In this document: positions 1 to 64,000 of the stretch, one piece after another
How the letters are laid out: every line of letters begins with the position of its first letter
How positions within the stretch are numbered: position 1 is the stretch's first letter
DNA from: an uncultured Pseudomonadota bacterium
GTDB lineage: Bacteria; Pseudomonadota; Gammaproteobacteria; Steroidobacterales; Steroidobacteraceae
DNA: 64,000 nt
Direction: 5' to 3'
NCBI GenBank assembly: GCA_903879335.1
Contig: CAIRLC010000019.1
Span: forward strand, 62,001-126,000
Position numbers and translations under genes: made by a program
The notes under the pieces: generated by a model
The model's database searches: none
Told to the model about the DNA's origin: nothing
What the model saw: only the letters and a program-made list of their open reading frames with translations

Positions 1-565
1 GCAACACGTGCTTCAGCTTGGAGACTGAAACCTTTTCGGAATCAAAGTACTTAGCATCAGGCCAAAAGCGCACCGTAGTGCCGGTATTACGCGCACCAAC
101 TTTACCGACAACCTTTAATTTTTCCTCGAGATAACCGTCTTTGAAGACGATGAGGTACTCGCTCCCGTCTCGCTTGACGCGACATTCAAGGCGCGTCGAC
201 AGCGCGTTAACGACCGAAACACCGACGCCGTGCAATCCGCCCGATTGTTGGTAATTCTTGTCCGAAAACTTACCGCCCGCGTGCAATCGGCTGAGAATCA
301 GCTCGACGCCGGGGACTTTCTCGATGGGATGCATATCCACCGGCATGCCGCGGCCGTCGTCGGTGACTTCAACCGAGCCGTCCTTACACAGTGTGACGGC
401 GATCTCGCGGGCATGACCCGCAAGCGCCTCATCGACGCTATTGTCGACCACCTCATGAACGAGGTGATTAGGCCGGGACGTGTCCGTGTACATGCCAGGA
501 CGACGGCGAACCGGATCTAGGCCGGCGAGGACCTCAAGGTCCTTGGAGGTATAGGTGGTGCTCAT
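1..565 (-). CDS. parE: DNA topoisomerase IV subunit B (ParE), N-terminal part
   Basis: The first 188 codons are present and the rest lies beyond the window edge. ParE is the ATPase subunit of topoisomerase IV, which decatenates daughter chromosomes. The GHKL ATP-binding signatures are visible: EVVDNSVDEALAGHA (Asn and Glu for Mg-ATP), DDGRGMPVD and GGLHGVGVSVVNALS. The reading MYTDTSRPNHL after PVRRRPG is the ParE rather than the GyrB version of this segment, which has MYIGDT. The start is the ATG at 565; the upstream bases carry no strong Shine-Dalgarno sequence. Confidence 0.95.
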   Translation of the reverse strand, partial: MSTTYTSKDLEVLAGLDPVRRRPGMYTDTSRPNHLVHEVVDNSVDEALAGHAREIAVTLCKDGSVEVTDDGRGMPVDMHPIEKVPGVELILSRLHAGGKFSDKNYQQSGGLHGVGVSVVNALSTRLECRVKRDGSEYLIVFKDGYLEEKLKVVGKVGARNTGTTVRFWPDAKYFDSEKVSVSKLKHVL

Positions 566-646
566 GGAGGCGCGAGGGTACTGGAATTCGTGGGCAATGA
601 CAGGTTGGTTGGTGATTTCGCCGGCTACCGGGTCAGCGGATGAGCC

Positions 647-677
647 TTGGCGTCAGATATATACCATGGTATATACT
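647..677 (+). promoter_or_regulatory. Candidate vapBC promoter
   Basis: TTGGCG (647-652) and TATACT (672-677) resemble -35 and -10 hexamers with a 19-bp spacer, a little longer than ideal. They lie just upstream of the vapB start at 705. The palindrome at 658-675 overlaps the spacer and the -10 region, the arrangement expected for autorepression. The hexamers are chosen by eye. Confidence 0.4.
658..675. promoter_or_regulatory. 18-bp perfect palindrome, probable VapBC operator
   Basis: TATATACCATGGTATATA is its own reverse complement over all 18 bases and begins 47 bp upstream of vapB. VapB antitoxins with an AbrB-type swapped-hairpin fold bind palindromes in their own promoters as dimers or as VapBC octamers. 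Position and symmetry support an autoregulatory operator. The binding itself is inferred. Confidence 0.7.
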
Positions 678-704
678 CCTTGAGAACCCTACTTTGGAGC
701 CTAC

Positions 705-956
705 GTGGCACACGTCGCCAAGCTATTTTGGAACGGCCGTAGTCAGGCGGTTCGGCTGCCTGCCGCCTTCCGCTTTGCGGGCGATGAAGTCACTGTGCGG
801 CGTGACCCGATCACCGGCGACGTCATTCTCTCCAGTCGCGCCGACGACTGGGATACCTTTTTCGCCCTCGTTGACGCCGCTGACCGGCGCGGTGAAGTCG
901 AAGATATACCGGCCGCTTTGACGAGCGAACACGATCGTGACACCGGCCGAACCTAG
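705..956 (+). CDS. vapB: VapB-type antitoxin (AbrB/SpoVT fold)
   Basis: This 83-residue protein starts at a GTG with GGAG at 695-698. The N-terminal segment AKLFWNGRSQAVRLPAAFRF followed by DEVTVRR is the typical VapB swapped-hairpin DNA-binding motif. The C-terminal half (after DDWDTFFAL) is the toxin-neutralising tail. It overlaps the next gene by 20 bp, which suggests translational coupling. The antitoxin looks intact, in contrast to its partner. Confidence 0.85.
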   Translation: MAHVAKLFWNGRSQAVRLPAAFRFAGDEVTVRRDPITGDVILSSRADDWDTFFALVDAADRRGEVEDIPAALTSEHDRDTGRT

Positions 957-1377
957 ATACTTACTCGCCACCGACACTGCCCTGACCTTGCTGCGGGCAG
1001 ACGCACCCGTCGCCCTCAAAGCCAAAGTGCGCGACGCACGACCGGGAACATTATGGCTATCCGCCATCACGGAAGCGCAGTTGCGAAGCCGCCTGCGTGA
1101 CTTTGAGTACTCGACTCTTCGGAGCCAAGCGCTTGAGATCCTTTGCCGAAATGTGGCCACAGTGCCTTTCGACCGTAGCGCCGCCATGGCGCGTGCGGAA
1201 CTCTCATTGGATACAACCGTTTCCGACGCGCTCAACGAGACTGAGCTTTTGGTCGCGGCTCACGCCAGCAGCATTGACGCTGTGCTCGTGACGCTCAGCC
1301 CTTATTGGACTGCAGTCACCGGTCTGCGCACTGAAAATTGGTGCACTGACGCCTCAGTCGACCAAGTCTCGGCCTAG
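937..1377 (+). CDS. vapC: VapC-like PIN-domain protein with degenerate active site
   Basis: This 146-residue protein starts at a GTG inside vapB. Family position is given by RYLLATDT near the N-terminus, AITEAQL in the middle and ELLVAAHA near the C-terminus, in PIN order. Active VapC RNases use three or four acidic residues to bind Mg2+. Here the usual D of LLDTN is Ala11, the N is Asp13, the D of NDxLIAA is Glu103, and the late D of VTxD is missing (VTLS). Only Glu46 is canonical. The toxin is therefore probably weakened or inactive, or has a shifted metal site. The last 24 bp overlap the convergent DUF3501 gene. Confidence 0.75.
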   Translation: MTPAEPRYLLATDTALTLLRADAPVALKAKVRDARPGTLWLSAITEAQLRSRLRDFEYSTLRSQALEILCRNVATVPFDRSAAMARAELSLDTTVSDALNETELLVAAHASSIDAVLVTLSPYWTAVTGLRTENWCTDASVDQVSA

Positions 1378-1932
1378 GCTCGCCTGCGTCTCTGCGCTCA
1401 AGTCCGTTGAGTAGGAATAAGCCGGATGATCAACCCGCAGTCCCACTGACGCGGTAGCAAAGGCGACTCTCAGGCTTTCAGGCACTTGGAAGCGCATGAA
1501 ATGAACCGCCGACGTTTTCTCGTCATTTTCACGCTCTAAATCTTCATCAGCGATGGGATCAATGCGCACGCCGTCCACCATCAGATAAATTTGGCGCTCA
1601 ATGCCACGCAGTTGCCGCAAGCGCTCGGCCCGCTCAACGGGGTCTGCAAACTCGATCAGCATCGTAGCTTTTAGATTCGAGCCATCCGGAATCAACGGGT
1701 TATATGCCGCCAACTCCTCTTCAATGCCCTCAGGCTCAAAGATACGCTCGATGCGCAACATCTCTTGGACCTGATACTTGACCGTCAATCGGTCCTCAAA
1801 CAACAGCGTCAGATTGGGCCCAACCGCAACGGTACGCCGCTTTTTGTGCGCGATGACGCGTGCGCGGAACACTGGGCGCTCCCGCGCGTAGGTCTCCAGA
1901 GACATCAGATCAACAGGCTTCAGATTTCGCAT
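1354..1932 (-). CDS. DUF3501 family protein
   Basis: This 192-residue soluble protein has no known activity. I recognise the family from the N-terminus (LETYARERPVFRARVIAHKK), the central segment EMLRIERIFEPEGIEEEL and the context. The family is repeatedly found beside a CCG-domain Fe-S oxidoreductase and rubrerythrin, as here. The ATG at 1932 overlaps the TGA of the upstream oxidoreductase (TGATG), so the two are translationally coupled; a TTG one codon earlier is less likely. A role with the Fe-S protein in oxidative stress or electron transfer is inference from the operon. Confidence 0.85.
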   Translation of the reverse strand: MRNLKPVDLMSLETYARERPVFRARVIAHKKRRTVAVGPNLTLLFEDRLTVKYQVQEMLRIERIFEPEGIEEELAAYNPLIPDGSNLKATMLIEFADPVERAERLRQLRGIERQIYLMVDGVRIDPIADEDLERENDEKTSAVHFMRFQVPESLRVAFATASVGLRVDHPAYSYSTDLSAETQASLGRDLVD

Positions 1933-3296
1933 CAAACAGGCTCCGTCGCAATACCGTAGGCTCGCGCCAGCAACGTCATCGGATGGACGGGACTGCGGTG
2001 TTCTTTTAATCCATCACTGATTTGGTGACCAGCCATCGGACAATCCGAGCTGTGTACCACCGCGGCCGACGACGCCACCTTGTTCGAGACCGGCTTACCA
2101 ATCTTCATGGCGTTCGCCCGGAACTCTTTCTTCACCGCGTACGTACCGTCATGGCCGGTGCAGCGCTCGATCACTTCGAAAGTGGTGTCCGGGACCAATT
2201 TGAGGACGTCGCGGGTCTTTAAACCGATATTTTGCACGCGGAGGTGACAGGGCACCTGATACGCCACTTTGCCCAACGACGTGGCGAACCCGGTCTGCAG
2301 CAGTCCCGCTTGGTGGCGTTTCCAGAGGTATTCGAAGGGGTCGTGCATGGAGGCTTTTACCTTGGCGACGTCCCGATCCTCCGGGAACAGCAAGGGCAGT
2401 TCCTGTTTGTACATCAAAACGCAGGACGGCACGGGAGCGACAAGGTCGTAACCCTCATCGACCAAGCGAGCGAGCAGCGGAATATTGTGCGCCTTGAGCG
2501 CGGCAACCGCCTCGAGATCCCCTAATTCGAGCTTGGGCATGCCACAGCACCGCTCTTTTGGCACGGTCGTGATGGCAATACCGTTGTGCTCGAATACCGC
2601 GACTAGATCCTGATCGATGACCGGCTCATGTTCGTTGCAGTAACAGGTCGCATAGAGCGCAACTTTCCCGGTCGTATTAGCCGTTGCGATGGGTGCGATG
2701 GGTGGCTTGAGCCGTTTCGCTTCCCTATCTTGAAACGATTGTCCGTGGAACTCAGGCAGCCGAGCGTCCCGGTGTATACCCAGGGTCGACTCTAAAACTT
2801 TGCGAACCGTTGGGTTCTTGTTGGCCGCATTCAACACCTCCGCGATCACCGGAATGCCGGCCAAGCGCCCGACGGTTGCCGCGGACGACAAGAACTGATC
2901 GCGAACTGAGGCACCCTCTTTCTTAAAGCGCAGCGCTTTAGCGCGCAGCATGAGATGCGGGAAATCGAGATTCCACTCGTGGGGCGGCACGTACGGACAC
3001 TTGGTCTGATAACACAGGTCGCAGAGGTAGCATTGATCAACGACATCCCAATACGCCGCCTTCGGGACACCGTGCAACTCGCCATCCTCGGTCGCATCAA
3101 TCGCGTCGAAGAGGACCGGGAAAGACTGACACAACGAGAAACAGCGCCGACAGCCGTGACAGATGTCGTAGACCCGTTCGAGTTCGGCCATGAGTGCCGA
3201 CTCGTCGTAATACGCTTCAGTGCGCCATGGAATGGGATGGCGGGTTGGCGCGTCTAGGCTGCCTTCGCGCAAGGCGGGTGTCGGGAGATCAGTCAT
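1932..3296 (-). CDS. Fe-S oxidoreductase with CCG domains (GlpC/HdrB-like)
   Basis: This 454-residue protein has two ferredoxin-like cysteine clusters near the N-terminus, CHGCRRCFSLC and CYLCDLCYQTKCPYVPP, the second not a textbook CX2CX2CX3CP spacing. A C-terminal cysteine-rich part follows, with a CYC motif, ERCCGMP, a VPSC segment, PCHLR, RCTGHDG and SSDCPMAG, like the paired CCG domains of GlpC and HdrB. Such proteins pass electrons from a flavoprotein or thiol partner. No GlpA/B or HdrA/C partner is nearby, so the electron donor is unknown. The ATG at 3296 is preferred because AGAGGTG lies at a normal distance; in-frame codons extend to 3353. Confidence 0.85.
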   Translation of the reverse strand: MTDLPTPALREGSLDAPTRHPIPWRTEAYYDESALMAELERVYDICHGCRRCFSLCQSFPVLFDAIDATEDGELHGVPKAAYWDVVDQCYLCDLCYQTKCPYVPPHEWNLDFPHLMLRAKALRFKKEGASVRDQFLSSAATVGRLAGIPVIAEVLNAANKNPTVRKVLESTLGIHRDARLPEFHGQSFQDREAKRLKPPIAPIATANTTGKVALYATCYCNEHEPVIDQDLVAVFEHNGIAITTVPKERCCGMPKLELGDLEAVAALKAHNIPLLARLVDEGYDLVAPVPSCVLMYKQELPLLFPEDRDVAKVKASMHDPFEYLWKRHQAGLLQTGFATSLGKVAYQVPCHLRVQNIGLKTRDVLKLVPDTTFEVIERCTGHDGTYAVKKEFRANAMKIGKPVSNKVASSAAVVHSSDCPMAGHQISDGLKEHRSPVHPMTLLARAYGIATEPV

Positions 3297-3345
3297 CGCG
3301 GTCACCTCTAAGCAGCGTCTTAAGGCGGCCGGCCTCGGCCGACGA

Positions 3346-3378
3346 TCGAACAAACAAGCGGCGCCGCAAGGCGCCGCT
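3346..3378 (-). terminator. Hairpin terminator after rubrerythrin
   Basis: A 9-bp perfect stem (3357-3365 with 3370-3378) closes a GCAA tetraloop and is followed on the minus strand by the T-rich run TGTTTGTTC. It lies 13 bp past the rubrerythrin stop and before the Fe-S gene. It may end most transcripts, or allow partial read-through so that rubrerythrin is made in excess. Confidence 0.7.
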
Positions 3379-3391
3379 CGCTGAGCACCGA

Positions 3392-3805
3392 TCAGAGCGT
3401 GTCGAGCGCCTTCTGGAAGCGGTTGGCGTGCGAACGCTCCGCCTTAGCTAGCGTTTCGAACCAATCCGCGATCTCGTCAAACCCTTCCTCACGCGCGGTC
3501 TTTGCCATGCCTGGGTACATGTCCGTGTACTCATGCGTCTCGCCGGCGATCGCTGCGCGCAGATTGTCTGCGGTTGAACCAATCGGCAAGCCAGTCGCCG
3601 GGTCACCACACGCTTCAAGATACTCGAGGTGGCCGTGCGCATGGCCCGTCTCGCCTTCAGCCGTTGAACGGAATACGGTCGAGACGTCGTTATGACCCTC
3701 GACATCGGCTTTGGCTGCGAAATACAGATAACGCCGATTCGCTTGACTTTCGCCAGCAAAGGCGTCCTTCAGATTCTTTTCGGTCTTACTGCCCTTGAGG
3801 CTCAT
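3392..3805 (-). CDS. Rubrerythrin-family diiron protein without rubredoxin domain
   Basis: This 137-residue ferritin-like four-helix protein matches rubrerythrins, peroxide-reducing diiron enzymes. Visible iron ligands are Glu19 (GES), the pair E52-x-x-H55 (GETGHAH), Glu89 (GETHEY) and E123-x-x-H126 (AERSH). The usual C-terminal rubredoxin CXXC module is absent: the chain ends at ALDTL. It would therefore need an external electron donor, possibly the Fe-S oxidoreductase encoded just downstream. The ATG at 3805 has GGAGAT upstream. Confidence 0.9.
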
Positions 3806-3975
3806 GATAGATCTCCGTGGGAAGGTGAGTGCGGGCCGGTGAAATCCGGCGGCCGAGCACCGAGTCTGTACAGGCTGAATCACGGCGTCAATCTATTCCG
3901 TCGGAAGCGACTCGGTTTGACGCCCTTCTCTGGCGGGGGCTACCCTTCTCTCTTTGACGCTGCATCGGACTGCGC

Positions 3976-4242
3976 ATGCCCAAGATCGCCAAGGACGCGG
4001 CCACCGCCGCCCCCGCCCCTTTCGACTTCGAAGCCGCTATGGGCGAACTTGAACAGGTCGTTACGCGCCTCGAGAGCGGCGACGTGCCTCTCGAGGAGGC
4101 GCTCAGCACATTTGAGCGTGGTGTCGGCCTGACCCGCGCTTGCCAGACTGCACTAACAGCAGCCGAACAGAAGGTGGAAAAACTGTCGGTACGCGCTGAT
4201 GGCACCGCAACGGTAGAGCCGTTCGACAGCGAAGACGAATGA
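3976..4242 (+). CDS. xseB: Exodeoxyribonuclease VII small subunit
   Basis: This 88-residue protein carries the XseB core FDFEAAMGELEQVVTRLESG followed by PLEEALSTFERGV. With XseA it forms a nuclease that degrades single-stranded DNA. The position directly before ispA and dxs, with an ATGA overlap to ispA, is the standard proteobacterial arrangement. The tail after EKLSV is acidic and variable, as usual. Confidence 0.95.
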   Translation: MPKIAKDAATAAPAPFDFEAAMGELEQVVTRLESGDVPLEEALSTFERGVGLTRACQTALTAAEQKVEKLSVRADGTATVEPFDSEDE

Positions 4243-5126
4243 ACACCGACGCCTCGCAGACGCTGACCCACTATCAATCGCGGGTCGATGCGGCATTGGA
4301 TGCCCGTCTGCCCGCGGCAGATGTCGTTCCGGAGCGTCTCCACGCAGCCATACGCTATGCCACCCTGCAGGGCGGCAAGCGCATTCGGCCCGCGCTGGTC
4401 TATGCCACCGGCGAGTTGCTCGGCGCGCCCGCGGGCGCGTTGGATGCAGCGGCGGCGGCGGTCGAGATGATCCACTCCTATTCGTTGATCCATGACGATC
4501 TGCCGGCCATGGATGACGACGATCTACGCCGTGGGCGCCCAACCTGCCATAAGGCGTTTGATGAGGCGACGGCGATTTTGGCTGGCGACGCCTTGCAGGT
4601 CCTAGCCTTTGAAAGCCTTGCCGACGCGCCCATTGGCGCCCAGGAACGGATCGGCACCGTGCGGATTTTGGCACGCGCTTCAGGCACGCACGGCATGGCC
4701 GGTGGGCAGGCGATTGACCTCGCCTCGGTCGGCAAGACGCTGAATGCACTGGACGTCGAGCGCATGCACCGCTACAAGACGGGCGCCTTATTGGAAGCCA
4801 GCGTTCTATTGGCGATCGCACTGGCCGGACAGGAGGGCTCCCCGGCTGCCGCGGCGTTGATTCGGTATGCCAAAGCCATCGGACTCGCTTTTCAGATCGT
4901 GGATGACGTCCTCGACATTGAGGGCGATCCATCCCTGCTCGGTAAAACCATCGGCGCTGATCTGGCCCGGGGTAAACCCACGTATCCGGCCGCCGTCGGC
5001 CTTGATGCGGCTCGGCAACGGGCTCACGCGCTGATGGCTGAGGCGAGTGCAGCGTTGGATCACTTTGGCGATGACAGCCACATGCTGCGCTGGTTGGGCG
5101 ATTTCATCGTCAATCGCCAGTCCTGA
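4239..5126 (+). CDS. ispA: Farnesyl diphosphate synthase (geranyltranstransferase)
   Basis: This 295-residue protein makes C15 farnesyl diphosphate from IPP and DMAPP/GPP. Both aspartate-rich motifs are present: DDLPAMDDDDLRRGRPTCH (first motif, DDX4D type) and DDVLDIEGD (second motif). GGKRIRPAL, which binds IPP, is near residue 46. It overlaps xseB by 4 bp and lies 38 bp before dxs. The product feeds ubiquinone and undecaprenyl phosphate. Confidence 0.95.
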   Translation: MNTDASQTLTHYQSRVDAALDARLPAADVVPERLHAAIRYATLQGGKRIRPALVYATGELLGAPAGALDAAAAAVEMIHSYSLIHDDLPAMDDDDLRRGRPTCHKAFDEATAILAGDALQVLAFESLADAPIGAQERIGTVRILARASGTHGMAGGQAIDLASVGKTLNALDVERMHRYKTGALLEASVLLAIALAGQEGSPAAAALIRYAKAIGLAFQIVDDVLDIEGDPSLLGKTIGADLARGKPTYPAAVGLDAARQRAHALMAEASAALDHFGDDSHMLRWLGDFIVNRQS

Positions 5127-5164
5127 ACGCCCGGTTAGCGGCCAGCTTGCGGTAAACTGTCGGG

Positions 5165-7045
5165 ATGCCTGGTTCATCGCTCTATCCCTTACTTGATCGC
5201 GTGACGACCCCCAAGGACCTTCGGGCATTGCCGGAATCGGCACTGCCGACGGTTGCTGAAGAACTGCGCACGTTTTTGATCAACACGGTTAGCCAGAAAG
5301 GTGGACACTTCGCGGCCGGTCTCGGCACAGTCGAACTGACCGTCGCCCTGCATTACGTCTTTGAAACCCCCGAAGACCGCTTGGTGTGGGACGTCGGCCA
5401 CCAGGCTTATCCCCATAAAGTCTTAACGGGCCGTGGCGACCAACTCGCGACGATTAAACAGAAGGACGGCCTGGCTCCTTTCCCAACGCGCACCGAAAGT
5501 CCCTACGACACCTTCGGCGTTGGGCACTCGTCGACCTCTGTGTCCGCGGCCCTCGGTATGGCGCTCGCCGATCGTTTGCAGGGCGGACACCGAGCACATG
5601 TCGCCATCATTGGCGATGGCGCAATGACCGCCGGTCTCGCCTTCGAGGCGTTGAATCATGCAGGCTCGCTCGATGCCAACCTGCTGGTTGTCCTCAATGA
5701 CAACGACATGTCCATTTCCGAGAACGTCGGTGCGTTGTCGAACTATTTCGCGCGCGTCCTAGCGGGTCGCCTGTACCAGGGGATCCGTGAGGGTGGTAAG
5801 CGCGTGCTGCGGCGAATTCCCGCGGCTTGGGAATTCGCCCGACGTTCAGAAGAACACCTCAAAGGCATGGTCTTGCCAGGCACCATGTTTGAAGAGATGG
5901 GACTCAATTACATCGGCCCGGTGGATGGGCACGACGTGATCGGACTCGTGCGGACGCTCAAACTGATCAAACAGGCCAAAGGGCCGCAGTTTCTGCACGT
6001 CGTCACCAAAAAAGGCAAAGGCTACGCCCCGGCGGAAGCCGACCCGATCAAATGGCACGGACCAGGCCCCTTCGATGCCGCCAAGGGGGAAATCCGTAAA
6101 GAGCTCCCTTCCGGCCCAACCTATACCCAAGTTTTCGGTCAGTGGCTGTGCGACGAAGCGGACCGAGATCCGGCGATCGTCGCGGTCACACCGGCGATGC
6201 GCGAAGGCTCCGGACTGGTGGAGTACTCCAAACGATTCCCGAGCCGTTATTACGATGTCGGCATCGCTGAACAGCATGCGGTGACGCTTGCAGCCGGCAT
6301 GGCATGTGAGGGTTTAAAACCGGTCGTGGCCATCTACTCGTCGTTTTTGCAGCGCGGCTACGACCAGTTGATCCATGACGTGGCCTTGCAGAATCTACCG
6401 GTGACGTTTGCCATCGATCGAGCCGGTCTGGTCGGCGGGGACGGCGCGACCCACCAAGGCATGTTCGACCTGTCCTACCTGCGCTGTATTCCAAATCTGA
6501 CGGTGATGGTGCCTGCCGACGAGAACGAGTGCCGGCAGATGCTGCACACTGCGGTGCAACTGGGGACCCCCACGGCGGTCCGCTACCCGCGAGGGACTGG
6601 ACCTGGCGCCGAGATTGTACAACAATTGTCCAACTTATCAGTTGGGCAAGGCCTAGTCGTCCGTGAAGGCGGCAGCGGTCTTGCAATTCTGGCGATCGGC
6701 ACCATGGTGGCTTTACTGGCCCCAATTGCTGAGGAACTGGACGCCACGCTGGTTAATTTGCGCTTCGCCAAGCCTTTGGATCGAGACCTCATTGTGTACA
6801 CCGCCGAGCGACACCGCCGAATCGTGACCGCTGAGGAAAATGTCCTCCAGGGTGGCGTGGGTGCGGCAATACTTGAGGTGCTCTCAGATGCTGGGCTGTC
6901 ACGGCCGGTATTGCGCCTTGGCATTCCGGACCAGTTCATAGAGCACGGATCGCGCAACGACAACCTCGTCGCGGCGGGACTCGATTCAGCAACGATGCGC
7001 GCGCGTATCCACGCCTTTCACCGCTTTCAATCCCCAAGCGCCTAA
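5165..7045 (+). CDS. dxs: 1-deoxy-D-xylulose-5-phosphate synthase
   Basis: This 626-residue thiamine-diphosphate enzyme condenses pyruvate and glyceraldehyde 3-phosphate, the first step of the MEP pathway. Visible features are the [16 protein letters not shown] segment, the ThDP motif [18 protein letters not shown] ending in NDN, GPVDGHD, the transketolase-type [28 protein letters not shown] and RYPRGTG. Length matches the family. Together with ispA it supplies isoprenoid precursors. Confidence 0.97.
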
Positions 7046-7051
7046 AGCGCT

Positions 7052-7068
7052 GGACGGCAGTGCCGTCC
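7052..7068. terminator. Hairpin between dxs and folE2
   Basis: A 7-bp perfect stem GGACGGC/GCCGTCC with an AGT loop starts 7 bp after the dxs stop. There is no T run after it, so it may be a weak terminator, a processing site or an mRNA stabiliser rather than a classical terminator. Confidence 0.4.
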
Positions 7069-7088
7069 CACAAATTCCTAAGGATTTT

Positions 7089-7901
7089 ATGATGGATACT
7101 CCTGCAACCAGCCCAAGCGTGATCGAAGATGTGCAGAATCGCGCTGACGAGCGTCGGATCGCCATCGACAAGGTCGGCATCAAAGACATCTATCACCCGG
7201 TCAAGGTGCAGGATCGCTCGGGTGGCGAGCAGCACACGATCGCCAACTTCAACATGTACGTGCATTTGCCGCATAACTTCAAAGGCACGCACATGTCTCG
7301 CTTCGTGGAGATATTACATCTCAACGAGCGCGAGATATCCGTCGGCTCCTTCGGCGACATGCTCTCCGAGATGGTGAAACGACTGGATGCGCAAAAGGGC
7401 CATATCGAAATGGCGTTCCCTTACTTCGTGATGAAGTCGGCGCCTGTCTCTGGCGTAAAAAGCCTGCTTGACTATCGAGCGTCGCTCATCGGCGAGATCT
7501 CCGGCGATCGCACTGAAATTTGGGTCAAAGTCGTTGTGCCGGTCACAAGCCTCTGCCCGTGCTCAAAGAAAATCTCCGACTACGGCGCCCACAACCAGCG
7601 TTCACACGTGACGATCACCGCCCGTATTGAGGGCCACGTTTGGATCGAAGAGCTGATCGATATCGCTGAGGACGAAGCATCCTGCCAAGTCTTCGGCATC
7701 CTAAAGCGCCCTGACGAAAAATGGGTGACGGAACGGGCGTACGACAATCCTAAATTCGTCGAGGATCTCGTCCGCGATGTGGCGGTGCGCCTGAACGCGG
7801 ATGACCGAATCCGCGCCTATACCGTCGAGAGCGAAAACTTTGAGTCCATCCACAATCACTCGGCGTATGCCTTGATTGAATTGAACAAAGACGCTGCCTA
7901 A
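7089..7901 (+). CDS. folE2: GTP cyclohydrolase FolE2 (type IB)
   Basis: This 270-residue enzyme converts GTP to 7,8-dihydroneopterin triphosphate for folate or queuosine-type pathways. It belongs to the FolE2 (COG1469) branch, recognised by [19 protein letters not shown] and [20 protein letters not shown]. The latter holds the metal-binding Cys and the typical His residues. FolE2 is often used when zinc is scarce because it accepts other metals; no Zur site was identified here. AAGGA at 7080-7084 fits either ATG 7089 or ATG 7092. Confidence 0.95.
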
Positions 7902-7921
7902 GTAGCCATCCTGAGGCACCG

Positions 7922-7948
7922 CGAAGCGCGACGCTCAGTCGCGCTTCG
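7922..7948. terminator. Bidirectional hairpin between folE2 and kinase gene
   Basis: An 11-bp perfect stem (7922-7932 with 7938-7948) with loop GCTCA sits between the convergent folE2 and kinase genes. The loop contains the kinase stop codon (7935-7937), so the stem reaches into the kinase coding end. No T run follows on either strand. Confidence 0.6.
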
Positions 7949-9224
7949 GCGCGCCCTGCAACCGCGACACTAGGCTGCGTAAGAACACTTTATTGAAGTG
8001 CAACTGACAGGCCGGCGAGGCCTGTTCAAGCCGCGTCGATGAAACACGCAGCACCGTAACAGGCCCCTCGGCCCGGATCGTGGCTTGACGACGCGCGCCA
8101 CTCAGACAGGCCGCTTCACCAAAACAATCGCCCGCGCCTAGTCTGCCGATCAGCGCGTCGTCTTTATGTACGGCCAGGGCGCCCTCTATCGTGACGTAGA
8201 AGCGGTCTTCGATTTCACCCTCACGCACAAGGTCGGTACCAGGCTCATGGACCTCCCAGTCACTGGCCCGCAGAATTTCAGTGATTTCTGCATGACTGAA
8301 TTCATGGAAGAACGGTAAGCGCCGCAAGCGAGCGAAATGCTCCTGCTGATCGACTTGATCAACTTGTGCGCGAAATTTCTGATGTACGCCCGTTAGGGCC
8401 GCAGCCAAATCTTGCCCAGAGGCATAACGTTTCTCGGGGTCTTTAGACAGAGCCGTCATCACCACGGACTCAAGCTCCTCAGGTACCCCATCGCGCAGCG
8501 TATGGATGGGTGCCGGCGTCGCGTACACAATCTGGTGCATCAGCTTTGCAAGGTTAGCGCCACGAAAAGGCCTCACCCCGGTCAACAACTCATACATGAC
8601 TGCGCCGAGCGAATAAATATCCGACCGGTTGGACAAACTCGCTGATTGCACCTGTTCAGGAGACATGTAAGAGGGACTGCCCGCAATCCCTTCAATGCTG
8701 GACCCAATACCATTGGGGCCAAGCGCAATCCCGAAATCGATGATTCTCAATTCGCTTTGAACATTCAGCATGAGATTCGACGGTTTGATATCCCGATGAA
8801 TCACGCCCCGGCTGTGGGCATAGGCCAATGCACGAGCACCCTTGTAGGCAATCTCAACCACGGCATCCGGCGGCAATAGGTTGTCTTCGCGGCAGTAAGT
8901 CGCCAATGTTCGTGCGCCATACACGAACTCACTGACGATGTAACAGTGACCCTCCTCCTCGCCGGCATCGTAGATCGGCAAGATGTGCGGATGCTGCAAC
9001 AAACCAACGAGATGTGCCTCGGAGAGAAACATCTGTCGTGACACGCGGTGGCGTATGGGGTCTGCAGGGGTCGTCGGGTGATAGACCTTAATCGCCACAT
9101 CACGACGGAAGTAGGGATCATGGGAAAGATAGACGGTGCCGGTCGTCCCACGCGCAACCTCTTTGATGATTTCGTACTTACCAATGCGCTGCAGGGGGAC
9201 ATCCGCCCTGAAAGGCTCTGGCAA
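7935..9224 (-). CDS. Ser/Thr protein kinase with C-terminal cyclic-nucleotide-binding domain
   Basis: This 429-residue soluble protein joins a Hanks-type kinase (about residues 15-280) to a cNMP-binding domain (about 300-425). Kinase landmarks: glycine loop RGTTGTVY, Lys46 in VAIKVY, catalytic HRDIKPSN (Asp145), DFG (Asp163), SPSYMSPEQ and the APE-like region. The C-terminal half has REGEIEDRFYVTIEG, FGEAACLSG and ARRQATIRA, which correspond to the phosphate-binding cassette with its Glu and Arg, so ligand binding is plausible. No transmembrane segment is seen. The start is a TTG with a poor ribosome site and no better in-frame codon upstream. Its substrates are unknown. Confidence 0.9.
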   Translation of the reverse strand: MPEPFRADVPLQRIGKYEIIKEVARGTTGTVYLSHDPYFRRDVAIKVYHPTTPADPIRHRVSRQMFLSEAHLVGLLQHPHILPIYDAGEEEGHCYIVSEFVYGARTLATYCREDNLLPPDAVVEIAYKGARALAYAHSRGVIHRDIKPSNLMLNVQSELRIIDFGIALGPNGIGSSIEGIAGSPSYMSPEQVQSASLSNRSDIYSLGAVMYELLTGVRPFRGANLAKLMHQIVYATPAPIHTLRDGVPEELESVVMTALSKDPEKRYASGQDLAAALTGVHQKFRAQVDQVDQQEHFARLRRLPFFHEFSHAEITEILRASDWEVHEPGTDLVREGEIEDRFYVTIEGALAVHKDDALIGRLGAGDCFGEAACLSGARRQATIRAEGPVTVLRVSSTRLEQASPACQLHFNKVFLRSLVSRLQGAPKRD

Positions 9225-9366
9225 AGGGTACGTCTCAGCATTGGACGAGGACGGCGAGATGGCGGACTCCCAAACGCGTGACGGGCTATGGAGTTTCGAA
9301 GCCGCTGCAGATTACCGTGCAAGGAAATGTCAAAACGTGCGCTATCTCTCGTTTTCTGGCCGTCTC

Positions 9367-10332
9367 TCAGGTTGGCGAGAAATGGTCCCACCCGCGAGGC
9401 AACGGGATCTCACCACGCTCAGCCAGCACCCTCACGCCCTTACCTGCAACGATTTCACCGATACAGTGGCACGCGGGTGCACCCACTTTGGCGGCGAGCG
9501 CTCCGATTTGAGCGCGTGCACTCGGTGGGGCGGTAAACAGCAGCTCGTAGTCATCTCCGCCGGCCAAGGCATAGCCCCGAGCTGCATTCTCGCCGGCGAG
9601 CGTATAGAGCGCACGCGAGAGCGGCAGTTCGCGCGCACGGATCACTGCACCCACACCAGACGCGGCTGCGATCCGGCCTAGGTCCTGAGCGAGTCCATCC
9701 GAGACGTCAACGCAGGCACTGGCAACGCCTCGTAGACCTTGACCGAACGCGACTCGAGGCTCTGGATGGCGAAACTTGTGCTCCAACGCACCCCGATTGG
9801 CACCGTGACCTTCCAATCGGCCTTGCAGCAACGCCAAGCCCGCTGCCGCATCTCCGGGCCAGCCCGTGACGTAGACCAAGTCGCCGGGACGCGCGCCACT
9901 GCGGCGTAAGGCGGTGCCAGTTGGGACAAAGCCCATGGCCGATACCGACAGCGTCATCGGCCCACGGGTGGTGTCACCCCCGACCAGTGCCACGCCAAAT
10001 TGCGCGGCGAGTTTGCCGAGTCCACGGGCAAAACCGTCAACCCACTCCTCATCGAGTTCTGGCAGGGTCAACGCCAGCATCGCCCAAGCGGGGACCGCCC
10101 CCATCGCCGCCAGGTCGGATAAGTTCACCGCCAAGGCTCGCCACCCAATGTCGTACGCGTCAGCGTCCATCGGGAAATGACGACCCTCGACCAGGGTGTC
10201 TACGCAGGTGACGAGTTCGTGGCCGGCCGGAACCTGCATGATCGCCGCATCATCTCCAACACCCTGAGTGACATCGCGACGCGTGGCACCCAGAGCCGCA
10301 AAGAACCGGTCGATGAGCTCAAATTCGCCCAT
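9367..10332 (-). CDS. thiL: Thiamine-monophosphate kinase
   Basis: This 321-residue enzyme phosphorylates thiamine phosphate to thiamine diphosphate, the cofactor of Dxs in this window. Family marks are GVGDDAAIM near residue 25, CVDTLVEGRHF, AVNLSDLAAMGA, VGGDTTRG, DVSDGLAQDLGR and ALAGGDDYELLF. It starts 14 bp after nusB, in the usual nusB-thiL order. pgpA, often next, is absent; the following gene is the unrelated kinase 143 bp away. Confidence 0.95.
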   Translation of the reverse strand: MGEFELIDRFFAALGATRRDVTQGVGDDAAIMQVPAGHELVTCVDTLVEGRHFPMDADAYDIGWRALAVNLSDLAAMGAVPAWAMLALTLPELDEEWVDGFARGLGKLAAQFGVALVGGDTTRGPMTLSVSAMGFVPTGTALRRSGARPGDLVYVTGWPGDAAAGLALLQGRLEGHGANRGALEHKFRHPEPRVAFGQGLRGVASACVDVSDGLAQDLGRIAAASGVGAVIRARELPLSRALYTLAGENAARGYALAGGDDYELLFTAPPSARAQIGALAAKVGAPACHCIGEIVAGKGVRVLAERGEIPLPRGWDHFSPT

Positions 10333-10346
10333 TGCCGGCGCCCCGC

Positions 10347-10796
10347 TTAGAGATCGCGCTCGTGCGGCCGCAGTTCGCCGGCTGCCCGATCGAGCACGCC
10401 ATTGACGAACTTGTAGCCATCCGTTGCGCCGAAGCGTTTCGCGAGATCGACCGCCTCACTGATCGCTACCCGGAACGGCACATCCAACCGATGCTGCAAT
10501 TCGTAAAGCGCCATCCACAGGATGCCATGCTCGATGGGATCCAGATGTTTAGGCTCGATATCTGAATAGCGCTCCAGTAAGGCGTCCAGGGCTTCGCGCT
10601 GCTGCGCCACGTTCATTAATAATTCGCGCAAGTACTCCATATCTGAACCTTTCGATTCAGGATCGAGCGCGTATTGATGGTAGACGTCCTGCCACGGATG
10701 ACCGCCCACCTGCATCTGATACAGCGCTTGCGCGAGCACTTTGCGCGCGCCGCGGCGCGCCCGTGATAACTGACGGACCTCAGACTCGCGGCCCAT
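10347..10796 (-). CDS. nusB: Transcription antitermination factor NusB
   Basis: This 149-residue all-helical protein binds boxA RNA with NusE (S10) during rRNA antitermination. ARRGARKVLAQALYQMQ at the N-terminus and the C-terminal RVAISEAVDLAKRFGATDG with FVNGVLDR are diagnostic. Its ATG overlaps the ribH stop by one base (TAATG), so it is coupled to ribH. Confidence 0.96.
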   Translation of the reverse strand: MGRESEVRQLSRARRGARKVLAQALYQMQVGGHPWQDVYHQYALDPESKGSDMEYLRELLMNVAQQREALDALLERYSDIEPKHLDPIEHGILWMALYELQHRLDVPFRVAISEAVDLAKRFGATDGYKFVNGVLDRAAGELRPHERDL

Positions 10797-11272
10797 TATG
10801 GGTCCAACCGCTTGAGCAAATTGGCCGTCTCAATCGCCGCCAAGGCTGCTTCTGCGCCCTTATTACCCGCTTTACCGCCCGCTCTATCGATGGCCTGCTC
10901 AAAGGTATCGCAGGTCAGTACACCGTTGGTCACCGGAATACCGGAGTCCAACGCAGCGCGGCCGATCCCGGAGGTGCACTCACCGGCAACAAAGTCGAAG
11001 TGCGCGGTATCGCCTTTAATCACTGCGCCCAGTGCGACCACCGCGTCATAGCGTTTCGAGAGTGCTAGCCGACGGACCACCAATGGCATTTCAAAGGCGC
11101 CTGGCACCCGCACGATCTCAAGGTCTTTCTCACTCGCTCCGTGACGAACCAGAGCGTCGACCGCTCCGTCAATCAAGCGAGCCACGACGAAATCGTTAAA
11201 CCGGGCGGCAACGATCGCCACTCGCAAGTCACGAGCGATCAAATCCGCTTCATGCGTACGTACGTTAGTCAT
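10796..11272 (-). CDS. ribH: 6,7-dimethyl-8-ribityllumazine synthase
   Basis: This 158-residue protein condenses 5-amino-6-ribitylaminouracil with 3,4-dihydroxybutanone 4-phosphate, the penultimate riboflavin step. Visible motifs are VAARFNDFVV, VPGAFEMPLV, ALGAVIKGDTAHFDFV (with the active-site His) and PVTNGVLT. It is translationally coupled to ribBA through an ATGA overlap and to nusB downstream. Confidence 0.96.
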   Translation of the reverse strand: MTNVRTHEADLIARDLRVAIVAARFNDFVVARLIDGAVDALVRHGASEKDLEIVRVPGAFEMPLVVRRLALSKRYDAVVALGAVIKGDTAHFDFVAGECTSGIGRAALDSGIPVTNGVLTCDTFEQAIDRAGGKAGNKGAEAALAAIETANLLKRLDP

Positions 11273-12390
11273 TTGTTTGACTCCTCAATGGCTTCTACTG
11301 CGCCGGTATGGACGTATTCCGTGATCGTCAGGCCGAAGGCGGCCAAGCCCTGCAGGTGGGTGTATCGGGACAGTACCCGCATACGGGTGATACCGAGATC
11401 GCCCAAAATCTGGGCGCCGATACCGTAGGTCCGCAAGACCGGCCCGGGGGCCTTACGCGCGCCACTCCCCAATGACTGCAGACTCTCGACGATCTCACGC
11501 GGGCCTTCGTCGCCCCGCAGAATGACGACCACGCCGTTGTCCTCAGCGGCAATGCGACGCATGGCATCCGCCAACGGCCAGCCCAATTCATTGGCCCGGA
11601 CGCCCGCCACATCGCGGAGGGTTTCTGTCAGGTGCACGCGCACTAAAGGCTCTCCTTGGAGATCCCCACGCACAAATGCGAGGTGGACGGCGCGATGGAC
11701 ATGGTCTTCGTAGGCGACCATACGAAAGCGACCGTACTCGGTCTCAACCTCGCGATCCTCGATACGCTCGATCGAACGCTCTTTCGACAAGCGATAGCGA
11801 ATCAGGTCGGCGATAGTGCCGATCTTAAGGCCGTGCTGTTGCGCATACTTTTCCAAATCAGGCCGGCGCGCCATCGTGCCGTCCTCGTTGAGAATTTCAA
11901 CGATCACCGCAGCGGGTTCAAAGCCAGCCAATCTGGCCAGATCGCAACCGGCCTCCGTGTGACCTGCGCGCGTCAGAACGCCGCCCGGCTGCGCCATCAG
12001 CGGAAAAATGTGCCCGGGTTGGCGCAGGTCTTCAGGCTTTGCGCCCGGTTTGACCGCCGCTTGTACGGTGCGCGCTCGATCGTAGGCTGAAATGCCGGTC
12101 GTGACGCCCTCCGCCGCCTCAATCGATATCGTGAAGTTCGTGCTGTGGTCCTGCGCCGTCGATGAGACCATCAACGGCAGACGCAATTCTCGACAGCGCT
12201 GCTGCGTCAGCGTCAGGCAGATTAAGCCTCTGCCGTAACGGGCCATGAAGTTAATATCTTCGGCACGGACGCACTCCGCCGCCATGAGGAGATCGCCCTC
12301 ATTTTCGCGGTCTTCGTCATCGACGATAACCACCATGCGGCCGGCCTTGAGCTCGGCCAAGATTTCTTCGATAGGGACCAGTGGAGTCAT
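11269..12390 (-). CDS. ribBA: RibBA-type protein: DHBP synthase fused to a degenerate GTP cyclohydrolase II domain
   Basis: This 373-residue protein has an intact N-terminal RibB half (about 1-200): DDEDRENEGDLL, the GLICL segment and HTEAGCDLARLAG. It makes 3,4-dihydroxy-2-butanone 4-phosphate from ribulose 5-phosphate. The C-terminal RibA-like half (about 205-365) keeps the fold (EYGRFRMVAY, LVRVHLTETL, RTYGIGAQILGDLG) but lacks the three zinc cysteines normally found in CLTGDVFGSLRCDCG. It is therefore unlikely to act as GTP cyclohydrolase II, as in so-called RibBX proteins. The ATG at 12390 is chosen over a TTG at 12411. It is the first gene of ribBA-ribH-nusB-thiL. Confidence 0.93.
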   Translation of the reverse strand: MTPLVPIEEILAELKAGRMVVIVDDEDRENEGDLLMAAECVRAEDINFMARYGRGLICLTLTQQRCRELRLPLMVSSTAQDHSTNFTISIEAAEGVTTGISAYDRARTVQAAVKPGAKPEDLRQPGHIFPLMAQPGGVLTRAGHTEAGCDLARLAGFEPAAVIVEILNEDGTMARRPDLEKYAQQHGLKIGTIADLIRYRLSKERSIERIEDREVETEYGRFRMVAYEDHVHRAVHLAFVRGDLQGEPLVRVHLTETLRDVAGVRANELGWPLADAMRRIAAEDNGVVVILRGDEGPREIVESLQSLGSGARKAPGPVLRTYGIGAQILGDLGITRMRVLSRYTHLQGLAAFGLTITEYVHTGAVEAIEESNK

Positions 12391-12435
12391 GAGGATCAGG
12401 CGTCCAGTCAAACTATCATTGTAACAGGGCCGAGC

Positions 12436-12801
12436 TTAACCCCCGGCACGCTTGGCTTCGATACCACGTTTTTTGAGCTCTTCGACCAAGGTATCGCGGT
12501 GCTCTCCCTGGATTTCGATCACCCCATCGACCACTCGCCCCCCGGTACCACAGCGCTGCTTCAAGGCCTTAGCCAATACCTCGAGTTCAGCTGCCGGGAG
12601 GGCAAGTCCCGTGATCACGCTCACGCCCTTACCGCCTCTGCCGGCGGTCTGCCGCGCCACCCGGACAGGGCCCTTGGGCGCCGCGGCTGCCGCGAGCGCC
12701 GCCCGCGCCTTACAGCGGCAGGCGTTGGCCGGGAAGCCACAGCCCGGGCAAACCCGCCCGGCGCCGGTGGAGTAAACAATGCGCGTATCGGAACGACTCA
12801 T
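12436..12801 (-). CDS. yciH: SUI1/eIF1-like translation factor YciH
   Basis: This 121-residue protein has an N-terminal zinc-knuckle-like stretch (CPGCGFPANACRCK), then an Ala-rich linker and a C-terminal SUI1 domain (about 45-118). The signatures are GRGGKGVSVITGL and LAKALKQRCGTGG, ending in VEIQGEHRD-type sequence. E. coli YciH influences start-site fidelity in vitro; its cellular role in bacteria is unclear. It lies 45 bp upstream of ribBA in the same direction. Confidence 0.9.
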   Translation of the reverse strand: MSRSDTRIVYSTGAGRVCPGCGFPANACRCKARAALAAAAAPKGPVRVARQTAGRGGKGVSVITGLALPAAELEVLAKALKQRCGTGGRVVDGVIEIQGEHRDTLVEELKKRGIEAKRAGG

Positions 12802-12868
12802 GATCTCGATAGTGTACCGGAAGCGGCGCTAACCTCGACCGCAGGCGCCGACTCAACGACAATAGGGC

Positions 12869-13345
12869 ATGGCCAGTCCCGAGATTCATGACGCCAGAAA
12901 AGGTGATGCCCCGAGTATCGCCCGCCTATCAAGACGCTTAGTCGAAGCCGGCTTAACCCCGGCCTGGACTGAACAGCGGATCGAGCGCTGCCGTCAGCGC
13001 GAGGACAGCCGCGTCCTGGTGGTCCGCCACGGCAGCCAGGTGATCGCGAGTGTCATCGTCGACTTCGAGGACAGCGCAGCTCACCTCGGCTTGTTGGTGG
13101 TAGACGGAGTTTGGCAACGTCGTGGCTTGGGCCGACAGCTATTAGAAGCTGCCGAACGACTCGCCAGAGCAGCCGGGCTCCCGCGCATGGTGCTTGAGGT
13201 CCGCGATGGCAATGCCGGGGGCCGTGCCTTCTATCAGTCCCACGGCTATCAGGAAACGGGAGTCGTTGCCCGATACTATGGCCCGACGGAAAACGCGATC
13301 CGACTCGCGCGCGAGTTAAAGGATGTCGCCTTCAACCACTCGTGA
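12869..13345 (+). CDS. GNAT-family N-acetyltransferase
   Basis: This 158-residue protein has the acetyl-CoA-binding motif A: GLLVVDGVWQRRGLGRQLLEAAERLAR around residues 70-97, containing QRRGLGR. Motif B is seen as GNAGGRAFYQSHGYQETGV near the C-terminus, typical of amino-group acetyltransferases of small molecules or proteins. The substrate cannot be read. It converges on the serine hydrolase gene and overlaps it by 14 bp. Confidence 0.88.
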   Translation: MASPEIHDARKGDAPSIARLSRRLVEAGLTPAWTEQRIERCRQREDSRVLVVRHGSQVIASVIVDFEDSAAHLGLLVVDGVWQRRGLGRQLLEAAERLARAAGLPRMVLEVRDGNAGGRAFYQSHGYQETGVVARYYGPTENAIRLARELKDVAFNHS

Positions 13346-15053
13346 TTCGCACCAGGGTTTCACCCGACAGTTTCATTGTCATTGCGCGACCGCCGACAAC
13401 GTCACCGAACAAGACCCACTCAGGGCTCGTGGCTTCATCACGCAACCAGAAGCGGCCATCCGCTGCCGGTTCTAAGGGGACAATACCGTCCAGCCAGAGC
13501 TGCCCGGCTCGAAGAATGACGTGGTGCGTGCCGGTCCATACTTCTTCCTCTCGGTAATGTCCGACGAAACCGTGCCAAGCCGACGGGACGGGGGCTGGTT
13601 GAGGTCGACTGACACCCATACGCATATAGAGCGAGGAGCCCCACCCGAAGCCATTGGCCGGCGTGGCCGTACCGGCCGGCGGGAATACCACGAGATCAGC
13701 ACTCGCCGATGCGCCAGCCAGGACGAACACGCCTGCACCGCCGCTGACCGGCTCCAGCGAAATCAGACCTTTCACCGGCTCTTTACCGCCAAGCTTCAAC
13801 GCCAGACCCGCACCCTCCTGGACAACTTCACAGGATTGGCCGGATTCGTTGTGATAGATCCCAAGGTAGTGAGCCACTTGTTCCACGTAGCGAGGATCAA
13901 ACGGCGCCGGGAATTTCGGCATCGGTCGCCGCTCGCGACACGCTCGCAGTGCCCGCAAGGCAAATTCGGTCACCGGACGCGGCCGCACGCCCTGCATCGC
14001 ATTGACCGAAGCGAACACGCCAAAACCACTATCCGTGTCGACCTCAAGCGCCGACGCAAAGGACACCATACCGCCGGTGTGGCGCAAGCGCCGATGTCCG
14101 TCAAAGGAATCAACCGCAATGCCATAGCCATAATGCGCGTTATTACCAAACTCAGCGGCTTCGATGTGCGGTGTCGAGAATGCAGCAAAGGCCTCCGGTG
14201 ACACGATGCGACGATTGCCCAAGCGGCCGCCATTGAGCAGCATCAATAGGTATTGGCCCATGTCCGCGGGCGTCGAGGCAATACAACCGGCACCGTCCGT
14301 GGCCATGATGCGCGGAGCAACCACGAGCGGACCGTGCGTTGGATAGGGCCGATCGGAACGCGCCGGCCAATAACTCTGGATCACACGGGTCGCATGTTCA
14401 AAAGAGGTCACCGGCGCTGTGTGGGTCATACCCAATGGAGTCAACAGGCGCCGCTGCAAACACTCAGCCAATGAACTGCCATCTAAGTGTTCGATCAGCT
14501 GCCCAAGCACTCGCCAACCCATATTGCAGTAATGAAAATCGCGGCCGAGCGGACCTGCGGGGCGGTGCCGAAATGAGGGGTCACCAGGAAACAAAGGCCC
14601 ATCTGGTAATGCAGCCGAATGAGTCAACAGATGATGAATCGTAATCGGCGCATCAGGGGACTCAAAACGCAGCCCCGGCAGGTGGCGATCGATCGGGTCA
14701 TGCACGGAGACCCTGCCTTCCTCGACCAACTGCAAGAGCGCGAGGCCCACGAAAGATTTGGTGATTGAGCCGATCTGGAATTGATCGTCGGGCGTGACTG
14801 GGGTGCGCGTGCCAATATCGGCGTAGCCGTAACTCCCGACCCATCGCACGGCGACGCGATCGGCCAAGACTAGCGTGAGCCCAGGCGCACCGAGCTCAGC
14901 GAGATATTGCGCCACATAGGCCTCAATCGCCGGAATCGCGTCGGTATAGGGCCCCGCATCGCCCCGGCCTGTGGTCTTTGGCAGCGCCGCCAATGCGGGC
15001 GTAGCGGCCATTGCCGTACCGAGCGAGACAAACGATCGTCGATTGAGAATCAT
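13332..15053 (-). CDS. Serine hydrolase, class C beta-lactamase/esterase family, Tat-type signal
   Basis: This 573-residue exported protein begins with NRRSFVSLGTA and an Ala-rich stretch, a twin-arginine-like signal. Residues 40-370 are a beta-lactamase/DD-peptidase fold: Ser96-x-x-Lys99 (GSITKS), Tyr175-x-Asn177 (YCN) and RHTGGM. About 200 extra C-terminal residues resemble the beta-sandwich tails of esterase-type serine hydrolases. An amidase or esterase acting on a peptide or D-amino-acid ester is more likely than a resistance enzyme. It shares its strand with the flavoprotein 48 bp upstream. Confidence 0.88.
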   Translation of the reverse strand: MILNRRSFVSLGTAMAATPALAALPKTTGRGDAGPYTDAIPAIEAYVAQYLAELGAPGLTLVLADRVAVRWVGSYGYADIGTRTPVTPDDQFQIGSITKSFVGLALLQLVEEGRVSVHDPIDRHLPGLRFESPDAPITIHHLLTHSAALPDGPLFPGDPSFRHRPAGPLGRDFHYCNMGWRVLGQLIEHLDGSSLAECLQRRLLTPLGMTHTAPVTSFEHATRVIQSYWPARSDRPYPTHGPLVVAPRIMATDGAGCIASTPADMGQYLLMLLNGGRLGNRRIVSPEAFAAFSTPHIEAAEFGNNAHYGYGIAVDSFDGHRRLRHTGGMVSFASALEVDTDSGFGVFASVNAMQGVRPRPVTEFALRALRACRERRPMPKFPAPFDPRYVEQVAHYLGIYHNESGQSCEVVQEGAGLALKLGGKEPVKGLISLEPVSGGAGVFVLAGASASADLVVFPPAGTATPANGFGWGSSLYMRMGVSRPQPAPVPSAWHGFVGHYREEEVWTGTHHVILRAGQLWLDGIVPLEPAADGRFWLRDEATSPEWVLFGDVVGGRAMTMKLSGETLVRITSG

Positions 15054-15100
15054 CGGGACACCTCCAAGAACGATGTCCCGATCCTAACGCAGGCGCAGGG

Positions 15101-17560
15101 TCAGCGGCGGATTCGCTCGCCGCGCGGATCGTAGAACGGCCGCAATGCCGGCTTGGCGCCTACCCGCCCTTCAGCCAATTGGATCGTGTAGCGCCCCTCG
15201 AGAATAAAGTCATCCGTTACCCCGGCCATTTGACCGACATATGCCATGGCGATACAACCGCCTAAGGTGTGGCCGTATCCAGCGGAGGTGACAAAGCCCA
15301 CACGTTCTTCGCCCCGATAGAGGGGCTCGTTGTGATAGGCGAAGGCATCGGGATCATCCAACAGAAACTGCACGAGCTTGCGTTTCGGCAATCCGTCCGC
15401 GCGTTCCGCTAACACCGCCTCTCGACCTATGAATCCACCCGGTTTATCCAAGGCGCAGGTAAAGCCGAGACCCGCAACGATCGGTGAATCATCGGGACCG
15501 ATATCGTGGGCCCATTCGCGGTACGCCTTCTCGATACGCAACGTATTCAGCGCGTGGTAGCCGCAATGAGCGAGTCCATGTTTTGCGCCTTCTGCAACGA
15601 TGGCGTCATAGACCGGTAAGGCAAACCCGGTTGGGATATACAGCTCGAAGCCAAGCTCGCCGACATAAGTCAGGCGAATCGCCAACACCGTTTGATAGCC
15701 GAGCCGAATTTCACGCGCTGCACCAAACGGAAATGCCGTATGCGACAAATCGTCTTCACTCAAGGCCTGCAGAAGTGCTCGAGAAGCGGGGCCCTGCACA
15801 TTCAACATGGCGTAGGCCTGACTGATGTCGGTCACTACGGCAAACGCATCGGCTGGGATATGGTTACGTATCCAACTTTCGACGTGGGTCTGGGTGAAGG
15901 CTGCGGTCAGCACTAAGAAGCGATCCGCCGCTAAACGCGTGACCGTGATATCGGCCTCAATGCCACCGCGCTCATTGAGGAATTGGGTATAGACGCAACG
16001 GCCGACGGCGACATCCATTTCGGCGGTGGCCAATTGATTTAAAACGTTGACGGCGTCGCGGCCCTGCAGCAAGAGTTTGCTGAACGAGGATTGTTCGAAG
16101 AGGCCGACGCGCTCACGCACCGCTTGGTGCTCACGGGCGCTCGGTGCAAACCAATTATTGTCTCGGCCCCAGCCGTAACGATAAGTCGGCTGTTCCCCAG
16201 CACCGGCATACCAGTTAGGCCGCTCCCATCCGGCGCCCTCACCAAAACAAGCCCCTGCAGCGGCGACTCGATCGTGCAGTACGGTCTTGCGCACATCGCG
16301 TGCAGTGCTCCATTGGCGCGCCGGCCAATGATCCTGGTAGCCGATGCCTAAAGCTTCGACGATACGATCAGCCAGGTAACTGGAGTTATCCTGCCAAGGA
16401 TGGGTACGACGCAAGTTCACCGTCCAGACATCCATCGGGGGATGTCCGTCCACAATCCATCGGGCCATCACGTGGCCGACGCCGCCGCCGGAGAGGATGC
16501 CTAAAGAATTAAATCCAGCGGCCACAAAGAAGTTCTTGAGATTAGGCGCCTCGCCCATCAGGTAATTGTGATCCGGCGTGAACGACTCGGGGCCGCAAAA
16601 CAGCAATCGAATGCCCGTCTTGTACAAGACGGGTACGCGACTCATCGCCTGCTCGATGACTGGCGAGACGCGATCCCAATCAGGCGTAATTTCGCCGAAC
16701 TCGAAATCCTCCGGAATGCCGTTTAGGGCCCACGGGCGCGCCTCAGCCTCAAATAGACCGACCATGATTTTGCCGGCCTCTTCACGAATGTAGGCCGAAT
16801 TACCCGGATCTCGCAAAATGGGCAGTAGCGGATGCAGACCCTCGATAGGCTCTGAGATCAGGTAGTAATGTTCCGCCGCCTGTAATGGCACGCTGACGCC
16901 CGCCAGACGGCCCAGCTCGCGCGCCCACATGCCCGCGCAGTTAACGACGATTTCAGCCTGAATGGCGCCGCGATCAGTTTCAACGCCGATAACACGTCCA
17001 TCGCGCTGCAGAATATCCGTGACCTTGGTGTGCTCGAAGATTCGCACACCGCGCATTTTGGCGCCCTTGGCGAGCGCGCGCGTCACGTCTCCGGGATTCA
17101 CACGGGCGTCGTTCGGAAAATGAAACGCAGCGGCGAGATCCGTCACATCTGCGAGTGGCCACAAGGACTTCACTTCATCCGGCGAAATCTCCCGCGCCTC
17201 GACCCCGAAGGAGGCCGCCATGTGCAAGCCGCGGCGCATTTCGTTCGCTTTATCCAGCGTTTTGGCCAACTGGATAGAGCCGCATGGAATGATGCCGGTC
17301 GCTTGTCCCGTCTCCGCCTCCAGTCGCCGGTACAGATCCTGCGTGTATTTCGCGAGCTTAGTTTGAGTCTCCGTGTCGCGCAGCGTGGTCAGAAGCCCAG
17401 CCGCATGCCAGGTCGTACCTGAGGTCAGTTGTTTGCGCTCAAGCAACACGACATCTGTCCAACCCAACTCGGCGAGGTGATAGGCAATGGAGCTACCAAT
17501 AACGCCACCACCCACGATGACAACTCGAGCTTGTGTCGGAAATGAATCATTCATGTTCAT
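15101..17560 (-). CDS. Dimethylglycine/sarcosine dehydrogenase-like FAD enzyme with GcvT domain
   Basis: This 819-residue protein has an N-terminal DAO-type FAD domain (about 10-370; VVIVGGGVIGSSIAYHLAE) and a C-terminal aminomethyltransferase (GcvT) part (about 425-815). The sequence TTWHAAGL around His52 matches the site of covalent 8-alpha-histidyl FAD in mitochondrial dimethylglycine dehydrogenase. Such enzymes oxidatively demethylate N-methylated glycines and pass the C1 unit to tetrahydrofolate. The substrate could be dimethylglycine, sarcosine or a related methylamino acid. The ATG at 17560 has AGGGG upstream. No soxADG or betaine genes are adjacent. Confidence 0.9.
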   Translation of the reverse strand: MNMNDSFPTQARVVIVGGGVIGSSIAYHLAELGWTDVVLLERKQLTSGTTWHAAGLLTTLRDTETQTKLAKYTQDLYRRLEAETGQATGIIPCGSIQLAKTLDKANEMRRGLHMAASFGVEAREISPDEVKSLWPLADVTDLAAAFHFPNDARVNPGDVTRALAKGAKMRGVRIFEHTKVTDILQRDGRVIGVETDRGAIQAEIVVNCAGMWARELGRLAGVSVPLQAAEHYYLISEPIEGLHPLLPILRDPGNSAYIREEAGKIMVGLFEAEARPWALNGIPEDFEFGEITPDWDRVSPVIEQAMSRVPVLYKTGIRLLFCGPESFTPDHNYLMGEAPNLKNFFVAAGFNSLGILSGGGVGHVMARWIVDGHPPMDVWTVNLRRTHPWQDNSSYLADRIVEALGIGYQDHWPARQWSTARDVRKTVLHDRVAAAGACFGEGAGWERPNWYAGAGEQPTYRYGWGRDNNWFAPSAREHQAVRERVGLFEQSSFSKLLLQGRDAVNVLNQLATAEMDVAVGRCVYTQFLNERGGIEADITVTRLAADRFLVLTAAFTQTHVESWIRNHIPADAFAVVTDISQAYAMLNVQGPASRALLQALSEDDLSHTAFPFGAAREIRLGYQTVLAIRLTYVGELGFELYIPTGFALPVYDAIVAEGAKHGLAHCGYHALNTLRIEKAYREWAHDIGPDDSPIVAGLGFTCALDKPGGFIGREAVLAERADGLPKRKLVQFLLDDPDAFAYHNEPLYRGEERVGFVTSAGYGHTLGGCIAMAYVGQMAGVTDDFILEGRYTIQLAEGRVGAKPALRPFYDPRGERIRR

Positions 17561-17728
17561 ATCTTGCCCCTGACGCAACCGATCGCCGCGCTGATAATCA
17601 GCAAGATTCCCACGACTCACGCGGTATTGTCCACGCGCGCGAGAGTCTAGGATTATTGGGCATTATCCTCACTCGGCACTGATGGTGCTAAGGTGGCGCC
17701 ACCATCAGACACGAGGGCGCTTCTCGCC

Positions 17729-19831
17729 ATGATTCGCATACGTTACCGGCGCATCTGCTCTGCATCCACGCTCATCGGCACCTTCGTGTGTCTGCTGTCG
17801 TCCAACTTTACCAAGGCTGATCAGTCGCCTTTCCCTACAAACGCGACCTTGCGGCACATGCGAGAGATTGAAGATCCCCGTCTATCTCCGGATGGCCGTC
17901 AGGTGCTCTACCGAATCCTAGACAGCACCGCGGACGGCGGGCAGGCCCATCTGTATTTACTCGACATTGAGCAAAATCAGTCCACACAGCTCACCACGAC
18001 CCTGTCGACGGATGCCCGAGGCGACCACGACGCAGTGTGGGCACATGATGGACAATCCATCCTTTTTCTGGCCAAACGCGGCTCATACACCCATCTGCAC
18101 ACGATTTTCCTTCGTGGCGGTGAAGCGCAACCCACTCCAATTCAAATTCCAGTCGTGCATGACCATAGCCGCCTCATCGACGTCGGTCCAATGACATTGG
18201 ACACGATGCCGGAGGAGGAACAGCCGGTACCGGCTGACGTCCTCGCATTTCGTGGCAGCGCGCAAGCCGGGCGTCTCATTTTCATCGCCCGTAACCCACA
18301 GACTTCCCGCGAAAAAGCGCTCATCGACGCCAAGGCTGACGCGATTGCGGTTGATCAAGAGCGGCACCGGACCGGGCTTTATATCCTCGACAATGCCGAA
18401 CATTCCACCATCGCGCGGCCCCTCGACCTGTCGACAGCATGCGCTGATTGCGACGTGGCTGATTTCGACTGGAGTCCCGACGAATCACAAATCGTTGTCG
18501 TGCTGAAAAACTCTGGGCGCGCAGACGACGTGACACCCCAAATCAGCACCTGGATCTTCTCGGCTGACGGCAAAAACGCCCCGCAACGTTTGACTGCCGT
18601 ACCGCCCACTGGAGGCCAAGTCGTGTGGTCTGCAGATGGTGCCCGCGTCATTTACACCGGACAGTCCGGCATCAATGCGCCCCCCGGCTACGCGGCGCTT
18701 TATGCGACGGATCTCTCCAACGGTAAGAATCACGTTTGGGTCGAGACTGAGCACACACCGACCGGTCGTCCGTTCCCACTCCAAGATGGATCTGTTGTCG
18801 TACAGGTCGAGCACGGGCTGGATCGTACATTGGTCAAATACACCTTTGATCAAGCGACTCCGGGAGAATGGGCATTACCCGTCACGAACGTCGATGCTTT
18901 TGATGCGACCGACCGCGGCATTGTGTTCGTCGGCAGTGCAAGCGGAACCTTGCCGGCGCTCTATTACGCCCAGTCGTTCGGCCAACCGGTACAACGCCTC
19001 ACGAGCCAACCCGTCTCGTCCGAGCCTATTTCGGCCACACAAGCACAACGAATCTCTTGGCGCCATGAGGGGCGACAGCTGCAAGGTCTACTTTATTTGC
19101 CAACCCGCACGCCAGCACACCCTATCCCGCTGATCCTTGAAGTGCACGGTGGCCCACTGGGGGCCTACGTTGACCAGTTTGATCCATTCGTCGAGTTTCT
19201 ACTGGGACAGGGGTGGGCCGTCTTGCGAACCAACCCGCGCGGCAGTACCGGCCGCGGACCAGCCTTTGCTGCCGCGAATCAGAATGATCTGGGGGGTGGC
19301 GATTACCGCGACATTATGAGCGGAGTGGATTGGGTCATCGCACACGCCCCTATCGACAAGTCGCGACTGGCAATGATCGGTTACAGCTATGGCGGCGAAA
19401 TGGCAGGCTTTATCGCAGGTCGGACCGACCGATTTAAGGCCATCGTCAGTGGCGCGCCTGTAATTGATCAATTCAGCGAATACGGCACAGAAGACGGGTC
19501 TTGGTATGACCGCTGGTATTTCGGCAAGCCATGGGAGCACATGGCCGATGCCTGGCGACAAAGCCCACTCTCGACGGTCGGTCGAGCTCGCACTCCATTT
19601 CTGCTGCTGCAAGGGGAGGCTGATGTGACCGACCCCATCGGTCAATCGCAGGAAATGTACCGCGCCCTGCGACAAATGGGCGTTAAGGTCGAGTTGATCA
19701 CCTATCCACGGGAAGACCACGGGCCACTCGCGAGAGGGCTTTACGGCCGCTCATCACCCGAGCCCTGGCACGGTTATGACGCTCGCCGTCGGTTGACACA
19801 ATTCATTCGTGAAGCGTTCGAACGTCACTGA
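17729..19831 (+). CDS. S9 family prolyl-oligopeptidase-type peptidase, secreted
   Basis: This 700-residue protein starts with a signal peptide (basic MIRIRYRRICSAS, then a hydrophobic core ending near SNFTKADQ). A beta-propeller (about 40-430; repeats such as RLSPDGRQVLY, DAVWAHDGQS, FDWSPDESQ) caps a C-terminal alpha/beta hydrolase. The nucleophile is Ser553 in GYSYGGEMAGF; the acid is in GEADVTDPIGQS and the histidine in REDHGPLA. It likely cleaves short peptides in the periplasm. The ATG at 17729 has GAGGG upstream. It faces the TonB receptor gene across a strong terminator. Confidence 0.92.
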   Translation: MIRIRYRRICSASTLIGTFVCLLSSNFTKADQSPFPTNATLRHMREIEDPRLSPDGRQVLYRILDSTADGGQAHLYLLDIEQNQSTQLTTTLSTDARGDHDAVWAHDGQSILFLAKRGSYTHLHTIFLRGGEAQPTPIQIPVVHDHSRLIDVGPMTLDTMPEEEQPVPADVLAFRGSAQAGRLIFIARNPQTSREKALIDAKADAIAVDQERHRTGLYILDNAEHSTIARPLDLSTACADCDVADFDWSPDESQIVVVLKNSGRADDVTPQISTWIFSADGKNAPQRLTAVPPTGGQVVWSADGARVIYTGQSGINAPPGYAALYATDLSNGKNHVWVETEHTPTGRPFPLQDGSVVVQVEHGLDRTLVKYTFDQATPGEWALPVTNVDAFDATDRGIVFVGSASGTLPALYYAQSFGQPVQRLTSQPVSSEPISATQAQRISWRHEGRQLQGLLYLPTRTPAHPIPLILEVHGGPLGAYVDQFDPFVEFLLGQGWAVLRTNPRGSTGRGPAFAAANQNDLGGGDYRDIMSGVDWVIAHAPIDKSRLAMIGYSYGGEMAGFIAGRTDRFKAIVSGAPVIDQFSEYGTEDGSWYDRWYFGKPWEHMADAWRQSPLSTVGRARTPFLLLQGEADVTDPIGQSQEMYRALRQMGVKVELITYPREDHGPLARGLYGRSSPEPWHGYDARRRLTQFIREAFERH

Positions 19832-19844
19832 GCGCGTAAAACAT

Positions 19845-19872
19845 CCGCGCCCGGTCGATGGACCGGGCGCGG
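19845..19872. terminator. Bidirectional terminator between S9 peptidase and TonB receptor
   Basis: A 12-bp perfect GC-rich stem (19845-19856 with 19861-19872) closes a GATG loop. On the minus strand it is followed by ATGTTTTA, so it best fits termination of the TonB receptor transcript; it can also serve the convergent peptidase gene. Confidence 0.75.
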
Positions 19873-19879
19873 TACGACC

Positions 19880-22192
19880 TTAGAAACTCAGCCGCAACTG
19901 GATGCCCAACTGTCGCGGGCGCATCGTTGCAACGTTGTAGTAGCCAAGCCCAGTATCCTGCTGCAGTGGCGGATGCGCATCCGTCAGATTCTTGCCGTAA
20001 AGCGAGAGGTCCCATCGATCCCACTTATAGCCGGCTGCCGCACCCAATGTGTTGTAGGCCGGGCGAATAAAATTGATGCCAGAGGCATACAAATCGCCGC
20101 GACTGACGTCGGTATAGAGAAATTCGCCGCGCGCATAGGCGCTTCCGGGCCCCATCGTCCACTCGTAGGCTACCGCCGCATTGCCACTCCAGGGCACGTT
20201 CAATGGAATTTGGCTACTGGATGGACTGCCGTCGATGATGACCGACTGATTGAACTTTGCATTCGTGTATGCAACACCCAGATCAATATTCAGACCTGCA
20301 ATCGGGCGCCATTGAATGGACACGTCGCCACCATTGCTGGTCGCCTTACCGAAATTCGCATTGAAACCGAAGCCACAGACCTGGAAGCTGATGCTTTGGA
20401 CGATATTGGTCCAGTCAATATGGTAGGCGGAGACATTGACTTGGAGCCGATGATCAGCGCTCGCCACTTTCGCTCCCGCTTCGTAGCTCCAAATGCTATC
20501 GGTCTGATAAGAGGGGGAGAACTGTAGACCGGATGCTTGGAGTTCCGCGGCACAACTGAGCGGCAATGACGAATTTTGTCCGCCCAAACGAAAACCCTTC
20601 GCCGCCGACGCATAGACCAAGGTATCGGGGCTCACCTGATAAGAAACACGCAGCTTAGGCGCTGCCTGATTCTCATCAAATCCCGCCGCCAATGACTGGT
20701 AGCCGCCGTTGAAAAAACCATCGGCAAAGCCACTACGCTTCTCAGTGATTTTAGAATACCGAACGCCGGCCGTGAGTTTTAGTCCTTGCAGATAATTCAC
20801 CGGCTCGTAGGACGCTTCGCCGTACACCGCCACCCGATTGAAACGCAACTGCATATTCTCTGAGTACAGCACGTCACCAAGATCCGCGCCGTTCGGCGGA
20901 AACCCAAAGCTTGGGCCGGCTGCATTGAGTGCTTCATTCGCACCGACACCAAATAACTCAGTGGTCATTGCCCCGAAGCCGGCGGCATTTTCGGCCGACA
21001 CGTGACCGCGAGCTTCGTGGTTCAAGAAAAGACCCAGTAAGGTCGTGACACCCTGCTCTGAAAAATGGCTGGCGAGTCGAAATTCCTGCGAATACTGCTG
21101 ATTGGTGTTGACGTGAAACGCACGATCCGCCACGGACAAGAGTTGATTCAGTGCACCCGTAGCATCGCTTGGGTTGTAGTAAGCAACCACCGGGGGCGCA
21201 ACATAGCCGACATCATAAATTGTGTAATCTTGGATGCGATCAATCTCGCGACTCACGTAGCTGCTGACCGACGTCAAGGTGTGACGTCCAAACTCATACG
21301 ATGCAGTCACCGCTGCCAGGCGGAAATAATCTTCTACCGGCTCATTCAACAGCCGAGGACTTTTGTACTCACCTAATGTTCGGTCGTAAGTCCAAGTGTC
21401 ACGATTTTCATTGTGCTGATACTGAACGATTGGCGTTACCTTGAGCTGGTCGTTCGGTTGCCACAGCATTGATATCCGGGCCCCGGAAACGTTCTGCCCG
21501 TTTGTATTCGTGCGAACCGTTTTCCCGGCTGGGTCAACGTGATCAATGAATCCGCCGTCATTTTGGTAGATGCCCGCGACGCGAAGTGCAAGCGTCTCTG
21601 CCAGCGGAATATTTAGAGCTCCGTGTATGCCGGCGCCGGGTGCACCTTTGCTTTGCGTGTACGCATCACTCGCCAAGTAACCCGTGGTTGCGCCCAAGTT
21701 AGGCGCGGAATTCACGAAGCGAATCGTGCCTCCGAACGATTCCGCGCCGTACAACGTGCCTTGTGGACCGCGTAACACTTCGACGCGGTCCATATCGAAG
21801 AACGCCGGCTCGAACGCGCCGGCGAATCCGAAATTGCCGAAATTGATTGATACGTCATCGATATACATGCCCGTTGTCGTCGACGTGCCACCACCGGCGC
21901 TGATACCACGTACCGCAAACGAGGCCGTACCCGGCGCACCCGCAAAGTTCGACGACACGCCAGGAACGTGATTGACGAGATCCTGTAAGTCAACGCTCCG
22001 TGATGCCTCCAGCTCTGCTGCTGTCATGACGCCAATGCTGGCCGGTACTTTATTCAGCGGCTCAGCAACCTTGTTAGCCGTCACAATGACGTCTTCGAGC
22101 ACATCACTCGTGGAGGACGCTGCACCCCAAACGGCGTGTGGTGCGAATGCAACGGCAAGTACCGCTAGCGCACGGCGATAGGGATTATTCAT
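19880..22192 (-). CDS. TonB-dependent outer-membrane receptor
   Basis: This 770-residue protein has a signal peptide (about 1-24), a TonB box (EDVIVTANK), a plug domain (LQDLVNHVPGVSS, DRVEVLRGPQGTLYGAESFGGTIRF) and a long beta-barrel ending in LRLSF with the terminal Phe needed for outer-membrane assembly. GGAG lies just upstream of the ATG at 22192. The substrate is unknown: the plug type occurs in receptors for siderophores, peptides, glycans and sterol-like compounds. The convergent S9 peptidase may supply its ligand or act on the imported product; this is inference. Confidence 0.93.
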   Translation of the reverse strand: MNNPYRRALAVLAVAFAPHAVWGAASSTSDVLEDVIVTANKVAEPLNKVPASIGVMTAAELEASRSVDLQDLVNHVPGVSSNFAGAPGTASFAVRGISAGGGTSTTTGMYIDDVSINFGNFGFAGAFEPAFFDMDRVEVLRGPQGTLYGAESFGGTIRFVNSAPNLGATTGYLASDAYTQSKGAPGAGIHGALNIPLAETLALRVAGIYQNDGGFIDHVDPAGKTVRTNTNGQNVSGARISMLWQPNDQLKVTPIVQYQHNENRDTWTYDRTLGEYKSPRLLNEPVEDYFRLAAVTASYEFGRHTLTSVSSYVSREIDRIQDYTIYDVGYVAPPVVAYYNPSDATGALNQLLSVADRAFHVNTNQQYSQEFRLASHFSEQGVTTLLGLFLNHEARGHVSAENAAGFGAMTTELFGVGANEALNAAGPSFGFPPNGADLGDVLYSENMQLRFNRVAVYGEASYEPVNYLQGLKLTAGVRYSKITEKRSGFADGFFNGGYQSLAAGFDENQAAPKLRVSYQVSPDTLVYASAAKGFRLGGQNSSLPLSCAAELQASGLQFSPSYQTDSIWSYEAGAKVASADHRLQVNVSAYHIDWTNIVQSISFQVCGFGFNANFGKATSNGGDVSIQWRPIAGLNIDLGVAYTNAKFNQSVIIDGSPSSSQIPLNVPWSGNAAVAYEWTMGPGSAYARGEFLYTDVSRGDLYASGINFIRPAYNTLGAAAGYKWDRWDLSLYGKNLTDAHPPLQQDTGLGYYNVATMRPRQLGIQLRLSF

Positions 22193-22532
22193 GCGAACTC
22201 CAAGGTCGAGAAATGACGAGTCCCGATCCTAGCAACGCCGGCGTATATAGTTCTAGCGACTTACCTCAGCAGCACTTGCCTTATATTCATCCGTCAGATG
22301 AGGAACGCAGCAACGCGCGTTAACGCTCCTCATAGGCCAATCTGTGATGCCCGCCGCGCCATCCAGTCTCTCCGGAGGTCAGCGACTCGCTGCGTCCAGT
22401 ACGTATGCCCCAAAATCTCCGCACCGCTTGTCGGTCGAGTATCGGAGAACAACAACTTCGTATTCACCCGTCGAGCGACGCTGCGAGTAGAGCGGCTGAG
22501 CCCAATCGGCTGCCGCGGCGCGCACCCGACGG
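22193..22532. other. 340-bp intergenic region between ribE and TonB receptor
   Basis: This is leader and promoter space for the receptor (minus strand) and trailer for ribE. TGAGGA...TCCTCA flanks an imperfect inverted stretch around 22305-22335. I see no convincing gene: short reading frames on both strands lack ribosome sites and known motifs. Confidence 0.5.
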
Positions 22533-23147
22533 TTAGGAATGGGCGGCGGGCTGCGACTGCGCCGCAAACATCCGTTCGACATAGCGAGCAATAATGTCGA
22601 CTTCAAAATTGACTGATTGCCCAACCTGCAAGGCCCCCAAAGTGGTCACCGCTTGGGTGTGCGGGATCAGGTTCACACCGAACACTCGACCGTTGACTTC
22701 GTTCACTGTGAGGCTTGTGCCCTCGATGGTCGCGGAGCCTTTGGCTGCAACAAAACGAGCAAAGGCTTCCGGCACTTCGATGGAGACTCGCATTGATCTC
22801 GCGTCCTGGCTCACCGCGACCACGGTCGCTACCGCATCTACATGCCCGGTGACGTAATGACCGCCTAAGGGATCACCGGCACGCAAAGCCTTTTCCAAAT
22901 TGACCGGCGCGCCGATCACGAGCTGACCCAACGTCGTACAGGCCAAAGTTTCATTCGAGACGTCGGCCGCAAATGCACGGGCTTCCAGTCGTGTCACCGT
23001 TAAACAGGCACCGGAGACAGCGATGGAATCACCGATCGACACACCGTCGAGCGACAGCTCTGCGGTATCGATCACGAGTTCGACGTCACCAGCTCGTGGC
23101 GTCATGGCCTGTATGTGGCCGACCGACTGGACGATACCAGTAAACAT
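22533..23147 (-). CDS. ribE: Riboflavin synthase, alpha chain
   Basis: This 204-residue protein dismutates two lumazine molecules to riboflavin. It has the two tandem lumazine-binding repeats: [10 protein letters not shown] at the start, and VNLEKALRAGDPLGGHYVTGHVD followed by a second repeat with GTSLTVNEV. SGACLTVT is in the first repeat. The ATG at 23147 overlaps the ribD stop (TGATG). It is last in glyA-nrdR-ribD-ribE. Confidence 0.95.
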   Translation of the reverse strand: MFTGIVQSVGHIQAMTPRAGDVELVIDTAELSLDGVSIGDSIAVSGACLTVTRLEARAFAADVSNETLACTTLGQLVIGAPVNLEKALRAGDPLGGHYVTGHVDAVATVVAVSQDARSMRVSIEVPEAFARFVAAKGSATIEGTSLTVNEVNGRVFGVNLIPHTQAVTTLGALQVGQSVNFEVDIIARYVERMFAAQSQPAAHS

Positions 23148-24265
23148 CAAGGCGTCTCCTTCAAGATCGGAATCAACGTTAAGCGCAGGTCTTCACCGAC
23201 ACGGGTTACTTCCGAAAAACGAAAATCCCATCGATCGCCCAACTCATCGAGCATCGGCAACATCGCCAATGGCGCACCGTCGTGACCGAGCATATGCGGT
23301 GCTAAGTAAAGGAGGAACTCGTCTGCGAGACCAGCCTCAATAAAGCTACCAGCAAGCCGAGGGCCTGCTTCTACCAAGACTTCATTCACGGCGCGGCTGC
23401 TGAGATAGCGCAAGACTGCACCGAGATCACGCGCGGAATCGCCAGGCAAACGGACCACCTCCGCGCCGGCCGCGACCAAGGCCGCGGTCTTCGCGGCATC
23501 GTCGCTGTTCGTGATCAGCACCGCGGCACCTTCTTCACCGAAGAGACGCGCACTTGGCTTCACGATCAAGTGGGGATCCAAGACCACTCGAAGTGGTCGT
23601 CGTCCCGCGAGGTCAATCGAAGCATCACGTACCGTAAGTCGCGCGTCGTCGCGATCAACCGTGGAGGCGCCCGACAGGACGGCCGACGACCGAGCCCGCA
23701 GACGCTGCACATCGGCACGCGCCGCAGCGCCGGTAAGCCACTGGCTGCGGCCGTTGGCGAGCGCCGTTCGCCCATCAAGACTGGCCGCGACTTTGACCCG
23801 GACGTAGGGCAACCCCAAACGATGACGCTTCAAAAATCCTGGATTGAGGCGCTCGGACGCCGCAGACAACAGTCCCGACTCGACGCGTAGTCCGGCCTCA
23901 CGCAGGCGCGCGGCGCCCCGGCCTGCAACGGCTGGGTTTGGATCATCGATGGCATACACCACGCGGCTGATGCCGGATTCGATCAAGGCGTCTGCGCAAG
24001 GACCCGTGCGCCCATGATGTGCGCAGGGCTCCAAAGTGACGTAGGCGGTCGCTCCTCGAGCCCGCGTACCTGCCTCCCGCAAAGCGTTAGCCTCCGCATG
24101 CAACTCGCCCGCTTTGCGATGAAAACCGCGGCCCACAATCTGCTCAGTTTGCACGACCACGCAACCAACGCGGGGGTTAGGATCCGCCGTATAGAGTCCC
24201 TTCGCGGCTAACTGGATGGCCTCCGCCATGTAGGCGTGGTCGGCGGCATCAAAAAGCGAACTCAC
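23147..24265 (-). CDS. ribD: Bifunctional pyrimidine deaminase/reductase RibD
   Basis: This 372-residue protein carries two riboflavin steps. The N-terminal deaminase (1-145) shows the zinc motif HAEANAL and [19 protein letters not shown]. The C-terminal NADPH reductase (150-365) shows [19 protein letters not shown] and [16 protein letters not shown]. It overlaps nrdR by ATGA and ribE by TGATG. A third RibD product partner (dephosphorylation) is not encoded nearby. Confidence 0.96.
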
Positions 24266-24783
24266 TTGTTGCCCTTCTTATCATCGCCACCTTCTAAGAA
24301 GGATAACTGCACGCGATTTAATGGCTTGCCGGGTTTGTGCTTGAGTTTGGCAATTTCATCATTAAAAGCTTGGACGTCCTGAAAACTCCGATAGACGGAG
24401 GCGAACCGGACATAGGCGACTTCATCCAGATGTCGCAATTCATCCATGACCAGCTCACCGACAAGACGCGAAGGAACCTCGCGTTCTCCCAAGGAGCGCA
24501 ATTTGTGTCCGATATGAGCCAGCGCGGCATCAATGGCGTCATTGCCAACGGGTCGCTTTTCGAGCGCTCGCCGCATGCCTGCCCTTAATTTGGACTCCGA
24601 GAACGGCTCCCGAGTTTGATCACTTTTCACCACCTGTGGCATGACGAGCTCGGCGCTCTCAAAGGTAGTGAAGCGCTCGCCGCACTCTAAGCATTCGCGG
24701 CGACGACGAATCTGCTGCCCCTCAGCGGCCAGCCTGGAGTCGGTGACTTTCGTCTCCACGTGGCCGCAGAAGGGGCAGTACAT
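24262..24783 (-). CDS. nrdR: Transcriptional repressor NrdR
   Basis: This 173-residue regulator of ribonucleotide reductase genes has an N-terminal zinc ribbon (MYCPFCGH and [12 protein letters not shown]) and an ATP-cone domain (about 49-139: [27 protein letters not shown]). It senses ATP/dATP. The C-terminal tail is lysine-rich. It sits 3 bp after glyA and overlaps ribD, a common gammaproteobacterial order. Confidence 0.96.
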
Positions 24784-24786
24784 TGC

Positions 24787-26094
24787 TTAGCCTCGCGCGT
24801 ATACCGGGAAACGGCGGCAAATCGCCTCCACTTCAGAGCGAACGCGATCGACGATCTCAGCTTCTGCGGTTACGCCACCCTTCCCGTCCGGGCTACCCAA
24901 GTGGGCACGCGCCGAGAGGTTATCGATCAGGTCCGCAATTAAACCCGCTAACAACCGCACTTCGGGCTCCTTAAACCCACGTGTGGTGACTGCGGGGGTC
25001 CCGATTCGGATACCCGAGGTGATCATCGGCGGTCGTGGGTCATTGGGCACCGCATTTTTGTTGACGGTAATGTGCGCGCTGCCGAGCGCTGCGTCAGCGT
25101 CTTTACCGGTGACGTTCTTGGACACGAGATCCAGGAGGAAAAGATGGTTATCCGTTCCACCCGAGACGATTGAGTAGCCACGTTCAATAAAGGCCGCTGT
25201 CATGGCGCGGGCATTAGACACTACCTGAGTCTGGTAGGCCTTGAACTCCGGCGCTAATGCTTCCTTGAATGCCACGGCCTTAGCCGCGATCACGTGCATC
25301 AGCGGGCCGCCCTGCGTGCCTGGGAACACCATCGAATTGAGTTTCTTCGTGATCTCCTCGCCAGCCGACGAGAGGATGATGCCACCACGCGGTCCACGCA
25401 GCGTTTTATGGGTGGTCGACGTCACCACATGGGCGTGTGGCACGGGATTCGGATAAAGGCCCGTGGCACAAAGACCAGCAACGTGCGCCATGTCGACCAT
25501 GAAGTACGCGCCGACTTCGTCCGCAATCTTGCGGAACTTTGCCCAATCGATCACCCGTGAATAGGCCGAGAAGCCGGCCACGATGAGCTTGGGCTTGTGC
25601 TGATGCGCCAGTGCGGCGACTTGGTCGTAATCAATTTCGCTGCCATTGGGCTTCAAGCCGTACTGGACTGCGTTGAAAATTTTGCCAGAGAAATTCACTT
25701 TGGCGCCGTGAGTCAGATGACCGCCGTGATCAAGGCTCATGCCCAGCAGCGTATCGCCGGCATTCATGAGGGCTAAATACACGGCTGCATTCGCCGAGGA
25801 GCCGGAGTGCGGTTGCACATTGGCCCACGTGGCGCCGAACAATTGCTTGACGCGTTCGATCGCCAGACTCTCGGCGATATCCACGTGCTCGCAGCCACCG
25901 TAATAGCGCTTGCCCGGATAGCCTTCAGCGTACTTGTTGGTCAGCACGGATCCTTGCGCCTCAAGCACGCATGGACTGGCGTAATTCTCGGACGCGATCA
26001 GCTCAATGTGGTCTTCCTGACGCTGGCGCTCAGCTGCGATCACATCGGCGAGCTCGGGATCAAATCCAGCGATGGTCATCTTCGAATCGAACAT
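24787..26094 (-). CDS. glyA: Serine hydroxymethyltransferase
   Basis: This 435-residue PLP enzyme interconverts serine and glycine and charges tetrahydrofolate with a C1 unit. Motifs are [38 protein letters not shown], the active-site lysine segment [14 protein letters not shown] and [13 protein letters not shown]. The start [15 protein letters not shown] fits the family; in-frame upstream codons at 26106 and beyond are unlikely. It could exchange C1 units with the GcvT-type flavoprotein at 15101-17560. Confidence 0.95.
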
Positions 26095-26119
26095 GTTGCG
26101 GGGCATTCCATTCAGGAGG

Positions 26120-26138
26120 GCGACCCCCGATGGGTCGC
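26120..26138. promoter_or_regulatory. Hairpin in the glyA leader
   Basis: GCGACCC (26120-26126) and GGGTCGC (26132-26138) form a 7-bp stem with a 5-base loop 25 bp upstream of the glyA start. No T run follows, so it may be a leader structure affecting translation, or chance. No glycine or SAM riboswitch motif is seen in the 94-bp gap. Confidence 0.3.
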
Positions 26139-26188
26139 TGAGGAATAAGATTCTAACGGAACACTCCGCCGGGTGGGGACCGTCAGAC

Positions 26189-27145
26189 TCAATCGTGTTC
26201 GAGAAAACTTTTGACGACGCCCGTCCAAGCCCGGGCCAAGTTACTGCGGTTGTAGCCTCCGCCGCCAAGTCCAAGAATTCGTCCCCCGCAATGCGTATCC
26301 GCAAGCGAGGCCAGACGGGCCGCAGCATGGGCGTGCGCGGCTTCGCTGAAGCGCAAGTGGGTCAAAGGATCGCCGTCGAGACTATCCGCTCCCGCCTGCA
26401 AAATAATGAATTCAGGCCTAAATGCAGCAACATGGGCCTCGATTCGCTCCCAGGCGGGCCAGAAGGTCTCGTCACCCGATGAGGGTGGAATCGGGATGTT
26501 CAGTTTAGTTCCGACCGCCGCACCGATACCCGTCTCATGGGCAGCGCCGGTACCTGGGAATAGATACTTCCCGTCCTCGTGAATGTCGGCAAAACACAAG
26601 TGGGGGTCGCTCTCGTAGGGGTAGTACACCCCGTCGCCGTGGTGGGCATCGATATCCACGTAGGCAATCCGTTGGACGCCAAATTGACCGCGCAGCGCTT
26701 GGATCACCACCCCGATGTCGTTGAAGACACAAAACCCGGACGCCGTACCTGGCGCCGCGTGGTGCAGCCCCGCAATCGGGACGAAGGCGCGTTTGGCGCG
26801 ACCGGCCATAATTTCTTCAGTCGCGACGAGGGCCCCGCCGACGACAGCACTCGCGGCTTCAAACACGCCTCGATAGGCGGGTGTATCCCCAGCGTCTAAA
26901 AATCCTTGGCCTTGGGCAGAACGCTGTTCCACCAAGCTAACGTACGCAGACTGGTGGAAGGTCTCCAGCTCGTGACGCAATGCCTCACGGGGACGTTGCA
27001 CACGTAGACGGTTCTCGAGGTCCTGCAGCCGCAGTTCCTGCATAAATGCGCCGTAGCGGTCGACTCCCCACGGGTGTCCATCCGGGAAACCGTAGCGTCC
27101 GAGCGCTTCGCCGGCAACCAGCAACGTATCGCACGTCGATCTCAT
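26189..27145 (-). CDS. Histone deacetylase-family (AcuC/AphA-like) amidohydrolase
   Basis: This 318-residue zinc deacetylase belongs to the class II-like bacterial HDAC family. Key sites are [18 protein letters not shown], with the paired histidines, [10 protein letters not shown], holding two zinc ligands, and [15 protein letters not shown] with a third Asp. A GGGGYN segment near the C-terminus replaces the usual Tyr loop GGGGY. Substrates in bacteria include acetylpolyamines and acetylated acetyl-CoA synthetase; neither is indicated by neighbours. It is upstream of glyA in the same direction. Confidence 0.9.
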
Positions 27146-27247
27146 GGCCCGAGCCTAGCATGCTCTGCCGGGTTTCAGTCATCGCGGCTATACTCCCCCT
27201 TCCGGCGCCCACCTCCCATGGCGCCCCGAACACTAGCGGACTGAGTT

Positions 27248-28915
27248 ATGGCGCAATTCATTTACACGATGAATCGAGTGTCCCGTGTCGTACCGCCCAA
27301 ACGGACGATCCTGAAGGACATTTCTCTCTCTTTCTTCCCCGGCGCCAAGATCGGCGTGCTCGGTCTGAATGGCTCGGGCAAGAGCTCGTTGCTGCGGATC
27401 ATGGCCGGCGTCGACAAAGAATTCGACGGGGAGGCGCGACCGCAACCTGGGATCAATATCGGCTTCCTGCAACAGGAACCTGAACTGGACCCGAACCGAA
27501 CCGTTCGTGAGATCGTCGAAGAAGGCGTCAAGCCCATCAAGGACGCACTCAACCGTCTCGATGCGGTCTATGCCGCCTATACAGATGAGAACGCCGACTT
27601 CGACAAATTGGCTGCCGAGCAAGGCGAACTTGAGGCATACCTCGCGACCGTTGATGGTCACAACCTCGAGCGGACGCTAGAAGTCGCGGCCGATGCACTG
27701 CGGCTGCCAGACTGGGACGCCAAAGTGCAGCACCTGTCGGGTGGCGAAAAGCGCCGAGTTGCGCTCTGTCGTCTGCTGCTACAAAAGCCGGACATGCTTC
27801 TCCTCGACGAGCCGACCAACCACCTCGACGCGGAATCGGTGGCCTGGCTTGAGCGCTTCTTGCACGAGTATCAGTCGACCGTGATCGCGGTCACTCACGA
27901 CCGCTACTTCCTCGACAACGTGGCCGGTTGGATTTTGGAATTGGATCGCGGCCATGGCATACCGTGGCAAGGCAATTATTCCTCCTGGTTGGAACAGAAG
28001 GAAAAACGGCTCGAAGTCGAAGAGAAGCAACAGGACGGCTTGCGCAAGATGTTGGCGCAAGAACTCGAATGGGTACGCCAGAATCCAAAGGCTCGGCAGG
28101 CCAAATCAAAGGCCCGTCTGGCTCGTTTCGAAGAACTGCAATCGCAGGACTTCCAGAAACGCAACGAGACTAACGAAATCTATATTCCGCCGGGCGAGCG
28201 TCTCGGTGAACTCGTGATTGAGGCGAAGAATCTGCGCAAGGGCTTTGGTGATCGATTGCTGATCGATGACCTGTCATTCAGCCTACCGCGTGGTGGCATC
28301 GTGGGCATCATTGGTCCGAACGGCGCCGGTAAAACGACACTATTCCGTATGATTGCTGGCCTCGAGCAACCCGATAGTGGCGAGATCCGTATGGGGCCAT
28401 CCGTCCAACTGGCCTATGTCGACCAGTCCCGTCAGTCTCTGGATGACTCAAAAACGGTCTGGGCCGAGATTTCCGGCGGACTCGACATGATCAAGATTGG
28501 CAACTACGAAACGTCCTCGCGATCCTACGTCGGTCGTTTCAACTTCCGCGGCACGGCGCAACAACAAGTCATCGGCGAACTGTCCGGCGGCGAGCGCAAT
28601 CGCGTCCATCTCGCCAAAGTCCTCAAGACCGGCGGAAATGTGCTGTTACTCGACGAACCGACCAACGATCTTGACGTTGAAACACTGCGCGCCCTCGAAG
28701 AGGGCCTGCTCGCGTACCCCGGATGCGCCGTGGTCATCTCTCACGATCGGTGGTTCCTCGACCGCATTGCCACGCACATTTTGGCTTTCGAGGGTGATAG
28801 CCAAGTCGTTTGGTTTGAAGGCAACTATCAGGAATATGAAGCGGACCTGATCAAGCGCAAGGGCGCTGAGGCGGACCGGCCGCACCGCATCAAATATCGA
28901 CGACTGGCGAACTGA
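27248..28915 (+). CDS. ettA: Energy-dependent translational throttle protein EttA (ABC-F)
   Basis: This 555-residue protein has two ABC modules: Walker A GLNGSGKS and GPNGAGKT, signatures LSGGEKRR and LSGGERNR, and Walker B LLLDEPTNHLD and LLLDEPTNDLD. The linker with the P-site tRNA interaction motif (about 245-325) is rich in E, K and R. EttA binds the ribosomal E site and gates the first peptide bond according to the ATP/ADP ratio. Length and sequence match proteobacterial EttA. A strong hairpin lies 13 bp downstream. Confidence 0.96.
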   Translation: MAQFIYTMNRVSRVVPPKRTILKDISLSFFPGAKIGVLGLNGSGKSSLLRIMAGVDKEFDGEARPQPGINIGFLQQEPELDPNRTVREIVEEGVKPIKDALNRLDAVYAAYTDENADFDKLAAEQGELEAYLATVDGHNLERTLEVAADALRLPDWDAKVQHLSGGEKRRVALCRLLLQKPDMLLLDEPTNHLDAESVAWLERFLHEYQSTVIAVTHDRYFLDNVAGWILELDRGHGIPWQGNYSSWLEQKEKRLEVEEKQQDGLRKMLAQELEWVRQNPKARQAKSKARLARFEELQSQDFQKRNETNEIYIPPGERLGELVIEAKNLRKGFGDRLLIDDLSFSLPRGGIVGIIGPNGAGKTTLFRMIAGLEQPDSGEIRMGPSVQLAYVDQSRQSLDDSKTVWAEISGGLDMIKIGNYETSSRSYVGRFNFRGTAQQQVIGELSGGERNRVHLAKVLKTGGNVLLLDEPTNDLDVETLRALEEGLLAYPGCAVVISHDRWFLDRIATHILAFEGDSQVVWFEGNYQEYEADLIKRKGAEADRPHRIKYRRLAN

Positions 28916-28927
28916 TCTAGGACTACT

Positions 28928-28959
28928 CGCCACCCATCAGGCACCCCTGATGGGTGGCG
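28928..28959 (+). terminator. Hairpin after ettA
   Basis: A 14-bp perfect stem (28928-28941 with 28946-28959) with loop CACC starts 12 bp past the ettA stop. A T run is lacking (GTAACTATTGG follows), so termination strength is uncertain, but the stem is one of the strongest in the window. Confidence 0.65.
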
Positions 28960-29054
28960 TAACTATTGGATTATGTTAGAGTCCTTCATGTGTAGGCGCT
29001 GAACATAATCCCGGCTTTCGGGCCTCTGGAGCGAGTCCTGCACAGGGAGTGCGG

Positions 29055-29768
29055 ATGGCCATCCACATCGACGACACCGGTACGTTATTACACGACCAAG
29101 CCGCAAGCTTTGCGTTGATCTGTCCGCATTGCGATGTCCTCGCTCATATGACTGCCATTTCCGTGCCCTCGTGGAACATGATTGAGGCCACCAAGCCCTC
29201 TCACGTCGGCATCGTCTATCGTTGCGATGCCTGCAACACGCCCGTCTTTCTCAAATACCCCGTCAAACTCTATGGCAATCGTCGGGTAGAACTCTCGTTG
29301 GAATTCCAGGAACTCGAACGGCCACGTGAAAAATTTGAATACGCGCATTTGCCGGACAGCATCAAACTTTTGTGTCGTGAAGCGCTGACGGTCTTCAGCG
29401 CCGGATGTTGGAATGCCTTTGCCGCGATGTGCCGGCGCCTCATGCAAGAGGTTGCTCACGACCTTGGCGAGCACGGGAAATTAAAACTCTTTGATCAGTT
29501 GAATGACTCGCGCGAAATGGCCGAATTAGACGCTGAGACCTTCAATCTTTTGCGCAGGATTTTGCTCGCCGGCGATCAAGCTACGACTTCGAGATTTCCG
29601 CAGGTCGACGCCGACACCGCCGGCGTGTTACTTGAAGTCGTCAAAGACCTGCTGTACCAAAGCTACGTACGGCGTGGCCGCTTACAGCAAGCCATGATGG
29701 CGCGTCGCCGCTACACGAACCCGCCCCTCACCACGAATGTGACTGCACTGAATCGCACGAAGCTTTGA
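29055..29768 (+). CDS. DUF4145-domain protein with zinc-knuckle cysteines
   Basis: This 237-residue protein has CPHC (about residue 24) and CDAC (about 58), a likely zinc site, followed by a helical region. The middle part (LPDSIKLLCREALTVFSAGCWNAFAAMCRRLMQEV) matches DUF4145, a HEPN-like helical domain found alone or in restriction-type enzymes. No nuclease domain is fused here. The ATG at 29055 has GGGAG upstream. Function is unknown. Confidence 0.8.
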   Translation: MAIHIDDTGTLLHDQAASFALICPHCDVLAHMTAISVPSWNMIEATKPSHVGIVYRCDACNTPVFLKYPVKLYGNRRVELSLEFQELERPREKFEYAHLPDSIKLLCREALTVFSAGCWNAFAAMCRRLMQEVAHDLGEHGKLKLFDQLNDSREMAELDAETFNLLRRILLAGDQATTSRFPQVDADTAGVLLEVVKDLLYQSYVRRGRLQQAMMARRRYTNPPLTTNVTALNRTKL

Positions 29769-29791
29769 TTCACCGTGTATCGGAGTGTCGG

Positions 29792-30517
29792 ATGAGCCGA
29801 ACCTACATCGCTTTAACACTTGGGCTGGTTCTCGTGAGCGCCGCGTGCGCCGAAGATCTAGCATCGGTATCGACCAGCGCCAGTGCGTCCGAAACATTAA
29901 GGCCTACACGCGCCAGTTTTGATGTCTCCATTGTGAATAGCGCCCGCAGTACAGCCACGGTGCGCACTGAGAATGCGAAAACTACCGCAGCCGTCAAAGC
30001 AGCGCTGCTGGCCGCCGGCTTGCCAGAAAAAGATGTCACGTCTTCAAGTCTAACCGTCGGCATCCATTGGATTTACCCCGGTAACGGCTCGGCCAAGGCG
30101 GACGGGTTTGACGCCACGAACAAGTTACACGTTGAGACGGGAGCCCTCGATGCAGTCGGCATCTATCTCGACGCGGCCCTTGGCGGCGGTGCACGGGAAG
30201 TGTCAGCGGTATCCTTTAGCGCTGACGATCTTGATGCCGCACGCCACCGCGCGCTTGCTCACGCGGTGGCGATCGCCGAAGCGGATGCTCGCGCGATGTC
30301 CGCGGCAGCCCACGCCCGGCTAGGACAGTTGCTCTCGTTATCGACCTCACCGCTCAGAAACGACACTGCTGAGCCCATGACTGACATCGTCGTGACCGGC
30401 TCGCTCGCTCGAACGATGTCAGCTCCGCCACCGCCAGCGACCAGCGTCATCGTGCCGGACATTACGATTTCTGCCAGCGCTTACGGGCGTTGGCGCTTGA
30501 TCCCCGAGTCGCACTGA
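29792..30517 (+). CDS. SIMPL-domain (DUF541) periplasmic protein
   Basis: This 241-residue protein has a signal peptide ending near SAACAEDL, with a Cys that could be a weak lipobox. The SIMPL domain follows: SVSTSASASETLRPTRASF, then LLAAGLPEKDVTSSSLTVG and the helical segment DAARHRALAHAVAIAEADARAMS. These proteins resemble oxidative-stress protein YggE. GGAG precedes the ATG at 29792. It converges with the fusion gene at 30527 across 9 bp. Confidence 0.83.
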   Translation: MSRTYIALTLGLVLVSAACAEDLASVSTSASASETLRPTRASFDVSIVNSARSTATVRTENAKTTAAVKAALLAAGLPEKDVTSSSLTVGIHWIYPGNGSAKADGFDATNKLHVETGALDAVGIYLDAALGGGAREVSAVSFSADDLDAARHRALAHAVAIAEADARAMSAAAHARLGQLLSLSTSPLRNDTAEPMTDIVVTGSLARTMSAPPPPATSVIVPDITISASAYGRWRLIPESH

Positions 30518-30526
30518 ACGCCTGCA

Positions 30527-33500
30527 TTAGGCAACGGTCGGCTGCGCCGGCCGTTCAGACAAAATCACCGCCAACGCGTTGATCAATCGATCGGCAGCCG
30601 CACGATCAAATGTCAGCGGTGGGCGCACTTTCACGATGTTGTTGTCATGCCCTTCGGTACCGACCAAGATGCGATGCTCGCGCAAACGTTCGACCACGTA
30701 ACTCGTCTGTATCGTTGCCGGTGTGCGAGCCTGTCGATCATCGACAAATTCGATGCCGAGAAACAACCCGTGGCCGCGTACATCGCCGATCAACGCGCAG
30801 TCGTCGGCTAAGCGCCTGAGGCCCGCAAGCAGGTAAGCACCCACATCACGCGCCCGATCCATTAAATGCTCGTCGTCCACAATCGCCAACACCTCGCGGC
30901 CTACGGCACAAGCGACCGAAGAGCCGCCAAAGGTGCTGAAGAATTCCATGCCGTTTGCAAAGGCATCGGCAATCGCCCGCGTGGTTACGACCGCCCCAAT
31001 GGGATGGCCATTGCCGATAGGCTTGCCGAGTACCACGATATCTGGGACCACGCCCTGGCCTTCGAATCCAAAGAACCAGTGTCCCAATCGGCCAAACCCC
31101 GTCTGCACTTCGTCCGCTATACACAAACCACCCGCGGCACGGACGCGAGCGTAGACGTCAGCCAGATAACCCTCCGGCGGCACGATCTGACCGCCGACTG
31201 AAGGCAAGGTTTCAGCAATAAACGCAGCCAGTCGACGGCCGTCCTCCGTTAGTCGATCGATGAGATCGCCGACCGCTGCCGCATAGGCCGCACCGGATGC
31301 CGGTCCGCGGAAAATCCCGCGATATGGATCCGGCAACGGTGCCACATGCACCCACGGCTCAGGTCCGGTGCCGCCTTTTCCGGCGAATTTGTAAGGGCTC
31401 AACGCGATCGCGGTGTTCGTGTTGCCGTGATATCCCTCTTCGAGCACGATGGTCTCGCGTGCGCCGGTGTAGGCACGGGCCAAGCGGATCGCGAGTTCAT
31501 TGGCTTCGGAGCCGGAATTCACAAAGAAGACGACTTCCAGTGGCGAGGGAAATCGTGCCGCCAATGCGTCACCGTAATCCAAGTGCACGTCCTGCAGATA
31601 GCGCGTATTGGTTTGCAGGAGCCGCGCCTGCTCCGCAAGCCGAGCCACTAAGCGTGGATGACAATGGCCGACCTGCGGCACATTGTTATAGGCATCGATA
31701 TATTCTCGTCCCCACACATCGTAGAGATGATGTCGGATGCCTCGTACGGCACTGATCGGCTCTTGATAGGAGGTCTTCAGATTGTGCCCAAATCGATGCC
31801 GGCGACGCTCTATCCGCACGACGTCGTCCGTCGGCCGACCGTCAATCACCTGCGGATCAAGACCCAATAGCACTGCCGGATTTGGATACAAGGCCAGCCA
31901 CGCAGCGAGTCCGTCCGGTGAGGCTACGCCCGGCCAATCACTGCCTCGACCCAGATGGGTCAGTCCGAGTTGCAAATGCAGATGGGCGGGCCAGCCCCCA
32001 TTTTCATCGGGTGCTCCGACCGCCCCAATCGGCTCCCCTGCCAAGACGCGCTGCCCGCGGACGTGCCGCAAGCCTGCATCATGGGCTAGATGACCGTAGA
32101 GGGTGTAAAACGCGGTGCCATCCGTCGTGCGGTGTTCAAGCACAACAACGCCGCCATAATCGAGTTCATCGGGCCGTATGGCCATATCGAGTATCACGCC
32201 ATCGTAGGGCGCGCACACAATGCTGCCGGCAGGGACAAACACATCCAGTCCCAAATGCACCGTTCGGCGGTCACGGCCAGTCGCAGTCTCGGTCACAAAC
32301 GCAGGCGCCGTGTAGATTAGCCGCGGCTCCGCGTAGCGGCCGATGGCGATCCCTTCCACCGCGATCGCATCGACATGGCGCTCCAGCGCAGCCATCTCAA
32401 AGCGTTGTGGATCATCGGGCGAACCGTCACCACCAATCGATAAATTTACGACTGGCGCTTTTGCCAGCGGCAGCGACAAGATCGGGGCCGGCACGTTCAT
32501 GGCAAGGTGCGATTCAACGACCGGAAGCGAAGGGAATCCCGTCAAACCACAGGCGAGCCTTAATCGGGCATGCACATAATCTTCGGGCCACAGCGCGCTT
32601 TGTTCGAGGAACATCCAAGCGCCCTGTTCTGACACCACCACGTAGGGGTCATCCGGACGTGCCAATTTCCCCAACCCACTGTTGGTCACGCTGACCGCGA
32701 GTCGCGTCAACAGCAGCGGCCAAAGCAATTCGATCTCTTCCTCACTGAGTGGTGCGACCTGATGCACACCGGCGACATACGCCGATAGCAAATCGATAGG
32801 ATTCGCAACCTCCAAAACCAGATAGGCCGCCGCAATAGCCAGGTCGGCCACGCGCGCGCCGGGGATCAAATCGCCAAAATCAAGCAACCCGGACACCGCG
32901 ACCTCATTGCCGCGTGCGGCCACGAGGAAATTATGGTCGTTAAGATCATTGTGGACAGCGATATGAGGCAGGCGGGCCAAGCGACCCTTCAACTCGGTCA
33001 CAAAGCGCGCAGCAATGCCATCGACAAGCAGGCGCCGTGCCGGCGCCGTGATCGCTTCAGGGTGACCCACAATCCAACCAGCCGCCCCGAGATCCCACTT
33101 GGTCGGACGCGCAAGAGCGCTGTGCTCAAAGCTTTTGAGCGCTTGACCGAGCCGACCATGGGCGACGCCGATCGCTCTGGCCAATGACGCCGACTTGGGT
33201 CGCTCATGGGCATATAGGTGGCCTGGAAGAGCCGTGATGAGCCATGCCAAGCGCTGTACGCCATCAGCGTTCGTGACTGAAACTTGATCAGTCCCTGCTA
33301 TCGTCGGGACGACTGACGGTACCGGGAGGGATGGATCGTGGGCGTGCACGTGGTGCAACACGCGACACTGAAGGTCAACAAATTCAGCCGCACAATCTGG
33401 CCGCATGATCTTGAGCACGAAGGCTCGTTGACCAGCGACGTTGACCATAAAATTTTGATCGTATTCGCCGGGCAACGAACTCAGACTGCCCTGAATACCC

Positions 33501-33580
33501 CAATAACGGAAGAGCAGAGCCGCGGCAAACTCGGTATCGAGACCCGAATCATCCTGCTTGAAGACAATGTCATCAGCCAT
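30527..33580 (-). CDS. Three-domain fusion: APH-type kinase, M23 peptidase, class III aminotransferase
   Basis: This 1017-residue protein has three parts. Residues 1-345: aminoglycoside-phosphotransferase/hydroxylysine-kinase fold with the Brenner motif HNDLNDHN (His210) and DFGD. Residues 420-560: M23 metallopeptidase with His442-x3-Asp446 (HLGLD) and His533-x-His535 (HLH), so zinc ligands are intact, plus YGHLAH. Residues 585-1010: class III PLP enzyme with NSGSEANE, DEVQTGFGRLG and Lys853 in LGKPIGNGHP. The outer domains resemble human HYKK and ETNPPL/PHYKPL, a kinase and a phospho-lyase acting on the same amino alcohol. A kinase-then-lyase pathway in one chain is inferred. AGGGG precedes the ATG at 33580. 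Confidence 0.9.
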   Translation of the reverse strand: MADDIVFKQDDSGLDTEFAAALLFRYWGIQGSLSSLPGEYDQNFMVNVAGQRAFVLKIMRPDCAAEFVDLQCRVLHHVHAHDPSLPVPSVVPTIAGTDQVSVTNADGVQRLAWLITALPGHLYAHERPKSASLARAIGVAHGRLGQALKSFEHSALARPTKWDLGAAGWIVGHPEAITAPARRLLVDGIAARFVTELKGRLARLPHIAVHNDLNDHNFLVAARGNEVAVSGLLDFGDLIPGARVADLAIAAAYLVLEVANPIDLLSAYVAGVHQVAPLSEEEIELLWPLLLTRLAVSVTNSGLGKLARPDDPYVVVSEQGAWMFLEQSALWPEDYVHARLRLACGLTGFPSLPVVESHLAMNVPAPILSLPLAKAPVVNLSIGGDGSPDDPQRFEMAALERHVDAIAVEGIAIGRYAEPRLIYTAPAFVTETATGRDRRTVHLGLDVFVPAGSIVCAPYDGVILDMAIRPDELDYGGVVVLEHRTTDGTAFYTLYGHLAHDAGLRHVRGQRVLAGEPIGAVGAPDENGGWPAHLHLQLGLTHLGRGSDWPGVASPDGLAAWLALYPNPAVLLGLDPQVIDGRPTDDVVRIERRRHRFGHNLKTSYQEPISAVRGIRHHLYDVWGREYIDAYNNVPQVGHCHPRLVARLAEQARLLQTNTRYLQDVHLDYGDALAARFPSPLEVVFFVNSGSEANELAIRLARAYTGARETIVLEEGYHGNTNTAIALSPYKFAGKGGTGPEPWVHVAPLPDPYRGIFRGPASGAAYAAAVGDLIDRLTEDGRRLAAFIAETLPSVGGQIVPPEGYLADVYARVRAAGGLCIADEVQTGFGRLGHWFFGFEGQGVVPDIVVLGKPIGNGHPIGAVVTTRAIADAFANGMEFFSTFGGSSVACAVGREVLAIVDDEHLMDRARDVGAYLLAGLRRLADDCALIGDVRGHGLFLGIEFVDDRQARTPATIQTSYVVERLREHRILVGTEGHDNNIVKVRPPLTFDRAAADRLINALAVILSERPAQPTVA

Positions 33581-33621
33581 CTCGATCCCCTCACGCCACG
33601 GCGTGTTCACCCAACTTCAGC

Positions 33622-34440
33622 TTAAACGTCCACTCGCTCTACGACCGCAGCCTGAATGGGCCGCCCAAGAAACAAACCACCGACCCGTGCAAAACGCTCC
33701 GGGCTATCCGTGGCTAAAAAGGTTGATCGTCCGCGCTGATCTGCAGAGGCTGGATCAGACTGAATGAGCGCGGCAACCGCCGCCGCGGTCGTTTGGGCGG
33801 AATCGACGATCGACACCCCCGCAGGAACGATCGCAGCGAGCGTCCGGCGGAGCAATGGAAAGTGGGTACAACCGAGCAATAGCGTATCCGGTGCATCGTC
33901 ACGATTGAACAGATCACCCAAATACCGGCGGGCGACGCGTTCGGCGATATCACCCTCGCCCCAACCTTCCTCGGCTAAGGCCACGAAGACAGAACATCCG
34001 ACGGCCATCACGGACGCGTGAGCATCCAACTGTGCGATTGCGTTCTGGTACGCGCCTGCTCTGACCGTGCCTTCTGTGGCAAGCACCACAATGCGCCGAT
34101 TGCGCGTCACGGCCACCGCCGCCTTTGCACCCGGGCTGATCACGCCAACGATAGGCATATCTGGATAGGCCTGCCGCAAGGCCGGCAATGCCGCGGCAGA
34201 GGCCGTATTACACGCGACGACCAAAGCCTTGACGTGCCGAGCCACCAACGCGGCTGCACACTGCAAGGCGTAGCGTTCGACGCTCGCTGCGCTCTTCGTG
34301 CCGTAGGGCAAGCGCGCGGTATCCCCCAGATAAACGAAGGATTCTGTCGGCAATGCCTGCTCAAGGGCGGCGAGCACGGTGAGCCCGCCGACCCCTGAAT
34401 CAAATACCCCGATCGGACGAGGCTCAGCCGAGCGCGACAC
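33622..34440 (-). CDS. murI: Glutamate racemase
   Basis: This protein of about 272 residues supplies D-glutamate for peptidoglycan. Sites are [13 protein letters not shown] (catalytic Asp), [13 protein letters not shown], the catalytic Cys in VACNTASA, and [10 protein letters not shown] (second Cys). The start is uncertain: no ATG fits the family, and GTG codons at 34440 and 34470 both lie within the end of purL. I chose 34440, which overlaps purL by 17 bp. The domain itself is complete. Confidence 0.92.
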
Positions 34441-37400
34441 GGGCGTTGCGGAACATCCGGAGCCAACCACCGTCGTCGGTCCAATCCGTCGGACGCCATG
34501 AATTCTGCGCGGCACGGTAGACCCGTTCAGGATGTGGCATGGTCAAGGTGACCCGCCCGTCAATCGAGGTGATCCCGGCAATGCCGTGAGGCGAACCATT
34601 CGGATTACGCGGATAAGTGGTCGCCACGCGCCCGTAGTGATCGACATAGCGCATGACCGTCCCGTGGCCAGCGAGGAATGCGCGCTCCGCGGCCTCCGAA
34701 CTGAACACCGCGCGGCCTTCGCCGTGACTGACGGCAATCGGCATCACCGATCCTGCCATGCCGCTAAAGAACGGCGACTTCGATGCCGTCACTTCAACCA
34801 AGGTGAGGCGAGCTTCAAACTGTTCGGAGCGATTGCGCTTAAAGCGTGGCCAGTGGGTGGTACCCGGGATCAACTCAGCCAGCGCGGCTAACATTTGGCA
34901 ACCGTTGCAGACACCCAAGGTCAGCGAGTCTGCGCGCTCAAAGTGGCGAGAGAACTCGTCCCGTGCCCGACTATTAAACAGAATTGATTTCGCCCAGCCT
35001 TCACCCGAGCCCAGCACGTCACCGTAACTGAAGCCACCCACGGCCACCACGACCGGGTAGTCCGCCAGGGTGACAGCGCCACCAATGACATCGGTCATGT
35101 GCACGTCATAGGGATCGAATCCCGCTCGCGCAAATACCGCCGCCATTTCGAGTTGGCTGTTGCAACCTTGCTCGCGCAGTACAGCCACTCGCGGCCGAGC
35201 GCCAGTGGCGATATAAGGCGCCGCCACATCGTCGCTGTGATCGTAGGTCAGGCGCACGGAAAGACCCGGATCTGACGCATCAGCCACGTGATCGTATTCC
35301 TCCTGGGCACAGGTCGGATCATCACGACGGGCACGCATCTTGAAGCTGGTCTGCGACCATGCGCTCGCCAGATCAACGATCGCTTCATCAAGCACATCGC
35401 GCTCATTGGCCCGGATCACGAGGCGCTGGGCTACGGTCGTACGACCGATCACCCGAGTCAGGGAACCCACGCCCTCCGCCACAAAGGCAGCCAAGACGGC
35501 ATCGACATCGCTCGCGGCGACTTCAAGCACCATGCCGGGCTCTTCCGCATACAGCGCTGCGACTGGATCTCGGACCGGCCCGAGGTCCACAGCCATGCCA
35601 ACGTGGGATGCGATGCCCATTTCGGCCAAGGTCACAAAGAGGCCACCGTCGGAGCGATCGTGATAGGCACGAACCCAGTCGCGCCCAGCGACCCCACGCA
35701 GGGCGCGGAAGGCGCCTGCCAAAACCTCTGGACTGTCCAGATCCGCCGCCCGATCGCCGAGCACGCCGTAGACCTGCGCCAAACACGAGCCGCCCAATCG
35801 GTCTTTACCGGCCGACAGATCAACCAGCACCAAAGCAGACGACCCGTCCTTACCCTTTAATTGCGGGGTCAGCGTCTTGCGAGCATCCGCCACGGGCGCA
35901 AATGCCGAAACAATCAACGAGACGGGCGACCAGACCGATCGGTCACCCTCCGGCGACTTCCAGCCGGAGCGCATCGACAGCGAGTCCTTACCGACTGGGA
36001 TCGCGATCCCAAGAGCCGGGCACAACTCCATACCGACCGCTCGAACCGTGTCGTACAGCGTGGCGTCTTCTCGAGCATCACCACAGGCCGCCATCCAGTT
36101 GGCCGACAAACTGATATCGGACAACTGCCGAATGTCAGCCGCAGCGATGTTCGTAATCGCCTCAGCAACCGCGAGCCGACCCGAGGCCGGGCCGTCGATG
36201 AGCGCGACCGGTGTGCGCTCACCCATCGCCATGGCTTCACCCGCATGCGTCGTATAACCCGCGAGCGTCACTGCACAGTCACTCACCGGGACCTGCCACG
36301 GACCGACTAACGAATCTCGACTGACCATACCGCCGACGGTACGGTCACCGATGGTGATCAAAAAAGTCTTGTCAGCCACCGTGGGCAATCGCAGCAGTCG
36401 ATAAGCGGCTTCCCGCGCGTCGATGGCATCCGTGGCGATCGCCTCGACGGCGCGCGGCACGCGACTCGCCACGCGGCTCATGCGCGGAGCTTTGCCCAAC
36501 AGCACTTCAATGGGCATTTCCACCGGTGCTTCGCCAGTGCGCGGATCTGAGACGACCAACTGGCCATCGTCGGTGATCGTACCGACCACCGCCGCCGGAC
36601 AGCGTTCACGACGGCAGAACCCCATGAAAGTCTCGATCTCTTCGGGCGCAATGCACAGCACGTAACGCTCTTGAGCTTCGTTACACCACAACTCAAGCGG
36701 AGACAGACCTGGCTCGTCCGTAGGAATCGAGCGCAGATCGATACGGCCGCCACGATCACTGTGCGCAATCGCTTCGGGAATCGCGTTCGACAAACCGCCC
36801 GCGCCCACGTCGTGGATCAGAATGATCGGATTGCGATCTCCGAGCTCCCAACAGCGATCGATGACTTCTTGGGCCCGACGCTGCATTTCCGGGTTGCCGC
36901 GTTGGACCGAGGCAAAGTCCAAGTCCTCGGTCGAGGCGCCACTACCAACCGACGAGGCAGCACCACCGCCTAGACCGATGAGCATGGCCGGGCCACCCAA
37001 GACGACGATTTTCGCGCCGGGCGGGACCTCGCCCTTCTCAACGTGATCGCGACGCACGTTACCAAGGCCACCGGCCAACATGATCGGCTTGTGATAGCCA
37101 CGGGTCACGCCAACCGGATCGCCGGCCACCCGCTGCTCGTAGGTGCGGAAATAGCCGAGGATTCCGGGGCGGCCGAATTCATTGTTAAAGGCAGCGGCAC
37201 CGAGCGGCGCCTCGATCATGATATCGAGAGGCGATGCGATGCGGGCTGACTTTGCTTCAGGGCCTTCCCAAGGCTGCTCGAACCCGGGAATGCGTAAATT
37301 AGAGGTCGTAAATCCGGTGAGGCCGGCTTTGGGCTTGGCGCCACGACCCGTTGCCCCTTCATCCCGGATTTCACCGCCCGAGCCTGTAGAGGCTCCTGGG

Positions 37401-38311
37401 AACGGCGAAATTGCGGTCGGATGATTGTGCGTTTCGACTTTCATGAGAATGTCGATCGGCTCGTGACTGGCGCGATACGCACGAGTCTCAGGATCCGCAA
37501 ACCACCGTTCCGCCACGGTGCCGGCAATCACGGATGCGTTGTCACGATAGGCCGACAACACGGCGCCTGGGTTTTTCTCATGCGTATTACGGATCATCGC
37601 AAAGAGCGACTTATCCATCGCTTCGCCGTCGATCGTCCACGACGCATTAAAAATCTTGTGACGGCAGTGCTCTGAGTTCGCTTGCGCAAACATCATCAGT
37701 TCGACATCCGTCGGATCGCGCGCTAATTTTCGATAAGCCGCAACGAGGTAATCGACCTCATCCGGCGATAGCGCCAATCCGAGTCGACGATCGGCCGCCA
37801 TGAGCGCTGCGCGCCCATCGTCACCCAACTCAACCCGCGCCAACGGGCGAGCAGACTCATCTCGAAATAACTGGGCCGCAGCCTCAATCGAAGGCAACAC
37901 CGCTTCAATCATTCGATCATGCAAGGGCGCCGCCAGGTTGGCGATGGCTTGCGCACTCAAGGTGTGGGTGGCGCGCAGGACATACACGGTCCCGCGCTCA
38001 ATGCGTCGAACGGTGCTAAGACCGCACACGTGAGCAATGTCCGTCGCTTTCGTCGACCAGGGCGAGAGGGTACCCGGCCGCGGGGTGACGACGAGGTGGA
38101 CAGCGCCACCGGGCAATGCCGGCGCTGAATGCGATTCGAGCAAGCGCTCGAGGACCTTCGTTTCACTCGCCGATAACGGCGCAGACAGGTCAATGAAATG
38201 AGTGAAATAGGCTTCGACACCCTCGACCGTTGGGTCGATCGCTCGTAGAGCTACGAGGAGTTTGTCGAGACGGAAATGGGGAAGGGCCGAAGCCCCGGGC
38301 AACACCAGCAT
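34424..38311 (-). CDS. purL: Phosphoribosylformylglycinamidine synthase
   Basis: This 1295-residue single-chain enzyme performs the fourth purine step: FGAR to FGAM with glutamine and ATP. The N-terminal and two AIR-synthase-like halves are followed by a C-terminal glutamine amidotransferase (about 1035-1295) with the nucleophile in LGVCNGCQM and the catalytic HPE in [22 protein letters not shown] and [12 protein letters not shown] are also visible. The length equals that of proteobacterial large PurL. The ATG at 38311 gives [13 protein letters not shown], matching the family start. Confidence 0.97.
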
Positions 38312-38389
38312 CGGACACTCGGACTTGAAGCCGGCCAAGGCCGGCAGACGCGCAGTCTACCTCACCTCACCCCTCCACCGGTGATCGGC

Positions 38390-38731
38390 CTACTTCCGTG
38401 GCGGCAGATCGGGTGTTCCCGGCAGGCCGGGCATCGGGAAATGGCTCACGTTCGAGCCGTCGTAGGCGGTAATTTTGCTGGATCCGCCCTTTTTGACCTC
38501 GTCAACGCGTAAAACGGCATGCAAGGGCAACCAAGTGCGCTTGACCCCCTCGAATTCAGCTCGGACGCGCTCCTCGGAGGGATCGACGACCACCGACGAA
38601 CGGGTATCAAACACGAAGTCCTCGACCTCGAGAAACCCAAAAAGGCTGCCCTGGGAGACTTTCTTGGCGTAAATCTCCCAGACCTTGCCTTCACGAACAA
38701 ACAAGACCTTCAAAATGTGACTCGCTGCCAT
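38390..38731 (-). CDS. DUF1820 family protein
   Basis: This 113-residue protein of unknown function is recognised by HILKVLFVREGKVWEIYAKKV, then FGFLEVEDFVFDTRSSVVVDPSEERVRAEFEGVKR. The family is restricted largely to gammaproteobacteria, supporting the placement of this genome. The C-terminus is rich in Pro and Gly. Its start is 54 bp from the divergent FHA gene, so they share a promoter region. Confidence 0.88.
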   Translation of the reverse strand: MAASHILKVLFVREGKVWEIYAKKVSQGSLFGFLEVEDFVFDTRSSVVVDPSEERVRAEFEGVKRTWLPLHAVLRVDEVKKGGSSKITAYDGSNVSHFPMPGLPGTPDLPPRK

Positions 38732-38785
38732 GCTAGTGATACGCCGAAGGGTAAAGTGACGCTTATATTAACTGGTGTACGGGTC

Positions 38786-39826
38786 ATGCCGCTCACGTTG
38801 CGCGTCTTTGGTTCTCGCGCCCGCGCGCTCGCCGGGCGAGCTTCGTTTAAGTTCGGCCCCGAGGGCGGAAGCATCGGCCGCGCGCCGGATAATGACTGGG
38901 TCCTGCCGGATCCAGAACGCTACGTCTCATCACACCACGCCCGCGTCACCTTCAGCGACGGGCGGTTCAATTTGCTGGACACCAGCTCGAACGGCACCTA
39001 TGTGAACGGCCTACGCGATGCCCTCGGGCATCAGGGGGCACATACTCTGAGTCACGGGGACCGGATCGCGATCGGTGGCTACGAAATCGTCGCCGAACTG
39101 GGTGACGGGCACGATTTGGACCTGGATGCGGCACTCGCGACCGCGCCGCCACCCATCGATCACTCCGTATCGATTCCTGACCTCGGCGCGGAATTAGACC
39201 TGAGCGGCCTCATCCCTCGTTTGCAACCCAGCGACTCGGTCTCGCCCTCAGCGAGCGGGAACCCCCAGCCCCTGGCTTTGCAACCGTTTTACCGGGCCGC
39301 AGGCCTCGATGTGGCCGACACCGACCCCGCGGAGGCACAGCGGGTCATGGGCCTTGCGGGTCTACTGCTGCGGGAGATGACCACGGGGCTCGTCGCCTTC
39401 GCGCGTGAGCGGCGAATCCGCCAGGACAGCGGTCTCGACAACAAGACCGGCCGGTACGACTTGCGCCGTGACCCATTAGATCAGGCCGTGTCGGTCGACG
39501 AAGCGCTTGGGCTGATGATGGGTCCTGAGCAGCGCCGCCTCATACCCGGCGTGGAGGCTGTGCGTATAGCCTTTAGAGCGCTGGATGCAGAGCGGCGCCT
39601 CGTGCACGACGCCGCCCGCCAAGCCGCGACCGACGTCTTAGTCCGGCTCGATCCGTCCGACCTAGAGCAGCGCTTTGGCGGCGACGATGACGACGCCAAA
39701 GCGGCCCATTGCTGGCGGCAATATCGCGCACTGCACGCCCGACTGGTCAGCGCCGATGGGCAGCCGACGACTTGGGATGAGGACTATGAAGCTGCGCTGC
39801 GGCGGCTATCGCTTGACCGCAGTTGA
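38786..39826 (+). CDS. tagH: FHA-domain protein with TagH-like type VI secretion C-terminal domain
   Basis: This 346-residue protein has an N-terminal FHA domain (about 20-95): GSIGRAPDNDWVLPD, VSSHHARV and DTSSNGTYVNG, the phosphothreonine-binding loops. The C-terminal part (about 170-320) follows the TagH pattern of T6SS regulators: a GLAGLLLREMTTGLVAFARERR helix, then RRDPLDQAVSVDEAL and RFGG. TagH acts with PpkA kinase and PppA phosphatase in T6SS control, but no T6SS gene is in this window. It could be an orphan adaptor or a partner of the kinase at 7935-9224. The product is probably cytoplasmic. Confidence 0.78.
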   Translation: MPLTLRVFGSRARALAGRASFKFGPEGGSIGRAPDNDWVLPDPERYVSSHHARVTFSDGRFNLLDTSSNGTYVNGLRDALGHQGAHTLSHGDRIAIGGYEIVAELGDGHDLDLDAALATAPPPIDHSVSIPDLGAELDLSGLIPRLQPSDSVSPSASGNPQPLALQPFYRAAGLDVADTDPAEAQRVMGLAGLLLREMTTGLVAFARERRIRQDSGLDNKTGRYDLRRDPLDQAVSVDEALGLMMGPEQRRLIPGVEAVRIAFRALDAERRLVHDAARQAATDVLVRLDPSDLEQRFGGDDDDAKAAHCWRQYRALHARLVSADGQPTTWDEDYEAALRRLSLDRS

Positions 39827-39828
39827 AG

Positions 39829-40179
39829 TCAGGCCTTACGAACGAACTCAGATTTGAGCTTCATATCGCCGAAGCCTTCGATCCAACAGTCAATATTGTG
39901 ATCGCCTTCGACCAGCCGGATATTCTTCACTTTGGTACCTGACTTGAGGGCCGAGCTTGCGCCCTTGACCTTCAGATCTTTAATCACAGTCACCGTATCG
40001 CCATCGGTCAAGACATTGCCATTGGCATCCTTGTAGACCACCACATCGTCATCCATCGCCGCCGACTCGACGGCCGCAGCCGACCATTCATGCGCGCATT
40101 CAGGGCACACCCACTGCGCTCCATCGTGGTAGGTGAAGGCTGAGGCGCACTTCGGGCATGGTGGCAATGCATCGGTCAT
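39829..40179 (-). CDS. yjdM: YjdM/PhnA-family zinc-ribbon protein
   Basis: This 116-residue protein has an N-terminal zinc ribbon (CPKC at 8-11, CPEC at 25-28) and a C-terminal YjdM domain with [23 protein letters not shown], a [16 protein letters not shown] segment and MKLKSEFV. Formerly called PhnA, it does not act on phosphonates by itself. It ends 2 bp after the convergent FHA gene. Confidence 0.93.
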
Positions 40180-40504
40180 GGCAATCGTCCTGACATATCA
40201 AGGGTGGGCGAGCATAGCCGAGGCAGGCTCCTCGTGGGCATCCGCAATCTCCGCGACCGCACGGGCTGTCATATGGTCCGGCCGCTCCCCCTTGCGGACC
40301 ATCGCGCACCGCTTTAAGCCCGAGGTAACTCGCACTGGACAGCCCGGTGTATGATTTGGGGGCATCGCCATCCAAAATCTTGTTGCCAAAAAACAACGCG
40401 CCGCTTCCTCGACCGTGTACATCGGAATGAGGGCATCCGGCGGCTGTCGGGGACAGGACCCAGGCATGGCTGAATCTGTGCAATACATAAAAAAGGGAAC
40501 ATCC
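40180..40504. other. 325-bp intergenic region before the second TonB receptor
   Basis: The region separates divergent yjdM and the receptor. A 74-codon minus-strand frame (40198-40422) ends 18 bp before yjdM, but it has no ribosome site and no family I recognise, so I do not call it a gene. Promoter elements are not clear. Confidence 0.4.
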
Positions 40505-43138
40505 ATGAATTCAAAGCTCTCGTTTGCCATCGCCGCCGTGCTTGGTGGGCTGGCTGCAACGACCGCGTTGGCCGCTGAAAACGATGGACTCGATGAAGTC
40601 ATCGTGACCGCGCAGCGGCGTTCGGAAAGCATCCAAAATGTGCCAATTTCGATGCAGGCCTTCACGGAAAAGGCGCTCGAAGAATTACATGTCCAGACCT
40701 TTGATGATTACATCAAGTACTTGCCTAACGTCTCGTCGGCCAACAATGGTCCGGGTCAGAACGAGATCTTCATGCGTGGCCTGTCGGCCGGCTCACAGCC
40801 GAGCCAGGGTTCCGGCACGACCGCCGCATTCCCGAACGTCGCGATCTACTTGGATAACCAGTCGGGTCAGTTGCCGGGCCGTAATCTCGACATCTATGCC
40901 GCCGATCTGAACCGGATCGAAGTATTGGAAGGACCGCAGGGAACACTGTTCGGTTCTGGCGCCGAGGCCGGCATGGTGCGCTACATCACCAATGAGCCGA
41001 AGATCGGTAAGTTCGAAGGCAGCTTCACGGCCGGCTACGGTGTCACCGCTCACGGCGATGCAAACTCTAATGCGACGGCCGTTCTCAATCTGCCGGTCAA
41101 CGACAAGTTCGCCGTGCGAGCCGTAATTTATAACGATCAGCGCGGTGGTTACATCGATAACGTACCGGCGACATTCCATCGCAAGAACACCGACGTAGGC
41201 ATCCACTACGCCAACTTCCCGGCGGACGCGAACGGGCAGTGCCCGGACATGCAGCCGAATAATGGTTACTGCGCCCCCCCCGGTAGTCCGTCGGTCAACA
41301 ACTACGCCATCGCGGGCAAAGCCATCAATCCAGCGTCCTACAAGGGCCTGCGAGTGTCGGGCAAGTATCAGTTCAATGACGACTGGGATTTGTTGATTTC
41401 CCAGACCTACCAAACACTGGACACGGCTGGCGTGTTCTACCAGCAGCCCAACGGCTCAGACGGCGAGAAGTTACAGCCGCTGCAAGTGACGCTGTTCAAT
41501 CCGTCCTATAACCACGACACCTTCGAAAGCACGGCGTGGACCTTGAACGGCAAAATTGGCGAGCTCAAAGCGGTCTACACCGGCGGTTACCTCGTTCGTA
41601 AGGTCAATCAGGTTAGCGACTACACGAACTACTCACGCGGCGTCTACGCCGGCTACTACCAGTGCTACGGCGCGCACACGGGCCCGAGCGGCGCCGAGTT
41701 GCCGTCCACCTGCTTCTCACCGGCAGTGATCTGGCGCTCCGTCGAACGCAATGAACACTTGCAACACGAGTTCCGAGTGTCCACACCGGATGATTGGCGC
41801 CTGCGCGCGATCGGCGGCGTTTATTACGAAGACAATAAACTTTACGACCAGTCCGACTGGCGCTACAAGACCGTACCCGCCTGCAGCGACACCGTCACCG
41901 ACGGTTGCTTCTCCCCCATCGGTACCGTTCCTGGCACCTCGGTTGTGAACCCTGGCGTGCGTGATGCAAACAGTTCGTTCTATCAAGACGACGTCCGCGA
42001 AGTGAAGCAGACGGCATTCTTCCTGTCGGTCGACTATGACCTCATTCCGAAGGTTCTGACGGCGACGGTGGGCACTCGTCACTTTAACTTCAAAAACTCG
42101 CTCAAGGGCGATGTCGCCAATAGCTTCTATTGCTTTGAGCAGGGAAATCCCGCGGGCGGCTGCCAGCAGGGATACAACCTGAATGCTGCAAACCTTTCGG
42201 GCTCTGAATCGGGCTGGAAGAGCCGCGCTAACCTGACCTGGCATATCAGTCCGGACATCATGGTGTATTACACCTTCAGTCAGGGCTTCCGTCCGGGTGG
42301 TTTCAATCAAAACGGTGGAGCGTTGCATGCGTATGGCCCAGACGGCCAGCCGCAATACGCAGTGCCTAAGTCGTACACCTCCGACAAGCTGGACAACAAC
42401 GAAATCGGTTGGAAGGCAGAGTTCTTGAACCACCGCCTGCAATGGAACGGCGCGTTCTATAAAGAAAAGTGGGAGAACGTGCAGGTTGCGTTGTTCAACC
42501 CAGGTCTCGTCGGCAATGTGTTCTACAACTCGAACGGCCAAAACTTCGATCTGCAAGGCCTTGAGACTTCATTGGTGTACCGCCCATTGCGTGGCCTCAC
42601 GCTACAAGCGGCCGCTTCGTGGAATCAGAGCAAGCAGGTCAATTCACCGGCACTGATCGCGAACAACCCAGCGAGCATCAACTACGGTCATCCAATCACC
42701 CAGAATTGCGACTCGACGGGCAGTAACTGCTCGGCCGTGAGCAACGTCTACGGCCCGATTGGGTCACCCACGGCTGATTCTCCGCCGCTGCAGTTCAGCC
42801 TGCGCGCACGCTACGACTTTGCCGTCAGCGACTCGATGGAAGGTTTCTTCCAGGTCGGCGCATCACATGTCGGCCACTCGTTCACTCAAGCCGGCGCGAA
42901 CCCGCCGCTGACCACAGGCGATCCGATCACCACCGGTCGACTGCGTTTCGAAGATCCGGCCTACACGACCTTCGATGCATCGATCGGCGTCTCGAAGGAC
43001 CAGTGGACAGTCACCGTGTACGGCGAAAACTTGAGCGACTCGAATGCATCAGTGTTCACCAGCACGGATCAGTTCATCGTGGCTCAAACGCCGCTGCGTC
43101 CACGCGTGATTGGCGCGAGTATCGGGTACAAGTTCTGA
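40505..43138 (+). CDS. TonB-dependent outer-membrane receptor
   Basis: This 877-residue receptor has a signal peptide (FAIAAVLGGLAATTALA), a TonB box (DEVIVTAQRR) and a plug (IQNVPISMQAF, IKYLPNVSS, NRIEVLEGPQGTLFGSGAEAG). The barrel is followed by a C-terminal aromatic signal (GASIGYKF). AGGGA lies upstream of the ATG at 40505. Many extracellular cysteines in the barrel region (for example CYGAHTGPSGAELPSTCFS) suggest disulfide-stabilised loops. The ligand is unknown. A canonical terminator follows. Confidence 0.94.
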   Translation: MNSKLSFAIAAVLGGLAATTALAAENDGLDEVIVTAQRRSESIQNVPISMQAFTEKALEELHVQTFDDYIKYLPNVSSANNGPGQNEIFMRGLSAGSQPSQGSGTTAAFPNVAIYLDNQSGQLPGRNLDIYAADLNRIEVLEGPQGTLFGSGAEAGMVRYITNEPKIGKFEGSFTAGYGVTAHGDANSNATAVLNLPVNDKFAVRAVIYNDQRGGYIDNVPATFHRKNTDVGIHYANFPADANGQCPDMQPNNGYCAPPGSPSVNNYAIAGKAINPASYKGLRVSGKYQFNDDWDLLISQTYQTLDTAGVFYQQPNGSDGEKLQPLQVTLFNPSYNHDTFESTAWTLNGKIGELKAVYTGGYLVRKVNQVSDYTNYSRGVYAGYYQCYGAHTGPSGAELPSTCFSPAVIWRSVERNEHLQHEFRVSTPDDWRLRAIGGVYYEDNKLYDQSDWRYKTVPACSDTVTDGCFSPIGTVPGTSVVNPGVRDANSSFYQDDVREVKQTAFFLSVDYDLIPKVLTATVGTRHFNFKNSLKGDVANSFYCFEQGNPAGGCQQGYNLNAANLSGSESGWKSRANLTWHISPDIMVYYTFSQGFRPGGFNQNGGALHAYGPDGQPQYAVPKSYTSDKLDNNEIGWKAEFLNHRLQWNGAFYKEKWENVQVALFNPGLVGNVFYNSNGQNFDLQGLETSLVYRPLRGLTLQAAASWNQSKQVNSPALIANNPASINYGHPITQNCDSTGSNCSAVSNVYGPIGSPTADSPPLQFSLRARYDFAVSDSMEGFFQVGASHVGHSFTQAGANPPLTTGDPITTGRLRFEDPAYTTFDASIGVSKDQWTVTVYGENLSDSNASVFTSTDQFIVAQTPLRPRVIGASIGYKF

Positions 43139-43181
43139 TCGAATCGGCCTGTGCGAACTCGGGCCATCAGCACTGACGGAG

Positions 43182-43210
43182 AGGCCGGCGCAAGCCGGCC
43201 TTTTCGTTTT
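43182..43210 (+). terminator. Rho-independent terminator after TonB receptor
   Basis: An 8-bp stem (43182-43189 with 43194-43201) with a GCAA loop is followed by TTTTCGTTTTT, the clearest intrinsic terminator in this window. It ends the receptor transcript. Confidence 0.9.
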
Positions 43211-43538
43211 TAGCGAGCGTGCCTATGCCCTCCTTGAGACCGTGGAGATTCTCGCGGCTCCGCGCCGACAACCAAACAGGGTTCTGCCGCACCGACCTGC
43301 ACCACCGGAGTAGAGTCCCTGGGCACAAGCCGAGCCTAAGGACAAAAGACTGCAGCACAGGCCATCGGGTGTGTCAGACGACACTCGCCCACTCGGCAAA
43401 AAGCGTCACAACAGTGACGGCAGTTTGATCACGCCGGAACCGGTCTCGGCCTCCAATCCATGACCAAACGGTGCTCAACGACGAATCATCCATTCGATGG
43501 CTCAAGGTCTGTAAAGCGAGGCTTACAAGGCACCCGCT
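43211..43538. other. Non-coding region between convergent genes
   Basis: After the terminator the 328 bp hold no frame with a ribosome site or known motif on either strand. It is spacer between the receptor and the polysaccharide deacetylase. No RNA gene is recognised. Confidence 0.5.
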
Positions 43539-44381
43539 TTAGCGCAGTGACGGGGCAAACCGCGGATCATCTAGCCGTACGAAGGTGTATCCATCGTGCC
43601 GGATTTCTTCAATCAGTTCGCCGAGTCTTGCCGGTGTAATCGCGTGGATCTCATGCAATAAAATAATCCCGCCCCGCCGGGCCCGGACCGACGATGCGAC
43701 ATGCCCCACAAAATCGCCGCGGTATTCAGAACCTACTCCACACGACAAGGCCTCTTTGGAGTCCACCGTGCCGATGCGATCGAAGGCCCAGTCACAAGAG
43801 TCCACATGCCAGCCGACAATCGCGACACCCCGACTGTGCAAATAGTCGTTCGCAAAACAGCTCGCGTTCCCGTAGGGATAGCGAAATAACTGCGGCGCAT
43901 GGTCAGGCGGCAACACCTCAATCCCACGGGCCAGTTCTAACTGCTGCTCGGGAGAGGGGATGTCGTGGAAATTAGGATGCGTCCACGTATGACTCCCGAG
44001 TAGATGACGACCGTTGGCTTGAATCGCCTGAATCAACTCCGGGTGCCGTTCAACTTTTTCGCCGATGACAAAAAATGTCGCAGGCACTTGATAACGATCC
44101 AGAATCGCCAAAATCTTGGCGGTATGCTCGGGGTCGGGGCCATCGTCAAATGTGAGTGCGACCAACCCTTCCGGCGGAGCCGTTGGAATATCGGATTCGA
44201 AACGGCACTGCTCCCTTAAATCTTCGACACTCGAGTTGAGCCGTTCTTCAAGGTGCTGTAAATGTGTCGCGCGTAAGTTCGTCGGGGCCACCTCATGCGC
44301 GTTCGTAGCCTGACTGCAGAGGCCTGGAACCACGACCGCCAGACCAAATAAAATACAACTGGCTTTCAAACCGTATCGCAC
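43539..44381 (-). CDS. Polysaccharide deacetylase (NodB family), exported
   Basis: This 280-residue protein begins with a signal peptide (RYGLKASCILFGLAVVVPGLC). The NodB domain (about 70-280) shows LTFDDGPD, SHTWTHPNF with two zinc histidines, RYPYGN and the C-terminal IILLHE, which support a metal-dependent N- or O-deacetylase of a surface glycan or peptidoglycan. The GTG at 44381 has AGGAG at a proper distance; the longer in-frame TTG at 44417 is less likely. Confidence 0.9.
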   Translation of the reverse strand: MRYGLKASCILFGLAVVVPGLCSQATNAHEVAPTNLRATHLQHLEERLNSSVEDLREQCRFESDIPTAPPEGLVALTFDDGPDPEHTAKILAILDRYQVPATFFVIGEKVERHPELIQAIQANGRHLLGSHTWTHPNFHDIPSPEQQLELARGIEVLPPDHAPQLFRYPYGNASCFANDYLHSRGVAIVGWHVDSCDWAFDRIGTVDSKEALSCGVGSEYRGDFVGHVASSVRARRGGIILLHEIHAITPARLGELIEEIRHDGYTFVRLDDPRFAPSLR

Positions 44382-44456
44382 AGCAGTCACTCTCCTAGTG
44401 AGATGTCGCGCTGACAACGCGCCCTTACGCCATTCGGTGTCCGCGCAGATCTCCCC

Positions 44457-44705
44457 TTACGGAGCAACAGAGCGATAGGTTGCTCGAACGATCCACAGAT
44501 AAGCGGCGAGATTTGCGACGAGTGAAACCAGGCCGCCAATAGGATGTGTCTGTGCAATTTGGCTCGCGAGCAGACAGATCCCGATAAAAGCGAGCAAGAC
44601 CACGTATCCCGGCCATTGCGATGGCGACGCGGTCAGCCATCCACCACGCAGACCAAAGGTACTCGGCCCAAACCAACCCAATCTTGCACCTGGTGCCTTA
44701 TCCAT
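44457..44705 (-). CDS. Small two-helix membrane protein
   Basis: This 82-residue protein has an N-terminal GWFGPSTFGLRGGW stretch, a hydrophobic segment (YVVLLAFIGICLLASQI) and a second (GLVSLVANLAAYLWIV). It has a short basic tail. GAGGA precedes the ATG at 44705. Similar small proteins with W/G-rich starts are widespread but uncharacterised. I do not recognise a named family. The neighbouring deacetylase lies downstream on the same strand. Confidence 0.65.
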   Translation of the reverse strand: MDKAPGARLGWFGPSTFGLRGGWLTASPSQWPGYVVLLAFIGICLLASQIAQTHPIGGLVSLVANLAAYLWIVRATYRSVAP

Positions 44706-44953
44706 ACCGATCCTCAACGAGTGTTCACTTCCATGTTAGACCGCCACTCATGGCTGCACACAACAATAGTGGAGGACCGCACGCGTGTGGTTGAGATCAA
44801 CGGCATGAGCAGAGATTCTTAGACACCACGGCCACGCGGTGTAGGCGCTATCGCTGACTACAATGCAATGCTTTAAGAGGGGCTATACGCGCACGAGGTG
44901 CGACTTACCCTTCGGCTAGAAGGCGCCGACCCATTCACTCTGGGGAGAGAAAT

Positions 44954-45043
<90 letters not shown>

Positions 45044-45209
45044 GCCGGTCCCCGACGTGGCAATCGGGGCGCGAATAATACACCAAATAGGGCGGGATAC
45101 AGCCCCCTTAGGCCGGCAAGTTCGGCAGTCGTCGCGCCCGCGATTTGTTTATTTGCGACGCTATTCGTCGCTCTTAGGCCGCTTCTCCATCGCCATCGCC
45201 CCCGAGCCG

Positions 45210-46625
45210 ATGCAGGTCGCGTATCCTTTGCGCATGTTTGGTCTGTTTCGATTGCCAGAGGGTGGGCTGCCATGGCGGGTGCCCGCCGCCCTAGCCGTTT
45301 TCGCGCTCCTCGGAACCTGTACCGCTCGACCCGGCGTGGTTGAGCAGGCGCGGACCGTCGGCGCGTTGCGGGTGGCCACCTATAACAGCCCTACGGCCTA
45401 CTATTTGGGTGCTCACGGCCCGGAAGGGCCTGAGTACGCGCTCGCTAAACGTTTTGCTCAGTCACTGGGGCTGCCCTTACAAATTATGGCGTACCCAAGC
45501 CCTGCAGCAGCCATTGCCGCCGTAGCCCATGGTCGAGCCCATATCGGCGCAGCTGGCCTCGCCGTGACACCCGAATGGCAGCGCGTAGTGCAATTTTCGC
45601 GGCCCTATCAGCGGGTCAAACTGCACCTCGTTCATCGTCGTGGCGTGGCCCGGCCGAAAGGGATTCAAGATCTCGCCGGACGTAAGGTTGCCGTCGTCGC
45701 AGGTAGCGCCCACGCATTTGCCTTGAAGCGACTCGCGCGTACCGTGCCAGGATTACACATTGAAGAGATTCCAGGCATTTCTACGCTGGATTTGTTGGAT
45801 CGAGTCTGGAGCGGAGAACTGGATGTCACCGTCGCTGATCGCAACGAGTTCTATCTCACTCGACCGTATCACCCGGAGCTAAGGATTGCCTTTAATTTCC
45901 CAACCGCTGACGAACTGGCCTGGGCGCTTCCTAAAGACGATCCCGATATCGCGAAACGCGTAGCTTCGTATTTTGGCGAGCTGGAGCGATTAGAGCCGGA
46001 CGTCGTTGCCCGCTTCTACGACCCTGATGAGCGGTATGACTACGCGGGGGCGCGCGTTTTAGTTCGTGACCTGCAGGATCGCTTGCCTGCGCTACGACCG
46101 ATCTTCGAACATGCCGCCCGAGAATTCCATCAAGACTGGCGAATTTTGGCTGCTGTGGGCTACCAAGAATCCCGTTGGAACTCTTCCGCCGTATCGTCAA
46201 CGCGGGTGAGGGGCCTCATGATGCTGACGGAAGATACGGCTGGCGCCCTCGGCGTTGCCGATCGAAAAAATGCTGCAGAGAGCATCCACGGCGGGGCCGC
46301 ATTTCTCGCCCAAATGCGCGAGACGATTCCCGATCGGGTGCCGGAACCAGATCGAACCTGGCTTGCGCTCGCGGCCTACAACATTGGTTATGCCCATGTC
46401 GAAGACGCGCGCGTCTTAGCCCAATCTGCAGGACGAGATCCCGACTCATGGCTCGATGTCAGAGACTTTTTGCCGCGATTGTCTGAGGCCGCGTGGTACG
46501 AAAAAACGAAGCACGGTTACGCGCGCGGCTGGGAAGCGGCCCGATTTGTGGACAATGTGCGCAGTTATTTAGACGTACTGGAATGGGCGGTACCATCCGG
46601 AGTCCTTGGTCCTTCAGCGGGTTGA
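45210..46625 (+). CDS. mltF: Membrane-bound lytic murein transglycosylase F
   Basis: This 471-residue protein has a signal (VPAALAVFALLGTCTARP), a solute-binding-like domain (about 55-290) and a lysozyme-like transglycosylase domain (about 310-455). The latter has YQESRWNSSAVSSTRVRGLMML (catalytic Glu), GGAAFLAQM and ALAAYNIGYAHVEDAR. It cleaves peptidoglycan with formation of 1,6-anhydro-muramyl ends. The start could also be the ATG at 45234. The 3' end overlaps tadA by 61 bp. Confidence 0.93.
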   Translation: MQVAYPLRMFGLFRLPEGGLPWRVPAALAVFALLGTCTARPGVVEQARTVGALRVATYNSPTAYYLGAHGPEGPEYALAKRFAQSLGLPLQIMAYPSPAAAIAAVAHGRAHIGAAGLAVTPEWQRVVQFSRPYQRVKLHLVHRRGVARPKGIQDLAGRKVAVVAGSAHAFALKRLARTVPGLHIEEIPGISTLDLLDRVWSGELDVTVADRNEFYLTRPYHPELRIAFNFPTADELAWALPKDDPDIAKRVASYFGELERLEPDVVARFYDPDERYDYAGARVLVRDLQDRLPALRPIFEHAAREFHQDWRILAAVGYQESRWNSSAVSSTRVRGLMMLTEDTAGALGVADRKNAAESIHGGAAFLAQMRETIPDRVPEPDRTWLALAAYNIGYAHVEDARVLAQSAGRDPDSWLDVRDFLPRLSEAAWYEKTKHGYARGWEAARFVDNVRSYLDVLEWAVPSGVLGPSAG

Positions 46626-47077
46626 CCTCGACGACGGCGGAAGAAATTTCTGAGTTGAGCGCCGCATTCTTCGGAGAGAACGCCGCCAAAAACGTCGAGC
46701 GAATGATTCATCGCCCGACAATGCGCTAAGTCTAACGCGCTCCCCGCCGCTCCCTGTCGCGGATCCCACGCGCCGAATACCAATCGCCGCACGCGCGCAT
46801 GAACCATGGCCGCCGTGCACATCGGACACGGCTCTAGAGTCACGTAGACGGTGGCCTCGAGCAATCGATACGTCGACAAATGCAAACCGGCCTGCCGAAG
46901 CGCGAGGATTTCTGCATGTGCCGTCGGGTCGTGTAACCCGACTGGGCGATTCCAGCCCTCACCGACGATTTCATTCCCAAGCACGACGACAGCGCCGACC
47001 GGAACTTCGCCTTCCGCTTCCGCCCGCGCAGCTAGTTCCAAAGCACGGTGCAGATACAATTCATCGACAGAGGCCAT
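46565..47077 (-). CDS. tadA: tRNA-specific adenosine deaminase
   Basis: This 170-residue zinc enzyme converts A34 of tRNA-Arg(ACG) to inosine. Sites are HAEILAL (catalytic His and Glu) and EPCPMCTAAMVHARV (zinc cysteines), with VPVGAVVVLGNEIVGEGWNRP before. The ATG at 47077 is preferred to an upstream start. A basic/Gly-rich tail of about 25 residues (NFFRRRRGQ onward) lies in the part that overlaps mltF. Confidence 0.95.
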   Translation of the reverse strand: MASVDELYLHRALELAARAEAEGEVPVGAVVVLGNEIVGEGWNRPVGLHDPTAHAEILALRQAGLHLSTYRLLEATVYVTLEPCPMCTAAMVHARVRRLVFGAWDPRQGAAGSALDLAHCRAMNHSLDVFGGVLSEECGAQLRNFFRRRRGQPAEGPRTPDGTAHSSTSK

Positions 47078-47130
47078 CAAATGATCCAAAGACACAGTCT
47101 GGTCGACACAGTATAGCGGTCCAGTGCCGA

Positions 47131-49152
47131 TCAATACTCCACGACACCCTGCGAAAACTTAAAGTGACGACGCTCTCCTTTGACCATCCGTAGTACACCC
47201 ACATCCCGCGCCGCATCATCCACCAACAAGAGGCGCAGATTCCCGACCTCATTGTAGATATCTATGTGGCCAACGCTGCCGGCGAAGAGCACGTCGGCCC
47301 CGGCCATCGGCGCCACAATCCCGGCCAGCTCCACTTCGTCGACATGCTCGATACAAATTAGACAGGTCGCGCGAGAAATTCCCGGATGAAGAGGACCTGG
47401 GGTGCGAAAACCTTGCAAGACCGCCGGTCGATGGGGAGTCGATACGACCCGTAGCCGCCGTGCATTCGTCACTAGGATTCTGCCCAATAGCCCGCCGAAA
47501 ATATCGACTGTGGCGCCCGGCGCTCTAAAAGAAACCAACGGAGCTGCGGGGACCGTGGTGACCTCGTCGAGGATCAGATGAGGGTTGGTGCCCTGCACAG
47601 GGTCTCCGTAAGCAACATTGGGATCCCCAAGGATCGTGGAATTAATATCCACCGCCGCTAGGCCCACTCGACGAAACCGTACGGTCGTATCCGCACCACC
47701 TAACTGTATAAATGGCCCACGCCCGCCATACCACGTGATCACCGCACCGGGCTCACCCTCTATAGTCAGATCGTGGCGAATCACAGCCGAGCCACCCGGA
47801 TGGCGCCCCGTTTTCACACGGATCAGATCGCCGGCAGATGATGCTTGGATAGCCTCAGCAAGGCTGGCGTAACCGTGTTCACCCACGATCCGAACTTGCC
47901 CGGTTTCGTGAGCTCTATACGCAGTGTCGTGTTGTAGGGTCGGACCCAGCAAAGGAGCAGGGCCGGTGACAATGTACGCTCGACCATTCACGCCGAAGGG
48001 GGATTGAAGAAAATTTAAGTTAATCGATGCCCATGGACGCACCGTTTCTGCATCAACACCCCTTTCAGCGGACGACAAGAAAGGAATCGGGTCCGGCTGC
48101 CATCGAGTCAGCAGATACTCTCGGCCCGAAGCCAGCACGGTGTAAGTGGCTACCGCCAACACCCCGAACCGCGCAACTCTACGCCGCCACTCGAGCCGCT
48201 TTTGGGCGGCGTGGAAGCCCGGTGCATCCCCGATTACCGCGCGACGACGCATGACCTGCCGGTCCAAACGGCGAGTTACCAATAACCATACGCCGATCAG
48301 CAGAATCAAAAGGGCAGCAGCATAGGTCTCTACCATCGACGGTAACGACCGAGGACTGACTGCGGTCATGAGCATGACCAGCAGGATCGACAGGCCTAAA
48401 ACCATACCGAAACGCTGCTCGGGTGTGAGGGCAGCACGCCGGGTCGTCGGCTGCCAATCTTCGAGCAACACTTCGCCGCTGATCGCATCGACCGCCAACA
48501 GCAAGGTGCGGCTGGCATTAGAGACGGTACATAACCAAATCGGCCAGTAATACTCGAAGTCTCTGACCGGGGAAGCACTCGCAATTTCACCCGGTAACAC
48601 CCAATAGTGGGCGTCCCGTAAACGGCTCAGATCTTCTGCGGCTCGTGTGTGGCGTAAGGCGACATCTACCGAACGTAATCGCAACTCACCCTCAGGGACG
48701 CCTTGCGGTGGCTCCCGCACCTTGATGCCGCGTTCCAGCCGCTCCCGTAGAGCTACCGGCAACCCTTCAGCACAGCAAATATCCAATTGGTAGGGGTGTG
48801 TGGACAGCACCGTATTGGTCCGGTCCGGCATGCGGACTTGGCAAATCCCCTCGATCCGGCGCATCGGAACGTGTAGCGGGCGCAGATCACGCGACAATTG
48901 CAGCCCAAGCGCGGCGGGATCAATCGCGGCGGCCCGCCCGATAGCCGCTAAGAATCGATATTCAAAAGTCTCAAAATTAGCTCGGTAAGAAACGCCGCCC
49001 ACAGGCGCATCCAAGGACGGCGTCCGCGTCAGATCTGACCCGCAGAGAGGACAGACCTGATGACTGACCGGTCCAGCAATCTCATATTGCGCACGGCAAC
49101 GGTCGCAAACGAAAGAATAATTTGCCGCCTCGCCACTATCGGATCTATCCAT
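47131..49152 (-). CDS. Unrecognised membrane protein with zinc ribbon and C-terminal beta-helix-like region
   Basis: This 673-residue protein has an N-terminal zinc ribbon (CDRC at 16-19, CPLC at 34-37), a soluble domain (about 40-215) and three hydrophobic segments near residues 245-385 (FGMVLGLSILLVMLMTAVS, AAALLILLIGVWLLV, FGVLAVATYTVLASG). The last about 260 residues have a repeating beta-strand pattern with DLTIEGEPGAVITWYGG, VDINSTILGDPNVAYGD and short turns, like a right-handed beta-helix. GAGGG precedes the ATG at 49152. No family recognised; a membrane-anchored polysaccharide- or surface-associated protein is one guess. Confidence 0.75.
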   Translation of the reverse strand: MDRSDSGEAANYSFVCDRCRAQYEIAGPVSHQVCPLCGSDLTRTPSLDAPVGGVSYRANFETFEYRFLAAIGRAAAIDPAALGLQLSRDLRPLHVPMRRIEGICQVRMPDRTNTVLSTHPYQLDICCAEGLPVALRERLERGIKVREPPQGVPEGELRLRSVDVALRHTRAAEDLSRLRDAHYWVLPGEIASASPVRDFEYYWPIWLCTVSNASRTLLLAVDAISGEVLLEDWQPTTRRAALTPEQRFGMVLGLSILLVMLMTAVSPRSLPSMVETYAAALLILLIGVWLLVTRRLDRQVMRRRAVIGDAPGFHAAQKRLEWRRRVARFGVLAVATYTVLASGREYLLTRWQPDPIPFLSSAERGVDAETVRPWASINLNFLQSPFGVNGRAYIVTGPAPLLGPTLQHDTAYRAHETGQVRIVGEHGYASLAEAIQASSAGDLIRVKTGRHPGGSAVIRHDLTIEGEPGAVITWYGGRGPFIQLGGADTTVRFRRVGLAAVDINSTILGDPNVAYGDPVQGTNPHLILDEVTTVPAAPLVSFRAPGATVDIFGGLLGRILVTNARRLRVVSTPHRPAVLQGFRTPGPLHPGISRATCLICIEHVDEVELAGIVAPMAGADVLFAGSVGHIDIYNEVGNLRLLLVDDAARDVGVLRMVKGERRHFKFSQGVVEY

Positions 49153-49426
49153 TGACCCTCGTCCTATCGACAACTTCTGCTCAAAATCACTTTTGCGATA
49201 TTTTGAGAACGCTCCCAAGGCACTACAAGTCGGGAGATTAACTTAAGGTCATAGCATGATCCTGACCCGAGTTAATTCAATCTGTGTCGACCCCAACCAG
49301 AATCCCACGGTCGCTCGGTCGGTGCCGCAATCGACGAAGGCGGCGCCATGCCAGCCACGCACGGGATTGAGCGCGACCGCAGATCCTGACGCGTGATAGC
49401 CTCGGGATCTAAATCGGGAGTCTCCT

Positions 49427-51154
49427 ATGCCATCGATTTTTCGTTGTTACCGCGTCTTGCCGCTTCTGTTACTGGCACTCAGCAGTGCGCAGGCAGAACC
49501 CCCGAGTGTGGACGCTCTGCTTGTTCACGGCCATGTCTATACAGCCGATCCCAGCCATCCTTGGGCCGAGTCGATCGCCGTCAAAGCAGGCCGGATCATG
49601 GCTGTAGGAGATGAGCGCACCACTCGCAAGGCAGCCCCGAAAGGTGCAACGGTCATCGATTTGGGTGGACGCACGGCGCTGCCAGGACTCGTCGACGCCC
49701 ATGTACACCTGCTATTCGGTTCGATAGAACTCGAGGGTTTGAACCTGTCGACGCCCGCCAAGAGCGTTACGCCAGATATGACCGAGGCCTTCGAGACCGC
49801 CATCCGCGATTACGCGTTGTCGCGGCCGCACGCGCCTGTGCTGATCGCGCGCGCCGACTTTGGCACGGTTGACCCGATCGCGCCGAACCATGCTGTACTG
49901 GACCGCGCCGTCCCAAATCAACCGATCATCGTTCATAACTCATCAGAGCACGCGCTGTACGTCAATGCGCGTGCGTTGGCCTTAGCCGGCATCGGCGATA
50001 GTCCTTTGTCCGACCCCGCTGAAGAAAAAGGGGTTCTGCGAGACGCCAGCGGTCATCCCACCGGCGTATTAATCGAAGCGGCGCAGGAGACGATGGAGCG
50101 CGCGGTCCTGCCGCTGATCCCGACGGCAGAAAAACTGCGACTGATTGAAGCCGGCATGCGGCATCTAAATAGTTATGGCATCACCAGCATCGTGAACGCG
50201 ACCGGCGATTTGGCCGAACTCGACCTCTACGGAGCCTTGCGCGATGCAGGCCGAATGACCCTGCGTACCCGAACGGCCTTTGGGGCCGTCGCCTATCCGC
50301 ATCGCCTAAGTGCGAACTTTTTAGCCGATTTGGACACTGCGCGGGAGAAATACCACGACGAATGGGTGGCGGCGAACCTCGTTAAATTCTTTTCCGATGG
50401 CAGCACAGGTCTAGCACCACCCATCGTGTACCAAGCGAGCGAGTACAAGCGCATTGTGACGGAGCTCGATCGCCGGGGTTACGACCTAATGACCCATGCC
50501 CAGCGTGGTGACTCGGTGCATATGATCCTTGACGCTTACGACGCCGCGATCCGCGCTAACGGGCCACGCTCTCGCCGTCTCAGGATTGAGCATGACTTCC
50601 TCATTCCATCGGCTGATATCTCCCGCTATCACGAGCTCGGCATCATCGCGGGTATACAGCCGGATTTCTGTTGCCAGACCTTGGGCACAGGCTACGACGC
50701 CAATGATCCGACCGTGGCTGATCGCTGGAGGACACTGCTCGATACGGGCGCAACGCTTGCCATGTCAACGGACTGGCCATGCAGCTGGCCGCCTGACCCT
50801 TGGGTGAATATCAAGCAAGCACTGACCCGCCAGGTTTGGCACTCGGACGATACCGGACCCATCTTGTCCGGCCCGTTTGATGGCGCTAATCAAGGTGGCG
50901 CAAAACCAGTGTCCGGAGAGTTTTACCATCCGGAAGAGCGAATAACGGTGCGCGAAGCGATTGATGGGTATACGCGCGGTTCTGCCTATGCAGCACGCGC
51001 AGAAGACCGCGTGGGTCAGCTGACGCCTGGACGTCTTGCCGATGTGGTCGTTTTATCCACAGACCCGTTTTCAGCCTCTTTAGAAGACTTGGGCCATATC
51101 CATGCAGTGATGACGATCGTTGGCGGTCGGGTCGTGTACCAAGCGGAACACTGA
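49427..51154 (+). CDS. Secreted YtcJ-type amidohydrolase (AMD family 3)
   Basis: This 575-residue protein has a signal peptide (VLPLLLLALSSAQAE) and the amidohydrolase fold. Metal-binding DAHVHLLFG is near residue 90. The N- and C-terminal small beta-domains (HVYTADPSHPWAESIAVKAGRI and TPGRLADVVVLSTDPF) are typical. YtcJ-like enzymes cleave N-acyl or N-formyl amides, some acting as formamidases. The exact substrate is unknown. It converges with the alpha/beta hydrolase gene. A second copy is at 55103. Confidence 0.88.
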   Translation: MPSIFRCYRVLPLLLLALSSAQAEPPSVDALLVHGHVYTADPSHPWAESIAVKAGRIMAVGDERTTRKAAPKGATVIDLGGRTALPGLVDAHVHLLFGSIELEGLNLSTPAKSVTPDMTEAFETAIRDYALSRPHAPVLIARADFGTVDPIAPNHAVLDRAVPNQPIIVHNSSEHALYVNARALALAGIGDSPLSDPAEEKGVLRDASGHPTGVLIEAAQETMERAVLPLIPTAEKLRLIEAGMRHLNSYGITSIVNATGDLAELDLYGALRDAGRMTLRTRTAFGAVAYPHRLSANFLADLDTAREKYHDEWVAANLVKFFSDGSTGLAPPIVYQASEYKRIVTELDRRGYDLMTHAQRGDSVHMILDAYDAAIRANGPRSRRLRIEHDFLIPSADISRYHELGIIAGIQPDFCCQTLGTGYDANDPTVADRWRTLLDTGATLAMSTDWPCSWPPDPWVNIKQALTRQVWHSDDTGPILSGPFDGANQGGAKPVSGEFYHPEERITVREAIDGYTRGSAYAARAEDRVGQLTPGRLADVVVLSTDPFSASLEDLGHIHAVMTIVGGRVVYQAEH

Positions 51155-51184
51155 TTCAGTCGCAACGATCGCTAAGCGTCAGCG

Positions 51185-51213
51185 TGCGGGGTTGGCAACC
51201 ATGCCACCCCGCA
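51185..51213. terminator. Hairpin after YtcJ-type amidohydrolase
   Basis: Stem TGCGGGGT/ACCCCGCA (8 bp) extends through GGCA/TGCC with one bulged T to an ACCA loop, 31 bp past the amidohydrolase stop. It is a strong stem in a convergent gap; no T run follows. Confidence 0.55.
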
Positions 51214-51236
51214 GCCTGCGGATACTCAGCGAGTAA

Positions 51237-51260
51237 CGCTCCCTCAGCCTGAGAGGAGCG
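51237..51260. terminator. Second hairpin in the same convergent gap
   Basis: CGCTCC/GGAGCG with an inner CTCA/TGAG pairing and loop GCC forms a roughly 10-bp stem with one bulged A. It lies 6 bp from the end of the alpha/beta hydrolase and may end that minus-strand transcript. Confidence 0.5.
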
Positions 51261-51265
51261 GCGCT

Positions 51266-52126
51266 TCAATGCATCAGAGGATTCAACCAGCGCAGAATGC
51301 GTTGCTGCAATTCGATCCGATGATCAGACCAGCCATGGTCTGTCGATGCATGAAAAGCCTCGACACGACCACCCGCCTCCCGCAAGCCGATCACGAGTCG
51401 ATCGGTCTGCGGGGCCAAGCCGTCATCGGAACTGAGTACAAGTACGGGGACGCGGCTCAATGCCTGGTCGAGCGTATCAAAGCGCCATAGGCGCCCGTGT
51501 TCAATGAGCTCATCCGCCATTGATTCGGGGGTGACGCCAGCCAAACTCTCCATATCGTCACGCATTCGAGCAATGACCACGTCCCGGTCTGCGGCAGTCG
51601 ATCGACCCATATCCGCTGCAGAGATCAGAACCGCGCCTTTAAGCTCGGGATGGTGCGCTGCGGTATGAGCAGTCACCCATCCGCCCATGCTATGACCGAC
51701 GAGGGCGATACGACGGGAATCCGCCCCTAAGGTCTGAACCGTCTGCAGGTCCGCAAGATAGTCGAGCACTGCGCCGGCGTCTTCTAAATTGCCTGCAAAA
51801 CTGAAAGATCCTGGGCTACCCCAAGAGCCTCGATAATTGAAAGTCACGGCGATGTAACCCGCTCGCCGAAGCGTTTGGGCGATATCCAAATTTTTCTCGT
51901 TACCCGGAAGTCCGTGACAGATCACGACCACCGGGTGCGGGCCGCCGCCAGCGGGCACATAGGCGATCCCGTTGATGAGCACCCCATGGCTTGGGATATG
52001 AAGAACAACCATAGCGGCTGGATGACGCGCGTCGTGAGGAGGATCTGTAAAGATCGCCCGCTCCAGTGGCGCGGCACCGCTAGCCAGACAACACAAGAGT
52101 CCAATTGCCGACCACAAAGACCTCAT
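51266..52126 (-). CDS. Alpha/beta hydrolase, exported
   Basis: This 286-residue protein has a signal (SAIGLLCCLASGAAP) and an alpha/beta hydrolase domain. Oxyanion-hole HGLPGNE, nucleophile elbow GHSMGGW, acid near SSDDGLAP and histidine in STDHGWSDH complete a triad. AGGA precedes the ATG at 52126; an in-frame TTG at 52147 is rejected. The activity could be esterase or peptidase-like. It lies downstream of the permease gene on the same strand with a 60-bp AT-rich gap. Confidence 0.85.
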   Translation of the reverse strand: MRSLWSAIGLLCCLASGAAPLERAIFTDPPHDARHPAAMVVLHIPSHGVLINGIAYVPAGGGPHPVVVICHGLPGNEKNLDIAQTLRRAGYIAVTFNYRGSWGSPGSFSFAGNLEDAGAVLDYLADLQTVQTLGADSRRIALVGHSMGGWVTAHTAAHHPELKGAVLISAADMGRSTAADRDVVIARMRDDMESLAGVTPESMADELIEHGRLWRFDTLDQALSRVPVLVLSSDDGLAPQTDRLVIGLREAGGRVEAFHASTDHGWSDHRIELQQRILRWLNPLMH

Positions 52127-52186
52127 GCGATGTTCTTTCCTAATCAAAAATCAGATATCAAAACTAAATTTGTCATTAACGCGGGG

Positions 52187-53674
52187 TTAGAACTCGCACT
52201 GATCGAGTGGAACGAGCCGGGTCTTTTTCACCCATTTATGAATCACATACAACAAAATAAAGACAGGAATCATCAGATAACTAGTAACCACATCAAACCA
52301 AGAAAACGGATCAGCCGTGAAAACGCCTGCGTTGGCACCAAACACGACCGCTACAAAAAGGATGAGTGACAGCCAGGTCCCATACGGGAAAAATTTGGCT
52401 TTGAACAAAAGAGCGTCGGGGCTGTTCCCTTGAGCGACCCAAGCACGACGAAAGCGCAAATGGCAGATCGCAATGCCAAGCCAAATTAAAAATCCGGTTA
52501 GGCTGCTCGCGTTGTACAACAGCTGATAAATTTTTTGATCGCCGACATAGCTGGAGAAAAAGGCAAACGCGCCGACCATTCCGGTCGCTAAGAGCGCAGC
52601 CACCGGCACGCCTCGCTTGTTAACCCTCGCAAACTGTTTAGGCGCACTACCCGCGCAAGCCATCGCATGCAGCATGCGTGTCGAAACATAGAAAGCTGAA
52701 TTTCCACACGACAACACGGCCGTCAAAATCACGGCATTCATAATGTTTGCCGCGTAAAAACCGATGTGGGGGACCTTTGCGAATACCATTGTAAACGGCG
52801 AGAAGGCAACATGCGCTTCGTTGCCGCTCAGAAGATCAGGATTGTTGAAGCCAACGAGCGTTCCAACGACGAATATTGCCCCAACGTAAAAGAGCAAAAT
52901 CCGCCAGAAGACGCTGCGAATAGCGCGAGGTACATTGCGCACGGGATCGGCGGTCTCCGCGGCAGCCAGTCCGACGCCCTCAGTGCCTTGAAACGAGAAG
53001 CCCGCCACCATAAATACGCTCAGCACACCGCCCAGCCCGCCGACAAAGGGAGCTGATCGGCCAGTGCCAGGATCTTTGAGCGACCAATTCTGAAATCCGA
53101 CGGCATCCTCACCAAGACCACCAAAGATCAACAAGAGTCCGACCGCCAAGAAAATGATGACCGTAATGACCTTAATGCCAGCGAACCAATATTCAGCTTC
53201 GGCGTAAGCTTCAACGGTCATCCAATTCAGCCCCATCAGTAGAACAAAAAATCCCATCGCCCAGAGGGTGGTGTTCGCGTGAGGGAACCAAAACTCAATG
53301 ATCAACGCCCCAGCAACCAACTCGGCCGCCAGGGTGATCGTCCAACTCAGCCAATAGTTCCAACCCGCCGCGAAACCGAGCGATGAATCCACGAATCGGT
53401 TGGCATAGGCCTCAAATGAGCCCGGGATGGGCAACTGCGTGGCCATTTCGCCCAAGGACTGCATCATGCAGTAGACCGCGAGGCCCATGATGGCATACCC
53501 CAGTAACGCACCAGCCGGGCCGGCTTGTGCGATAGCGCTCCCACTGGCAAGAAACAAGCCGGTCCCGATGGCCCCGCCGACGGCGATCATGCTCAACTGT
53601 CGAGCACTGATTGATCGTTTCAACTGCTGTTGTTCGGTATCCGGCATCGACATGGACGGCGCCCCCAGCGGCAT
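52187..53674 (-). CDS. APC-superfamily amino acid permease, LysP-like
   Basis: This 495-residue protein has about 12 hydrophobic segments. It matches the AAT family: ARQLSMIAVGGAIGTGLFLASGSA, AEAEYWFAGIKVITVI, GFSFQGTEGVGLAAAETADP, MNAVILTAVLSCGNSAFYVSTRML. Sequence similarity to E. coli LysP is strong in these blocks, but substrate specificity for lysine is not established. Start codons at 53674, 53653 and 53647 are all possible. It would import an amino acid released by the neighbouring hydrolases; this link is inference. Confidence 0.88.
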   Translation of the reverse strand: MPLGAPSMSMPDTEQQQLKRSISARQLSMIAVGGAIGTGLFLASGSAIAQAGPAGALLGYAIMGLAVYCMMQSLGEMATQLPIPGSFEAYANRFVDSSLGFAAGWNYWLSWTITLAAELVAGALIIEFWFPHANTTLWAMGFFVLLMGLNWMTVEAYAEAEYWFAGIKVITVIIFLAVGLLLIFGGLGEDAVGFQNWSLKDPGTGRSAPFVGGLGGVLSVFMVAGFSFQGTEGVGLAAAETADPVRNVPRAIRSVFWRILLFYVGAIFVVGTLVGFNNPDLLSGNEAHVAFSPFTMVFAKVPHIGFYAANIMNAVILTAVLSCGNSAFYVSTRMLHAMACAGSAPKQFARVNKRGVPVAALLATGMVGAFAFFSSYVGDQKIYQLLYNASSLTGFLIWLGIAICHLRFRRAWVAQGNSPDALLFKAKFFPYGTWLSLILFVAVVFGANAGVFTADPFSWFDVVTSYLMIPVFILLYVIHKWVKKTRLVPLDQCEF

Positions 53675-53863
53675 GAAGGAATGTGCTGACGTTACCTGTC
53701 CGCAACACTTACGTCACTAGACTTTTTCCCGGCTAGATCAATCGACATCCGAGCCGCTTCGATTGCCGCCAATCCATGCAAGCTCAACAGTGACAGGCCC
53801 ACTCAATAGCGTCGTGAGGACCGGAGTCGGCCTGACCCGACGGTTCGCCGCAATGAGGGAAAT

Positions 53864-54910
53864 TCAGTAGGCGCGCTCAATCAACGCCCGCCACGAATCC
53901 GGTAGGCATCGTCTCAACCAGAGGCCGATATTCGCTTCGTGCTTTTGCCATAGGATTCCGGCGCCGATAATGGCAAACCCGATCGCCGTGAGCATGACCG
54001 GGAACAGCAAACTATCTCTAAACAATACTTGGGATAAGTGCCCAAGATAGATTGAGACCCCAAAGCCACCAAAAACAGCGAATACCCGCCGAACAAGTGC
54101 CGCGCCTATCGCAATGAGGCCCACATTGATCAGGGCATACAACAAGCGATTGAATTCGGATGCACCGTCTAGGCTAGTCAGGCCGCCCCAAAACGTCATG
54201 ACTCCGAATAGGTAGAGCCAGAATGCGAAATCCAAGCCTCGGCGATTTCTGAGATCTACCACCAGGGCCACGGTCAATGTTACGAGTCCAAAACCGACCG
54301 ACAACCACTTGCAGTGTTCAAAGTAACTCGCAGAATCCCGCGCCTGCAGTACGGCGGGTCCGAGATCCATGCTCATGTACCACAAGGTCACAGCGATCGG
54401 CATCACCGTAAACGGTAAGCGATACCGCCACAGCACCAATACACCTGCCAATAAAGTACCGAGTTCCATGGGCACCCATCGCCAGTCTATGAGGATATGA
54501 AAGTCACGGACACCACCCGTCATGTGGTCCGGCGGCCAAACTCCAAAAAGATGTTCAGCGCCGTATATCGCCGGTGGCACGTTCACGACAACAAGAGCAG
54601 CGAGCAAACCAGCTGGCAATGCCAAGCCGCGCTGCAGCAAAATCTCAGTCAATCCGATGGCGAGTGCCACGTAGCACGTTGAAATGATCAATAGCCCACC
54701 GCCACCGAATCGCGCCCATCCGAGCGTGACGAATAGAGTCATCGCCCCGATCGCGATCAAACCGCCCAAGTAATAGAGGATATGCGCTGGACGAAACGCG
54801 GCGACCGTCTGGTGCCGCTCGGCAAGAAAGGCCCACAGCTGCTCAGCTTGGGTGTTGCTCAGGATTCCTCGCGCTGTCGCGTCATTTAACTCTGTGCGAG
54901 AGATTTTCAT
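53864..54910 (-). CDS. DUF2157 multi-pass membrane protein
   Basis: This 348-residue protein starts with a cytoplasmic helix (ISRTELNDATARGILSNTQAEQLWAFL) typical of DUF2157, then about ten hydrophobic segments. The tail ends in RRCLPDSWRALIERAY. No catalytic motif is visible. GGAGTC precedes the ATG at 54910; an upstream in-frame start at 55027 gives a long non-hydrophobic extension and is rejected. Function is unknown. Confidence 0.75.
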   Translation of the reverse strand: MKISRTELNDATARGILSNTQAEQLWAFLAERHQTVAAFRPAHILYYLGGLIAIGAMTLFVTLGWARFGGGGLLIISTCYVALAIGLTEILLQRGLALPAGLLAALVVVNVPPAIYGAEHLFGVWPPDHMTGGVRDFHILIDWRWVPMELGTLLAGVLVLWRYRLPFTVMPIAVTLWYMSMDLGPAVLQARDSASYFEHCKWLSVGFGLVTLTVALVVDLRNRRGLDFAFWLYLFGVMTFWGGLTSLDGASEFNRLLYALINVGLIAIGAALVRRVFAVFGGFGVSIYLGHLSQVLFRDSLLFPVMLTAIGFAIIGAGILWQKHEANIGLWLRRCLPDSWRALIERAY

Positions 54911-55102
54911 GATGGTCGACTCCAACGGTAAACGACCCCAGAAACCAGCACTGATAGTGGCACATCGACGGCTGCTTGTAGGGGCCGGCTGCCTTGGCCG
55001 ATCAAATAAACTGAGCGCATGACTCACTGGCCCCAGATGGCCTCGGCGACCGCGACTAACGCTTTAAGGGGTGATACCGTTAGGGGTTACGGGGGAATGT
55101 GC

Positions 55103-56836
55103 ATGAAAAGACAAGTGACTCTGTTTCTGAGCGGCCTTTGGGCCATTGCCGCTGCGGCGGCGCCTGCTGCCGAACGTCCCGCCGATCTCATCTTTTGGAA
55201 TGGTCACGTACTCACGGTCGACGCGAATGACCGTGTAGCAGAAGCCATCGCCATCCGAGATGGTCGGATACTGGCGGTCGGACGCAATACAGACATTCGA
55301 GCACTCGGTGGCGCAAAGACCCGCACGATCAATCTGCATGGCCGCTCGGCGACACCAGGCCTCATTGACGCCCACGCCCATATCTCATCCGGTGGATTAG
55401 CCTCAGTAACCGGCATTGATCTCTCGGACGCGCGCAGTATCGAGGAAGTGGTGCGCCGGGTGGCTGCACGGGCGCGTCAACTGCCGGATGGGGCTTGGCT
55501 GTTGGGTGGCGGCTGGGATGAGGCGAAATTCCGGGAGCGTCGTTACCCGGATATTCGAGACCTAGATACTGTCAGCGGTAACCATCCTGTTTGGCTCGAT
55601 CAAACGACAGGCCATTACGGCGTCGCCAATAGCCAAGCATTACGACTCGCGGGCATCACCGCAGAGAGTCAAGACCCCCCGGCCGGCACGATCGTTCGCG
55701 GCTCCAACGGTGCGCCGAGCGGTGTCCTCAAAGAATCTGCCCGCGACGTGTTACTCGAAAAAATTCCGGCACCCACTGATCGCGACCGTCGCGACGGCAT
55801 CTTGGCAAGTCTTGCCTCGATGGCCCAGGAGGGCATGACCGGGGTCAAAGATCCCATGATTCATCAGGATGATTGGCGCGCCTACCGGGCGTTAGAGTCA
55901 TCGCATCAATTGACGGCTCATGTTTGCGTCCTTTGGGCGGCCGGAAACACGGTCGAAGCTGCCGACAGCTTGGTGACACAGATCAAAGGCCTACCCGGAC
56001 CTCGAGTCGGGAGCCAAAATTTAGCCTCCTGTGGTGTCAAATTATTCATGGACGGCAGCGGCGGTGGCCGTACCGCTTGGATGTATGAGGACTGGAACAT
56101 TGCAGCGACTAAAACGGACAGCGGCAACAAAGGCTACCCGCTCATTGATCCTGAGACTTACCGCGCTGTGGTCGCACGCTTCAACGCCGCCGGCATTACA
56201 ATCGGAACACACGCGATTGGGGATCGAGCCATCGACTGGGTGGTCGACAGTTACACCCAGGCCTTGGAGTCCCATCCCGCGCACGGCTTACGTCATTCGA
56301 TCATTCACGCCAACGTTCCAACTGATCATGCGTTATCGACGATGACTGCACTGCAAAACCGGTTCGATGCCGGGTATCCAGAGGCTCAAGGGCCATTCAC
56401 CTGGTGGATCGGCGACAACTACGCGGGAAACTTCGGCCCCGAGCGGTCCAAACGCCTCAATCCCTTCAGCACCTACGTGAAGCGCGGGATCCGTTGGGCC
56501 GGCGGTTCAGATTACGACGTCACACCCTTACCCGCTCGCTATGGCCTGTGGGCAACGGTGGCCCGCCGATCCTTGCAGGGCACTTATGGAGCGACCCCTT
56601 TTGGGCTCGATGAGGCGGTGGACATCCACGTCGCCCTGAAGTCGTACACCATCTGGGCGGCTCGGCAACTGTTCATCGAAGATGAGGCCGGATCCTTGGA
56701 GCCGGGGAAGAGCGCGGACATCGCGATTTGGGACCAAAACCCCTATGCGATTCCGACCAATCAACTCAAGACCATGCATTGTGCAATGACTTTATACCGC
56801 GGTCGCCTGGTGTGGACCGATGGAAAAATTCGTTGA
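55103..56836 (+). CDS. Secreted YtcJ-type amidohydrolase, second copy
   Basis: This 577-residue protein has a signal peptide (VTLFLSGLWAIAAAAAPAAE) and the same fold as the copy at 49427, with metal motif DAHAHISSGG near residue 80 and C-terminal EPGKSADIAIWDQNP. The two are homologous in outline but clearly diverged (MDGSGGGRTAW here against SDGSTG). The ATG at 55103 has GGGGG upstream; an ATG at 55097 is immediately beside it. It is followed by an MFS transporter on the same strand, suggesting uptake of the product. Confidence 0.88.
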   Translation: MKRQVTLFLSGLWAIAAAAAPAAERPADLIFWNGHVLTVDANDRVAEAIAIRDGRILAVGRNTDIRALGGAKTRTINLHGRSATPGLIDAHAHISSGGLASVTGIDLSDARSIEEVVRRVAARARQLPDGAWLLGGGWDEAKFRERRYPDIRDLDTVSGNHPVWLDQTTGHYGVANSQALRLAGITAESQDPPAGTIVRGSNGAPSGVLKESARDVLLEKIPAPTDRDRRDGILASLASMAQEGMTGVKDPMIHQDDWRAYRALESSHQLTAHVCVLWAAGNTVEAADSLVTQIKGLPGPRVGSQNLASCGVKLFMDGSGGGRTAWMYEDWNIAATKTDSGNKGYPLIDPETYRAVVARFNAAGITIGTHAIGDRAIDWVVDSYTQALESHPAHGLRHSIIHANVPTDHALSTMTALQNRFDAGYPEAQGPFTWWIGDNYAGNFGPERSKRLNPFSTYVKRGIRWAGGSDYDVTPLPARYGLWATVARRSLQGTYGATPFGLDEAVDIHVALKSYTIWAARQLFIEDEAGSLEPGKSADIAIWDQNPYAIPTNQLKTMHCAMTLYRGRLVWTDGKIR

Positions 56837-56855
56837 TTTCAAAAAGCAGAAGCGA

Positions 56856-56874
56856 CCTGCACTTGCAGGGTTTT
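56856..56874 (+). terminator. Weak terminator-like hairpin
   Basis: CCTGC/GCAGG with an ACTT loop (56856-56869) and then GTTTT lies 20 bp after the amidohydrolase. The stem is short, so read-through into the MFS gene is likely. Confidence 0.4.
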
Positions 56875-56890
56875 GCCAACACAGGGCCGG

Positions 56891-58225
56891 ATGATATTGG
56901 CGGTTAGTATGCTTACGCAAAACACATCCGACTGTTCAGAATCTTACGAAACGCAGCTTTACCGAAAAGTATCCACTCGGCTGATTCCACTGCTCTTGGT
57001 TTGTTACGTGATCTCTTACTTAGACCGCGTGAATATCGGATTCGCCAAATTAGCGATGACGTCTGATTTGGGCTTCAGTGACGCGGTTTACGGTCTTGGT
57101 GCTGGAATTTTTTTTATTGGGTACTTCCTGTTCGAAGTACCTAGCAACGTCATCATGCACCGGGTCGGAGCTCGGCGCTGGATAGCGAGAATCATGTTTA
57201 CCTGGGGCGTTTTATCGGCAGCAAACGCGTTCGTCACCACTGCCACCCAGTTTTACACCATTCGTTTTCTGCTCGGCGTTGCTGAGGCCGGGTTTTTCCC
57301 GGGGGTGCTGCTCTATCTCGCCTACTGGTTCCCGACTCACCGACTGGGCAGAGCGACGGCGTTATTCATGACGGCAGTTCCGTTAACCGGGATCGTGGGG
57401 AGTCCAATTTCCGGTTGGATTCTCGAAACCACTGGACAGTCGGGCGGCCTCAAGAATTGGCAGCACCTTTTCTTGATTGAGGCCGCACCCGCGATCATCG
57501 CCAGTGTCGTCGTCCTTTGCGTCTTGAGTAATGGCATCCGGGATGCCGGATGGTTGACGACCCAAGAGAAAGACCATCTTCAGCGCAACATTGACGAGGA
57601 ACAGAAGACCAAACCCACCCACTCTCTGTTGGCCTCATTTCGCTCGCCTGAAATATGGGTGTTTGGTTCGATTTATTTCAGCTTCGTCATCGGTCTCTAC
57701 GGCATCAGTTTTTGGCTGCCCACGATTATCCGAGCCACAGGGGTGTCCCATCCTGGCACTATCGGCCTACTCACGGCCGTGCCCTACATCCTCGCCGCCG
57801 CCGTGATGGTCCCCGTCAGTCGGCGCTCCGATCGACACCGCGAGCGACGTTGGCATATTGCGGCGTCGGCAATTGGTGGAAGCATCGGACTGTGGGCCAG
57901 TATTTTTGTGACTCACAATCCACTGCTCGCCGTCTTGGCCATGAGTGTAGCGACCACCGGCATCATCACCGCGCTGCCTTTATTTTGGAGTTTACCCAAT
58001 GCGCGATTGACGGGCGTCGCGGCGGCCGCAGGCCTCGCCGTCATCAATTCGATTGGGAACCTGGCCGGCTTCGTCAGCCCCTATTTAGTTGGCTTGCTGT
58101 CAACGGCCACACATGATACCCGTGCAGGCGTCGCCATGATGGCTTGCTCGATGCTCGTGGGCGCTGCCCTGACGCTCAGTCTGCCGGCTGAACGACGACA
58201 CTCTGAAACCTCGGAGTCTCGGTAG
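56891..58225 (+). CDS. MFS transporter, anion:cation symporter (ACS) family
   Basis: This 444-residue protein has about 12 hydrophobic segments. The ACS-type start (RLIPLLLVCYVISYLDRVNIGFAKLAM) and GVAEAGFFPGVLLYLAYWFP are close to tartrate, phthalate and 4-hydroxyphenylacetate carriers. Such permeases import small organic anions with protons. The ATG at 56891 follows AGGG with short spacing; an ATG at 56909 is also possible. The gene lies 54 bp after the amidohydrolase and may transport its product. Confidence 0.86.
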   Translation: MILAVSMLTQNTSDCSESYETQLYRKVSTRLIPLLLVCYVISYLDRVNIGFAKLAMTSDLGFSDAVYGLGAGIFFIGYFLFEVPSNVIMHRVGARRWIARIMFTWGVLSAANAFVTTATQFYTIRFLLGVAEAGFFPGVLLYLAYWFPTHRLGRATALFMTAVPLTGIVGSPISGWILETTGQSGGLKNWQHLFLIEAAPAIIASVVVLCVLSNGIRDAGWLTTQEKDHLQRNIDEEQKTKPTHSLLASFRSPEIWVFGSIYFSFVIGLYGISFWLPTIIRATGVSHPGTIGLLTAVPYILAAAVMVPVSRRSDRHRERRWHIAASAIGGSIGLWASIFVTHNPLLAVLAMSVATTGIITALPLFWSLPNARLTGVAAAAGLAVINSIGNLAGFVSPYLVGLLSTATHDTRAGVAMMACSMLVGAALTLSLPAERRHSETSESR

Positions 58226-58338
58226 AGACGTCAGCGCCAACAGTCATCAAAGCATCACTTTTGCCAATTCGATCACATCACTCGGTCCCGGAATGGGACA
58301 GATTCGGCATGGTCTCTGATCCCGTCAGTGGAGGTCGA

Positions 58339-58647
58339 ATGCGCTTCTCCCAAACCTTGACAGTGGTACTGACTATTCTGGTCACATCCATCCCTTGTGG
58401 AGTCGCGCAAGCCGAGACATGGCGGGATTTAGCGCACTTGAATTTCGCCAGCAAAGCGGATGCAGCCGCTGCTGCACGCCCCGACGGGAATCCAGCGCAT
58501 CCGGCTGAACGATTACGGTCGGCGTGCAGTCATCTCATCGTCTGTGCAGTATTCCAACATGAGATCTCAGACCCGAAAGAAATCACCCACGCGTCCGGGC
58601 CATACCTCAACTTAGATTCCGGTGTCGGCATCGGCTTCCGGTTTTAA
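58339..58647 (+). CDS. Small secreted protein of unknown function
   Basis: This 102-residue protein has a clear signal peptide (FSQTLTVVLTILVTSIPCGVAQA) and GGAGG upstream of the ATG. The mature part is about 75 residues with two cysteines (CSHLIVC) that could form a disulfide. The C-terminus GVGIGFRF ends in Phe with alternating hydrophobic residues, like an outer-membrane barrel signal, yet it is too short for a barrel. No family recognised. It could be a fragment or an accessory outer-membrane peptide. Confidence 0.6.
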   Translation: MRFSQTLTVVLTILVTSIPCGVAQAETWRDLAHLNFASKADAAAAARPDGNPAHPAERLRSACSHLIVCAVFQHEISDPKEITHASGPYLNLDSGVGIGFRF

Positions 58648-58687
58648 AAGCAGGTAGTTGAGCTGCCGCAGGTCAATCTGAAGATCC

Positions 58688-59401
58688 TCAGGGACCCAAA
58701 TCGTCATATTGCGGGAACACCTCGTCGCCAACGAGGCTAAGAAATGGGCTCTGACGCGCCTCGAAGCGATCGCGAGCTCCATCCTCAGACAGAGCAGCGT
58801 TCAAGGCACTATTCAGCTCGTAGGCAGTGGTGTCATATCCCAGTTTTGTTAAGGCTGCACTAAACGCTTCAACGTGCGCACCGCCAACTTGGAATACGCC
58901 AGGCGCAAACTCCGGATCAATATCCAAATCATCCGGCGATTCAAAAGACTGCTGACAGCCGGCCGAATCCGTTGCGTGATAGTTCCGACACGACTGCGGG
59001 CGAACCGCGTAAATGGAACACTCGGATTTCATCAAGAACGGACACTTGTTATTAAAGGTCACGCGATCTGACTCATCCAGCGCTCTGAACTTCCGACTAT
59101 TGGCGCGTATTTCGGCATATACACTCGCCTTTTGGTCAGGTGTGAATCGCTGCTCGATAAAGTCCAAAATTGAAAAGGCCTCAACGGCACGGACATCTAC
59201 CGTGAAATAGCAGCACCACGCGCACCCAGGCTTGCAGGCCAGTGACTCAGCGTCCGGAGCCGCCAACAGTCGCTGATCCTGCCGGATAAGCGATTCCCGG
59301 ACAGCTCTCAAAGCGCCGCGCTGACTTAAGTCCGATACTGCCGAAGCATGCTCACTCCGTAGCACTGAACGAACCAATTCGATATCTAGCGTGAATTCCA
59401 T
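58688..59401 (-). CDS. YkgJ-type cysteine-cluster (zinc/iron chelating) protein
   Basis: This 237-residue protein has the YkgJ pattern CKPGCAWCC (about residue 56) followed by NNKCPFLMKSECSIYAVRPQSC and a later C, consistent with a metal-binding cluster. An N-terminal helical stretch and a hydrophilic C-terminal tail flank it. The function of YkgJ proteins is not established. Its start is 55 bp from the divergent radical SAM gene, suggesting shared regulation. Confidence 0.87.
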   Translation of the reverse strand: MEFTLDIELVRSVLRSEHASAVSDLSQRGALRAVRESLIRQDQRLLAAPDAESLACKPGCAWCCYFTVDVRAVEAFSILDFIEQRFTPDQKASVYAEIRANSRKFRALDESDRVTFNNKCPFLMKSECSIYAVRPQSCRNYHATDSAGCQQSFESPDDLDIDPEFAPGVFQVGGAHVEAFSAALTKLGYDTTAYELNSALNAALSEDGARDRFEARQSPFLSLVGDEVFPQYDDLGP

Positions 59402-59456
59402 CCGTCGATTTTAATCCTAAACCGCAGGAAGGTCCCAGCACGATATACTTTCGTAC

Positions 59457-61400
59457 ATGAGCGATCTGCGAATCCTGTCCATTATTCCGCCGATGACCCA
59501 GCTGAATACACCGTACCCGTCGACGGCGTATCTCACTGGATTCTTACACTCGAAAGGGTTTTCGGCGGACCAAGCCGACCTATCAATCGCTCTAGCGCTG
59601 AAGCTACTGTCCGCCGATGGGCTACTCGACGTAAGGACGCAGCTCAATCGTCTTCCGAATGCTCGGCAGACCGCAGTCTGCAATTTTTTTGTCGAGAATT
59701 TTGAGGCCTATCGCAACTCGATTGCACCGGCGATACGCTTTTTGCAAGGCAAAGACCCGACGATTGCACATCGAATCGCGTCTCGTCGTTTCTTACCCGA
59801 GGGCCCTCGTTTCGCGCTCTTAAATCAATACGGCCCCCACCAAGAAGAGTCGGATGATCCACTTGATTGGGCCTTCGGAGCGATGGGACTGCAGGATCAA
59901 GCAAAGCATATTGCGACGCTCTACCTGAACGATCTGGCGGATGTCATCCGCGACGCGATCGATAGCCGATTTGCCTTTGTCCGTTACGCTGAATCACTCG
60001 CCGCAAGTCAGCCTACGTTCGACCATTTGCAGCACGCGCTTCAGGCCCCTCGGACTCTGGTGGATGAATATCTCCATGAGCTCACCTTAGCGACGCTTGC
60101 GCAGTACGAGCCAAATCTGGTCCTACTCACCGTGCCGTTCCCGGGCAATGTCTACGGAGCATTACGAATCGCTCAGACCATCAAGGAGACGCGCCCATCA
60201 GCGACGGTTGCCCTAGGGGGCGGTTACTGCAACACCGAATTGCGTGAACTGAAAGAACGTCGGATTTTCAACTACGTCGATTTCATCACGCTGGATTCCG
60301 GCGAGCGGCCACTTTTAGCCCTGATCGACCATCTTGAGGGTCAGCGACCGATCACGGATCTGGTTCGTACGTACACTCGGTCGCATCACTACGTCGATAT
60401 CGGCGAGCCAGACGTCGCGTTTTCGCAAACCGGCACCCCAACCTACCGGGGGTTACCGATGCAAGATTACTTGTCGTTATTAGATATGCTGAATCCCATG
60501 CATCGTCTATGGTCCGATGGCCGCTGGAACAAAATCACGGTCGCCCACGGCTGCTATTGGAAAAAATGTAGCTTCTGTGATGTGGATCTCGACTACATAT
60601 CCCGCTACGATCTGGCTTCCACCGAAGTACTCATTCAGCGCATTGAAAATCTAATTCAAGAGACCGGAGAGACAGGCTTTCATCTCGTTGATGAGGCTGC
60701 GCCGCCAAAAGCACTGAAGTCGATGGCCAATGCGTTGATCAGCGGCAAGCATCAGATTTCTTGGTGGGGAAACATTCGCTTCGAGAAATCGTTTGATGAC
60801 GAATTGTGTCAACTCTTGGCGCATAGCGGATGTATCGCCGTCACGGGTGGCCTAGAAGTGGCCTCAGACCGGCTGCTCAAGCTGATGAAAAAAGGCGTCT
60901 CCGTAGAGCAGGTGGCGCGCGTGACCCGATCCTTTTCGGATGCCGGCATATTGGTACACGCCTATTTGATGTACGGCTTCCCGACGCAGACGGTACAGGA
61001 GACGGTCGACTCGCTGGAATATGTTCGGCAACTGTTTTTAAACGGATGTATTCAATCGGGTTTCTTTCACCGCTTCACTGCAACCGTGCACTCACCGGTC
61101 GGTAAAAATCCCGAGCAGTATGGAGTCACGTTGTCTCGCCCGACATTCGCCCCATTCGCCAATAATGACGTTAATTTTGACGACCCGACCGGTGTCGATC
61201 ATGATTTTTACGGCATGGGCCTTAAGAAAGCGTTGTTCAACTACATGCACGGTATCGGCTTGGATATCGATGTTCGTGAATGGTTTGCGCACCCTGACGG
61301 CGAGCGCGGCTCAGGGAAACGGGGAGCGCGTCGAATACAACATATCGCGCCACGGACATCGGTGCCGTCAAACTTCATCGCGCGGGCGCTCCACGGGTAG
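59457..61400 (+). CDS. B12-binding-type radical SAM protein
   Basis: This 647-residue protein has an N-terminal region with RILSIIPPMTQLNTPYPS and VALGGGYCNTEL, similar to cobalamin-binding Rossmann folds, then a radical SAM barrel (about 355-560). The cluster motif is C366-x4-C371-x2-C374 (HGCYWKKCSFCD), one residue longer in the first gap than canonical CX3CX2C. TGGLEVASDRLLKLMKKGV is typical of the SAM-binding part, and YGFPTQTVQET follows. The substrate is unknown. It is divergent from the YkgJ-type gene. Confidence 0.85.
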   Translation: MSDLRILSIIPPMTQLNTPYPSTAYLTGFLHSKGFSADQADLSIALALKLLSADGLLDVRTQLNRLPNARQTAVCNFFVENFEAYRNSIAPAIRFLQGKDPTIAHRIASRRFLPEGPRFALLNQYGPHQEESDDPLDWAFGAMGLQDQAKHIATLYLNDLADVIRDAIDSRFAFVRYAESLAASQPTFDHLQHALQAPRTLVDEYLHELTLATLAQYEPNLVLLTVPFPGNVYGALRIAQTIKETRPSATVALGGGYCNTELRELKERRIFNYVDFITLDSGERPLLALIDHLEGQRPITDLVRTYTRSHHYVDIGEPDVAFSQTGTPTYRGLPMQDYLSLLDMLNPMHRLWSDGRWNKITVAHGCYWKKCSFCDVDLDYISRYDLASTEVLIQRIENLIQETGETGFHLVDEAAPPKALKSMANALISGKHQISWWGNIRFEKSFDDELCQLLAHSGCIAVTGGLEVASDRLLKLMKKGVSVEQVARVTRSFSDAGILVHAYLMYGFPTQTVQETVDSLEYVRQLFLNGCIQSGFFHRFTATVHSPVGKNPEQYGVTLSRPTFAPFANNDVNFDDPTGVDHDFYGMGLKKALFNYMHGIGLDIDVREWFAHPDGERGSGKRGARRIQHIAPRTSVPSNFIARALHG

Positions 61401-61457
61401 GACTGATCGCTAGAACGCAGAGCCGGCCGGATTCAGCCGCGAATCAACGATGACTTC

Positions 61458-61925
61458 TCAGTAGGCATCTCGCCTAGCCCGTTCTTTCAACTCACCTTTA
61501 CGCCGACCGCGTGCGACGATGGCCGCCATCCCGGCGGCTTCGTCGGCAAAAATCGTCAGCAAGTCATCCAGCGTAATCACCCCTGCAAGGCGTTCGTGCT
61601 CATCAACGATTGGCAACCGCCGTACGCCATGACTGCGCATCCGCTCCAGCGCAATCGATAAATCTTCAGACTCCCGCGCAATGATCACGGGTGCCCGTAT
61701 CAAATCCGATATTTTGACCTGGGCGGGCGCTAAGCCACAGGCCATGACCTGCACGACCAGATCACGATCGGTGACCACGCCTACGACGTAGCGTTGCTCA
61801 GTGATGTCGTCCACGACAATCAGATCACCAACATGATGATCCCGCATCAGTTGTGCGGCTTCTGCAGCCGTCGCGCTGCGAGCGCAGCACACCGGGTCTA
61901 AGGTACATAGTTCACTGAGATTCAT
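61458..61925 (-). CDS. CBS-domain protein
   Basis: This 155-residue protein holds a pair of CBS motifs: VGDLIVVDD with VVTDRDLV, and SHGVRRLPIVDE with GVITLDDLL. CBS pairs bind adenine nucleotides or SAM. The tail is basic (GRRKGELKERARRDAY). It is downstream of pfkA with 28 bp between. AGGAGC at a good distance favours the ATG at 61925. It may sense energy charge for glycolysis, but this is inference. Confidence 0.86.
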   Translation of the reverse strand: MNLSELCTLDPVCCARSATAAEAAQLMRDHHVGDLIVVDDITEQRYVVGVVTDRDLVVQVMACGLAPAQVKISDLIRAPVIIARESEDLSIALERMRSHGVRRLPIVDEHERLAGVITLDDLLTIFADEAAGMAAIVARGRRKGELKERARRDAY

Positions 61926-61953
61926 AGACATGCTCCTGTGCGCGGGCTTCAAT

Positions 61954-62925
61954 TTATTGAGCCAGCGTTTTCGCCATCGCGAGTAGGTGTTCTGGAAACG
62001 GTTTTTTGGCGCGGACGACCTCGCAGAGTTCAGTGGCGCATATTGCGCCTCCGGTCATACCGAGCATGACGTTCATCTGGCCACGTTCAAATGCATCGAC
62101 AGCAGCAACGCCGAGGCGAGTCGCGAGTATTCGGTCATAGACACCCGGGGCACCTCCGCGCTGCACATGCCCCAGTTTGGTCACACGAGTCTCGAAGATC
62201 TCGACCGATTTTTGCGCTTTGAAGTAGGCATCAAGGCGGTCGGCGTTCCAGGCTGAGCCCTCGGCCACGACAACGATCGCGTGTGCCCGCCGCTGTTCAT
62301 GCAACGTATGTAGCCGAACCAATACGTCCGATGGCGTCAATTCATGCTCTGGCAGCACAATGAGTTCGGCCCCGCCCGCTATTCCTGCGATTAAGGCCAG
62401 GTAGCCGCTCTGGCGGCCCATCACTTCGATCAAGAAGGCGCGCCGAAAGGCCATGGCCGTTGTTCGGATTCGGTCAATCGCCTCGACCGCGACATCGAGC
62501 GCCGTCATCACGCCGATGGACGGTTCCGCGCCAGTAAGATCGTTATCAATCGTGCTCGCCACACCAATGACCGGGACCCCATGTCGACCTAGAGCCTCGG
62601 CACCGGCCTGAGAGCCGTTCCCGCCGATGACAACGAGTCCATTGATGTGGTGGTCTCGGATGCTTTTACAGGCGGCGACGAGCCCCCTCTGGGTTCGAAG
62701 CGCGTCGCAGCGGGTAGTTCCTAGGATCGTACCGCCGCGATTAATAATGCCACCCACCTGACGCGCCCCGAGCGGATGAAAATCCCCGCCGATGAGTCCG
62801 GTATAACCATCTCGGATCCCAAGAATTTCGTGCCCGCGAGCCAAGCCTGCCCGAGTGAACGCGCGTATCGCAGCATTCATACCCGGCGAGTCCCCGCCAC
62901 TGGTCATCACCGCAAGTCTCGGCAT
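61954..62925 (-). CDS. pfkA: 6-phosphofructokinase
   Basis: This 323-residue enzyme phosphorylates fructose 6-phosphate. It has TSGGDSPGMNAAIR, R72, catalytic Asp127 in TIDND, MGRQSGYLAL and RVTKLGHVQRGG. Gly104 in GGNGS fits ATP rather than diphosphate as donor. Position 103 is Asn instead of the usual Asp of GGDGS, which helps bind Mg2+, and the usual PKTIDND or PGTIDND is ASTIDND. The activity is likely but donor preference should be tested. The ATG at 62925 has GGGAAGTG upstream. Confidence 0.9.
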   Translation of the reverse strand: MPRLAVMTSGGDSPGMNAAIRAFTRAGLARGHEILGIRDGYTGLIGGDFHPLGARQVGGIINRGGTILGTTRCDALRTQRGLVAACKSIRDHHINGLVVIGGNGSQAGAEALGRHGVPVIGVASTIDNDLTGAEPSIGVMTALDVAVEAIDRIRTTAMAFRRAFLIEVMGRQSGYLALIAGIAGGAELIVLPEHELTPSDVLVRLHTLHEQRRAHAIVVVAEGSAWNADRLDAYFKAQKSVEIFETRVTKLGHVQRGGAPGVYDRILATRLGVAAVDAFERGQMNVMLGMTGGAICATELCEVVRAKKPFPEHLLAMAKTLAQ

Positions 62926-63151
62926 GGCAGTCACTTCCCTGTTGACGGATCGCCGGCTGAACAAATCTGCGCTTGCTTCTCTCACGACTCCATAAGTAGT
63001 TCACGAAATCTTCGATCGCAGCGTAATGACCTACGGAAGCTTAGAAACGGCAATGTCTGCCGCGGCAGAGCTCATTGCTGGTTAGGTACAATGCTGTGCA
63101 TTCGCCCGACTTTGGAATTCAACGTGAAATTGACGACACCGCGAGGACTCG

Positions 63152-63706
63152 ATGAGCATCACCTTGACCGATTTTGCCCGGACACGACTTTTTCCCCGGG
63201 TGACACGGCCGAACACAATCCAAGACATTAGTTCCGATGAATTTGAGCGCCACCTCAATCAAAACAATCCCGTGGCGGTATTAGACGGCTATGCACTCTT
63301 CTGCAAACTCCATGTGCATCAAAACTGGACTTCGACACGCTGCCTTACGATTTCAATAACGGATAGTAATCGGCATTTATTAAAGTCAGGCTATGAAGCG
63401 CGCAATCGCAACGAACTACCAGTTCTCGTTCGATGGTTTGAAGGCATTCAGGCTCCAGTTGCCCAGTACCTCATTGCGATTCTCTACAGTCGTGAGCAAC
63501 TTGGAATTGAAGGCACGCCCATTGAAGCCGATTGGGGGATCGTCGGATGCTTATATACCGATGCGCCGGATGAGATACCCATGGCGCCGATCACGATGAT
63601 GCGCAACGCCCTAGGCGTATCGGAGGGCGGCTCCGGAGTGCCGCTCGATCAGGCAGCCTACCGCCGCAGTGTCGAGTACTGGAACACCCACGCCAACTGG
63701 CGGTAA
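63152..63706 (+). CDS. DUF3228 family protein
   Basis: This 184-residue soluble protein is recognised from LTDFARTRLFPR, YALFCKLHVHQNWTS, SREQLGIEGTPIEADWGIVG and APITMMRNALGVSEGGSG. The family is small, found in diverse bacteria and archaea, with no known function. No metal or nucleotide motif stands out. It is divergent from pfkA across a 226-bp gap. Confidence 0.8.
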   Translation: MSITLTDFARTRLFPRVTRPNTIQDISSDEFERHLNQNNPVAVLDGYALFCKLHVHQNWTSTRCLTISITDSNRHLLKSGYEARNRNELPVLVRWFEGIQAPVAQYLIAILYSREQLGIEGTPIEADWGIVGCLYTDAPDEIPMAPITMMRNALGVSEGGSGVPLDQAAYRRSVEYWNTHANWR

Positions 63707-63804
63707 ACGAATCCAAGCGTTGCGCAGCCCGAGTTGACGGTTCGGACGAACCGGAGGTGCTGGGCGGGCTATAGCCTGAGACTATGACCCGCGCTTGATG
63801 TCAG

Positions 63805-63825
63805 CGGCGGTGAAGTTCGCCGCCG
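63805..63825 (-). terminator. Hairpin after the aldehyde dehydrogenase gene
   Basis: CGGCGG and CCGCCG with inner pairs form an about 9-bp stem with a very short loop, 14 bp past the aldehyde dehydrogenase stop on the minus strand. There is no T run. Confidence 0.45.
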
Positions 63826-63838
63826 ATCATCACCCGCT

Positions 63839-64000
63839 TTAACCCTGGTGCAGGTAAATTCCTCGCTCGTGTGAGAAGGCCTTAAAGCCGAAGATACCGT
63901 GGTAACTGCCCATACCGCTCTGGTTTACACCGCCAAATGGGAGTTGGTTTTCAAGGTAATGTGAGAAAAATCCATTGACCGTGACGCCACCGGACGATGT
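63839..64000 (-). CDS. Aldehyde dehydrogenase, C-terminal 53 codons
   Basis: The coding region enters from beyond the window end and stops at TAA (63839-63841). The visible tail has [30 protein letters not shown] and [11 protein letters not shown]. This is the C-terminal signature of NAD(P)-dependent aldehyde dehydrogenases close to the coniferyl-aldehyde type. The catalytic Cys and Glu lie outside the window. Confidence 0.9.

What the first reader, a model, noticed from the sequence alone, without database searches (positions are those of the whole stretch)
30527..33580. Single 1017-residue chain with kinase, M23 peptidase and class III aminotransferase domains, all with intact catalytic motifs
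The kinase and aminotransferase parts resemble the hydroxylysine kinase and the phospho-lyase acting on phosphoethanolamine or phosphohydroxylysine, so they may form a phosphorylate-then-eliminate route in one protein. The M23 peptidase between them has its H, D and H-x-H zinc ligands. An outer-wall-type peptidase inside a cytoplasmic enzyme is unexpected and its role is unclear. Related bacterial fusions may already be recorded; the substrate is not known to me.
Basis: partly seen in the sequence, partly recalled or inferred. Interest (0 to 1): 0.8.

Follow-up and report, generated by a model that had tools for sequence, protein, structure and literature searches.

The report
Three-in-one hydroxylysine breakdown enzyme
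This bacterial protein joins a small-molecule kinase, a zinc peptidase and a vitamin B6 lyase in one chain, and the genes found beside some of its relatives suggest it breaks down hydroxylysine, the modified amino acid of collagen, although no activity has been measured.

Summary
In detail: one uninterrupted 1017-aa ORF (minus strand, ATG at 33580) carries APH kinase, M23 peptidase and class III PLP domains, modelled confidently as one unit (pLDDT 92.3, pTM 0.91). It belongs to an already named but functionless family, NF004799/PRK06148 (1252 bits, cut-off 1128). All five M23 zinc/catalytic positions are intact in the 86 distinct proteins aligned, window included, and in 14 further distinct ones. 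In 7 of 7 sampled members of the sister family PRK06149 the M23 region has decayed and at least four of the five are lost. Some relatives lie beside L-piperidine-6-carboxylate dehydrogenase, saccharopine dehydrogenase-like genes or beta-galactosidases. This points to 5-hydroxylysine, plausibly from collagen glycopeptides. These markers were absent from 18 loci of a separate clade, two of which have an ethanolamine-permease-like neighbour. Best reading: kinase, then phospho-lyase, on hydroxylysine giving aminoadipate semialdehyde. The M23 domain probably frees hydroxylysine from imported peptides; that step is inference. Only 9 of 102 loci carry a marker, and the window's own carries none.

The parts
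30527..33580 (-). Complete fusion gene, 1017 aa (ATG 33580; upstream in-frame GTG at 33610), member of NF004799/PRK06148
   Evidence: GAGGGG before the ATG seen
32546..33523 (-). Kinase domain, about residues 20-345 (APH fold; K57, H210-x-D212...N217, D234-F-G-D237)
   Evidence: APH 36-255; residues; boundaries chosen by me with the model
31841..32350 (-). M23 peptidase domain, about residues 411-580 (H442, D446, H497, H533, H535)
   Evidence: 441-538; residues
30554..31807 (-). Class III PLP phospho-lyase-like domain, about residues 592-1009 (PLP lysine K853)
33622..34515 (-). Asp/Glu racemase family gene (murI-like), directly upstream on the same strand, 41 bp before the ATG; a homologue is also upstream in two close relatives (G007: L005/L031, and G010: L012), so possibly co-transcribed
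   Evidence: the name murI is recalled, Pfam gives only Asp_Glu_race

Best explanation
The protein is a cytoplasmic three-domain enzyme for using 5-hydroxy-L-lysine. The kinase domain phosphorylates the 5-hydroxyl with ATP (inferred). The PLP domain eliminates phosphate and then ammonia, giving 2-aminoadipate 6-semialdehyde (inferred). That product cyclises to piperidine-6-carboxylate and is oxidised by L-piperidine-6-carboxylate dehydrogenase (P6CDH), which this genome encodes on another contig. The M23 domain is an active zinc hydrolase (intact residues shown, activity inferred) that most likely cuts imported short hydroxylysine-containing peptides, such as glycine-rich collagen fragments, to free hydroxylysine for the kinase. 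In some relatives glycosidases next to the gene would first strip galactose or glucosyl-galactose from glycosylated hydroxylysine.
For: Lyase domain nearest to characterised phospho-lyases, not transaminases. P6CDH beside the gene in separate lineages: L140 (split kinase and lyase, next gene on the same strand, 795 bits over cut-off 730); L210 (kinase-lyase fusion, gap about 60 bp, 824 bits, with a LacZ-type beta-galactosidase directly upstream and galT and galK within 7 kb); the genome of L072 (G460) 6.8 kb away (786 bits with two stops in the frame) and intact in its relative G458 (L206/L220); G500/L230, 7.1 kb away (802 bits). In L072 and G458 it lies in an island with an aminotransferase, a 2-oxoacid dehydrogenase E1 and an acyl-CoA dehydrogenase (glutaryl-CoA dehydrogenase model 214 bits, below cut-off 470); E1 homologues (73-80% id) also lie 6-8 kb from the fusion in L046, L047, L055, L058, L084, and the acyl-CoA dehydrogenase (79%) in L050. 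Saccharopine dehydrogenase-like genes (by Pfam domain in L209; 56-60% homologues in L231 and L232), whose route makes the same semialdehyde, are close to the kinase-lyase gene. CUT1 transporter, MGH1-like glycosidase and GH42 beta-galactosidase lie with the three-domain gene in both Sinorhizobium meliloti (L111) and G500 (L230). P6CDH is in 4 of 102 loci of this type, 0 of 18 of the other clade and 0 of 7 PRK06149 loci. In 159 genomes, one per genus, 12 of 21 with a fusion match have P6CDH against 31 of 138 without (one-sided Fisher p = 0.0017). M23 residues intact in 86 distinct proteins plus 14 more.
Against: The window locus has none of the marker genes nearby; the function is carried over from relatives. 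At least one marker is seen in only 9 of 102 loci, many of which are close kin, and the baits came from four of those nine (L140, L210, L209, L111). P6CDH was taken as a marker after it was seen in L140; after that, L072 and L210 are two finds where 0.44 was expected (P of two or more about 0.07). L230 was fetched because its P6CDH was known to be near; L231 and L232 came from a follow-up in the order of L209 and L210. P6CDH is a common lysine enzyme (45 of 60 genomes). The aminotransferase and acyl-CoA dehydrogenase of L072 fall below every curated cut-off, so the glutaryl-CoA label is weak. GH2 and GH42 beta-galactosidases and galTK may serve other galactosides. Deep branch order in the lyase tree is weak (92/81 and lower); the kinase of the L171- and L230-type proteins is only 32-34% identical to the window's. 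Nothing here shows peptidase substrate or activity.
Confidence: 0.6

Rival explanations
1. The kinase-lyase pair acts on ethanolamine (phosphoethanolamine) or another simple amino alcohol, as the human ETNPPL does, and not on hydroxylysine.
For: The best PDB match is ETNPPL. Split lyases of the second clade have an ethanolamine-permease-like APC gene beside them (236 and 246 bits, below the cut-off 381.75; L144, L153, and a partial homologue at L017).
Against: Those lyases lie in a separate supported clade (15 rows, 100/97) at 41-48% identity to the window's lyase. Some fusion-type relatives carry lysine-route genes instead, and no fusion locus searched had a homologue of that permease.
Confidence: 0.15
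2. The M23 domain works on peptidoglycan or recycled cell-wall peptides; the racemase gene upstream hints at a cell-wall link.
For: M23 enzymes are mostly wall hydrolases (PMC9662197, passages only). A murI-like gene sits just upstream in the window and two close relatives. Structural neighbours are EnpA, lysostaphin and LytM.
Against: No signal peptide is seen by eye (no predictor was run). The racemase neighbour cluster holds three genomes only (the window's own, G007, G010). The domain sits between two cytoplasmic enzyme domains in the same order throughout the family.
Confidence: 0.1
3. The M23 domain is a structural or regulatory spacer without peptidase function.
For: Seven of seven PRK06149 proteins keep a decayed M23 region between kinase and lyase with at least four of five ligand positions lost, so the scaffold alone can be kept. 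Kinase-lyase fusions without it exist.
Against: In the three-domain family the ligand positions did not vary in any protein aligned, and two free-standing M23 copies also keep all five.
Confidence: 0.15
4. The substrate is hydroxy-diaminobutyrate from hydroxyectoine, giving aspartate semialdehyde.
For: One locus (L090) has the fusion amid genes whose Pfam domains resemble EutB, EutC and EutE, with an amino-acid ABC transporter (the Eut names and the transporter label are mine); the chemistry would fit.
Against: Only one such locus was seen. In the Sinorhizobium meliloti ectoine cluster the aminotransferase is a plain 458-aa protein, and the EutE-like gene at L090 is far below the family cut-off (248 against 402.7 bits).
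Confidence: 0.05

Closest known systems
NCBIfam NF004799 (PRK06148), subfamily model named 'hypothetical protein'
   Same: Same length and domain order; the window scores 1252 bits over a cut-off of 1128
   Different: Nothing in the match; the family has no function assigned
NF004800 (PRK06149), 'aminotransferase', 972 aa
   Same: Same kinase-middle-lyase layout; window hit 730 bits
   Different: Window is below its cut-off of 973; in 7 of 7 sampled members (1603-1649 bits) at least four of the five M23 positions are lost
Human hydroxylysine kinase (HYKK) with 5-phosphohydroxylysine phospho-lyase (PHYKPL), Veiga-da-Cunha et al. 2012
   Same: Proposed two-step chemistry
   Different: Separate proteins in humans, no peptidase domain; this is recalled, the paper was not held and was seen only as a reference in PMC8154272
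Ethanolamine-phosphate phospho-lyase ETNPPL (6tor) and Arthrobacter phospholyase (5g4i)
   Same: Fold of the C-terminal domain, TM-score 0.95 and 0.93 over the target, and the lysine in GKP
   Different: Single domain; proposed substrate differs
M23 peptidases lysostaphin, LytM, EnpA, zoocin A
   Same: Fold and profile match; the best sequence match is 8s3m, named lytic endopeptidase
   Different: Those are secreted or phage lytic enzymes (recalled and from titles); this one lies inside a protein without an evident signal peptide. TM-scores are only 0.36-0.65 over the target because the query holds extra segments

Membership tests
NF004799/PRK06148 | Full-length score above curated cut-off | tested here: met
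   1252.1 against 1128 bits, residues 13-1009
NF004800/PRK06149 | Full-length score above curated cut-off | tested here: not met
   730.5 against 973 bits
M23 peptidase | Pfam score above gathering cut-off and zinc/catalytic residues present | tested here: met
   48 against 28.7 bits; H442, D446, H497, H533, H535
M23 peptidase | Zinc-dependent peptide hydrolysis | not testable with these tools
   needs purified protein
APH-type kinase (hydroxylysine kinase) | APH fold with the conserved catalytic and metal-binding positions | tested here: met
   Pfam APH 75.7 against 23.2 bits; K57, D212, N217, D234, G236, D237 in 88 of 88 rows; the roles of the residues are recalled
APH-type kinase (hydroxylysine kinase) | Activity on 5-hydroxylysine | not testable with these tools
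   context evidence only; no PDB sequence match for the kinase part at E 0.1
Class III PLP phospho-lyase | PLP lysine and closer to phospho-lyases than to transaminases | tested here: met
   K853 in 88 of 88; 6tor 403 bits and 5g4i 297 bits, next 186 bits
Class III PLP phospho-lyase | Phosphate and ammonia release | not testable with these tools
   needs assay
Ectoine cluster aminotransferase Atf | Is Atf itself a kinase-containing fusion of this family? | tested here: not met
   The aminotransferase in the Sinorhizobium meliloti eut cluster is a plain 458-aa protein; in Leisingera G061 the class III match near eutE covers only lyase positions 607-1007

The most novel reading that the evidence does not exclude
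A trifunctional cytoplasmic enzyme that takes collagen-derived hydroxylysine peptides, cuts them with a built-in M23 peptidase, phosphorylates the freed hydroxylysine and converts it to aminoadipate semialdehyde in one polypeptide. Linked gene clusters in alphaproteobacteria, including Sinorhizobium meliloti, add a sugar transporter, an MGH1-like glycosidase and a beta-galactosidase to use glucosyl-galactosyl-hydroxylysine.
Probability: 0.35. Interest if true: 0.78.

Novelty: new variant of a known kind. Interest (0 to 1): 0.6.

Why it matters
It gives a testable function to a widespread protein family that databases call hypothetical or aminotransferase. It points to a bacterial hydroxylysine route, possibly for glycosylated collagen hydroxylysine, and to an M23 peptidase that would work inside the cell on small peptides, outside its usual role in the cell wall. 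Its pairing with an intact or a decayed peptidase in sister families offers a natural comparison of what the extra domain does.

Tried and rejected
Ectoine idea: that the aminotransferase of the ectoine cluster is this fusion was tested in Sinorhizobium meliloti and rejected; the L090 locus stays as one odd case. A search with an L090 neighbour as bait led to four regions opened, three of them annotated; none was the ectoine cluster or held the fusion.

P6CDH co-occurrence in near relatives proved useless as a test because the enzyme is almost everywhere there (45 of 60); the wider family test was used instead. In that test a fusion match means E up to 1e-250 (21 genomes, 19 over the family cut-off) and P6CDH means E up to 1e-150; kinship between genera was not corrected for.

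Operon neighbours of the named loci gave no partner shared across distant groups: the commonest neighbour clusters span at most 15 loci, mainly Ruegeria and kin. The search with NF004799 at E 0.001 rings in 14 of 14 control genomes because of the common aminotransferase domain, so only strong matches were used later.

Selection bias: loci L031-L110 were found with patterns that include GHL and HxH, so invariance of H497, H533 and H535 in that set is partly built in. H442 and D446 are not in the patterns. The 13 sequences and the 15 fusions came from profile or tblastn searches and are free of it. The 88 rows include the window and hold 86 distinct sequences (L005 = L031, L003 = L032), and they contain most of the 13. 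Of the 15, L176 is the same protein as L072 and L175 is 99.6% identical to it, so 14 are new.

The marker test used baits taken from L140, L111, L210 and L209, and identity limits of 40-45%, so more distant enzymes would be missed; glutaryl-CoA-route genes were not part of it.

No paper on a kinase-M23-aminotransferase fusion was found: one search returned none, and of 801 papers only the 20 listed rows were looked at. None of the rows listed (capped lists of 7, 28, 182, 1 and 194 papers) describes bacterial hydroxylysine breakdown by this route as far as titles and abstract starts tell. That library is partial. Papers seen: passages of PMC8154272, PMC5924519, PMC13188858, PMC8739950, PMC8626586, PMC9662197; search listings only for the rest; nothing of the 2012 hydroxylysine kinase paper, the 2015 terminal-amine paper or two phospho-lyase structure papers (not held).

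Full report
What is there. The finding is real but lies on the minus strand: one ORF from 33580 (ATG, with GAGGGG just before it) to 30527, 1017 aa. Pfam gives APH kinase, Peptidase_M23 and Aminotran_3, all over their cut-offs. NCBIfam already has this layout as NF004799/PRK06148, named hypothetical protein; the window scores 1252 bits against a cut-off of 1128. So the architecture is recorded and the function is not. A prediction from 56 aligned proteins gives mean pLDDT 92.3 and pTM 0.91, so the three domains are well formed and probably fixed in relation to each other.

Spread. Over its cut-off the family is found in 6 of 60 near genomes (own included), 10 of 398 genomes of the phylum (own included), 19 of 159 genomes of one family, that of G460, and 0 of 148 of the order of G388. 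A pattern scan of named genomes kept 80 loci, its limit, out of 584 confirmed stretches, among them Ruegeria, Microvirga, Desulfobacteraceae and Chloroflexota. Of 1883 plasmid records with any match, 91 hold a match over at least 80% of the protein; the listed ones are from Ruegeria, Tritonibacter, Shinella, Sinorhizobium/Ensifer and Ciceribacter.

Catalytic residues. In 88 aligned full-length proteins (86 distinct, window included) the M23 positions H442, D446, H497, H533, H535, the kinase positions K57, D212, N217, D234, G236, D237 and the lysine K853 never vary; H210 is H in 85 of 88. For H497, H533 and H535 part of this is selection, because most loci were found with patterns holding them. 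The sequences and 15 fusions found by profile or tblastn (14 of them new) show the same five M23 residues. Mean pairwise identity in the M23 region is higher than in the kinase (0.56 against 0.47). In pairs with unsaturated synonymous change the M23 domain shows dN 0.146 against dS 0.63 (L032/L004), 0.018 against 0.97 (L066/L071), 0.008 against 0.053 (L035/L038).

Architectures. Besides kinase-M23-lyase there are kinase-lyase fusions of about 780 aa, adjacent separate kinase and lyase genes, one kinase-M23 protein without lyase (L024/L152), and two free-standing M23 proteins with all five residues (L110, L151). Seven proteins of about 960-980 aa are confirmed PRK06149 members (1603-1649 bits, cut-off 973). 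They keep a recognisable remnant of the M23 region between kinase and lyase, but four of the five positions are lost in 7 of 7 and D446 is kept in only 3 of 7. So the peptidase residues are under selection in one family and have been lost in the other.

What the lyase is. The C-terminal domain is nearest to human ethanolamine-phosphate phospho-lyase and to the Arthrobacter phospholyase, by sequence (403 and 297 bits; next 186) and by fold (TM-score 0.95 and 0.93 over the target). A careful tree of 62 lyase domains puts split lyases and some M23-less fused ones in a separate clade of 15 rows (100/97); two of these loci (L144, L153/L020) have an ethanolamine-permease-like neighbour. The window sits in a supported set of 15 three-domain proteins (100/98) that includes L072. 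Deep order between groups is weak.

Which substrate. Some relatives outside that separate clade carry lysine-route genes. L140: the gene after kinase and lyase is L-piperidine-6-carboxylate dehydrogenase, P6CDH (795 bits, cut-off 730). L210: LacZ-type beta-galactosidase, kinase-lyase fusion, then P6CDH about 60 bp on (824 bits), with galT and galK further off; L209 and L212 also have the beta-galactosidase directly upstream. L072 and its relative G458 (L206, L220): the three-domain gene lies next to an island of aminotransferase, acyl-CoA dehydrogenase, 2-oxoacid dehydrogenase E1 and P6CDH, the last with a broken frame in L072 and open in G458. The acyl-CoA dehydrogenase and aminotransferase stay below all curated cut-offs (glutaryl-CoA dehydrogenase model 214 of 470 bits), so 'route to glutaryl-CoA' is my reading. 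E1 homologues (73-80%) lie 6-8 kb from the fusion in five more loci (L046, L047, L055, L058, L084) and the acyl-CoA dehydrogenase (79%) in L050. L209, L231, L232: a saccharopine dehydrogenase-like pair near the kinase-lyase gene, divergent and within about 130 bp in the last two. L111 (Sinorhizobium meliloti) and L230 (G500): CUT1 transporter, MGH1-like glycosidase and GH42 beta-galactosidase with the three-domain gene, plus P6CDH about 7 kb away in L230. These fit one picture: hydroxylysine, in some cases glycosylated as in collagen, taken to aminoadipate semialdehyde. That collagen carries glucosyl-galactosyl-hydroxylysine was seen in passages of PMC8626586.

How strong that is. P6CDH occurs in 4 of 102 loci of this type (1849 kb, many of them close kin), 0 of 18 of the ethanolamine-like clade and 0 of 7 PRK06149 loci. 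With one gene per 4.2 Mb, 0.44 would be expected among the 102. But P6CDH became a marker because it was seen in L140, and L230 was fetched because searches had shown the two genes close together; that leaves L072 and L210 as unselected finds (two or more by chance about 0.07). In 159 genomes, one per genus, P6CDH is present in 12 of 21 with a fusion match and 31 of 138 without (p = 0.0017, not corrected for kinship). Of those 12, the two genes lie within 8 kb in two genomes, G460 (the genome of L072, known before) and G500 (new), and 35 kb apart in G537. Any marker occurs in 9 of 102 loci, four of which supplied the baits. The window's locus carries none; its genome does encode P6CDH elsewhere. 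The case rests on several different lysine- and galactose-related neighbours agreeing more than on any one count.

The peptidase. The best sequence match in the PDB is a lytic endopeptidase (8s3m), followed by M23 enzymes such as zoocin A and lysostaphin; the nearest folds are EnpA, lysostaphin and LytM. The M23 review lists pseudoalterin as cutting Gly-Gly/Ala and desmosine-containing elastin bonds; its held text has no mention of kinase or aminotransferase (PMC9662197, passages). Collagen peptides have glycine after hydroxylysine (recalled), so a peptidase that cuts beside glycine could free hydroxylysine. Two indirect hints fit. The beta-galactosidases beside M23-less kinase-lyase genes begin with a signal-like stretch, whereas the GH42 beside three-domain genes do not (judged by eye), as if breakdown were outside in one case and inside in the other. 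And near PRK06149 genes with a dead M23 there are peptide-type ABC transporter genes in three genomes (L211, L213, L214) and a separate S58 peptidase in one (L213); in the family-f21 genomes the neighbours differ, so this hint is weak. The peptidase role is inference.

Verdict. Observation confirmed; the phosphorylate-then-eliminate reading is supported by relatives, with hydroxylysine the likely substrate; the peptidase step is plausible and untested.

Noticed in passing
L139 (G000:C13:18000-37000), 8028-10621: The window's own genome has a second, separate kinase and lyase pair (31% and 40% identical) whose lyase falls in the other clade, without M23, next to an amidohydrolase gene; the same trio is in L145 and L146.
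   Followed up: partly
L183, L185, L186, L194-L197: PRK06149 proteins hold a decayed M23 region with lost zinc ligands between kinase and lyase.
   Followed up: yes
L110:5943-6764 and L151:7841-8623: Free-standing M23 genes of this type; L110's lies beside a 2OG-Fe(II) oxygenase, an amidohydrolase and a sodium symporter gene.
   Followed up: partly
L152:8022-9749 against L158:8124-11111: In two related genomes with similar flanking genes, one has kinase-M23 only and the other the full three domains; the lyase part is missing in the first.
   Followed up: partly
L090:1582-14756: The fusion sits among EutB-, EutC- and EutE-like genes with an amino-acid ABC transporter and an inositol-monophosphatase-like gene; substrate unexplained.
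   Followed up: partly
L072:18610-20019: P6C dehydrogenase gene with a broken frame next to an intact fusion; open in the related genome G458 (L220).
   Followed up: partly
window 33622-38338, minus strand: purL-like, then murI-like, then the fusion on one strand; a murI-like neighbour was seen in only two other genomes.
   Followed up: partly
L236:11008-12114 and L238:8266-9372: An agmatine-deiminase-like gene (named from recall) lies next to the PRK06149 gene in two family-f21 genomes, hinting at a different substrate there.
   Followed up: no
G065 (genome of L099): C11:209055-212066 and C26:78341-81349: One genome holds two copies of the three-domain gene, both over the family cut-off.
   Followed up: no
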